DNA of 49,350 nt from Geosiphon pyriformis (taxonomy: Eukaryota > Glomeromycota > Glomeromycetes > Archaeosporales > Geosiphonaceae): assembly GCA_016748015.1 (NCBI GenBank), contig JAAOMT010000710.1, forward strand, positions 103,808 through 153,157, in the 5' to 3' direction. The stretch's first letter is position 1. Each line of letters opens with the position of its first letter. The notes under the pieces are model-generated. The model was not told the origin of the DNA and did not search any database. It saw only the letters and a list, made by a program, of their open reading frames with translations. Below, in pieces: positions 1-49,350 of this stretch. Both the position numbers and the translations under genes were made by a program.

Positions 1-1
1 A

Positions 2-517
2 AACATCGCCAAACCCCTTAATTACCTACTATCTAAAAATGTGAAGTTTGAATGGACTGAAGCACAACAAAAAGCTTTTGAGTACCTTAGACAAAAGCTC
101 ATTGAATCACCAATAATGATCTATCCGAATTTCAACAAGAAATTCATTTTGGCCACAGATGCCTCTGGAACTGGACTTGGAGCCATTCTGTCACAAAAAG
201 ATGATAATGGAAGAGAACGTGTAATCGCTTATGCCAGCAGAAGTCTCAGTACGGCAGAACAAAACTACACAGCACATGAACTTGAATGCTTAGCAGTAGT
301 CTGGAGTTGTGTTCACTTTGACACATATTTACGGTACCAACCCTTTGAGATTACGACAGATTATAGAGGTCTGGTCTGGTTAAATAACAAGAAAGCGCTA
401 AAAGGAAAATACACCAGATGGTCACAAATATTAGTACCATACAATTATATTATCAAATACAAAGAAGGTACCAAAAATGCTAATGCCGACTGTTTGTCAA
501 GAATGAGACACACATAA
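2..517 (+). CDS. Element A pol, end of RT and RNase H (partial)
   Basis: The frame is open from base 2, with no start inside the window, and ends at the TAA of 515-517. The connection between RT and RNase H (KFEWTEAQQKAFEYL) is followed by a Ty3/gypsy-type RNase H that degrades the RNA strand of the reverse-transcription hybrid. The three acidic positions are visible: ATDASGTGLG, HELECLAV and TTDYRGL (usually TDH). The tail NADCLSRM is typical of the end of Ty3-type RNase H. No stop interrupts the 171 codons, in contrast to B and D, so A looks younger. A stop directly after RNase H with no integrase following is odd for Ty3/gypsy. Confidence 0.85.
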   Translation, partial: NIAKPLNYLLSKNVKFEWTEAQQKAFEYLRQKLIESPIMIYPNFNKKFILATDASGTGLGAILSQKDDNGRERVIAYASRSLSTAEQNYTAHELECLAVVWSCVHFDTYLRYQPFEITTDYRGLVWLNNKKALKGKYTRWSQILVPYNYIIKYKEGTKNANADCLSRMRHT

Positions 518-546
518 AAATCACCAACCCACCCGCCACAACAACA

Positions 547-923
547 ATGAACAACCACCTTTACAAAAACCTCAGCCAATACTTGGAAACACTACAAATA
601 GACGAAAAAATGCCAGTAAAAGAGCTAATTAAGCTCCAAAAATTAGCAAAACAACTATCCAACTATTAGAACCTTTCATTGGAAAAACCAACACTACATT
701 CTATTCAAAAACAGTTTACAGAATTTTCAAAGCATTTGAAAACTGTCACAAATTATTGTTGGACCCAACCATGAACATAATAACAACCAACAGTATTGGA
801 CGACTTACCAACTTGCAATTTCAAGAATTACAACAACAAATTAATAACACAGTATTGAACCACTATAGTAACTTAGAATTTAATGAAGAAATTAACTTCG
901 ATTTCGACGGAGCTCAATCTTGA
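547..923 (+). pseudogene. Element A 3' ORF (frameshifted)
   Basis: It starts at ATG 547 and reads about 38 codons before a TAG. A second frame is then open from about 680 to the TGA at 921-923 and ends in FDFDGAQS. The same closing motif occurs at the end of the 3' ORF of B (KDFNGTQY) and C (EDFDRAQY), also just before the polypurine tract. I therefore read this as one small protein broken by a frameshift. The function is unknown. It is rich in Asn, Gln, Leu and Lys and has no obvious membrane segment. Confidence 0.5.
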
Positions 924-936
924 AAGGAGGGAATAA

Positions 937-1802
937 TGTTATAGTTTAAGAATTTAGAAAAAAGAATCATAAAAATAATACAAACTATTCAATTATAATA
1001 TAGCACAGTAATAATCTTAGAAAGGTAATGATTAACATAGTAGCAAACACCATCTTGCAATAGTGGCAAGCACCAGTTCACAATAGCAGCCAACACCAAC
1101 TGGTGATAGCAGCAAACACCAGGTTGAAATATCAAAAAGAAAGTATTTTCTTGTAGAACTACAAACATGTATATATACAGTAGTTTTAATATTGGGAAAT
1201 AATCAATCAAGTAATAAAAATCATAACTTATCAAGCAATAGATCCAATTTTATCCAACAAACTCCACTTTAAATCATACTTTCAAATTAAATATCCCAAG
1301 AAACCTTTAAAATCAAAAAGAAATGAAAAAGAATATTTAGAACTGAACTATCACAACCCAAAGTATTAAGAAACTTACTTGTATTATTTATTGAATGAAA
1401 CTATCATTCATCAACTGAATCCCTTGGAAGAATAATCCTTGATCAAGATTATTCACATTGTTACTAATTGATAAAAGCTTTATTGTGAGAATTAGAAAAG
1501 CACTAAAGACTATTAACATTCTGTGTTTCTAAATTAGAGAAACACATCAGGCAATTGCAAGGATTGCCTCAGAGAAGACCCCAGACAGTGGGTAGATTTC
1601 AGTTCAGCCTCTGAGAAGGAGTACATAAACACACACAACAATCAAGAATTAAAGAATAACTTACATCACAACAGTAAAAAGAAAGTCTTTAGTGTAACAG
1701 TGACATTATCACACAAATAGAACTGAGGAACTCACGAAAGACTGATTGCAATTAAAGCGGGATATCAGCAATTAAATATAACAAGAAAACCATCCCGTAA
1801 CA
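937..1802 (+). repeat. Element A 3' LTR (866 bp)
   Basis: It begins TGTTATAG directly after the polypurine tract and ends CCCGTAACA, giving TG...CA ends. The right boundary is supported independently: the next base, 1803, is exactly where similarity to the 3' LTR of element B begins. The adjacent ACACT (1803-1807) is also present in the uninterrupted copy at 20880-20884. It is the predicted target-site duplication, whose partner should lie left of A's 5' LTR outside the window. Confidence 0.8.
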
Positions 1803-2051
1803 ACACTTGGAATTGAAAATATCTTACTAAAAGGATTACTGGTCATCACACTGAGAAAAAAATTGACGAAACTGCAGTTTTGGAAAGCTATGGATAAAAC
1901 TATCAATTAAATATCTGTCTATTATACAAAGAACTCCACAACAACACCTTCAGATCAACCAAACCTTCAGATATCAACACCAGAATATCAATCAAACACC
2001 AAGTTATGGGTTTGTTATTTGATTTGAGACCCCAAGTAAACACTTGTAATA
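1803..2051 (+). repeat. Element B 5' LTR remnant (3' part only)
   Basis: This matches 20880-21125 of the B 3' LTR, for example tggaaagctatggataaaac and the end ..caagtaaacac(c/t)tgtaa. It lacks the first ~620 bp because element A lies in it. The end is tgtaata against tgtaaca in the other copy. Confidence 0.8.
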
Positions 2052-2078
2052 TTTAGTGCTCCCTGTAAGATATAATCT
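2052..2078 (+). promoter_or_regulatory. Element B primer-binding region
   Basis: The sequence directly after the 5' LTR (tttagtgctccctgtaagat) aligns with the same position in C (tttggtgttttctgtgaagt) and D (tttggtgctttttgtgaagt). The shared TGGTGC core fits a tRNA 3' end ending GCACCA, which would prime minus-strand DNA. The tRNA was not identified. Confidence 0.5.
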
Positions 2079-2113
2079 TACAAAGAACCAGCACCAATAA
2101 CAATCATTCAAAA

Positions 2114-3960
2114 GTGGCAGAACCAGAAAACATAGGAACAAACCATTTAGGATTTGCCAAATTTTTGTTCCAACAGTATAGCCAACAACTAAGATTAAAC
2201 AACAACCATTATTCAGCAGAATCTACTTTCAATTTTTACGTTAATGAAAAGATTACAGACTATCTAAGAAGAACAGTTAACATTGAATCAGCAAGAAAAA
2301 ATTTCTATACAAAATTATTTCAACACACCAGCTTACCAAAAAATTACACCAATCATCAGAAAAATTAATCAAACTATTGAAAGATATACACAACAACAAT
2401 TCCCAATTACCTATGCAGACAAAGGAAAGAGAAAACTACAAATACCAACAGCGACACCAAAAAAAATTTAACCACCCACTTGGAAAAAAACCAGAGTTGA
2501 ATCACCAACAAATCCATCATACCACTATACACTCAGAAACATTATCAACATCTCATTAACAGGTACATTTACATCAAATGCAATATCAACATTTGAATAA
2601 CTCCTCTTCCAAAGTAAACAAAAGAAAGCAGAGTTATTAGGGACCTACAGCGATTATTTTGAAGAATTTAAATTGTGATCAACCACCTCATTAAGATACC
2701 AATCACTGCCATCTCCACCAGATTTTGGAACAGTTGACCTGTGAAAAATAATGGAATCAGAAAAGAAGAAAGAAAAAGAAGCCAAAAATCAGGAATTTAT
2801 TTACCAGAACTCGATTTCAGAAAACCCAAACATTGAAACCCCAAACTTTCAGACTTAACAAGATCCAAATTTAGAAAATCTGGAAGTTGAAACTCTGAAT
2901 ATTCAACTATCACAAAATCAGAATAATCCAAACCCCAAATTAATTAATCAACCAAATATACCTCCAATAATCATCATCAATCAGCCACTGATTAATCCAA
3001 TAGCCAAGTCTTTACAACTAAATCAACAAATTCAACAATCTCTTCAACAATCACAACAGCTGCAACAACCACCCCAACAACAAAATATGAATCTAGTGGC
3101 CTATATTCTCATCACTAAACTTGAAAAATTCATTGGTGAAAAAGACGATGCCCAAGTATGAATCAATGACATTACCAAAGCCATTATTGTCAATAACTGG
3201 GATGATGCCAAACCACTGCAAGCAATTCCTTATTTTCTTCAGGATGTTGCCAACTTGTGGTATCATAGTCTAGTTTAGAAACCCCAAACATTTGATGTAT
3301 TTAAATTAAAATTTTTAAGATATTTCAGTAATAATAACAGTATTAATTGCCTAGCCAACACCTTTACCACCATTAAACAAGAAAAAACTGAAGCAGTTAC
3401 CACTTACTTAAGACATTTTCACAAGAATTTGCACCAAATTCAAGCAATCCAAGCTGACTATTTTATAGCACTACAGATTCTAAACCAGTTCATCTGTGAA
3501 CTGTGTAGTAGTCTTCTCTAACGCATACACCCAATGCACTTACAAACTTTCCAGAACACAGTCACTAATGCAAGAAATTTTAAATTAGCAAAACTTGAAG
3601 CAAACTATGTTCAAGCCATTAACCTAGTCATGAATAGATCATCTGACTTGGATTCCAAATTAAAACAACTCAGTGATTTACTTAATCAGAAATTGGAAGG
3701 ATACTTAGCTGACAATTGCACAATTTATCAGCCACCTCAATAATGTAATAATTCTAGAAGCATAAATTGCCCTCAAAATCAGTCATGTCTATCATCATTA
3801 TCCAATCAGCAGTGGCAACAAGAAATGCACATCTGCCACAATTGTGGTAAACAAGATTATTTGAAAATTAATTGTCATACTTATAATAATAATTCATGAT
3901 TAGGAAATCAATATTAAAACTCTGATCACTGGTTTCAAGTCCCAAATTATCAACCCAACT
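2114..3960 (+). pseudogene. Element B gag (broken)
   Basis: The N-terminal part (2114-2560) reads HLGFAKFLFQQYSQ and FNFYVNEKI, matching the C copy at 17521-18030. A capsid-like segment at 3091-3740 has KLEKFIGEKDD and TFTTIKQEKTEAVTTYLRHF, typical of the retrotransposon gag family that assembles the particle. A zinc knuckle at 3834-3875 reads C-x2-C-x4-Y-x4-C. The His is replaced by Tyr (CAT to TAT), so zinc and nucleic-acid binding are probably lost. Several stops and frameshifts separate the parts. Confidence 0.75.
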
Positions 3961-4369
3961 TAGCACCATATCAACCAAATTATCTACCTATGACACAGCA
4001 GCCAATCTATTAACCACCAGTATATTAAACTCCAATTTATCAGCCACAGCCACAAGTAATATATTAATTGCAGTCACCAGTAATCTATCAACTCCAACAA
4101 ATTCAAACACCACCACAAAACTTATCTCAAAATAGAACCCACAGGCCAAGAATAACACAACAAAACTGGAGATTGGCAATAGTAGTTTACCAACCAATTA
4201 TCAGTTCATCAGACCAACAATTAGGATCTCATTAACAGAATTCAGGCACCAGTCATGTCCAAAACCTAAGTTTCCAGAACTATTTAAGTCTCCTGATTAC
4301 CCCAGAAGATGCCTCATCCAACAATCTGAAACCCAATCAGAAGCAGCCACTTATTAGCAATATCTCACC

Positions 4370-4796
4370 AGCAACTATCTCTAATAATAAATTCCTAGCA
4401 GCTATTTTTCCTTTTAAACTTGAGGAAACCACACCAGTCTCATTATTTAGTAGAGCCATTCTTGACACCAAACCAATCATTGCTATGTACACTAATGTGA
4501 AAGTTGATGGCCATGCCATCAAACTGATCCTAAACAGTAAATCAGCTGGTAGTATTATTACATAACAATTCATGGACCAATTAAGTTGCCAAATTGATCA
4601 TGCTGTCAGCACATGCATAATCACTGCTGATAAAGCAACTAAAACTCCAATTGGCGAGATTGATGACCTCCCTATAGAGATCAATGGCATCATCATGTCA
4701 ATCAAAGTATTAGTCATGGAGGCCACCCAATATCAAGCTCTAGTTAGAAACAATTGGCTGTCCAAAACCAATATAATACTTGACTGGATTACCTAA
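4370..4796 (+). pseudogene. Element B aspartic protease (broken)
   Basis: This is a retropepsin-like domain that would cut the Gag-Pol polyprotein. The active-site region reads LILNSKSAGSIIT. The C copy has LILDSESTGSIIT, and the ancestral form was presumably DSG, so the catalytic Asp is Asn here. A TAA follows at 4563-4565, in the position of an Arg codon in C. The downstream strands (PIGEIDDLPIEI and NNWLSKTNIILDW) fit the second half of a retropepsin. Confidence 0.75.
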
Positions 4797-4799
4797 AAG

Positions 4800-5990
4800 T
4801 TGCAAATCAGCCAAAATGGCCAATACACACAAACACCAGCTATGTGTAGTTATTTTAAGACCACTAATCCACCAGCACTATTAATCAAACTTGAAAAAGA
4901 AGTAAGCAAACCTTTTTGGAAAGCCTATCAAGTCTCATGGGCTGATGAGAACCACAATGAGCTACTGCCAATACTTTCATGGGATGACCAAAAAAAAAAA
5001 AAAGTGCACAGAAAAACTTACCTAAAGGATTTACAACAACCAAAGTGAAATGTTACCAATGTGGATATGGGAAAAGAAAGAAAAAGGGAAAAAGGAAAGA
5101 CCAGAACTAGCCACTACCCCAACATATACTCCATATACTTACTCTTAACCACCACAATCGCATTATTGTTAACCAAAGCTCATTTGCATTGATTGTGACA
5201 AGAAATTGTCATCAATAGGCACATGCTGTGGCAACAATAAGAAATATCTAACAACAACTAAATTTTATTGCCACCTCTGCATCATTGAATGCTTTGGAAG
5301 ACCAAAATGAGTTGGAAAATAAGATAATGAGTTGTGCTTAGCTTGTGGAGAAACTCTCCTTAACAAAAGAATGTGGAACAACATTCTTGGGAGAGGAAAA
5401 ACATGCAACAAATTGTGTTAGTACATGATTCTCATCAGCAACTAAGTAAGAAAAGGAACACCCATAGATCCTGCCTGAAGACAAACAGTCAAACACTTGG
5501 ATGAATATCCTTATGATGATAACAAGATTTGGCAAATAGCCTTTGCCAAAATCAAAAGAGCATTACCAGAAGAAATAAGGACAATCAAAAATAACCCTCC
5601 CAAGTCCATAGAACTTGACTGGGACCCAGAACCAGTCATAAATCTTTTGGATCCAGAACAATTTCATAAGCACTACCAAAAATTGGCACCCATCAGAGAA
5701 GAGCAAGAGCAATGGTTAAAAGAAATAAACACAAGACTATGTGACCACTGTTTGATCCCATGTGACTTCCAATATTGTAATAAGTGTGATCTCATTTATA
5801 ATTCACCACGTGACTTCCAATATTGTAATAAGTGTGATCTCATTTATAATTCACCACCACACATGATGTACACAATCGCAAAAGAGGACAAACCAATTAG
5901 CAGCTGTGCATCAGAATTGGAATCAATTTTCAATCCCAATTCAAACTCCAACAATAATGATAACAAAAACAATGGTTCCAGCTCCACTTA
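4800..5990 (+). pseudogene. Element B cysteine-rich linker between protease and dUTPase
   Basis: This region has C-x2-C pairs. One set (about 5180-5360) reads CIDCDKKLSS.., CHLCIIE.. and LACGETLL. Another (about 5738-5855) reads CDHCLIPCDFQYCNKCD. The second resembles a treble-clef or zinc-ribbon arrangement. The segment 5497-5991 is open, acidic near its start and Asn/Ser-rich at its end. The function is unknown; it may bind zinc and nucleic acid. A 48-bp in-frame tandem duplication lies in it. Confidence 0.6.
5762..5857 (+). repeat. 48-bp in-frame tandem duplication
   Basis: The unit at 5762-5809 is repeated at 5810-5857 with no or almost no change. It duplicates 16 codons covering the second cysteine pair (DFQYCNKCDLIYNSP). 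The corresponding region of element C has one unit only, so the duplication is private to B or its close relatives. Confidence 0.85.
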
Positions 5991-6059
5991 ATATAGCAAT
6001 AGAAATAACAATGATTCAAACTCTAAAACATACATTGCACTCTCAGATCTCATCAAAGA

Positions 6060-6600
6060 GCAAGAACTGAAATGGTTTAGCAATAATAGTGAAGGTATTA
6101 TGCCAGAACTTGTGTATAATACTAATGTAGGGTTTGATCTGAGATATCCTAGAAAAGATGCCATCAAATTGGAACCACATTCACACACATGCATTGATCT
6201 CAAAATAGCATTGGAAATCCCAACAACAACAATGGTTCAATTAGTATCCAAAAGTAGCTTAGCAAAAAGAAGAATAAATATCAGAGAAGGAATAATTAAT
6301 GCAAGATATATAGAAAATATTATTGCAATGCTATAAAATGACTCAAAAAAAGTCTATACAATAGAGCCAAATAAAAAGATAGCTCAGACAATATTTTTGC
6401 CTTTGGTTAAAATAGCTCAGCTAGTGTTAGTGAAAAACAGAGAAAAATTGGGAATAACGGCAATAGGAATACAAGGATTTGGATTAATGAGTAAAGTAGA
6501 TATACCAGTTAATATGACAGAAAAAGAGATTATTAACAAAGAAGAAATTATCTCCACCTGTCAACCAATTTCCATTTCACCATATGACTAGTATATAATA
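6060..6600 (+). pseudogene. Element B dUTPase domain (inactivated)
   Basis: This is a trimeric-type dUTPase, an enzyme that hydrolyses dUTP to dUMP and limits uracil in newly made DNA. All five family motifs can be placed: NTNVGFDL (motif 1, normally DAG), SKSSLAKRR (2, normally RSSLA), EGIINARY (3, catalytic Asp now Asn), NKKIAQTIFLPL (4) and GIQGFGLMSK (5). The Asp-to-Asn changes and a TAA at about 6334 indicate inactivity. The C copy keeps the canonical residues. The domain lies between protease and RT in the same frame as RT. Confidence 0.85.
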
Positions 6601-6890
6601 GTAATAAAAAGAAAAGTAAAGAACCAGAATCAGATTTTTGAAGCAAAAACAACACTTTGTGAATTAAGAAAAATTGAATTAGTTAATTTATACATACCAG
6701 CCAAGAACTATAGCCACATCAAAATTTCTATTTACAACAACACAGAAGATATCATCAAGATACCAGAAGGAACCACTATTGGATATTTAACCACTGAAAT
6801 TAAAGACCAACTGCCAAATACTATTCCAGACTTTCCATAACTATGCAGATATGTAGATATCACATCTTAAACAATATACAGATAAGAAGA
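6600..6890 (+). pseudogene. Element B beta-rich spacer before RT
   Basis: The spacer reads IFEAKTTLCELRKIELVNLY.. and KIPEGTTIGYLTTEI. It resembles the short beta-strand domain often found just before RT in gypsy-type pol proteins (hydrophobic strand, then Gly-Thr-x-Gly). The C copy is at 13344-13640 and the D copy near 26760-26990. There is no known catalytic role. Confidence 0.5.
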
Positions 6891-6893
6891 ATA

Positions 6894-7860
6894 TTATCTA
6901 CTCCAACCAGAACAGTTGGAACAGATAAACATGAGAAACTTAGATCTACTTTAATGTATGCAGCTCAAGATGTTACTCAACAATTTCAATAACATTTTTG
7001 CCAGTAAAAACAAATTTGGTAGAACTGATATAATCTAGTACCAAATCAAAACTGAAGATATGATGCCAATTAAACAAAGAGCATACAAAGTACCACCAGC
7101 CAGCCATGAAATCATTTGTCAAAAAATCAATCAAATGCTTGACAATGGGCTAATTCAGCTATCAATGAGCCTATAGTCATTACTAATGGTACTAATTCAT
7201 AAAAAAAATAGAAAAATCCGATTTTGTGTGGATTATTGGAAACAAAATAGAGTAATCAAAGAAGATAGCTATCTAACTTCAAAGATCCAAGAACTTTTTG
7301 ATGCTTTTGGAGAAAAAAAATGGTTCTCAACATTAGACTTAGATAGTAGTTATTGGTAGGTAGCCATAAAACTGGAAGACAAGAAGAAAACAGCTTTTAC
7401 CACACAAGAAAAAAATTTTGAATTTGAAGTTATGCCATTTGGCTTGATGAATGCTCCAGCCACATTTCAATGGCTCATGGAAATTGTCTATACAGGACTA
7501 CTATAGAAAGCAGTAGTCATATATCTGAATGACACCAATGTGTTCTCAAAAACATTTAATGATTATCTGCATTATCTCTAACAAGTATTTGAAAAACTCA
7601 GATGAGCAGGATTGAAATTAAATGCCAACAAATACTTCTTTGGTAAAACAGAACTCAAGTTTTTGGGACATGTTGTGAGCAAAGATGATATCAAAACAGA
7701 TCCAGATAAGATTGAAATTGTCAAGAACTTTCCAGTACCAAATAATCTTACAGAATTAAGAGCATTCTTATGATTTGCAGGATACTACTGCTGCTTTATC
7801 AAAGACTTTTTCAAAATAGCTCAACCACTACACCAGTTCCAAACAAAGAACACCAAATAT
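6894..7860 (+). pseudogene. Element B reverse transcriptase (broken)
   Basis: Ty3/gypsy RT landmarks in order are [48 protein letters not shown] and FLGHVVSK. The catalytic YLDD of the C copy is YLND here (Asp to Asn). Many stops replace Gln, Trp or Arg codons, for example LR*AG where C has LRRAG. It cannot encode a working enzyme. Confidence 0.85.
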
Positions 7861-8330
7861 GAATGGACAGAAATCCAGTAAGAAGCTTTTGATATATTAA
7901 GAAGAAAGCTTATTCAAGCTCTAGTACTAATCTATTTAGATCATAGCAAGCCATTCATAATCACAACTGATGCATCTGGTCAAGCATTGGGAGCAATATT
8001 ATCTCAGAAAAAACCAGACGGACAAGAATATTTAGTAGCTTATGCCAGTAGAAGCTTAAGTCCAGCTGAAAAAAACTATGGAACTCCAATACTAGAACAC
8101 TTAATTATCTATTGGGCTGTCATCAAATGGAAAAAATACTTGAGTCAAAAGTTTGATGTGTACACTGATCATAAAGGATTGACTTCAATTCAGAAGCAAG
8201 AATTTGGAAACAATCACCATGCCAGATAGAAAATAGAACTTTTACTATTTAATTATAAAGTACATTACAAAAAAGGAAAAAAAAATAGAAATGCTAATGG
8301 ATTGTTGCAAATAAGACAAATCTAAAAACA
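7861..8330 (+). pseudogene. Element B RNase H
   Basis: The region follows RT directly (EWTEIQ*EAFDILRRKL). The acidic triad is still visible: TTDASGQALG, LEHLIIYWAV and YTDHKGLTS. It is open for 80 codons at 7987-8229, then stopped at an expected Gln position (HAR*KIELL). The tail NANGLLQI corresponds to the NADxLSR ending of Ty3-type RNase H. Confidence 0.8.
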
Positions 8331-8499
8331 TTTCAACTCAAAAATATAACAAAAAAGATGAATATACAAAAATATTAACAACTTTAACATTATATAAATA
8401 CCCAATTGTTCAAGAAGAAATTATCTCAAAAGGAACAAAACAACATAAAACAACAATATAAATATTTTATCAATTACCAAAATATACTTTACTGAAAAA

Positions 8500-9116
8500 A
8501 CAGAAAGAATTCAGATCAACCAACCAGAGTAATCACAGAATCAGAGAAAGAAACAATATTGTTCAACATGTACTCAGATCCAACAGCAGGACATTTCCAT
8601 AAAGAAGCAATAATAAAAAGAACCAGAAAAAGATACTATTAGCCATCAATGTATTCGGACATAATCCAATATGTTCAAAATTGTAATGCTTGTTAAAGAA
8701 GAGGTAGAACAAAACACAGTGAACCATTAAGACCAATTAAAGTAGAACAACTATTTGACAGAATTGAAATTGACTTAATTGGACCATTAACAATTACCAG
8801 CAGAGGCAACAGATATATCACAGTAGCCATGAATTATCTCACAAAATGGCTAGAAGCAAAAGCCATTCAAAGAGCAGATGCAGAATCTATTGACGAATTT
8901 GTTCATCAAAATTTGATCTATTGACATAGATGTCCAAAAGAACTATTATCAGATCAAGGAACCCACTTTGTGAATAGAACATTGGCAGAATTAAGTCAAA
9001 GATTTGAAATAAAAAGACTATTATTATTACTATACCATCCACAAACAAATGGATTAGTTGAAAAGTTTAACAGAACATTGTGTGAAGCAATCACCAAAAT
9101 CAGTCAAGAAAGCCAG
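8500..9116 (+). pseudogene. Element B integrase, first part
   Basis: The zinc-binding HHCC part includes AGHFHKEA and VQNCNAC. The catalytic core shows IEIDLIGPL (first Asp kept), LLSDQGTHFVN (second Asp) and NGLVEKFNRTL (Glu). The reading stops at KISQESQ, where the LTR of element C begins. The matching C-terminal half resumes at 18940, so one integrase gene was split by the insertion. Confidence 0.85.
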
Positions 9117-9813
9117 TATTACAGATGATTATTTGGGGTTTCAAAGCAAATAACAAACCCATAACTTGGTGCTCAATTAATATAAATGCTTGGGAATATC
9201 TAAAGATGTTGTTTTATCTGAAGATTTTGTTGTGAAGTCTTTTGTATAATGAACAGAGATTCAATAGTGATGTAGTTAGTTGTTGAGTTGTTTTTTCAAT
9301 TTCTGTCTTTAGCTTGGTAACTGGTTTATTCTGGCAGTTGTGTCCTTCTAGTAAGCTATTTGTTAATATATATAATTCTACCCTTATTTCTGAGTCTTTT
9401 ACCAGACTGTCTGTGATGTCAATTACTCAGTGCTTTAATTTTTAATTAATTAGTATACAACAATAAAATCAAAGAAAAAAAAAAAAAGAAAAAAAAAGAA
9501 AAATAAAGAAATGAGCCAAGGCAATGTGCAAGTTAGTATCTATCAATAGCTGTGATCAAGAACTATTGTTCCAGTGGAGTTAAGTAGCAATTACTATCAA
9601 CATGAAATGTTGATAGTAAAGAGTGGATTGAGATGACAAATAATTATTTATTGATATTGGTGATGTAAAAGGTTTCTAATTAATGGATCTTTTTCTACTT
9701 CTAACACTACTAGTATATATACATAATTTGGGTTCTATGAGATCACTCACATTCTCAAGCAATGTGCTATAATTTCTCAAGCAATGCTCACATTGCTGAG
9801 CAATGTGTCATAT
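9117..9813 (-). repeat. Element C 3' LTR (left copy, U3 end deleted)
   Basis: It aligns with 18094-18790 of the right LTR over nearly its whole length. It then runs directly into the polypurine tract and lacks the outer ~145 bp of U3, including the terminal TG and two palindromes. Its other end is tattacagatgatt against tgttataggtgatt in the right copy, showing transitions. Confidence 0.8.
9544..9617 (-). promoter_or_regulatory. Two conserved LTR hairpins (element C, left LTR)
   Basis: The stem actatcaaca / tgttgatagt (9593-9617) is 10 bp with a 5-nt loop. Beside it, caatag / ctattg (9544-9568) flanks a tgatcaa core. Both recur in the right LTR (18521-18594) and in the B 3' LTR (20644-20717). 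A role in transcript structure or regulation is inferred only. Confidence 0.55.
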
Positions 9814-9826
9814 TATCTCCTTCTTT
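9814..9826 (-). other. Element C polypurine tract
   Basis: On the minus strand this reads aaaaagaaggaga, directly after the 3' ORF stop (9827-9829) and before the LTR. It matches aaaaaagaagaaa in B (20245-20257). It would prime plus-strand DNA. Confidence 0.65.
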
Positions 9827-10400
9827 TTAATATTGAGCTCTATCGAAATCTTCATTTTAAATTAATTCTAATACTTCTTTTTCAAGTATTGTTTGTTCGA
9901 CTCTGTTCTTCACGTCTTCTACTTATGTATTGTTCATTCTTTTTCATTGGTTAATGGTTATGATTTCCATGTCAGAATGTAACAGTATTTCTGGATAGTT
10001 CTGAAATATGCTGTATTTTAACATGTAGTGTTGAATTCATTTTCTTTCTGATGAATTCTTTAATTTGTTGTATTATGTCTTGGTTAAATATTCTCTTGAA
10101 TTTTTCGATATACAACTCTTAAATATTCAACTTTTGATCTAACTAGTAGTAGCAATATGATATTGAAAGTTGTTTTGTCCATTGCTTCTAATTCTTCTTT
10201 GTAAATTCTTCTGTTGGTGCCATAATAAGTATTTTCCCAAAAGTGTTTTTCACTTTTTCTATTAAGTTATCTGTTCAGTTTTTTTCATTCTTTGATAACC
10301 GCTAATATGGTGTGTTCTTTGTCTTTTTTTTGATGTTTTAATAGCAAATTGTTTGGTTGTTAACAATAATTTCTATGTTTAACAATTGTTGACTTAAGGC
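9827..10400 (-). pseudogene. Element C 3' ORF (broken)
   Basis: The minus strand between integrase and PPT encodes pieces matching the 172-codon B 3' ORF. These are KQLSISYCYY.LDQKLNI.ELYIEKFKRIFNQDIIQQI (B: YLEQHLNIQNLYIDKTKQLFN) and, at the end, VEDVKNRVEQTILEKEVLEL and EDFDRAQY. Stops fall at Trp and Gln positions. No known family was recognised. Confidence 0.5.
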
Positions 10401-10639
10401 TTGGAACAGTTGTTAAGCTATAGTGTAAATATGATCTGGTATTTCCATTTTTCTTGGTTGCTTTTGTTGCATGTACTGTGTCTTTATATACTCTTTTGTT
10501 TGTTCAATTTGATGTGTTTGATTCAATAACTATGATTGGTTCCAGATCTTGTAGAATCTCATCTGGTTGGACTAGTATTTTTTGTACTCCCAGTTGTGGA
10601 ATGTTATTGGTAGATGATGATACTGTCTGGTAATATTGT

Positions 10640-11720
10640 TTTAGTTAATCATTATGTGCTGTTTTGACTAAGATTTTGTTGTCCCATCTTAATTTATAAG
10701 CTTCATTTCTAAGAATTTCTTCTATGTGAAATGGTCCGTTCCATTTGGGGTCAAATTTTTTATTCCATTGTTTTTCTGCTTTGGTACAATGTAAAAGTAC
10801 TTTGTCTCCAATCTTGAATTCAACTGGTTTATCTGGTAGTTGGCTATTGTGTCTTTCTTTTTGTTTCTCTTGTAACTTTTGAATGTTATTAGCTGCTTTC
10901 CATTGTCTGTTTTCTAGTGTTTCTATTAAGTCATATGTTCTTCTCAACAATGTTTCTTGGAAATTGGCTTCTGTTATTGGTTTAGTTGGATATGTATTGA
11001 CTTCTATCTCAACTGGTAATGTTGCTGTTCTACCATATACTAATTCAAATAGTATTGCTTATGTAGTGTCTTGCTTCATTGTCCAATAAGCAAATAGTAC
11101 TGATAGTATAACCAAATCCCATTTATCCTGGTTTTCCTGACTGATCTTAGCAATTGCTTCACACAGTGTTCTATTAAATCTTTCTACTAATCCATTGGTT
11201 TATGGATGATATGGTAATAATAATGGTCTTTTTATTTCAAATCTTTGACTTAATTCTGTCAATGTTCTGTTTATAAAATGAGTTTCTTGATCTGATAGTA
11301 GTTCTTTTGGACATCCATATTGACAAATCAAATCTTGATAAACAAATTCAGCAACTGATTTTGCATCTGCTCTTTGAATGGCTTTTGCTTCTGGCCATTT
11401 AGTGAGATAGTCCATGACTACTGCAATATATCTGTTGCCTCTGCTAGTAATTTTTAATGGCTCTACTAAGTTAATTCCAATGCAATCAAATGGTTGTCTC
11501 ACTTTGATTGGCCTTAATGGTTCCCTGGGTCTTGTTCCTTCTCTCCTCTGGCAAGCATCACAATTTTGGACATATTGAATGATGTCTGGATACATTGATG
11601 GCCAATAGTATCTTTTTCTAGTTCTTTCCATGGTTGCTTCTTTATAAAAATGTCCTGCTGTTAAATCTGAATGCATGTTGAATAATATTGTCTCTTTCTC
11701 TGGTTGGTTAATCTGAATTT
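10640..11720 (-). pseudogene. Element C integrase (nearly complete)
   Basis: From 11676 downwards the HHCC zinc domain (TAGHFYKEAT, VQNCDACQRR) is followed by the core domain and a C-terminal part (KIGDKVLLHCTKAE, FDPKWNGPFHIEEIL) typical of the GPY/F-type end of gypsy integrases. The first catalytic Asp is Asn (IGINLVEPL; D and B have IGID or IEID). The second Asp (DQETHFIN) and the Glu (VERFNRTL) are kept. A TAA replaces Gln in YHP*TNGLVER, and another replaces Gln in DTT*AILFELVYGR. Integration activity is therefore lost. Confidence 0.85.
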
Positions 11721-11929
11721 CTTCTGTTCTTTTGATAAAGTATGTTTTGATGGTTGATAAAATATTTTGATTGTTGTTTTATGTTCTTTTGTTCTTTTTG
11801 AGATAATTTCTCATTAAACAGTTGGGTATTTAAATAATGTTGGAGTTGTTAGTATTTTTGTATATTCATCTTTTACTATATTTTTGGGTTGAAATGGTTT
11901 TAAATTTGTCTTATTTGTGACAAACTGTT

Positions 11930-12360
11930 GGCATTTCCATTGTCTTTTCCCTTTTTATAATGTACTGTATAATTGAATAGTGAGAGTTCTATTTTCTATC
12001 TGGCATGGTAATCATCTTCAAATTCTTGCTTCTGAATTGAAGTCAATCCTTTGTAATCAGTATATATATCAAACTTTTGGCTTAAGTATTCTCTCCACTT
12101 AATGACAGCCCAATAGATTGCTAAATATTCCAGTGCTGGTGTTCCATAGTTTTTTTTGGCTGGACTTAAGCTTCTACTGGCATAAGCTACTGAATGTTCT
12201 CTTCCATCTGGTCTTTTCTGTGATAGTACTGCTTCCAATGCTTCACCTGATGCATTAGTAGTGATAATGAATGGCTTGCTATAATTCAGATAGATCAGTA
12301 TTGAAGCCTGAATAAGCTTTCTTCTTAGTGTATTAAAAGCTTTTTGCTGTGTTTCTGTCT
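11930..12360 (-). pseudogene. Element C RNase H
   Basis: Its 80-codon open core (11996-12238) reads SQKRPDGREHSVAYASRSL, ALEYLAIYWAV and YTDYKGLTS. The first acidic residue, in TTNASGEA, is Asn rather than Asp. It joins RT upstream and is followed by a frameshift before integrase. Confidence 0.8.
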
Positions 12361-13340
12361 ATTTATATTTGGTGTTCTTTGCTTGGAGCTGATGTAGTGG
12401 TTGAGCTATTTTAGAAAAGTCTTTGATAAAATGGTGGTAGTATCCAGCAAATCCCAAGAATGCTCTCAATTTTGTAATATTATTTGGTACTAAAAAGTTT
12501 TTTACAATCGCAATTTTGTCTGGATCTGTTTTGATTCCATTTTTGTTCACCACATGTCCCAAAAACTTGAGCTCAGTTTTTCCAAAGAAACATTTGGTTG
12601 TGTTTAGTTTCAATCCAGCTCTTCTTAATCTTTCGAACACTTGTTGGAGATGATGTAAATGATCATTAAATGTTTTTGAGAACACATTGGTGTCATCTAA
12701 GTATATGACTACTGATTTCTATAGTAATACAGTATAGACAATTTCCATGAGTCATTGGAATGTTGCTGGAGCATTTATTAAGCCAAATGGCATAACTTCA
12801 AATTCAAAGTTCCCTTCTTTTGTTGTGAATGCTGTCTTTTCTTTGTCAGCTAAATCCATAGTTACTTGCCAGTAACTACTGTTTAGATCTAATGTTGAGA
12901 ACCATTTATTTCCTCCAAAGGCTTCAAATAGTTCTTGAATTTTTGGAGTTGGATAGCTATCACCTTTGGTTACTCTATTTAGTTTTCAATAATCCACACA
13001 GAACTGGATCTTTCTATTCTTCTTCTGAACTAGTACTACTGGTGACGATTATAGACTTATTGATGGTTGAATTAGCTTATTGTCAAGCATTTAATTGATT
13101 TCCTAATGAATAATCTCATGGCTGGCTGGTGGTACTCTGTACACTCTTTGTTTAATTGACATTGCATCTTCAGTTTTGATCTAATGCTAGATGATGTTGG
13201 TGCGGCCAAATTTATTTTTGCTTGCAAAGATGTCATTAAAATTGCTGAGTAACATCTTTAGTTACATTTGTTGAAGTGGGTCTAGATTCCCCATATTTAT
13301 CTGTTTCAATTGTTCTGGTTGGAGCAGATAACATTCACTT
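12359..13340 (-). pseudogene. Element C reverse transcriptase
   Basis: RT motifs on the minus strand include MPFGLINAPATFQ, VVIYLDDTNVFSKTF (catalytic YLDD intact), LKFLGHVVNKNGIKTDPDKI and LRAFLGFAGYYHHFIKDFS. One open stretch covers 12359-12685. Upstream motifs (FCVDY, LDLNSSYWQVTMD) are readable with a few stops. The reading frame differs by one from dUTPase, which implies an indel between about 12685 and 13344. Confidence 0.85.
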
Positions 13341-13343
13341 TGT

Positions 13344-13640
13344 CTATATATAGTCTGTGATATAATATTCACAAAGCTGTGAAAAGTCTGAAATGTGGTT
13401 CAGTAATTGCTCCTCAACTTTAGTGGTTAAATATCCAATGATGGTTCTCTTTGGTATTTCGATGACATTTTTCATTGTGTTGTAGATGGGAATTTTTATA
13501 TTTTTGGGGTTCTTGGCTGATATGTAGAGATTAGTAAGTCCAATCTCTCCTGATTCACAAATAGTAGCTTCTGCTTCAAACAACTGAGCTTAATTCTTTA
13601 CTTCTCTTTTTATGGCTAACATATATTGATTATATGGTAA
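13344..13640 (-). pseudogene. Element C beta-rich spacer before RT
   Basis: The spacer is open at 13344-13583, with FEAEATICESGEIGLTNLYI and IPKRTIIGYLTTKVEEQL. It lies in the same frame as the dUTPase ORF, and a TAA at about 13591 separates them. It corresponds to B 6600-6890. It is probably a structural part of the polyprotein. Confidence 0.5.
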
Positions 13641-13652
13641 AATAGAAATTGT

Positions 13653-14330
13653 TTAACAGTTTGAGATAATTTCTCCTTTGTCAATAACCTCTTTTTCCAC
13701 CATATTAACTAGTATATCTATTCTATTTATTGATCCGAATCTCTGTATCTTTCTAGCTGTGATCCCTAATTCTTTTCTGTTTCCCACTGACACTAACTGA
13801 GCTACTTTCACCAGAGGTAGGAATATTGTCTGTGCTATCTTTTTGTTTGGATCTATGGTATATGTTTTTTCTGAGTCATTTTGTAGCATAGTAATGATAT
13901 TTTCTATGTATTTTGTGTCAATTATTCCTCCTCTGATGTTGATTCCTCTTTTTGCTAAACTACTCCTGGATGCTAATTGAACCATAGTTGTTGCTGGAAT
14001 TTCCAGTGCTATTTTCAAATCAATGCAAGTGCATAAATGTGGTTCTAATTTGATGGAATCTTTCTCCAAATATCTCAGATCAAATCCTGCATCAGTATCA
14101 TGCATGCATTTAGACATGATATCTTCATTATTATCACTGAACCATTTTAGTTCTTGTTCCTTGGTGAAGTTGGGCAGTGCAATATATTGTTCAGAGTTTG
14201 AATTGAAGTTTGAATCTGGGTTAAAATCATTGTTGTTCTGAATGAAGCTAGAACCATTATTTTTATCATTATTGTCAGAGTTTGAATTGGGATTGAAAAT
14301 CAATTCCAATTCTGACGCACAGCTGCTCAT
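13653..14330 (-). pseudogene. Element C dUTPase domain (best preserved copy)
   Basis: This is an open stretch of 225 codons. The first ~65 residues are Asn/Ser-rich, then a dUTPase fold follows. Motif 1 is DTDAGFDLRY (about residue 80), motif 2 SRSSLAKRG (about 118), motif 3 GGIIDTKY (with the catalytic Asp), motif 4 KKIAQTIFLPLVKVAQL and motif 5 RKIQRFGS. The domain as seen here would hydrolyse dUTP to dUMP and pyrophosphate. It sits between the cysteine-rich linker and RT. The motif 5 Gly (usually GFGS) is Arg, so activity of this copy is uncertain. Confidence 0.88.
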
Positions 14331-14399
14331 TGGTTCGTCTTCCTCTGGAATTGTGTAGATTATGCATAGTAGTGGATTGTAAATGAGGTCATACTCATT

Positions 14400-15422
14400 A
14401 CAATATTGAAAGTCACAGGAAATTAAACAATAGTCACATAGTCAAGTGTTGATTTCTTCCAACCATTGCTCTTATTTCTCTTTAGTGGATGCTAATTCCT
14501 GATAATGTTTGTGGAATTCTTCTGGATTTAGAAGATATATAACTGGTTTTGGGTCCCAGTCTAATTCTATGGGTTCAGGTGGATTATCTTTAATTGTTTT
14601 TATTTCTTCTGGTGATGCTCCTTTAATTTTGGCGAGTGCCATTCACCAGATTTTGTTATCATTATGTAGACATCTATCTAAACGTTTGATGGCTTATCTC
14701 TAGGCAGCATCTATGGGCATTCTTTTTCTCACCCAGTCACTTATGAGAATCATGTATTGACACAATTTGTTGTACGTTCCTTCTTACCCAAAAATGTTAT
14801 TCCACATTCTTTTGTCCAGAAGAGTTTTTCTACAAGCTAAGCATGGTTTATTGTCCCATTTTTCAACCCATTTTGGTCTTCCAAAGTGTTCAATGATGCA
14901 TAGACGGCAGTAGAATTTTGTTGCCGAAGTGTATTCCTCATCATTACTACAACAAGCATCTATTGATGACAATTTCTTGCCACAATCAACACATACCAGT
15001 TTTGGGTGGCAATAAGCAGATCGTTGGGGTGTAAGATAGGAATTATAAGTGGGGTTGCTGTTAGGTGTTGGTTCTTCTTCCTTTTTTTTTCCTTTTTCCT
15101 TTTTGTTTTCCTTCCATTCCCAGTTTATTAATTCTTCCTGGTCATTGTCAATTTCCCAGACTTGGTTGGCTTTCCAGATAAGTTCTTCTTTCTGTTTTCC
15201 TTTGCTGTTGTCATTCCATGAAAGTACTGGCAGCAGCTTGTTGTGTTTGGAATTGGCCCAGGAAACTTGGTAGGCTTCCCAAATAGGTTTCATCTCTTCT
15301 TCCTTGAATTCGATAAGTGGGGTTGTCAAGTTGGTGGTCTTGAAATGGCCACACATGACTGGTACACGTGTGTATTGACCATTCTGGCTGAGCTGTAATT
15401 CTTGCATATTCCAGTTGAGCAC
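14400..15422 (-). pseudogene. Element C cysteine-rich linker
   Basis: The ORF at 14784-15422 carries a very charged Lys/Glu segment (KENKKEKGKKKEEEP). It then has Cys pairs: CVDCGKKLSS, ACCSNDEEY, CRLCIIEHF and CLACRKTLL. These are spaced like a multi-zinc module. A TAA follows, then the fragment 14400-14780 with WDPKPVIYLLNPEEF. No known family was recognised. The same module is present in B and D, so it belongs to the element. Confidence 0.6.
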
Positions 15423-15429
15423 AGCATTT

Positions 15430-15890
15430 GTCTTGACTAACCAGTCATTACCAACTAATGCTTAGTATTGAGTTGCTTTTATCACTAGGACTTTGATGGG
15501 AATGATGATACTATTGTTAAAAGGGAAGTCATTAATCTTACCAATGGGAGTCTTGGTTACTCCATTGGTGGTTATAATTCTGGCATTGGCAGTGCAATCA
15601 ACTCAGTAACTTAATTGGTCCATGAGTTGTCTTGTAATAATGCTGCCAGTTGATTCACTATCTAGAATCAGTTTGATAGCATGGCCATCAACTTTTGTGT
15701 CAGTATACATGGCGGTGATCAGTTTGGTGTCAAGAACAGCTCCACTAAATAATGGTGTGGTTGATGGTTCTTTAAGTTGAAATAGAAAGATGACATCTAA
15801 GGATTTGTTTTCGGTGATAGTAGCTAGTGGAATGTTACTGGTGAGTAATTGTTTTTGGTTGGTTTCTGGATTATTGGATGGCACGTCTTT
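15430..15890 (-). pseudogene. Element C aspartic protease
   Basis: The open part at 15603-15884 contains PLFSGAVLDTKLITAMYTD and LILDSESTGSIITRQLMDQL. This places the catalytic Asp in LDS(E/G)STG. The Gly after DS is Glu, which probably damages the active site. A TAG for Gln or Trp follows DQLSY. The remaining strands continue to about 15430 (WLVKTNAVLNW), in the same frame as the cysteine-rich linker. Confidence 0.75.
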
Positions 15891-15899
15891 TGGAATAAC

Positions 15900-18030
15900 C
15901 AGAAAACTTAAATAGTTCTGGAAATTCGGGTTTTGGGTGTACCCGGTGCCTGAATTTTGTTGTCAAAATCCTGCTGGTTGTGTGGAAAAACTGAGGATCA
16001 GTTGGTGGACTACTATTGACAATTTCCAGCTTTGTTGGGTTAATCTTGGCCTTTGGGTTCTGTTTTGAGGTAAGTTCTGTGGCAGTATTTGAATTTGTTG
16101 GGGCTGATAGATTATCTGAGGCTGCAGTTGATAAATGGATTGTGATTATGGCTGATAAATTGCTGGTATTGTTGGCTGATAAATTGGCATTTGATATATC
16201 AGTAGTTAATAAAGTGGCTGCTATGTCATAGATAAGTAATTCTGATAATATGGCTCTGAGTTTGGAGGATTATTCAGAATTTGAAACTGGTGATTGGGGT
16301 TTTGATATTGATTTTCCAATCATTGGTTATTTAAGCAATAACAGCAATCGATTTGTAGGTGTCCTTGTTTACCACAATAATGGCAAACACGCATTTCCTG
16401 TTGCCACTGTTGATTGGTCAACAATGATGAACATAACTGATTCTAAAAATGATTTGTGTTTCCAGAATTATTGCATCATTGTGGTGGTTAATAAATTGCA
16501 CAATTGTCAGCTAAGTACCTTTCAAGCTTCTGATTAATTGAATCACTGAATTGTTTCAATTTGGAATCCAATTCAAATGATCCATTCATTACTAAATTAA
16601 CAGCTTAGGCATAATTAGCTTCAAGTTCAGCAGCTTCAAAATCTCTGGCATTGGTGACAGCTGCTTGTAGATTAACAGGATGTATTGGATGTATGTGTTG
16701 CAAAATGCTACTATATAATTTGCGAATAAATTAATTTAGGATCTGGGCCACTGTGAAATAATTGGCGTTGATGGCTTAAATCTGGTGCAGATTCCTGTGG
16801 AAGCATCTTAAGTAAGTGGTAACTGCTTCTGTTTCTCCTTGTTTAATGGTGGTGAAGATATTTGCCAGCCTGTTAATGCTGTTATTATTACTGAAGTATC
16901 TCAAGAACTCAGTTTTGAATGTATTGAAATCTTGAGGTTTGTTGACCAAGCTTTAGTACTATGAGTTGGCCATGTTCTAAAGAAAATATGGAATGGCTTG
17001 CATGGCTCTGGTGTCATTCCATCTATTAGCCACGATGACTTTTTCTATGTCATTCAGCCATACTTAGGTGTCATCTTCTTTGCTGGTGAATTTTTTGATT
17101 TTGGCAATTGGTGCATATGTCATTTGTTGTGGCTGTTAAAACAGCTGCTGTGGTTGTTAAGATGGTTGATGTAGTTGTTGGAAGGGTTGTTGAAGTGGCT
17201 GATCGATGATAATTATTGGAGGTAAGTTTTGCTGCTTAATTGTTTCGGAGTTTGTATTGTTCGGATTTGGCAGATTTTAAAAATTCGGAGTTTCAATTTC
17301 TGAGTTTTCAGTGATTGAGTTCTAGTAAATAAATTCTTGATCTTCAGATTTTTTTTCCTCTTCTTTTTGTTCTCCTTCTGATTCCATTACTTCTCAGGAA
17401 CTCGTGGTTCCAAAATCTGGTTAAGGTAGCAGAGATCAAAATCCTGATGGCATTGGCAATCATGACTTAAATCCTTCGAAATACGTGCTGTATGGTCCTA
17501 GGAGATCTTCTTTCCTTTGTTTACTGTGAAATATGAATTGTCCAAAGGTTGACATCACATTTGATGTGGCTGCGCCTGCTGATGTAATATTGATGACACT
17601 TTCGGGTGTATAATGGTATGAGATTAGTTGGTAATTCAACTTTTGTTTTCTTCCAAGTGGATGGTTGTATTCTTTGAGATATTACTGCTGGCATTTGTAG
17701 TTTTCCTTTGCCTTTGTTTGCATAGGTAATTGGATATCTTTGTTGAGTGTGAATTTCAATTTCTTTATTGATTTCAGTGAGGATTGCTGTAAAATTATAG
17801 TTTGCTGGTAGACTAGTATTCTGGATTAATTTATTGTAGAAGTTTCCTCTGACCAAGTCAGTTTCTATGGGTACTCTTAGCAAATATGAGATTCTCTCAT
17901 TGACGTAGAAATTGAAAGCTGATTCTGCTGATAAGTGATTGTTGGTTAATCCTAAATGCTGACAGTAGTGTTGGAATAAGAATTTTGCAAATCCTAAATA
18001 GTTTGTTCTTGTTTCTTCAGATTCTGCCAC
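15900..18030 (-). pseudogene. Element C gag
   Basis: The N-terminal domain is open from 18030 to 17521 (HLGLTNNHLSAESAFNFYVNER and SLPANYNFTAIL). The capsid-like middle (about 17100-16500) is stop-rich. The zinc knuckle at 16344-16385 is intact as C-x2-C-x4-H-x4-C (CHYCGKQGHLQIDC). A clear example of transition damage is near 16965, where an expected LWYQS reads S*Y*S: TGG became TAG and CAA became TAA. Confidence 0.8.
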
Positions 18031-18066
18031 TGTTTGAATGGGTATTGTTGATGCTAGTTCTCTGTA

Positions 18067-18093
18067 GAATTATACTTCACAGAAAACACCAAA
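18067..18093 (-). promoter_or_regulatory. Element C primer-binding region
   Basis: On the minus strand tttggtgttttctgtgaagt directly follows the 5' LTR end and matches the same place in D and B. See the B entry for the tRNA argument. Confidence 0.5.
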
Positions 18094-18935
18094 TGTTATA
18101 GGTGATTATTTGGGGTCTCAAAGCAAATAACAAATTCATAACTTGGTGCTTAATTGATATAAATGCTTGGGGATATCTGAAGGTGTTGTTTTATTTGAAG
18201 GTTTTGTTGTGGAGTTTTTTGTATAATGAACAGAGATTCAACAGTAATGTAGTTGGTTGTTGAGTTGTTTTCTCAATTTTTGTCTTCAGCTTGGTGGCTG
18301 GTTTATTCTGACAGTTATGCTCTTTTGGTAAGCTATCTGTTAATATATATAATTCTACTCTTATTTCTGGGTCTTTTACCAGGTTGTCTATGATGTCAAT
18401 TACTTAGTGCTTTAATCCTTAATCAATTAGTATACAACAATAAAATCAAAGAAAAGAAAAAAAAGAAAATAAAAGAAAAATAAAGAAATGAGCCAAGGCA
18501 ATGTACAAATTAATATTCGTCAATAGCCATAATCAAGAGCTATTGTTCCAGTGGAGTTAAGTAGCAATTACTATCAACATAAAATATTGATAGTGGAGAG
18601 TGGATTGAAATAACAAATAATTATTTATTGATATTAGTGATGTGAAAGATTTCTAACTAATGGATCTCTTTCTACTTCTAGCACTACTACTATATATACA
18701 TAATTTGGGTTCTATGAAATTGCTCACATTCTCAAGTGATGTGCTATAATTTCTCAAGCAATGCTCACATTGCTGAGCAATGTGTCATATCTTCTAAACA
18801 TTGCTCCACATTGCTGAGCAATGTGCCATGATTTCTAACATTGCTCCACATTGTTGAACAATGTGCTCATGTGCTAACTACTATTTGCTTATTGGTCTAC
18901 TATTTTTTATATTTGTTTTCTTTTTATGAGTAACA
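18094..18935 (-). repeat. Element C 5' LTR (842 bp)
   Basis: On the minus strand it begins TGTTACTCATAAAAAG and ends CACCTATAACA. Three near-identical 17-bp palindromes of the form ACATTGCTnAGCAATGT lie in U3 (18767-18783, 18808-18824, 18848-18864, the last with changes). The two hairpins lie at 18521-18545 and 18570-18594. The length equals the LTRs of D. Confidence 0.85.
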
Positions 18936-18939
18936 ACAG

Positions 18940-19560
18940 GATGAATAGGATTTGTTTATACCATCAGTATTATTTGCTTATCAGACAATAAAGCAAGACA
19001 TTACACAAGCAACACCATTTGAATTAGTATATGGTAGAACAGCAACATTACCAGTTGAGATAGAAGTCAAAACATATCCAACAGAACTAATAACAAAGGA
19101 GAATTTCCAAAAAACATTATTAAGAAGAACATATAACTTAATGGAGACATTAGAAAACACATGATGAAAAGCAGCTAATAACATACAAAAGTTACAAAAA
19201 AAACAAAAAAAAAAACATGATAACCAATTATTAGAGAAACCAGTTGAATTCAAGATTGAAGACAAAGTATTTTTATATTATATCAAAGTAAAAAAACAAT
19301 GGAGTGGAAAATTTGACCCCAAATGGGACAAACTATTTCATATAGAAGAAATTCTTAGAAATAGAGTTTATAAATTAAGGTTAAACAACAAAAGCTTAAC
19401 CAAAGCAACACATGGTAATCGACTGAAACAATATTACCATATAGCATCATCATTCACCAGTAATATTCCACAATTAGGAGTACAAAGAATACTAGTCAAA
19501 CCAAATGAGATTCTATAAGATCTAAAACCAATTATAATTATTGAACCAAACACATAAAAT
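18940..19560 (+). pseudogene. Element B integrase, second part
   Basis: The reading resumes after element C with DLFIPSVLFAYQTIKQDIT and FELVYGRTATLPVEIEV, open at 18952-19164. The C-terminal part includes KIEDKVFLYYIKVKKQW and FDPKWDKLFHIEEIL. The contiguous copy in C (SVLFAY, then ELVYGRTATLPVEIEV) shows both halves belong together. One TGA replaces the Trp of ENTxxKAANN. Confidence 0.85.
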
Positions 19561-19726
19561 TGAACAACCAAAGAGTATATAAAGACATGGTATATGCGAC
19601 AAAAAACAGCAAAAAAAGGAGATTACTGACAACATTCACTCACTAACACAACAACTCTTTTAACTAATCCAACAACAGAAAATAGAAATTACAATCAACC
19701 AATAAACTATCAAATACACAAACACC

Positions 19727-20245
19727 ATGAAAGAAATACAAGATAAAATATGGAGAAAAACAGGAAACACTGTTAACAAAATAATTGAAAAAGTAAAATT
19801 GGCAATAGAAACACAACCAAAAGTAACTCAATATCAAGAACTAACTATAGAAACTTGAAATTGGTAGAGACAACAATTTCCAAAAAACTTTTGTTACTTT
19901 TATTTGGAACAACACTTGAACATTCAAAACTTGTATATAGATAAAACAAAACAATTATTTAACACTACAATACTGCAACAATTGGAACAATTTGTGAGAG
20001 AGAACAATTTGATTACACAAGCAAAAGCCATTTATTGGCTATATACTGGATTTCAAGATTGACCAGAAATCTTACTCAATCCAAAAATAGACTCCATTAC
20101 CATTAACCAAATAGAAAAAATATTCAATGCTTAATTCGAAGACTTACAAAACAAGATAACATAAGTAATTCTTAAAAAAAAAGTTCAAGAAATTCTCAAA
20201 GATGAAGAATTAGAATTAAAAGATTTCAATGGAACTCAATATTAA
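19727..20245 (+). pseudogene. Element B 3' ORF, 172 codons after integrase
   Basis: From ATG 19727 to TAA 20243-20245 one frame runs 172 codons with four internal stops. Two are TGA, one of them clearly in a Trp position (FQD*PEI), and two are TAA in likely Gln positions (FNA*FED, KIT*VIL). The product is helical-looking, rich in Gln, Ile, Lys and Asn, with YLEQHLNIQNLYIDK and QQLEQFVREN, and ends KDFNGTQY. Pieces match C and A at the same position. It overlaps no other domain and is unrelated to integrase by eye. The function is unknown. An accessory or late protein made from the 3' end of the genome is one possibility. Confidence 0.6.
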
Positions 20246-20329
20246 AAAAGAAGAAATAATATTACTCATAGAATATAGGAAGTATATATTAACATAAATT
20301 AGCCAATCAGAAGTAACTGTAGTAAATGT

Positions 20330-20500
20330 AGAATTCTAGGATTCCTCTTAGAAAAATTGCAGAATTCCAAAAATTTCAGGATTCTCATACAAAGAATTGC
20401 AGAATTCCAGAATTCCAGAATTCCTCTCAAAGAAATTACAGGATTCCAGGAATTGCAGGATTCCAAAAATTCCAGGATTCCTGGTATAAAAAATTGAGGA
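20330..20500 (+). repeat. GGATTCC/GAATTCC half-site cluster in U3 of element B
   Basis: About ten copies of (c)agaattcc or (c)aggattcc occur in 170 bp, in both orientations and often as GGAATTCC-like palindromes. The position matches the palindrome array of the C LTR, although the motif is different. Confidence 0.7.
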
Positions 20501-20643
20501 ATTGAGGAATCTTGATTATGTATATATAGCAGTAGAGTTAAAAGTAGAAAAGACAGAATTGCTTAATTTAGATTTAATTTAAACAACCTTCCAAAATTCA
20601 CAAATATTAATAAATAATTATCTAATATCTCAATCCACTCTTT

Positions 20644-20717
20644 ACTATCAACACTTCATGTTGATAGTCTCAAATACTTAACCATGCTGGAACAATAGCT
20701 CTTGATCACAGCTATTG
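20644..20717 (+). promoter_or_regulatory. Two conserved LTR hairpins (element B)
   Basis: ACTATCAACA-cttca-TGTTGATAGT (20644-20668) is a perfect 10-bp stem. CAATAGCT-cttgatcac-AGCTATTG (20693-20717) is a perfect 8-bp stem. Both are shared with C and, decayed, with D. Confidence 0.6.
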
Positions 20718-21125
20718 ATGGGATACTATCTAGTATTGCCTTAGCTTATTTTTATTTGTTTTATTTTATTTTCTTTTGTTATTTCTTTTGTTTTATTAAC
20801 TTGATTATAAAGATTTACATGCAGAAGTACTAATGTCAGGATATAGCATTGGTAAAAGACTCAGAAATAAGGATAGACACTCAAGATTGAGAATATCTTA
20901 TCAGGAGGATTACTGGCCATTATGCTGAAAAAAAAATTGATAAAACTGTGGTTTTGGAAAGCTATGGATAAAACTATTAGTTAAATCTCTGTTCATTATA
21001 CAAAGAACTCTACAACAACACCTTCAGATCAACCAAACCTTCAGATATTAACACCAGAATATTAATTAAGCACCAAGTTATGAGTTTGTTATTTGATTTG
21101 AGACTCCAAGTAAACACCTGTAACA

Positions 21126-22347
21126 GTAGTATAAATAGTTTTAGATAAAATAAAAAATGATATTTTCAAAGTATTTGTTAAAAACCCAAACCAAATATAT
21201 TTATTTGAAATTTTCTTAATATAAACTTTGTATAAATTAAAGATTAAGAAACTTAACTCTGCAATTCATATCTTGTTTCAATGTTTTGAGTTTTTAAATA
21301 CATCTGTAATATATGTCAAATTAAATACCATAAACTCATTTTAGATTGTCCTACTCAGTAGAATTTTATTTACAATATAATTAGAAATAAGTTATCTTTT
21401 AAATTGGCAAGTTATTTATTTTTAATTCTATATATTTTAAATACAAAAATTCTAACTGTAAATTTATAGGCATTAAATATTCTTATTAACAATTACATTA
21501 ATTTCTATTAATATGCTATTTTACATAATTAATGAGCTGTTTTTAATAAAATTGCTAAATTTCTTGAATTATTTAAGAATATTACAGTTAAAATATTAGC
21601 CAATTCAAATAATACTGCTTTTTTAATTATTTTTTTTTTTAATATCGTTTTTAATTATGTCAAAGATATGATTAATAATAATAAATCTGGTAAAATATTA
21701 TAATCTTGATTATATTTATTTAGTTATTTATTTAACATATTTAATATTAGATTTATTATTTGTCACAGTGATTAAGGCAATAAAAAAAAGTTAGTTGAAT
21801 ATTATTCTAAAACAAATACAATTGTAATGCTCTGTACTGTATTGAATTTAAAAAAAAAATTCTATTATTTTACCAAAAAAAAATTTTTAGATGATAATAT
21901 TAATAAAATAAAAGAATTTTAAGTTATTAATTTATTTAAATGGTTTTATTTTTCAACTCTCACACAATAAATAAATCTTTAGAATGTATACTTTTTTTGA
22001 AACAGAGTACATACTGAATATTATATCAATATTAAATAACAGTTTTTTATATAATAGCAATTTTAATGATATTATAGCATTAATTATATAATCTATATTA
22101 AAGACAAACTTTAATGATGATAAAAAAAAAAACTTAACAAAATTGATTGTTATATCTCTGAAAAAGTGGCCAATAAGAAAATGAATATAAAAGTATGATA
22201 GAAAATATATTACAAAAAATATTTATCTAAATTAACATTTTATTAATAATTTAATATTTAAGTATATTAAACACAATTTTTTTGTCTTGTATATATGATT
22301 TGTAATTATTTGGCAATCCAAAAATTATTTGTTGCTTTTAAACACAC
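21126..22347. other. AT-rich spacer between elements B and D
   Basis: This is about 1.2 kb of very AT-rich DNA with many homopolymer runs and stops in all frames. I see no gene, no RNA gene and no clear repeat. Confidence 0.6.
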
Positions 22348-23189
22348 TGTTATAAGTAATTATTTAAGATGTTAAAACAAATAACAAATCTGTAACTTGA
22401 TACTTAATAGCTGTTAATAATAGTGGTTTTTGAAAGTTTTGGAATCTAAAAGTTTTGGTTAAGTTTTTTATATAATAAACAGAAAGTTAATTAATGATTT
22501 TTTCTATGAATTTCTTTCTTTAGCATAATAACCAGTTTATTTTAGTAGTTATGCTCTTCTAATAAGCTATTTTTAAGTTTTCTACTTTTGTTTTCAGGTT
22601 TTTTACTAGGCTATTTTTAACATTAATTATTCAGTGCTTAATTTTTTTAATTAATTAATAAACAACAAAGAAAACAAAATAAAAAAAATAAAAGAAAATA
22701 AGAAAAGAAAATAAAAAATTAGTATTCTGTCAATAGCCATAATTAAGAGCTATTAATTTAGTATAATTAAATATTAAATTTTACCAACATAGATTGTTAA
22801 TAGTATGGAAGTAATTGATATTTCTTAATTAAGTAATAATAATATAAATAAGATAATAATGAATAATTTTATTAATATAAATATGATTTCACTTTAAGTT
22901 ATAGAAACTACTTTTTGAAAAGAAAGATATTAAATAATTACTAATTTTTAGCTATCATTTTATTTTTTTTGTTTTTAATACTCTTATTATATATACATAA
23001 TTCTTATTATACAAGATTTTACATATTTTTAAGCAATATACTATAATTTTCTAATAATATGTTTATTGCTGAACAATGTGTTATAATTTTTTGACAATGT
23101 ACTTACTTATTAAGTATTATTTTCCTATTGACTTATTTTTACTATTTGTTTTTTTTACTTTTTTTTGTACTTTTTTTTTATAAGTAATA
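22348..23189 (-). repeat. Element D 3' LTR (left copy)
   Basis: It starts tgttataagtaatt and ends ataagtaata on the plus strand. It aligns throughout with 31319-32159 and, more distantly, with the C LTR. The C palindromes survive only as fragments such as attgctgaacaatgt. Confidence 0.8.
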
Positions 23190-23195
23190 TTATTT

Positions 23196-23950
23196 TCTTC
23201 TTTAATATTGAACTCTATTAAAATTTTTATTTTGAATTAAGTCTATTACTTTTTTTCCCAATATTGTTTGTTTAATTCTGGTTTTTGTGTCTTCAAATTG
23301 AGAGTTGTTTATTTTTTTATTGATTAATAGTTATTGTTTCTATTTTTGTATGTAGTAATATTTTTAGATAATCTTAAAATATGGTGTATAGTCAGTAAAT
23401 TGTTTTAATATATAATATAAAATTTATCTTCTTTCTAATAAAGTTTTCAATCTATTGTACTATTTCTTAATTGAATATTTTTTTGGATTAATTGATATAT
23501 AATTTTTGAATATTTAGTTTTTGTTTTAATTAATAATAACAGTATGATATTAAAAGTTGTTTTATTTATAACTTTTAGTTCTTTTTAGTTAGTTTTTTTA
23601 TTGGAATAGTTATTGGTATTTTTTCAAAAGTGTTTTTTACTTTTTTTATAATCTTATCTAACTAGTGTTTTGTTTGGTTTTGTAATTGCTAATATAAGAT
23701 AATCTTGGCTTTTTTTTCTCTTTTTGTGTTTTGATAGCAAATTTTTTGGTAATTGACAATGATTTCTTTGTTTAATTATTGTTAATTTATGACTTAGAAT
23801 AATTGTTGTGTTATTATGTAGATATAATCTGGAATTTTTATTTTTTACTGTTGTTTTTGTTACATATATTGTGTTTTTATATACTGTTTTAATAGATTAA
23901 TTTAATATGTTTGTGTCAATGATTATAATTGGTTCCAGATCTCATAAAAT
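23196..23950 (-). pseudogene. Element D 3' ORF remnant
   Basis: This is the region between integrase and LTR, matching the C and B 3' ORF region by position and by scattered similarity. It is full of stops. Only the position and the ending near ttaatattgaactctatt support the call. Confidence 0.35.
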
Positions 23951-24049
23951 TTTATTCAGTTAGACTAGTATTTGTTGTATTTCTAATTGTAAAATATTAT
24001 TTGTTGATAATAATACTATATTGTAATATGATTTCAATTAATTACTATA

Positions 24050-25080
24050 TGTTGCTTTAACTAAGATTTTGTAGTTTTATCTTAACTTATATGCTCTATT
24101 TTTCAGAATTTTTTCAATATAAAATGAATTATCTCATTTGGAGTCAAATTTTTTATTCTATTGTTTTTTCATTTTAGTACAATATAAAAGTACTTTGTTT
24201 TCAATCCTAAATTCAGCTGGTTTATCTGGTAACTAATTATCATGTTGTTTTTTTTGTAACTTTTATATATTATTAGTTGCTTTTTGTCTTTTGTTTTCTA
24301 GAGTTTTTATTAAATTATATGTTCTTTTTAACACTGTTTTTTAAAAGTTAGCTTCTGTTATTGGTTTGATTAAATATGTATTAATTTTTATCTTCATTGG
24401 TAATATTGCTATTCTACTATAAACTAGCTTAAATAGTGTTGTTTATGTAATATCTTGTTTTATTATTTGATAAGTAAATAATATTAATAATATAAACAAA
24501 TCTTATTTATTCTGGTTTTTTTGGCTAATTTTGATTATTGTTTCACACAATATTCTATTGAATTTTTCAATCAAGCTATTGATTTATAAATGATATAAAA
24601 ATAATAATAATTTTTTAATTCCAAATTTCTGATTTAATTCTGTTAATATTCTGTTCACAAAGTAAGTTTTTTGATCTGATAACAATTTTTTTGAACATTT
24701 ATGTTAATAAATCAAATTTTAATATATGAATTTGTTCTTTGAATTGCTTTTACTTTTGGTCATTTTGTAAGATAGTTTATGACTACTGCTATGTATTAAT
24801 TGCCTCTGCTGATTATTTTTAATAATCTGATTAAGTCAATTCCAATTTAATCAAATAGTTGTTCTACTTTGATTGGTCTTAATAATTCAGTGGATCTTGT
24901 TTTTTCTCTTCTTTGACAAATATCACAATTTTGAACATATTAAATAATATTTAGATATATAAATGGCCAGTAATATCTTTTTCTGGTTTTTTCTATGATT
25001 GCTTCTTTATATAAATATTCTGTTGTTAAATTTGAATACATGTTAAACAGTATTGTTTTTTTCTTGGGTTTTGTAATTAC
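24050..25080 (-). pseudogene. Element D integrase remnant
   Basis: Readable pieces on the minus strand are KRYYWPFIY, YVQNCDICQRR, IGIDLIRLL (catalytic Asp kept) and YIAVVINYLTK. They are separated by stops at Gln and Trp codons. They align with C 10640-11720. Confidence 0.7.
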
Positions 25081-25289
25081 TCTGAGTAATTGGTCTAATT
25101 TTTTTTTGTTTTTTCAATATAGTATGTTTTAGTAAGTAATAAAATATTTTAATTGTTGTTTTATGTAGTTTTGTTTTTTTTAAGATAATTTTTTCTTAAA
25201 CTGTTAGTATTAATATAATGTTAGAGTTGTTGGTATTTTTGTGTGTTTATTTTTTGTTATATTTTTGAGTTAAAATGTTTTTAAATTTG

Positions 25290-26760
25290 TCTTATTTATA
25301 ACAAGCCATTAATATTTCTATTTTTTATTTATTTATAATATACAGTATAGTTAAATAATAAGAGTTTTATTTTCTATTTTGCATGGCAATCATTTCCAAA
25401 TTTTTGTTTCTGGATTAATGTTAATACTTTGTAATTAGTATATATTTCAAATTTCTGACTTAAATATTTCTTCTATTTTATAACAGTCTAATAGATAGTT
25501 AAATGTTTTAATGCTAGAGTTCTATAATTTTTTTTAGCTGGACTCAAACTTTGACTAGTATATATTATTAGATATTTTTGTCCATCTGCTTTTTTTTACA
25601 ATAACACTGCTTCTAATACTTAACTAAATACATTAATGATAATAATGAATAATTTGTTGTAATTTGAATAGATCAATACCAAAACTTAAATAAGCTTTTG
25701 TCCTAAGATATTAAAGACTTCTTGTTGTGTTTTAATTCATTTATACTTGGTGTTTTTGGCTTATAGCTAATACAATAGTTGAACCAGTTTAAAAAAATTC
25801 TGAATAAAACAGTAATAATATTTAGCAAATCCCAAAAATGTTTATAGTTTAATTAAATTGATGAAAATTAAAAAGCTTTTGACTATTTTGATTTTATCTA
25901 AATCTGTTTTTATGTCATCTTTGCTTATAACATGTTTCAAAAACTTAAGTTTAGTTTTCCCAAAAAAACACTTAATAGCATTCAATTTTAATCCTGTTTT
26001 TTTTTTAATTTTTCAAACACTTGTTGAAGATAATAAAAATAATTATCAAATGTTTTAAAGAATACATTAGTGTTATTTAAGTAAACTACTATTAATTTCC
26101 ATAATAGTCTGATGTAAGTAATTTTTATTAGCTATTGAAAAGTAACTGGAACATTAATTAAGCCAAAAAGCATAGTATTAAATTTAAAATTCTTTTTTTT
26201 GGTAGTAAACACTGTTTTTTTCTTGTCAATTGGATTTATGGCTACTTGTCAATAACTACTATTAAAGTCTAATATAGAAAACCAATTATGTTCTTCAAAA
26301 ACATTGAATAATTTTTGGATTTATAGAATTGAATAGCTGTTTTTATGAATAACACTGTTGAATTTTTTGTAATTTATACAAAAGTAGATCTTTTTATTTT
26401 TTTTCAGATAAGTATTATTGATAACAATCATGAATATATTAATGGTTGAATTAACTTATTGTTTAATATTCAGTTGATTTCTTAACAAATAATTTCATAA
26501 TTAACAAGTAATATTTAGTATGTTTTTTGTTTAATTGGTATTATATCTCCAGTTTTGATCTGATGCTGAATAATATCAGTTTTTTTAAATTTATTTTTAC
26601 TTACAAAGATGTTGGTAAAATTATTAAGTAATAACTTAAGTTGCATATATTGAAGTGGATCTAAGTTTCTCAAGTTTATTTGCTCTAACTGTTCTGGTTG
26701 TAGCAAATTATATTCTTTTTATTTGTAAATTGTTTATAATATAATGTCTATATATTCACA
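25290..26760 (-). pseudogene. Element D RT and RNase H remnant
   Basis: A 63-codon stretch at 26515-26706 (LLQPEQLEQINLRNLDPLQYMQ) matches the start of RT in B. Further down are FGLINVPVTFQ and the changed active site YLNNTNVF, then an RNase H with no long open stretch. It is inactive. Confidence 0.75.
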
Positions 26761-27049
26761 AAGTTGTGGAAAATTTGAAATGGTGGTTAATATTTGATTC
26801 TCAACTTTAGTGCTTAAGTATCTAATAGTGATTCTGTTTGGTATTTTAATTGGATTATCAATTGTATTGTATATTAGAATTTTAATATATTTATGGTTCT
26901 TGGCTAGTATATAGAAATTAGTAATGACAATTTTTTCTAATTTACAAATAATAAGTTCTACTTCAAAAATTTGGGGTTAATTTTTCACTTTCCTCTTTAT
27001 AATTAGTATATGCTGGTTATATGATAGAATAAAAATTGATTAATTAGTA

Positions 27050-27700
27050 AAGATAAATTTTTTCTGATCAATTGTTTTTTTTCTATTATATTAACTAATA
27101 CCTCTATTTTACTCATAAATCCAAATTTATTTATTTCTTTTGCTGTGATTTCTAACTCTTTTCTCATTTTTGTTAATACTAACTAAACTATTTTTACCAA
27201 AGATAGAAATATTGTCTGTGTTAATTTTTTATTTAATTCAATAATATATGTCTTTTCTGATTTGTTTTGTAGTATTGCAATAATATTTTCTATATATTTT
27301 GCATTAATTATTTTTTCTCTAATATTAATTTTTTTTTTATATTAAATCTAAATACTAATTAAATTATTATTGTTGTTAAAATTTTCAGTACTATTTTTAA
27401 ATCTATGCTGGTGCACAAATAAAATTCCAATTTAATAGCAGTTTTTCTTAGATATTAGAGATCAAACTTTGTATCAGTATTATGTACACATTCTAATATA
27501 ATATCTTCATTATTATTGCTAAACCATTTAAGTTCCTGCTTTTTTAAAAGATTTAAAAATGCAATATATTGTTTGGAATTGTAATCAGAGTTTAAATTAT
27601 TGTTGCTATTGTTGCCATTATAGATAGAGTTAGAATCATTGTTATTATTATCATTAAAATTTAAATTGGAATTGAATTTTAATTCCAATTTTGAAACACA
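27050..27700 (-). pseudogene. Element D dUTPase remnant
   Basis: The Asn-rich leader is open at 27455-27688 and ends in NTDTKFDL, the counterpart of motif 1 (Ala and Gly lost). Later pieces match motifs 3 to 5 (KIIDAKYIENIIAILQN). It shows that the dUTPase is a fixed part of this family and not a private gain of C. Confidence 0.7.
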
Positions 27701-28699
27701 GCTGCTAATTGGGTTTTTTTTTTTAAAAATTGAATAGATTATGTGCAGTGGTAGATTATAAATAAAGTCACAATTATTACAATATTTGAAGTTACTGAAA
27801 ATTAGACAATATTTACAAAGTTTAATGTTTAATTGTTTTAAACATTGCTTTTACTTTTTTTAACTAAGTACTAGATCTTGGTAATATTTGTAGAATTGTT
27901 TTGAATCATTTAAGATGTTAATAAATACATTTAAATTGAGAATAAAAATGGTTTTAACAGGTTTTAGTGAGTTATTTTTAATTATCAATATTTTGCTGAA
28001 TAAAATATCTTCAACTTTGGCACTTGCCATTCTTTAAATCTTATTTTTATTATGTAAATAACTATCTAAATACAAAAGTGCTTGGTTCCATATAATATTA
28101 AAAAACATTCTTTAACTTACCTAATTACTTATAAAAATCATGTATTGGCATAATATATTATACATTTCTTTTTAATTAAGAATGTCATTCTACATTTTTT
28201 TATTGAGTAATGTTTTTTTACAAGTAAAACATAATTTGTTGTCCCATTTTTAATATTGTTTTAGATATTCAAAACATTTTCAGTAGTATGTTTTGCAATA
28301 ATAGCAGATATGTGTTTTATAGTTTTTTTTAAATGAGATCTAAGTTGTTATAGAAAAAAGCTTTTTCTTACAATTTTTGTATTTAAGTAGAATATAGAAT
28401 AATTGTTTTCTTAGTTCTAGAATTAAATATAATATATGTCAACTATTGGCTGTTTTTTCAGTAGTAATAGTGGCTTGAAGTTCATCATCTTTTTTTCTTT
28501 TTCTTTTTTTATTTCAAGAAAATATTGGTGATAATTTGTTGTAATTATTTTCAATTCACAAAACTTGATAGGGTTCCCAGATAGATTGTTTGTTTCTTTC
28601 TCAAATTTTATTAGTGACTGTAATTGGGTTGGTTTGAAGTAACTGCAGATAGTTAGTATTTGAATATGTTAACTATTTTAACTGAACTATAGCTTTTAG

Positions 28700-29170
28700 G
28701 TATTCTAATTAAGCATAGCATTAATTTTAAACAGTCAGTCATTACTAATAAGAGCTTAATATTATGTAGCTTTTATAACAAGAACTTTAATGAGTGTAAT
28801 AATACCATTGACTTTAAAAAAAAATTTGTTAATTTTACCAATAGGAGTTTTGATCACTTTATTAACTGTAATAATTTTGGTGCTAACAGTATAATTAACT
28901 TGACAACTTAATTGGTCTATGAATTGTTATGTAATAATGTTTTGCTAATCTATTATCAAAAATTAGTTTAATAAATTGATCATTGACTTTGGCATCTATA
29001 TATATGACTATAATAAACTTAACATTAAGAACAGCTCTATTAAATAAAAGTGTTATTGCTAATTTTTTTAATTTAAAAGGAAAGATAACTGCAAGTAATT
29101 TATTTTTTGTGACTATTATTGAAAAGATATTATTGGTAAATAGTATTGAATTGGTTTTCAATAATTTGAG
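28700..29170 (-). pseudogene. Element D protease remnant
   Basis: The stretch at 28895-29161 reads PFKLKKLAITLLFNRAVLN and LIFDNRLAKHYY at the active site, against LILDSESTG in C. The DS motif is lost. Confidence 0.65.
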
Positions 29171-29199
29171 TGTTATTATTTATGAAGTTATCAAGATAC

Positions 29200-31260
29200 T
29201 TAAATAGTTCTAAGAATTTGGGTTTTAAGTATATTTTTTGAATATAATCTTAATAACTGGTTTAATAAACTAAAAATTAGTTAATACATAATTATTGCCA
29301 ATCTTTAATTTTGTTGGGTATAAGTAATTCTCAGTCTTTGAATTCTATTTGATATTAGCACTGTATTTTAAAGCAGCACTTAAATTTGTTGGAGTTAATA
29401 GATAATTTGTGGCTGTAAAACTTAATAAATTACTGGTGTTAAGATTGAATAGATTAGAGATACATATATTGGTTGTTGTGTTATTAAGGTGTACTAAGAC
29501 TAATACTAATATTGTTTAGTAGAATTGTTAACATAGCTTGGGATTTAAAATTTGTAATCAAAGTTTCTATATTGGTTTTTTAATTGTGAGTTGTTAAATT
29601 TGAAGTGGCAATTTGCTTTTAAATGGTTTTGTTTATTACAATAATAGCAATTACATATTTTTTGTTGCCATAGTTGATTTAATAATAATGATAATAAATG
29701 TAGTTAATTTTGGAATTGACTAAAACTTTCTGAATTGTTATAAAATTGAGAAGGCTAATAGATTGCTTGATTGTTGGTTAAGTATTTCTCTAATTTTTGG
29801 TTGATTAAATCACTGAATTGTTTTAGCTTAAAATCCAATTTAGATGATTTGTTTATAATTATATTTACAGTTTATATATAGTTGGTTTTAAGTTTGGCTA
29901 ATTCAAAATCTCTGATATAGATGACTGTGTTTTGAAAAGTATTTAAGTATATTAGACATACTTATTGTAATAAGTTATTGCATAATCCACAAATAAATTG
30001 GTTTAAGATTTGTAATGCTATAAAGTAATTAGCTTCAATTGTTTAAATTTGGTGCAGATTTTGATGAAAACATCTCAAATATATAATAACTGTTTCAGTA
30101 TCATTTTGTTTGATAGTAATAAAGCTAGTTAATAACAAATTAATACTGTTGTAATTATTGAAATATTATTGAAACATGGTTTTAAATATATTAAAAATTT
30201 GTGATTTGTTAATTAGACTCTAATACTACAAGTTGGTAGTATTCTAAAAAAAGTATAAAATAACTTGAAGTGCTTTGGCATTGTTTTATCTGTTGACTGC
30301 AATGGCTTTTACTATATTGGTTAGCTATACTTGAATATTGTTTTCTTTGCCAGTAAATTTTTTAAGCTTAGTGATTAATGTATAAGTTATTTATGTAAAT
30401 TGTTGTAATTGTTATTGAGCAGCAATTGATGCTATTGACAGTTAATTGATCAAAATAACTGGAGATAAGTTTTTTGGAAAAATAGAAGCTGGGTTTAGAT
30501 TGTTTGGATTTAATTGAATTTGAACAATCAGAGTTTGAATTTCTGGATTATTTGAAATCAGGTTTTGATTATTATTTTTCTAATTACTTTTTTTTTTTTC
30601 TAGATTAGTGTCTGTTCAATTACTAATAGATCCGAAATTTGGTTGAGATAACAATAATTAAAATCCTGATGAAATTATTAGTTATAATTTAAATCTTTTA
30701 AAAAAATTGCCATAGGTTTCTAATAATTTGGTTTTTTTCTGATTATTTTGAAATAGTACTTATGATAATGATGTCTTTATGGTCAACATTAATGTAAATC
30801 TGAATGGTATATATATAGTACTTCTTAGTATATAGTGGTAAAATAGATGAATGAATAAAATAACTCTTGGTTTCTTCTAAGTAGATGGTTGTATTTTCTT
30901 TGGTATTTCTGTTAGAGTTTGTAATTTCTCTTTATTTTTGTCTATAAAGATGATAAGAAATCTCTGTTAAGTGTAATTCTTAATTTCTTGATTTATTTCT
31001 GTGATTAGTAAGATGAACAAATAATTTTGTAAAAGTATAGTGTTTTGGAATAATTTATTATAGAAATTTTTAAAAGCAGTTTCTAGATCTCTTTGGCTTC
31101 CCAAGTAGAATATAATTTTTTTGTTGATATAGAAATTAAAAGCTAATTCTGCTGGCCAATAGTTATTTGTCAATTTGAGATAAGTTTGATAGTATTAAAA
31201 TAAAGCTTTTGTAAATCCCAAGTAGTTTGTTCCTATTATTTTTGATTCTGTTACTGTTCC
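29200..31260 (-). pseudogene. Element D gag remnant
   Basis: The N-terminal piece at 30967-31173 (NYWPAELAFNFYINKKI) matches B FNFYVNEKI. A knuckle-like region near 29640 and capsid-like pieces in 29800-30300 follow. It is heavily stopped. Confidence 0.65.
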
Positions 31261-31318
31261 AAATAATTGTTATTGATGCTGGTTTTCTGTTGAATTATAC
31301 TTCACAAAAAGCACCAAA

Positions 31319-32159
31319 TATTACAGGTAATTATTTGAGATATTAAAACAAATAACAAACTTGTAACTTGGTATTTAATAATTGTTAATAATAATAGTTT
31401 CTAAAGGTTTTAAAGTTTAAAAGTTTAAAAGTTTTGGTTGAGTCTTTTATATAATAAACAAATATTCAATTGATAGTTTTTTCTGTAAATTTTTTTTTAG
31501 TGTGATTACTAGTTTATTCTAACAGTTATGCTTTTTTGGTAAGTTATCTTTAAGTTTTTTATCTTTGTTTCTAGGTTTTTTACCAGATTATTTTTGATTT
31601 TAATTACTCAGTACTTAATTTCTTTAATTAATTAGTAAACAACAAAAAAAACAAAATAAAAAAAAATAAAAAAATAATATTTTGTCAATAGCTGTAATCA
31701 AAAGCTATTGGTTCAATATAATTAAGTATTAGATTTTACCAACATAGATTGTTAATAGTGTAAAAGTAATTAATATTTTTTAATTAAGTAATAATAACAT
31801 AAATAAGATAGTAATAGATAATTTTATTGATATGAATATGATTTTATTTCAAGTTATAAAAAACTATTTTTTGAAGAGAAATTGGATAATTATTGATTTT
31901 TAGTTACTGTTTTTTTTTTTTTCTAATATCTTTATTATATATACATAATTTTTATTATATAAGATTTTACACTTTTTTGAACAATGTGCCATAATTTTCT
32001 GACAATATGCTTATTGTTAAGCAATATGTTATAATTTTCTAACAATATATTATAATTTTTTGATAATATGTTTACTTACTGGGTATTATTTTCTTATTGG
32101 CCTATTTTTATTATCTGTTTTTTTTACTTTTTTTTTGTACTTTTTTTCTATAAATAACA
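31319..32159 (-). repeat. Element D 5' LTR (right copy, 841 bp)
   Basis: It starts tattacaggtaattattt and ends ataaataaca on the plus strand. The primer-binding region tttggtgctttttgtgaagt lies at 31292-31318 on the minus strand, next to it. Confidence 0.8.
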
Positions 32160-32532
32160 ATGTCTTTTTTGCAAATGGAAATATAATTACAGATATAAGA
32201 TCTTGCTTAGTGCCTAAAACTATAAGAGCAATATAGTGTCTTTAATTATAAATACAGGAACTATTAAAAAAAAAATTAAATAATAATATAGTATAATATA
32301 ATGTTTTTAATAGTCAAATTTAAATATGTTCATAAACTTTGAACCAAACTTGTTGCATGTGTTTAGGTTTAGTTCAAATTCAGTTTAAGTTCAGTAATTT
32401 TAAGTCCATAATTTTAAGTCTGGTTTAAGTTTGAGTTCAAAATTTTGCCAAATCTTCTGTTTAAGTTTGGTTTGATTTAGTGGTTCAATTAAACTTGAAC
32501 TAAACATTGAAACTCTATTTAGACTCTCTTGT

Positions 32533-32696
32533 TACCTTTTAAAAAGAATAACAACTAAGATATTTATAAAACTGATCTTGTACATTAAATTCTTACTAAT
32601 TTAATTTGCTTATTAAAGTTAAATTACTCTTTTAATTATTTTATTACTATACAATACTGTTTTTTCTTACTATCCATTAGCTTGTTAATCTAACCA
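32533..32696 (+). repeat. Decayed copy of a ~160-bp direct repeat
   Basis: It aligns with 33583-33743 over its length. Anchors are aaactgatcttgtacatta / gactgatcacgcacattgg and tatccattagcttgtta / tatccgttagcttgtta. This copy is the AT-shifted one. Confidence 0.6.
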
Positions 32697-33582
32697 TAAA
32701 AATTTAATATTAGTATAAGATATATTAATAAAAAAGACAGCCAAAAACAAATAACCCAATCTTGTTTTAAATTATTTTGTTTAAAGCTGTTAAAAATTTA
32801 AGCAAATAGATGAAAATTATAAGAAATAATTCATGAGAGAATTGCAGAAATAAAAAGGCTAAACTGGTAGTTAACAATCATAAAATTAAAGAGCAAAAGA
32901 TTAAATTCAACTTACTATTACAGAAATCAACATTAGATTAATACAAAAAATTGGGTTTACTTAATAAAACTTTTCCAAAACAGTTTTTGCTGGCAAACAA
33001 CCTGATATTGGGCGAATAATCTTCTACTAGCATTTTTTAAGATCATTGACTTTGAAATATCAATTTGTAGTCATAATTTGTAAATCTTCGTTACGGTTGA
33101 AAAACCATAGTTTTTATTAATTATTACATGTATTAGCCAATAATGTCATATAACTAGCCACTCTATTTTTAGATAGTAATCGTTGATCTGATCAATAACC
33201 TGACCGTTGACTTAGTCGCTCAATAACTATATAAGCGGTGAGTCCTTCAGCTGTAAAAAAATTCAAAAAAATAAAAATCACTTCTAAATATCCAATCCTT
33301 CTATATTGCTTATTTCACTTTTCCAATTCCTTCAAGTATCTAAACATCTGTGGATAAAAGATTACTTGTTGGCATTCACATAACTTATCTTTTCCCCTTT
33401 CTGATTTGTATTGTTAGAATTAGCCTTAGAAGCAATTGCTTGCTCTTGTGATTTATTGAATAAAGAAAAGATTGAAAAGCACAACGATACCTGTTATTGA
33501 CTCTAAGAATCGCCGAGTGGGGCATAGAATAATAGAGGTGGTGTTATCTTGTTGACAATCACAAACTATTCTTTTACCTTCA

Positions 33583-33743
33583 GATTTCCCAGAAAAGATT
33601 AAGCGACTGTGATTTTGAGACTGATCACGCACATTGGATCCTTAGAAATTCAATTCGCTCCTTTAATTGAATTTCCCCTTTGATTATTTCCATCACCCTC
33701 AATAGCCTTTTCCTTTGCTATCCGTTAGCTTGTTACTCCAACC
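33583..33743 (+). repeat. Better preserved copy of the ~160-bp direct repeat
   Basis: See 32533-32696. The distance between copies is about 1.05 kb in the same orientation, the arrangement of an LTR pair or tandem insertion. It is preceded by a TATA-like box about 350 bp upstream. Confidence 0.6.
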
Positions 33744-33900
33744 CTTAACAATATCAATTATTTAAACACTGTTTGGTGAGTGATATTTTCAACAGTAGAA
33801 AAAGTATTTCTCAGTCAGTAACTAGTGAAAATCTATCAAAATTCTTATTTTAAAGAAAATTCTCAGCTTTAAACATTGTCCAGGAGTTTTTTTTTCATAA

Positions 33901-35645
33901 TCGCTAAATTTTGCTGAATTAATAATTCACATCCAAATTCGAATTTACTCTAAAATATTTAGTCCAAATGCGATGCGCTTCAACAAAAATCGAATCAAAC
34001 CAAGAAAGTTTCGCAGCTTTTCTTTCTGCTAGTTTATTTTGATACAAATAAATGAAAGTCATACCATTCTCTGGTTTTTTGTCAGTGGCTTCAGAATCAC
34101 GACAATGCAAATAACTGTGAATCAAGTTAATTTGGAGGAATGCGATTAGAGATTGATAAAATATCAACCACAATTATTAGCAAACGAGAAAGATAGTAAT
34201 GTATTTCATTGAAAAATCAACAATGATTCAATCAAATATAGTTGACATCACTTCAAGTCAAATATCCAACATCAACCCACAAGGGACAAAGGTAAGACTC
34301 GATTTTTGTACCGGCTTCAAGCAAGAAAGAAACTAACTAGTTCATATTCGGGAATGTGGGATGATGTTAAGTGTCATTATCATTATTTTCTAATAATACG
34401 TGTGAATAAATTCTTGAGCTTCATGTTTTACTTGGTCAAATAGATAAATCGAGCATCCATCTATCTTATTTAATAGAAAAAATGGTAGTTTTGGTTACAA
34501 TATAACAATTAAGATTATTAGTTTTACAAGTCATTATCTGAAGAAAGAAATCATTCAAAAAAACACAAATAGATAGTTACATCAATATTACTTTGAGCAG
34601 TCCCTTCCGCGGTTTTTGAATCCGAGCATTTTGAGGATGAAACAAATTTTGGTTATCAAGGACTTTCTTTAAAAATTTTACTGAAAAAAAACTTGTCCAA
34701 CAAAAACATCCCCAAGTTTGCGATAATAGAAAAAATCTAAATTTAGAGAAGCAATCTAAAGCCAAAAAGAAAAAGTCCTGAATCAATCAATATAAAAAAA
34801 TGCCTTTGACTTTGAGGATTTTATTATGCGCTAATTTTTAAATTTTTGATGTTCTGATGTTGGTTGCTTAAACGTTTAGAATTTTTTAGCTAATAAACTT
34901 GGGAAGCGCTTATCAAGAAATATGACAAATACTTTATTTATTGAATTATCATGGCTTTTGATTACAGCTTTAACTCTTTTCTTGATTTTTAGTGGTTGGA
35001 ACTTTTGTAAAAACTCTTAAAAAAAATGGTAATTAAACATAACTGTTTTAAATAAAAATAATATTGTAATAAAATAAAACGTTTAGATGGATATATTAAT
35101 AACGAAATCAAAAGTTTGATTAAAAATAGTAATTATTGTTGAATTCGAATGATTTTGTGTTATTCATTCATGGACTTAATCTATTGTGACCCAAGTTTTC
35201 GGCTTCAGCGATGGGTTACTGGTATTGGTGATATGATAAGGAAGTTCAGTTTCCGTTATGTTTCTTTTCCAAGATCATCCATTTCCCATTCGATAAAGTC
35301 GTGATCAAGTTGTTTTGAATAAGAAAACTATATTACTAAATTGTGACGATAGAGCAACATACATTAATTTGTCTCATCCGTTTAGGTGAATTGTTTATTT
35401 CACAAAATTCTTCACGACACTTACAATCATTGAATTACCGACAGAATAAAGGTTATAGAAGGGAATGAGTAAAAATTTAAAGGGGAACCCCAATCATGAT
35501 TTTTAAATTAGTGGTATCAACAGTAAATTAGCAATAAATAAATTGTTTAGTCTAATTCATCATTCACTAGCTCCCAAAATTATAAATAAAAATAATTAGT
35601 CAGCACAAAAAAGTCAACTTTCACCAGCGACAAAATTTTAATTTT
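33901..35645. other. Intergenic region, no supported gene
   Basis: A few short open stretches exist (84 codons at 33919-34173 minus, 69 codons at 34577-34786 minus). They start at TTG or ATT-type codons, have no recognisable domain and no convincing splice partners. The 46-codon ATG frame at 34199 (+) contains a good GTAAGA donor, but I found no acceptor exon. It may hold UTR sequence of the SH3 gene at its right end. Confidence 0.45.
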
Positions 35646-36540
35646 TTATTCTTGGTTCTGCGCAGCAGCCCAGGCTCCGTACTCCTCTTCATCATCATCA
35701 CCTTCTTCTTCTCCATCACCTAATAATGTTACATAATTCTCTGGTACCAGACCAGTCTCCTCACCCAAATCAGCAACCAACCAACCCGCACATCGCCGAG
35801 ATCGTATCAACAATATATCTCCTTCTGAAAAACTGAGCTCGCTCTCGTTCTCACCCTGAAAATCATATAATGCACGTGCTCGGCGATCCGTAAATTCATC
35901 GTCCTCCTCGTCTATTGCATTTTGGTCCATATTATTTTGACCCCAGTGTCGGCTGTCATCTGCGGGAAAAGCAAAATCACGAATTTTCATATCTAGTTCA
36001 ATATCATCATAAAGTGCTGGGATATCTTTTGATCCTGGAAATAATGAAAATCATTTAATTTATCCATTTCAATCAAGTATGAAATTCGAAAGTGATGAAT
36101 CAAGTAAAACTACCTTTGACATTCTAAATTTCGAGAATCAGAAATGAAAAATCCACGAATATGATAATTCGAATTAATATCGTATATTTCAAATCTCGGC
36201 GAAAATAGTGACAAGGAACATAGGCTTACCGAGCGGACCCTTTTCTTCTCAGGCTCCTCCCAAAAATCTTCTTCATCCTTTACAAAGTCTGTACCACTCA
36301 CACCACCACCACCACCACCATAGTAATCACTCAACGTTTTTGCCAAGGAGTTCATCAATTCAGCCGGATCAAAATCGATTGGACTACTATTAGCATTATT
36401 TTGATTATCCATCTCTACAGTTGAGCTTCGACTATCTTTAGTCGGGGAAAGTTGTAAAACGGGAGTTTGAGAGCACGACGTCCGTGATAAGCGTTTCGTT
36501 TTCAATTCTTCACGTAATTCAGTATTATTCTTATTCTTAC

Positions 36541-36571
<31 letters not shown>

Positions 36572-36798
36572 GCTAATAGAAGTTGTCTGTGTACTGCTCA
36601 TAAGACTAATATCGTTATTTTTGTTGTTTAAATCTAAGAAAGAATTAACTAATTAAGTTTTGTACGAGAAATGAGAGTGAGAATTGAGTGACAAATAATC
36701 AAGCGAAAAAAACAAGAACATTTCTATGACCCACCTTTTCCATTTTCAAAAGGTTGTGTAATTCCAACAGTCAGTGTCGCAGTTGCTTCTTGTGTCAT
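35646..36798 (-). CDS. SH3-domain protein, Nbp2/Skb5-like (4 exons)
   Basis: The proposed exons are 36798-36735, 36633-36230, 36123-36114 and 36034-35646, giving 288 residues. All introns (101, 106 and 79 nt) are GT..AG and the phases agree only if the 10-nt exon is used. The protein begins MTQEATATLTVG, followed by an Asn run and a Ser/Thr-rich acidic part (ELMNSLAKTLSDYY). A short conserved block, FAFPADDSRHWG, precedes one SH3 domain near the C-terminus: ALYDFQGENESELSF, then GWLVADLGEETGLVPENYV. The tail is acidic. Fungal Nbp2/Skb5 proteins have this layout and act as adaptors that bring PP2C phosphatases or PAK kinase to MAP-kinase and cell-wall signalling; that role here is inferred. 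The SH3 call is firm, the orthology moderate. Confidence 0.85.
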
Positions 36799-37527
36799 TT
36801 TGGAGGCAGGTTATATCGGGTGTGATAATTATTGAGTACCTAGATTTGATTTTACGAGCAAGCAAGGAGGTGATTCGTGGAAGAAAGGCCAGTATACGAC
36901 TAATGACAGGGGGCTTGTGGTCGAAGCGTTAAGAGAAATGTGAAAGAAGTGGTCTGAAGAAAATGGTTTGATAAGTCATTCATAACTTTATTAACCCCCG
37001 CACTCCGTACACAAACAAAGAGGATTCCAGGTTGATGTGAGATGGCAAGTTGGAATGTTACCTAAAATTTCGGTTGTCAAACAACCCACGGGTCTGTAAA
37101 TTTTTCCGGAACCCGAAAAAGCAATGAGTCATTGAAATTAAATATGATCACACTATCTTATTACAAGAATCCAGGATGATTTATTTCAATTTTTCTTGTC
37201 ACCACTTTTATAAATCTTTAAATGGATTCCCTTTTTGAAGCGTTTCAATTCCTATAATTATATTCCCGCGAGTTTTCAACTTCTAAGTGTCATGTCTTTG
37301 AAAATATGAGAAAACTAAATCAACATTTATAGAAATAACCGAGTACACTTGAGTCTCTCATGGAAAACAAAAAATACCAACGGTATTCAATGATCTGTTG
37401 GTTAATAGCAAAATTTTATTACAAAAAAAATTCAGGTAAGCTTCATTAAACGGGGCGTTCAAATACTTGGCTAATTATTTCGCTTCCTTGAATTAGTATA
37501 ATTAAATGCTTGGTCAATGTAAACGCC
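36799..37527. other. Spacer between SH3 gene and DEK-like gene
   Basis: This contains the upstream region of the SH3 gene and the 3' flank of the DEK-like gene. A minus-strand AATAAA (37415-37420) lies about 110 bases after the DEK-like stop and is a plausible polyadenylation signal. No other gene is seen. Confidence 0.5.
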
Positions 37528-39728
37528 TTATTGAAAAGCACATTCGACTACTTTTCTGGTAGAATCGTCTCCAATTATTTTGCCGGAGGAAATGCTACCT
37601 TCAAGAAGAGACTGAAACTTTTTGGTAGAGAAAACCTTTCCTTGAAAAGCAGATTCATCTACCATGTTAGTAAAAGTGCCCTCTTGAAGAATAGGTGGAG
37701 CTTCATTCCCAGAAGAGATGGTTCCTTGAATTTGAAAAGAGGATTCAAATACAGTGCCAGTAGACGTGCTTTCTCGGAAATTAGATTGAACAATTTCCCT
37801 TTTTTGAATCTTAGATTTGACCACTTTGCGACCCGACTTGCTTCTTTGAGTAGCAGACTCAGTCACTACTTTAATAGCCCTTCCTACTTTAGGAGGAGCA
37901 GATTCGACCACTTCCCCAACACCCGTGTTTTCTTGAAAAGCAAAATCAACTACTTCCCCGATAGGCCGGCTCTTTTGAGGAATAGATTCAACAATTTCAT
38001 CCATTGAGCTGATTGCTTGAAGAACAATAGGTTCCACTACTTCACCCTTGGAATTGGATCCTTGAAAATTGGATTCGCTTCTTTCTTGAATGATGATTGC
38101 TGGGGCTTCTTCACACATGTACTTGTTTTTTAATTGAGATGAATTCCCTTCCTCATCAACATCAACATAAAAAGAAGATTTGTGGTCTTCCGGGAGGGGC
38201 TCTTCTTTCTTTTTAAATCCTCTTTTCTTTTTAGAATTAATTGGATCATCTTTACTGGCCTTTTTTTTTGTTGGAGTAATTTGAAGAGAGATGTTACAGG
38301 TCGTTTATTACGTATAATGTTATCTTTTTGATTAACCAAGACTCACCTCAGCCACAGCATCCATATACCTTTTCCATTGTGCATCTATGCTTTGATTTTC
38401 ATGTTCGACACGGGTTTCTAACTCCCTTCTAGCAACAGGGTTTAAACTCTCAAACACTACACTCATCTGTTCTTCGATATCCTTTCTTGTCGCTTTTTTA
38501 TTTCCCTTCATGTGCCTGAAAACATTCCTTTGCTCTTTATAAAATATTTCTCGTGCTGTTGTGTGACGTGGGGCTCTTCGCACGTTTTCAAATTTTTCAG
38601 GAATAGGAATCACCAGGGGTTTGGCTGGGATTGGGAGATACTTTTTTTGCTTCATTCTCTCCTCTCTATCTTCTTTGGTCCGTCTTGCCTTTGTTACATC
38701 ATATGGTTTCTTTAAAAATTCGTACAACCGATCCACCAATTCTTCCTAAGTGGTGGAATTTTTGAGCTGTGATCTTTCCAAAGCAATCTGGATCAATTTT
38801 TGGTATATACCTTATCTCCGGAAGTTTTTATATCAAACATTTTCAAGAGTTCACGTAATTCTGCAAGAGTCCATTTTGCGATGTTGTTGCGTGCAATAAC
38901 TCCATCATGCTGGTGTAAAAATGTAAAATGAGAAAAATTCTTGAATATATATAGAGAAAACAATATCAACTATTGAAATAAGAGAGTTACTCACGGGAGT
39001 TTTAATGATAAAACCGGAAAACGCCCGAATATGCTTTTTAACATCCTTATTATAGCCAATGCGATCAAACAAAAGTTTGTGGAAAGCGCGGCAAAGTTCA
39101 TCGTTAACCCTATAATGGGCGAGTCTTGCATTGACTATGGTTTCAAGAAAGCGTGCGAGTTTTGAAAATCGTTGTTCCAAGATAGGGGAGTTAATGATAG
39201 AATGAATGCCTTGGGAAAAACCGGGCCTGCTTACATGACTCTATATTACCAAGGCAGATGCCTGGGCCCTATGTGAGAGAGTTTGAAAAAAATAAAAGAT
39301 AAAAATTGAATCTTGAATTCAAGAGGTGAAGGTGTAGAAGTAATTAAACCTCTTTTTGAATTGATAAATTGAACAATTCTCTTTCCCAATTATTTGATTC
39401 AAAAATTTTTTCATACCTTATAAACTTTAATTTCTTTAAGGAATCTCATTCTACTTCCGTCATATTCAGTTTCCAAGCGAGCCACAGGCTTAATGGCCCG
39501 ACGAGGTCTTTCAATTCCCTTTCGTGGTGATTGTGGTAGTGGTGGTGGTGGTGGCGGTGTTGCTGCTTGAATTATTTTTGAAACAGTCACATTTCGAAAG
39601 CTAGTACTCTCAAAAGGAGCGGCCACTTTTTCGTCAGGTTTATTTTCTTCTGCCCAGCAAGAATTCCCTTGGTTTGGGGGACATATTCCCTCAAATTTAA
39701 TTGAGGGCGAATTCGACACGTTAGTCAT
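37528..39728 (-). CDS. DEK-like chromatin protein with HMG-box-like segment (5 exons)
   Basis: The exons are 39728-39417, 39240-38995, 38909-38811, 38745-38347 and 38259-37528, all joined in phase 0, giving 595 residues. Exon 2 carries ELCRAFHKLLFDRIG and KKHIRAFSGF, matching the DEK region around LHKLLYNRPG and KKNVGQFSGF. Exons 3 and 4 carry a SAP/SAF-box-like helix pair, TLAELRELLKMFDIKTSGDK and ELVDRLYEFLKKP, as in DEK. Exon 4 continues into RRAPRHTTAREIFYKEQR to WKRYMDAV, which fits the pattern of an HMG box. A Lys-rich stretch and a degenerate repeat tail (about 20-residue period, GEVVES) follow. DEK proteins bind structured DNA and histones in the nucleus. The last acceptor (AAG after an A run) is the weakest splice site. 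Confidence 0.78.
37531..38110 (-). repeat. Degenerate protein repeat in the DEK-like C-terminus
   Basis: The encoded tail shows about eight loose units of roughly 20 residues with the pattern (G/S)-x-V-V-E-S-x-x-Q, for example GEVVESAPPK, GEVVDFAFQ and GTVFESSFQ. It is low complexity without being a homopolymer, and probably disordered. Confidence 0.55.
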
Positions 39729-40180
39729 GATAGTCTTTGCCAACAACAACACTATTGAGTAGTGGCTCAATTTTATTTTATTTTATTTTTGAAAATTGGG
39801 AAATTGTGCTAGTCATAGATCGGGATGTCTTGCCCAATCACCATGAATAAAAATTTTAATGTGTATCAAAATAAAATTGTGACTCAAATCTTGCTGCTCT
39901 ATTGTAAAAAACCCTAAAGCTTTTGATGATAAACTAAATACGGAATCCAAAAATCCAGTAGTGTAGAAAATAGTAATGCTAAATAAATAATAAAGTCATC
40001 TCAGAGTACAACCTTCTGTTTTTACAAGATAATTGAATTGTCGTGATATGTAAAATGTTGAGCAACAATGGTCTAATAGTATTTCAACCAGTCTACAGGT
40101 GATGTCGTTCTTCGAATGTCATTCAAATACTTTCTAGATATTTATCCTCACGGTCAAACAAAATCATCAAATCTTTTAAA
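39729..40180. other. Spacer between DEK-like and MINDY genes
   Basis: It contains the presumed promoter of the DEK-like gene and the 3' flank of the MINDY gene. AT-rich runs (ttttattttattttat near 39771) lie just upstream of the DEK-like start. No gene is seen. Confidence 0.45.
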
Positions 40181-42528
40181 TTATGAAATGATACAATCGT
40201 TCTTCTTTTTCTCCTTTTTTCTTTTCTCTTTTTCAACAGAGGAAGCCGTGGTGATGGTACTTCCAGAAGATGATTGTGCTGCACTGTCGGTTTGATTGTT
40301 TGATTGTTGTTGCGGCTGGTTTGATTGTTTTCGTTGGTCTAGTCGGAATGCAAGAAGCGTTCGGTTACCTTTTCGATTTTGTTGTTCCTGTTCTTGTCTT
40401 TTTTGAGATTGTTGTTGTGTCTGCTGCAAAATTTGATTATGCTGACGACGATACTGTGCTTCCTTCTCTTCTTCTTGTTGCTGCAGACTTAGTGCGAGTG
40501 CATAACTATTTAGAGAAAAGTTGTATTATAGATAAGCAATAGTTGAATCACTTTGAAACTTAATCTTTTCAAGAAATAAAATTAAATAAATATAATCAAC
40601 TCGAATAAAAATAATTGCTCTAAAACTTACTCCTGGTCACCACCGCCGACTATATCGGAATTGTGTTCGTCCACAACATCTAGATAATCCGACCCAGCTA
40701 AGTCACTTTTGAAGAATAGTCCATTAAGAAATTCCGATGCGCTTTGGTCCACATCCGTCAGAGATTCCCATACCACTGATCGTTGGTTGACGAAGCCTGC
40801 GTCAGTTACAAGCACATATAAGCTTGAGGTTGCGGGATTTTTGTAGAGTGTCGAGAACTTGATGCGACATTATATTAATTATAAGAACCGACATTACACT
40901 TGAGCATAGGCACGAAATTAATTATCAATGGCACTCTGGAAACAGGTGAGAACAATTATACCAAAAGCTCACACAAACTATGACAAACTCACATGATTGT
41001 TCCTAAAAAAAACACAAATATGGCCAGATGGTAGCGCCTCTGCTAGCGTTAATAATCCGTGATAAGTTAGTTGTGTTGCGGTAGAATTGAGAAAATGTGA
41101 TACGATCAAAGCTACAAAAAATGAACAAAACAAGTTTTGTGAAATTCCTCAATTGATCCCGAATAATCCATTATAATAAAAAGAAATGGATATAGGTTCG
41201 CGTACCATCTTTGGCGTCAGCGTTAAATGTCCCAACCGAGTTTCCATGTGCAATACTTCCGACTCCAGCCTCACCAAAACTTTCCACCACTAAACCTTTG
41301 CTTAAATCATCTCCTCTCACGACACACTCTACTGCCCGATTATAACTCCCACACTTTCCCACCACAACGTCCCACGCTTCTTCGTCCTGAGGGTCAACTA
41401 CCCAACCATGCACCAGATCGACATTAAACACATCAAATATAGATAGTTCAGCAGTTGGTTCAAATCCGTGAATTGAATTAAACCTAACATTTACATCTAA
41501 TCCCGCCTGCAAAGAAGGGATAATGGAAAGTGCTGCATTAAGCGTATGATGATAATCGTGCAGAGAAGGTTGTAAAATCGGAGGTAAAGGTTTCGAATTT
41601 TCGCTCTTCCCATTTGATTGTTGTTGTGGTTGTTGCTGACCATTATAAAGCTCACCGTTTGTAACTTTTATCTGAAATCAAAAAAAAGTTTTTTAAAAAT
41701 GAATTTCGCTAAAAATATACCAAATTCCTGTTTAATTATTACCTCAGCTTCACCAGGCGCGATCAATCTTAACAAATAATCTCCTAATAATTCTACAAGA
41801 AATTCATATGTAACACTGGGACGATCGTAAGGTCGAATTTCAATATCACCGCGAAGTATGAGCACATTACCTAGTTTAAAGGTGTCAAGAAAAATTAAGC
41901 ATAAAAATTGGTTCAAGAAGGATCTTGGAAAAAAAAATATCAACAACACAATATATGATCGGCAAATTTCCAATCAAATGAAAAGGATACAAAGAGCGTG
42001 TAAAGGACAGGGCCCATTTTCTAAATAAAAAAAAAATATTAAGAAAAAACAAAAAGTTAGATTATTTTGAATGTTAATTATTGAAAAGACCATTTTTAAC
42101 TCGCAACAAAACCATATGCTTATGGCTTCCATATGCTCAGATTCTAAAAGGCGAACAGAGCACACACCTCCACGCTCACATCATATGAATACCTCCCTAC
42201 CGTTCTGCGTAATGACTTTCAACTGTTTGACCTCACCAGACAGGGGGTCTGGCCATTCGATTGCTTTCAAATGATATTCGTTTGCAAATTTTCCCGTTTC
42301 AGAATCCTTTTCTTCACCCAAAGTTTGCGGTGGCCGAGCGGACGAGGCACCACCGTCAAGAGGGCCTACAGCTCTTTCTGGCGATGGGGTTGGTATTGTT
42401 ATCTCGGTTTCTCCGTCTAGTTGAACATCCCTGTCAACCGCTTTTCCTTTACCCTTTACTTGGGCTGATATAGCGGAAACATATTGAGATTCCTCTTTTT
42501 GTTCCATTACGTCGGAAATTGAAGTCAT
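40181..42528 (-). CDS. MINDY-1/2-type deubiquitinase with CaaX box (7 exons)
   Basis: The exons are 42528-42201, 42020-41991, 41870-41743, 41671-41206, 41111-40993, 40857-40631 and 40505-40181, giving 540 residues with all phases consistent. MINDY enzymes are cysteine proteases that trim Lys48-linked polyubiquitin. The N-terminus is disordered. The catalytic domain starts at YHLKAIEWP, has Gln and Cys in ITQNENGPCPLHAL, then NVLILRGDIE and LGDYLLRLI. Further on are LQAGLDVNVRF, DVFNVDLVHGWVVDPQDEEA, TQLTYHGLLTL, the catalytic His in VFFRNNHFSTL and RSVVWESL. DYALALSLQQQEEE after the domain is a MIU/UIM-like ubiquitin-binding helix, followed by a Gln-rich stretch. The last residues are a Lys-rich run and CIIS, a farnesylation-type CaaX box, which suggests membrane anchoring. 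The catalytic Cys sits in a 30-nt exon. Confidence 0.92.
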
Positions 42529-43027
42529 GCTATTTTGCGTGATTAACTTAATGTGTAATACTTTATTTTCTCTTGATAGTCAAGGAACAAATGCAACAAT
42601 ACAGGCAAGATATGACCTACTTTTATGTTACATTCGGGATTGGTCATCAGTTTATTTGGGTAATACAGAGGACCTGAAAGATGTACAACTTTATCGCTGA
42701 AATGTCTTTTGCGGTATTTGATACTACAATGTTTATCAAAATTTCTTAAATCATGGTTCTTTAGAATTTTAGCAAAAACTGTGGTTCCCATACAACCGAA
42801 AGGATTGTGCAAAATTGATCACATATTTAATGGAGTAATAGGGAAATAAACAAATCGACAATAACTAGCGTATTATTTGAAGCAATGATTTGCTAAAAGA
42901 GCATCACTGCTAGAGAAAGTCTTAAAAATTTTATCAAAGATTTTCAGAAAATTGTTCGTTTGTTTTCCACCATTAAAAAACCTTGGCCAGATTAAGAAGA
43001 AAATTTAAAAATAGCCAGGTTTTTGAT
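42529..43027. other. Spacer between MINDY and caprin-like genes
   Basis: It is about 500 bp. An 89-codon open stretch (42543-42812, minus) starts at TTG and has no recognisable domain. It may be MINDY 5' UTR or chance. Confidence 0.4.
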
Positions 43028-44695
43028 TTATTGGGCACTAACACGTGTTGATGGGTTTGATGGGTTTGATGGTGCTGATGGTTTGAATCCAGTGTTACTG
43101 TTATTATTGTTGCGTGGACCTTTTGTGTTGAAAAAATAATACATTAACAATTAAATTCTAGAGAGATTAAAATCCCATTTCTTTAGATTATATAAATATG
43201 TGATTACCAACCTTGATATCCACTCCCTCCTCTTCCACCGGCGACTCCAGAGGCACCACGTCCACCACGATAATTGCCATTTTGAAAACCGGTACCACCA
43301 CTACCATTACCACCATTACCACTACCACCATTGTTTTGATGTCCACCTTCTCTGTAATTATCTCTTCTTGGACCAGAACCCGTGCCTTGTGGGCGAAATG
43401 CACCGCCCCGATTGCCACGGAAAGAACGAAATTGGTTTGATGATCGAAAATTATTATTATTATTAGGAAAACTTTGTTGAAAAGCTTGATTATGATGCGG
43501 TTGTGTTTGATTTTGAAAGGGCAAATTCTGTGAGCCTTGTTGTGATTGATGTTGATTCATTTGGGGTTGAGGTTGCTGTGGCAAGTTTGTATTTTGTTGT
43601 TCTTGCTGGCCTTCGTAATGCTGTGATGGTTGATTTTGATATTTTGGATTTTGTTGCCTTTGATTACGAGGTTGTTGAAGGTTTTGTTGTTGTTGTATAT
43701 CACCTTGATGTTCAACAGCAAGGCGATCAGCTTTTTGTTGTTGTCGCCTTGATTTACTGGGTTTACGTTGTAATTGTCTACTACCATCATGGCCCGGATG
43801 TTGTTGCGAATGATCAAGATTTTGTGGAACTGAATGTTCGTTGGTTTGTGCATGTTGTTGAGGTCCTGTGGAAGGAGTAGTTCGTCGATTTCCAAGGCGT
43901 TGACCATGATCTTTTTGATGGTCATCAGAATAGGAATCCGCAACGACTTTGGAAGGTAAATTTGGTAGGTGACTTTGGGCCGTGGGATCTTGTATAATAC
44001 TTTGATGGGGTTCATTTACTTGCTGCTGCTGCTGTTGTTGTTGTTGTTGTTGTTGTTGTTGGTGAGTAATGGGCACATTTTCGGTCGATTTAACCTCAGT
44101 AAGAATGTGTTGTTGATCATCAACTTGCGATTCATTACCATTTTGAGTAACCTCTTGATGTTGATGCAAAATGTAATTATTTTCCACCAAATGTTGCTCT
44201 ACAACTTGATCACGTTCATTAACGAGTTGCTGGTGCTCTTGATGAACTTTTTGCTGATCAAGGAACTGTTGTATAAATTGTTGCTGTTGTTGTTCATCAT
44301 TTTGATCAGTATATCCTTCTGTTGACGGAATTTGCTCAAATGCCCCAGCTGATGTTTCTCCTTGAATAAAGGAGTGTTCGAAAAGTTGAATAAAAAATGT
44401 GGTACGCTAAGAAATTGAGAGTTTCATCAAAAGCCTACCTACCAGGTAATTCAGAGGGCGGAACCATAAATTTAAGACCTCCGGGAGGAACAGTTCGAAC
44501 ACCATGAACTGGAAAATAATTTCGCCAGAATGTTAGATATTTTGATCGAATCATCCACCACACAATAGATTCTTACCAAGAGCGTCATCTTCTGTATACT
44601 CATTATCTCCGTGAATATGTTGATCGGGATTAGCATCAACAACAACAACAATATCATCATCCTCATCATTATCATTGTCATTATCATTACTATAA

Positions 44696-44756
<61 letters not shown>

Positions 44757-44782
44757 CATCATCATCATCATTATTGTTATCA

Positions 44783-44846
<64 letters not shown>

Positions 44847-45961
44847 CGTTGTTGTTGTTGTTGATGTTATTATTAGAATAATCATTATCATCAATTTCAG
44901 GATTATTTTCGGCTGGAATTGAAATCTCGTCAGAGTTTTCTGCTATCGGAGGGCTTAAAACCAATGAACGTATATGAGCATCTAAAGAGGATGGAAATAT
45001 GTTAGTCAAGCAAGAATATAATTTAAATTGGTTGGTAAAATCCAAAAAGTGGTAAAAGATAATTTAATATACATGTATGCCCTGTGGTTGAGTCAGAATC
45101 TTGTTCAGCGCTGTTTGATCCTTTATTTATTATTTCATCTCCTCCTTGAAACTTATTGATGAGAGCAACAATTTCGCGTTCTTTTTGTTCGCGCATTTCT
45201 TCATTCACGGCTTCTCCTGCCAGATGAAATAGCAAACCACGAAAATTTTCCACAGAGTCATTCTCGCTTTCAGACAACTGAGTAATTCCGACATTTTGAA
45301 AATGAACAAGTCGGAAAAAGAGAAGAAGATATAAAAGAGAGTTTGTATAGGTAGCCTGTATAAAATTGAGTGATTGATAACGACTAAAGATTAGTAATTA
45401 ATAAATTGAAAAAGCATATATATTATTGAACAATGGATACCTCGGATTTTTTCACCGCCTTAACAACAGCTTCTTCGCGTTCAATCTCTTGCGCCTTTTT
45501 TTGCTTTTTTTGGGCTTTTATTTCCTAAAATGAGGAGTAAAAAGTTTATAGCACATAAATAATTTGAGATCAATATCAATAGATTGTGCATCATGATTTT
45601 TACCTCGGCTTCAACAGTAGCTATGTTCTTTAAAATAATATCAAATTCATGAATGGCAAATTCAATTTCACCCTTTTTTTCCAAAGCTTGAAGCTGCTCA
45701 CGGACGAGCTTTTCTTTCCCATCCGGTCCCGAATTTAAGGTCTCCTCAACTTTTAAACATTTATCCTTTTGAATATAATTAGAAGATATGAAAAAATATG
45801 GCGTATTGTATAAGTTTGAAATGTTTTATTGTTTGGGTTTATTAACTGTTTTAGCAATATTCGTTGAGTATACTGAGGAGTCTTTGAATCAAGTAAGGTA
45901 TTTAGGTATATCCAAAATGGCATCTGAAGGACAATGGTTTAGTAGAGATGTGTGCAACTTG

Positions 45962-46030
<69 letters not shown>

Positions 46031-46357
46031 AATTCAAAGCCACTCGTTTCCTTTCCTGTTTTCAATCAATCAATCAAAGTGTCCCAAATAGTGAAGAGCA
46101 CTTACTCGTCGCTTCTTAAGAGCCCTCAATTTTTTATGAAGTACCTCAATGTACGGATTTTTGTTAACATTTTCCATGCCAGTTTCTTCGTTTTCTGGCG
46201 TAACAGTTACATTTGGCTTTTCTTCAAAAGTGGCAGCTGGTTGACCATTTCTTTCCTGTTCAGTACCACTCTGTTTCTTTTTACTCTTTTTATTACCTTT
46301 TGTAATGGGAACAGAAATTTCCGTTGCTGATTCTCCTGGTAGAGCTGCGTTCGGCAT
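43028..46357 (-). CDS. Caprin-like RNA-binding protein with poly-Asn, poly-Gln and RGG tail (8 exons)
   Basis: The exons are 46357-46106, 45765-45604, 45524-45441, 45277-45073, 44981-44577, 44508-44443, 44360-43212 and 43119-43028, giving 804 residues. Phases are consistent (0,0,0,1,1,1,1). The N-terminal part is a Lys-rich helical region: NPYIEVLHKKLRALKKRR, REQLQALEKKGEIEFAIHEF and AQKKQKKAQEIEREEAVV. It resembles the coiled-coil homology region of caprins, which regulate mRNA translation and stress granules. A long Asn/Asp run (44680-44880), an HGVRTVPPGGLKFMVP segment, a Gln-rich half and an RGG/Gly-rich region (FRGNRGGAFRP, NYRGGRG) follow. RGG and Gln-rich parts fit RNA binding and condensate formation. 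The caprin assignment rests on pattern only. The last splice is uncertain: without it the protein ends at TAA 43204-43206. Confidence 0.6.
43200..43440 (-). other. RGG/Gly-rich coding segment of the caprin-like gene
   Basis: The encoded GNRGGAFRP, GPRRDNYREGG, NGGSGNGG and YRGGRG are RGG/RG motifs of RNA-binding proteins. Such arginines are often methylated. The plus strand shows the reciprocal acca repeats. Confidence 0.75.
44018..44062 (-). repeat. Poly-Gln coding tract (CAA/CAG)n
   Basis: It encodes about 14 Gln in a row in exon 7 of the caprin-like gene, read as tgttgttgctgc on the plus strand. Confidence 0.9.
44680..44880 (-). repeat. Poly-Asn/Asp coding microsatellite (AAT/AAC/GAT)n
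   Basis: A 200-bp trinucleotide array in exon 5 of the caprin-like gene encodes more than 50 Asn with scattered Asp. The length is likely variable between strains or nuclei. Confidence 0.9.
45964..46029. repeat. 66-bp poly(T) run in an intron
   Basis: An uninterrupted T run lies inside the first intron of the caprin-like gene, so the pre-mRNA would carry A66. The intron (46105-45766, 340 nt) is several times longer than most others here. Confidence 0.9.
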
Positions 46358-46688
46358 TTTTTTTAAGTGTCTTTTTCTCTAACGTTTGAAATGCAAAACC
46401 AAAAGCAATAACGTTTCAAAATTAAATGGACATTTTTTCATTCAAGGACTTTTTAAACTCTCAGTTGTATACGTCACTTGGGACAACGATGATCAAATTT
46501 TGCCATTTAGGCAACTAATCTAACTTAACAAAGGAATAAAGCCATAGCTTTTGCTTATTATATATCTCATTTACAATATTTTTTGACAAAGTTTTTCCAT
46601 AATTGATTAATTTCAAGTGTGATTATTATTAAATTTAGATGTTTGATGTTTGATTGCATAAATTTGGTTAAAATCTAATATATTAACA

Positions 46689-46733
<45 letters not shown>

Positions 46734-47257
46734 TATAATAATTAAAAATTAAAAATATTAAATAATTTTAAATTGTAAAAATAAAAAATTGTGTAAAAAA
46801 AAATATTATTACATTTATATATATATAATAATTTACAATTTTATATAATTTTTAAAATTTTAATTATTTATTAATAAAAAATGTGTATATAATTATTTTT
46901 ATTTAAATAAAAATTTTAATTTTTAATATAATAATAAAACTAATATTTTTAAAATATATTATTATTATTATTATTTTTATTATTTTTCAACCTTTTTTTT
47001 TTAATAATATATCTTAAATAACGATTTTTAATTTGATTATATTTTTTACATATATAAATATATATATATTTTTTTTTGGTTTCAATTTTATCATAATAAT
47101 AAAAAATAGTAATATTCGAATTTAAATTTTGATAAATGATAACATTTTCAAAAATGCTAAATATTATTATATATATATATACATATTTGTATTTTAAGAC
47201 TCCTTAAAGAGTTTTAGAAAAAATATCAAAAAAAGGTTTAACAAATAAATTAAACCA

Positions 47258-47309
<52 letters not shown>

Positions 47310-48042
47310 TTTACAATATAACATTCAAAGCATTATTTAAATTATTTAGAATAATTTGATAAGTACATTGTATTCAAAATATTAAAAGCATAATTATCTT
47401 ATTAGCATATAAACAAATAATAAATTTTTAAAATAAATTAAAATAAAAAAGATTTTGTAAATAATAGTAATGAACATCGCCGAAATCTTTCTCAATCGAA
47501 TTTTGGGAAGAATTCAAAACGTTAAATTTTAAAGAATGAGAAGCAAATAAATAAATAAATAAATAAATAAAACAAACAAACGCATAAAGATTAATAAATA
47601 AGATCGAAAAAGGTGTTAAACATATTACACACACAATGAACACTTTGAAAACTTATTATAATAGTTTTTGATTAAATAAAAGATAGGAAAAAAATAAATT
47701 TTTAAGAATTTTGACACTTTTTCATAATTTTTATCTTGATCTCTTTGAAGAATTTTATCTATTTATTACCAGTATGAAAAAGAAATTGGAATTTTGAATT
47801 TGACAACAATAGAAAAATTTTAAATTTATTTATTCTCAGAAAATTAAATAGGATTATTTTAATTTAAAGCATTTGAATATGTTGAATAATTTTTTAAATA
47901 TTTAATATTTTAAAAATAATAGGATGAAACTATTGATCAAAAATTGTTTTAGATATCAAGATATATATTATTAATTAGACAGATTAAAACTATTTATGTT
48001 GTAGGCTCTTAATATTAACTTAAGAATTACGTTGAAAAAATC

Positions 48043-48045
48043 TAT

Positions 48046-48080
<35 letters not shown>

Positions 48081-48106
48081 TTACTACTATTACTACTACT
48101 ACTATT
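48043..48106. repeat. (TAC)n microsatellite
   Basis: This is a run of tac with a few tat interruptions, about 20 units. Confidence 0.9.
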
Positions 48107-48388
48107 TAAAGCTCTTTTCATCTTTGGAATATCTTAAAAATGTAATCAAACAATAATTCAGATACTTTATTATTTTTATTGAGAATTAAAATCTCGGAGA
48201 CTTCTTACCAAAGATTTTTACCATATTGAGAAATTTTCATATACCGGAATGAAATCTGGATTAAACTCAACACATTTTTATGAATTAAAAGTGACAAATA
48301 AATTTTTTATATTAAACTGATACATCTTATGGTAAAACTGCTGTTAAAGAACCTCCGTATTAGTAATACTTTATACTTTTAGCAGTTT

Positions 48389-48421
<33 letters not shown>

Positions 48422-49172
48422 TGATAAAAGATTTTTAATCTTTTAAATAAATTTGAAAAAAAAAAACCCTTTAAAAATCGGAAAATTGTAATTTAAAACG
48501 ATAAATCCTTTTGTTATCATATCATATCATATCATATCATATCATTCTTCAAATAATATTAAAAGATTTCGAAATATTTTAATTATAATTTTACATCTTT
48601 TATTCTAATTTCACTAAAAAGTAAATAGAAGATCTTTAATATTGTTATTAAATTAATGACATTCCATTATTAGATTAGATTAGATTAGAAAAAATAAAAA
48701 ATAAAAAAGGATTTTTGATATTGATCCATTTTTAAATTTGTTTTTCACCAAAATCTCAAAACCTCTGTTTAAAAAATATATATTTAATTTAAACATTTAT
48801 CTTATTACTAAATTCAGTTGATTAAGATTTTTATACAATGAAAAAAAAAAATGTTGAAAATTATGATTTGAACAATTTGAAAAAATATTATTATGATAAT
48901 TATAATATATATATATATAAATCAAACCATATAAATTTAAATAATAAATCAAACCATATAAATTTAAATAATAAATATTCTTAATTATATATTACAAAAA
49001 AAACTAACATTTAATAATCTATTTTTATTTTTATTTTTATTTAATATAAAAAAATCTTGAATAAAATTACATAAAAATTATGTTTTACCTTTTATTAAGA
49101 TTAATATATATAAATATATTAAGTAATCATAAAATTTATAAAAAAATATATTGTTTTTTTTTATACAATATA

Positions 49173-49228
49173 ATTAATCTTTGTTCAATATAATTAATCT
49201 TTGTTCAATTTAATTAATCTTTGTTCAA
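49173..49228. repeat. 16-bp tandem repeat, ~3.5 copies
   Basis: The unit taattaatctttgttcaa(t) is repeated with single-base changes (atataa / atttaa). Confidence 0.75.
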
Positions 49229-49350
49229 TTTAATTAATTTAAATTAAATTGAATTAATTTAATTTAAAAAATAATAATAATAATAATAATAATAATAATC
49301 TTGTGACGACCATTTATTAAAAAGCCTTTTTTTTTTTTTTTTTTTTTTTT

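What the first reader, a model, noticed from the sequence alone, without database searches (positions are those of the whole stretch)
13653..14330. dUTPase built into a Ty3/gypsy-type element, between protease and RT
Copies B, C and D all carry a five-motif dUTPase in the same place, so it is a family trait. Known retroviral dUTPases sit elsewhere: upstream of protease in betaretroviruses, and between RNase H and integrase in non-primate lentiviruses. The protease-dUTPase-RT order suggests an independent gain. It could protect reverse transcripts from uracil, possibly linked to cytosine damage of the kind seen in these copies.
Basis: partly seen in the sequence, partly recalled or inferred. 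Interest (0 to 1): 0.78.

Follow-up and report, generated by a model that had tools for sequence, protein, structure and literature searches.

The report
dUTPase-carrying retrotransposon family in Geosiphon
The window holds decayed copies of a fungal jumping element that really carries a dUTPase, an enzyme that keeps uracil out of DNA, between its protease and reverse transcriptase; the enzyme is an old, inherited part of an abundant family in this fungus, but the same arrangement has already been described in other fungi and in rotifers.

Summary
The dUTPase is real: window:13653-14438(-) matches Pfam dUTPase at 1.5e-16 and lies in a Ty3 element between protease and RT. The genome is almost certainly Geosiphon pyriformis. 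Copies B and D carry the domain at the same place, but broken. An uninterrupted 1307-aa frame elsewhere reads PR-dUTPase-RT-RNase H.

It is not a capture of the host gene, which I located: joining host gene and element dUTPases is rejected (AU p 1.8e-8). Element dUTPases form one clade whose branching matches the RT trees, with one metagenomic relative outside. A sister Ty3 family in the same genome lacks the domain.

The claimed novelty fails: PR-dUTPase-RT is published for Postia placenta and bdelloid rotifers. The suggested link to cytosine damage is not supported: in the young subfamily 973 of 1028 differences are C>T (490) or G>A (483), decay after insertion, and the dUTPase-free family shows it too.

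Best reading: an old Pol domain that lowers dUTP around reverse transcription (inferred). Possibly new: its abundance in this fungus, a conserved Cys-rich stretch before it, and a small deletion family keeping Gag-PR-dUTPase without RT/integrase.

The parts
13722..14150 (-). dUTPase domain of copy C (open frame 13653-14441)
15381..15719 (-). copy C aspartic protease
   Evidence: 59% identity to the protease of the uninterrupted frame in L012, whose Pfam assignment is
14394..15380 (-). copy C Cys-rich stretch between protease and dUTPase (LINK1), conserved in three Geosiphon subfamilies
   Evidence: no Pfam or NCBIfam family for the frame 14787-15461 inside it
13247..13682 (-). copy C stretch between dUTPase and RT (LINK2)
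12401..13240 (-). copy C reverse transcriptase
   Evidence: 61% identity to L012 RT, itself PF00078
11909..12400 (-). copy C RNase H
   Evidence: Pfam RT_RNaseH_2 1.9e-30
11203..11778 (-). copy C integrase (H2C2 zinc binding and rve core)
9119..9813 (-). copy C, part of the 3' LTR
   Evidence: 90.2% identical over 695 bases to 18096-18790; exact LTR ends not fixed
18096..18790 (-). copy C, part of the 5' LTR
4464..4817 (+). copy B protease
6067..6495 (+). copy B dUTPase, one stop, motif 3 Asp changed to Asn
6985..7824 (+). copy B reverse transcriptase
27111..27532 (-). copy D dUTPase, in two frames with stops
25779..26619 (-). copy D reverse transcriptase, matched in three pieces
28690..28941 (-). 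copy D protease, partial

Best explanation
The segment is the dUTPase domain of the Gag-Pol polyprotein of a Ty3-type LTR retrotransposon family in the genome of Geosiphon pyriformis. The family has had the domain since before its three subfamilies seen here split and before its split from a metagenomic relative (P0026), and has inherited it together with RT since. Most likely mechanism (inferred from the enzyme family and from retroviral work, not shown here): the domain, released by the element's protease or still joined to Pol, hydrolyses dUTP to dUMP in or near the particle, so that RT builds less uracil into the cDNA; this would matter most in nuclei that are not replicating, where the host's own dUTPase may be low. 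The window copies are dead relics that have decayed mostly by C-to-T change after insertion.
For: Domain. Order PR-dUTPase-RT-RNase H in one uninterrupted 1307-aa frame (L012); PR upstream in 20 of 20 and RT downstream in 15 of 20 dUTPase loci. Class: RT-RNase H best PDB match is Ty3, 1.5e-100. Age: the 15 Geosiphon element dUTPases in the tree form one clade (89/88) with P0026 next outside (100/97), and the branching, subfamily 2 outside 1 plus 3, is the same in the dUTPase tree (94/83) and the RT trees (80/80, 89/88). Host gene located in L029 and placed with cellular dUTPases (99/98); host capture rejected, p 1.8e-8. Past constraint: motif 3 Asp is kept in 24 of 28 and its Tyr in 28 of 28 element copies aligned (copy D not among them); between subfamilies amino-acid identity is 50% for dUTPase, close to RNase H (49%) and protease (56%) and above the two linkers (40%, 33%), and second-position divergence is about half of third-position (0.287 against 0.564).
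Against: Within the young subfamily dN/dS of the dUTPase (0.39) is not clearly below a neutral C-to-T simulation (0.475, sd 0.063), so recent copies give no proof of selection; stops in the dUTPase are few (3 against a simulated mean of 8.6, range 3-15), but these loci were picked by dUTPase score and long frames, which favours that. No activity, processing or trimer was tested; structure prediction did not run to an end. A sister family without dUTPase is common in the same genome, so the domain is not needed for success there.
Confidence: 0.72

Rival explanations
1. The domain is a recent capture of the fungus's own dUTPase gene.
For: Both are present in one genome; the gene is in L029.
Against: The 150 scored places match a yeast-like dUTPase at only 31-37% identity, whereas the host exon matches a cellular-type query at 67% and the 120 best-listed proteins match the joined host protein at 65-73%; the joint clade is rejected, p 1.8e-8.
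Confidence: 0.02
2. The domain is a passenger: it came in long ago and now has no enzymatic role, or serves a non-enzymatic one (structural part of Pol, signalling).
For: Among young copies the dUTPase decays about as a neutral C-to-T process would make it decay; the dUTPase-free sister family is common. A paper on bovine immunodeficiency virus says in its title that a dUTPase-related gene is critical for replication despite lack of dUTPase activity (PMC4261571, title and start of abstract in the listing only).
Against: Motif 3 Asp is kept in 24 of 28 and Tyr in 28 of 28 copies across three subfamilies, and conservation between subfamilies is at the level of RNase H, above the linkers.
Confidence: 0.2
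3. The domain protects the element against cytosine deamination, the cause of the damage seen in the copies.
For: The young copies are indeed dominated by C-to-T and G-to-A changes: 973 of 1028. Subfamily 2 shows more G>A than C>T per site: 135 of 1147 against 91 of 1218 in seven copies; 71 of 728 against 56 of 879 in a closer set of four (p 0.015) and 123 of 1164 against 117 of 1379 in a set of six (p 0.08).
Against: In the young subfamily the two kinds are even (490, 483; p 0.85) and both occur in 17 of 17 copies, the most uneven being L018 with 23 and 11 (p 0.06), so they mostly arose in double-stranded DNA after insertion; changes linked to missing retroviral dUTPase are reported as G-to-A especially (PMC4531489, passages). 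The subfamily 2 excess is mild and its direction is blurred by substructure. The dUTPase-free family has the same rate on both strands (194 C>T of 2896, 153 G>A of 2308). dUTPase removes dUTP and does not act on deaminated cytosine in DNA (established enzymology, recalled).
Confidence: 0.03
4. The dUTPases of all such fungal (and perhaps rotifer) Ty3 elements go back to one gain, so that the Geosiphon family is one branch of a very old lineage rather than an independent gain.
For: One clade of Geosiphon, P0026, P0034 and P0036 dUTPases is not rejected (log-likelihood only 0.12 lower, p 0.49); they share the PR-dUTPase-RT order.
Against: The free tree puts P0034 and P0036 elsewhere, with weak deep support; by RT they lie outside a clade that also holds the dUTPase-free family, which would need a loss. 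Novikova et al. judged that the described elements acquired it independently (PMC2864245, section read).
Confidence: 0.3

Closest known systems
PosPlaTy3-5 and other dUTPase-bearing Ty3 elements of Postia placenta (Novikova et al. 2010, PMC2864245, one section read)
   Same: Ty3 LTR element of a fungus with dUTPase between PR and RT.
   Different: No chromodomain found in the seven Geosiphon ORFs at or after the integrase that were scanned, whereas the paper's supplement title speaks of dUTPases of chromodomain-containing elements; Geosiphon elements have a Cys-rich stretch before the dUTPase.
Bdelloid rotifer Juno, Vesta and TelKA elements (PMC5408684, passages seen)
   Same: dut between PR and RT; a Zn knuckle near dut is reported for Juno.
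   Different: Rotifer hosts, extra ORF3; in Juno the knuckle follows dut, in Geosiphon the Cys-rich stretch precedes it.
Betaretroviral nucleocapsid-dUTPase (PMC4531489, passages seen)
   Same: dUTPase in a retroelement polyprotein with a Cys-containing segment in front.
   Different: There it is a trans-frame product of gag and pro that ends next to PR, here it follows PR in Pol.
Non-primate lentiviral dUTPase (PMC4531489, passages seen)
   Same: dUTPase inside Pol.
   Different: There between RT and IN.
P0026 (JGI protein, 882 aa on a 3,954-base contig, host unknown)
   Same: PR-dUTPase-RT-RNase H; next outside the Geosiphon dUTPases.
   Different: Only about 140 residues between PR and dUTPase, no LINK1 match.

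Membership tests
Ty3/Gypsy (Metaviridae) LTR retrotransposon | Pol order PR, RT, RNase H, integrase, with Ty3-type RT | tested here: met
   RT-RNase H of L012 matches Ty3 in the PDB at 1.5e-100
Ty3/Gypsy (Metaviridae) LTR retrotransposon | long terminal repeats | tested here: met
   695 bases 90.2% identical on both sides of copy C; in L027 repeats within 333-1161 and 5593-6381
Trimeric-type dUTPase (PF00692) | profile match over the curated cut-off | tested here: met
   60.7 bits against 22; 86.9 bits in L012
Trimeric-type dUTPase (PF00692) | five motifs with motif 3 Asp and Tyr (motif names recalled) | tested here: met
   copy C keeps motifs 1-4 with a changed motif 5; Asp in 24 of 28 and Tyr in 28 of 28 copies aligned; Asp not kept in B and D
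Trimeric-type dUTPase (PF00692) | trimer and dUTP hydrolysis | not testable with these tools
   structure jobs were interrupted or not accepted; activity needs the bench
Fungal dUTPase-bearing Ty3 elements (PosPlaTy3-5 type) | dUTPase between PR and RT | tested here: met
Fungal dUTPase-bearing Ty3 elements (PosPlaTy3-5 type) | chromodomain after integrase | tested here: not met
   no chromodomain at E<=0.01 in seven ORFs at or after integrase (L022 three, L024 two, L011 one, window one); only Tf2-1 SH3 matches below cut-off
Betaretroviral NC-dUTPase | dUTPase upstream of PR | tested here: not met
   PR lies upstream of the dUTPase in 20 of 20 loci
Non-primate lentiviral dUTPase | dUTPase between RT and IN | tested here: not met
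Bdelloid Juno/Vesta/TelKA | common descent of the dUTPase | not tested
   no rotifer sequence was retrieved

The most novel reading that the evidence does not exclude
The conserved Cys-rich stretch and the dUTPase together form one functional unit, a zinc-binding dUTPase that convergently mimics the nucleocapsid-dUTPase of betaretroviruses and holds the enzyme on the reverse-transcribing RNA. This would let the elements copy themselves in the non-replicating nuclei of a multinucleate, spore-forming fungus, and would fit the keeping of Gag-PR-dUTPase in a derivative family that has lost RT and integrase.
Probability: 0.12. Interest if true: 0.55.

Novelty: new member of a known kind. Interest (0 to 1): 0.3.

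Why it matters
It adds an abundant Glomeromycotina example to the LTR retrotransposons known to carry their own dUTPase and shows by matching dUTPase and RT trees that the domain has been kept through several subfamily splits. A dUTPase-bearing and a dUTPase-free Ty3 family side by side in one genome would allow a direct comparison of what the enzyme buys an element. It also removes a tempting but unsupported link between this enzyme and the heavy C-to-T decay of the copies.

Tried and rejected
Host capture: rejected. dUTPase as shield against the C-to-T damage: not supported. dN/dS as proof of selection on recent copies: withdrawn once a neutral C-to-T simulation gave ratios within 1.4 standard deviations of the observed ones for six of six pieces. 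Structure of the dUTPase and of the Cys-rich stretch: both jobs were interrupted, then no new jobs were taken. Relatives of P0026 in IMG/VR: nine pattern matches, none confirmed. Search with P0034: besides itself only P0036 and P0037. Literature: no paper in the held library has dUTPase with Rhizophagus and retrotransposon; for dUTPase, transposable element and mycorrhizal five papers were counted and three listed, none of them by title or abstract start on Glomeromycotina elements. I make no claim that nothing is in print on Geosiphon; the seven papers listed for Geosiphon, genome and transposable element were not opened. Idea that dUTPase hits with repeated frame lengths are RT-less: one with 284 and one with 188 codons fetched, both have RT and RNase H; the 208-codon kind was not looked at.

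Full report
What is there. The open frame 13653-14441 on the - strand (262 codons) is a dUTPase: Pfam PF00692 at 1.5e-16, NCBIfam 'dut' at 2.3e-20 but under that model's cut-off, 41 distinct PDB sequences at E<=0.001. A mapping with pieces of an uninterrupted copy gives for copy C, on the - strand: protease 15719-15381, a Cys-rich stretch 15380-14394, dUTPase 14150-13722, linker 13682-13247, RT 13240-12401, RNase H 12400-11909; the integrase is at 11203-11778 and LTR parts at 9119-9813 and 18096-18790. Copies B (+) and D (-) have the same order, but B carries one stop and D three in the matched dUTPase pieces, and in both the Asp of motif 3 reads Asn; C keeps that Asp but has a changed motif 5.

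Where it is. The window lies in G000 (124.7 Mb, 406 contigs). Proteins of Geosiphon pyriformis in nr sit on contigs of exactly the lengths of G000 contigs, for example 2355860, 1424523, 550891 and 541392, so I take the species as Geosiphon pyriformis, Glomeromycotina (lineage).

The family. The dUTPase profile search scored 150 of 3181 first-look candidates, all 150 over the curated cut-off; a subfamily 2 query scored 150 of 4178 candidates, all 150 at 81% identity or more. The scored numbers are lower bounds, and the numbers of candidates are not counts of genes. Of 20 dUTPase loci fetched (L009-L028, chosen for long frames or high score, so biased to well-kept copies), 20 have PR upstream and 15 have RT downstream; in two the downstream part is masked (L009, L013) and three (L018, L026, L027) carry a deletion. 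L012:3080-7000 is a single frame with PR 117-226, dUTPase 566-697, RT 931-1090 and RNase H 1154-1283. L011 has gag, PR and dUTPase in one frame of 1433 codons.

Elements without it. From the 150 scored RNase H hits I fetched 20 with about 2.6 kb upstream (L035-L054). Two cannot be judged (L049 mostly N, L052 cut by a contig end). Of the other 18, five have the dUTPase (L043, L044, L045, L048, L053) and 13 do not; 12 of those 13 have a protease match, in 11 of them about 590-600 bases before the start of the RT match. By RT the two sets are separated at 100/100. With Ty3 as outgroup the dUTPase-free family is sister to Geosiphon dUTPase elements plus P0026, the latter join having modest support (87/58), and the program warns of long branches on the outgroup side. 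A gain on that stem or a loss in the sister family both fit.

Origin. The host dUTPase gene is on G000:C262 (L029): one exon was found by 67% identity to a cellular query and four further exon pieces of the core were read by eye; the 120 best-listed proteins match the joined protein at 65-73%. In the dUTPase tree (35 rows, 140 columns) it falls with cellular fungal and plant enzymes (99/98), while 15 Geosiphon element domains from three subfamilies form a clade (89/88) with P0026 next outside (100/97); P0034 and P0036 sit elsewhere with weak deep support. Tests: host plus element clade rejected, p 1.8e-8; all Ty3-element dUTPases as one clade not rejected, p 0.49; Geosiphon and P0026 domains plus all cellular ones as one clade, p 0.08. 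The subfamily order, 2 outside 1 plus 3, is the same in dUTPase and RT trees, which speaks for inheritance together.

Selection. Within subfamily 1, dN/dS was 0.39 for dUTPase, 0.44 PR, 0.34 and 0.48 for the linkers, 0.43 RT and 0.67 RNase H. This looks like constraint but need not be: a neutral simulation with only C-to-T and G-to-A changes gave 0.475 (sd 0.063) for dUTPase, and the observed ratio lies within 1.4 standard deviations of the simulated mean for six of six pieces, above it for RNase H. Stops are fewer than simulated in five of six pieces (dUTPase 3 against a mean of 8.6, range 3-15; LINK1 25 against 27-45), which selection or my choice of loci with long frames could cause. Clearer constraint shows between subfamilies: identity 50% for dUTPase against 56% PR, 59% RT, 49% RNase H, 40% and 33% for the linkers, and second-position divergence 0.287 against 0.564 at third positions. 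The motif 3 Asp is kept in 24 of 28 and its Tyr in 28 of 28 aligned copies.

The C-to-T decay. In six coding pieces of subfamily 1 copies (10 to 16 copies a piece) 973 of 1028 directed differences are C>T (490) or G>A (483); CpG is hit most (15.8% of sites) but CpA, CpC and CpT also (3.1, 4.9, 3.9%). Both kinds occur in 17 of 17 copies counted, the most uneven being L018 with 23 and 11 (p 0.06). The two LTR parts of copy C differ at 68 of 695 sites, 66 of them transitions. In 13 dUTPase-free copies 347 of 504 are of this kind, at the same rate on both strands (6.7% and 6.6%). Against this reading: in seven subfamily 2 copies only 226 of 415 are of this kind and G>A is commoner per site than C>T (11.8% against 7.5%); in a closer set of four the excess remains (9.8% against 6.4%, p 0.015) and with two more copies it shrinks (10.6% against 8.5%, p 0.08). 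That is far from the one-sided pattern expected of damage to single-stranded cDNA, but I did not explain it. Loss of dUTPase in lentiviruses is reported to raise changes, especially G-to-A (PMC4531489, passages). A paper on Rhizophagus states that RIP signatures were not detected in Gigaspora margarita or Mucoromycotina and shows CpG methylation of transposons (PMC8647823, passages).

What it most likely does. Shown: domain identity, place in Pol, old inheritance, kept motifs in many copies. Inferred: dUTP hydrolysis near RT, release by the protease, benefit in non-replicating nuclei. Novikova et al. repeat the last idea for fungal elements, from retroviral work (PMC2864245, section read). Not shown: activity, expression.

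Known or new. PR-dUTPase-RT in Ty3 elements is in print for PosPlaTy3-5 (PMC2864245) and for bdelloid Juno, Vesta and TelKA (PMC5408684, passages); a further paper mentions enrichment of dUTPase domains with retroviral families in Entomophthora muscae (PMC11105155, passage). The finding is therefore a new and abundant member of a known kind.

Side result. L018, L026 and L027 share one junction at which the sequence passes from the linker after the dUTPase straight to the region before the 3' LTR, with a 9-base overlap of the two matches, so that RT, RNase H and integrase are missing. A 161-base query over the junction in L027 matched end to end in four places at 98-100%, L027 itself included (40 of 304 candidates scored). 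The flanks outside the LTRs do not align between the three loci, and the two LTRs of L027 are 97-98% alike in the parts not masked, so the deleted form has moved, presumably with RT and integrase supplied by complete relatives.

Noticed in passing
L018, L026, L027 and G000:C262:149937-150097: A small deletion family keeps LTRs, Gag-side sequence, PR and dUTPase but lacks RT, RNase H and integrase; four places share the same junction at 98-100% identity, and flanks differ for the three fetched.
   Followed up: partly
window 14394-15380 (-), L012 LINK1: A Cys-rich stretch with several CxxC pairs between PR and dUTPase is conserved in three Geosiphon subfamilies; no Pfam or NCBIfam family was reported there. 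P0034 and P0036 have other C/H repeats at the same place.
   Followed up: partly
L009-L028, L035-L054, window LTRs 9119-9813 and 18096-18790: Element copies differ largely by C-to-T change on both strands in all contexts with CpG preferred, a RIP-like or methylation-decay signature in a Glomeromycotina fungus.
   Followed up: partly
L017, L023, L025, L043, L044, L045, L053: In subfamily 2 G>A is commoner per site than C>T on the element's sense strand; mild and unexplained.
   Followed up: partly
P0037 (ENA protein, 1378 aa, 9,074-base contig): A protein with a Ty1/copia-type RT match (RVT_2, at its cut-off) and an N-terminal dUTPase that groups next to cellular ones, so perhaps another RT-dUTPase association of separate origin.
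   Followed up: no
L026 and L027 element ends: Both insertions of the deletion family are followed by GTGGTTTC and preceded by GTGG, with different sequence further out; possibly a target-site preference or chance.
   Followed up: no
window 1-514 (+): RNase H of a subfamily 1 element, 93% identical to L012, cut by the window edge.
   Followed up: no
window 41174-41677 (-) and 35649-36050 (-): Frames of host-type genes: MINDY deubiquitinase (9e-27) and an SH3 domain (1.1e-12).
   Followed up: no
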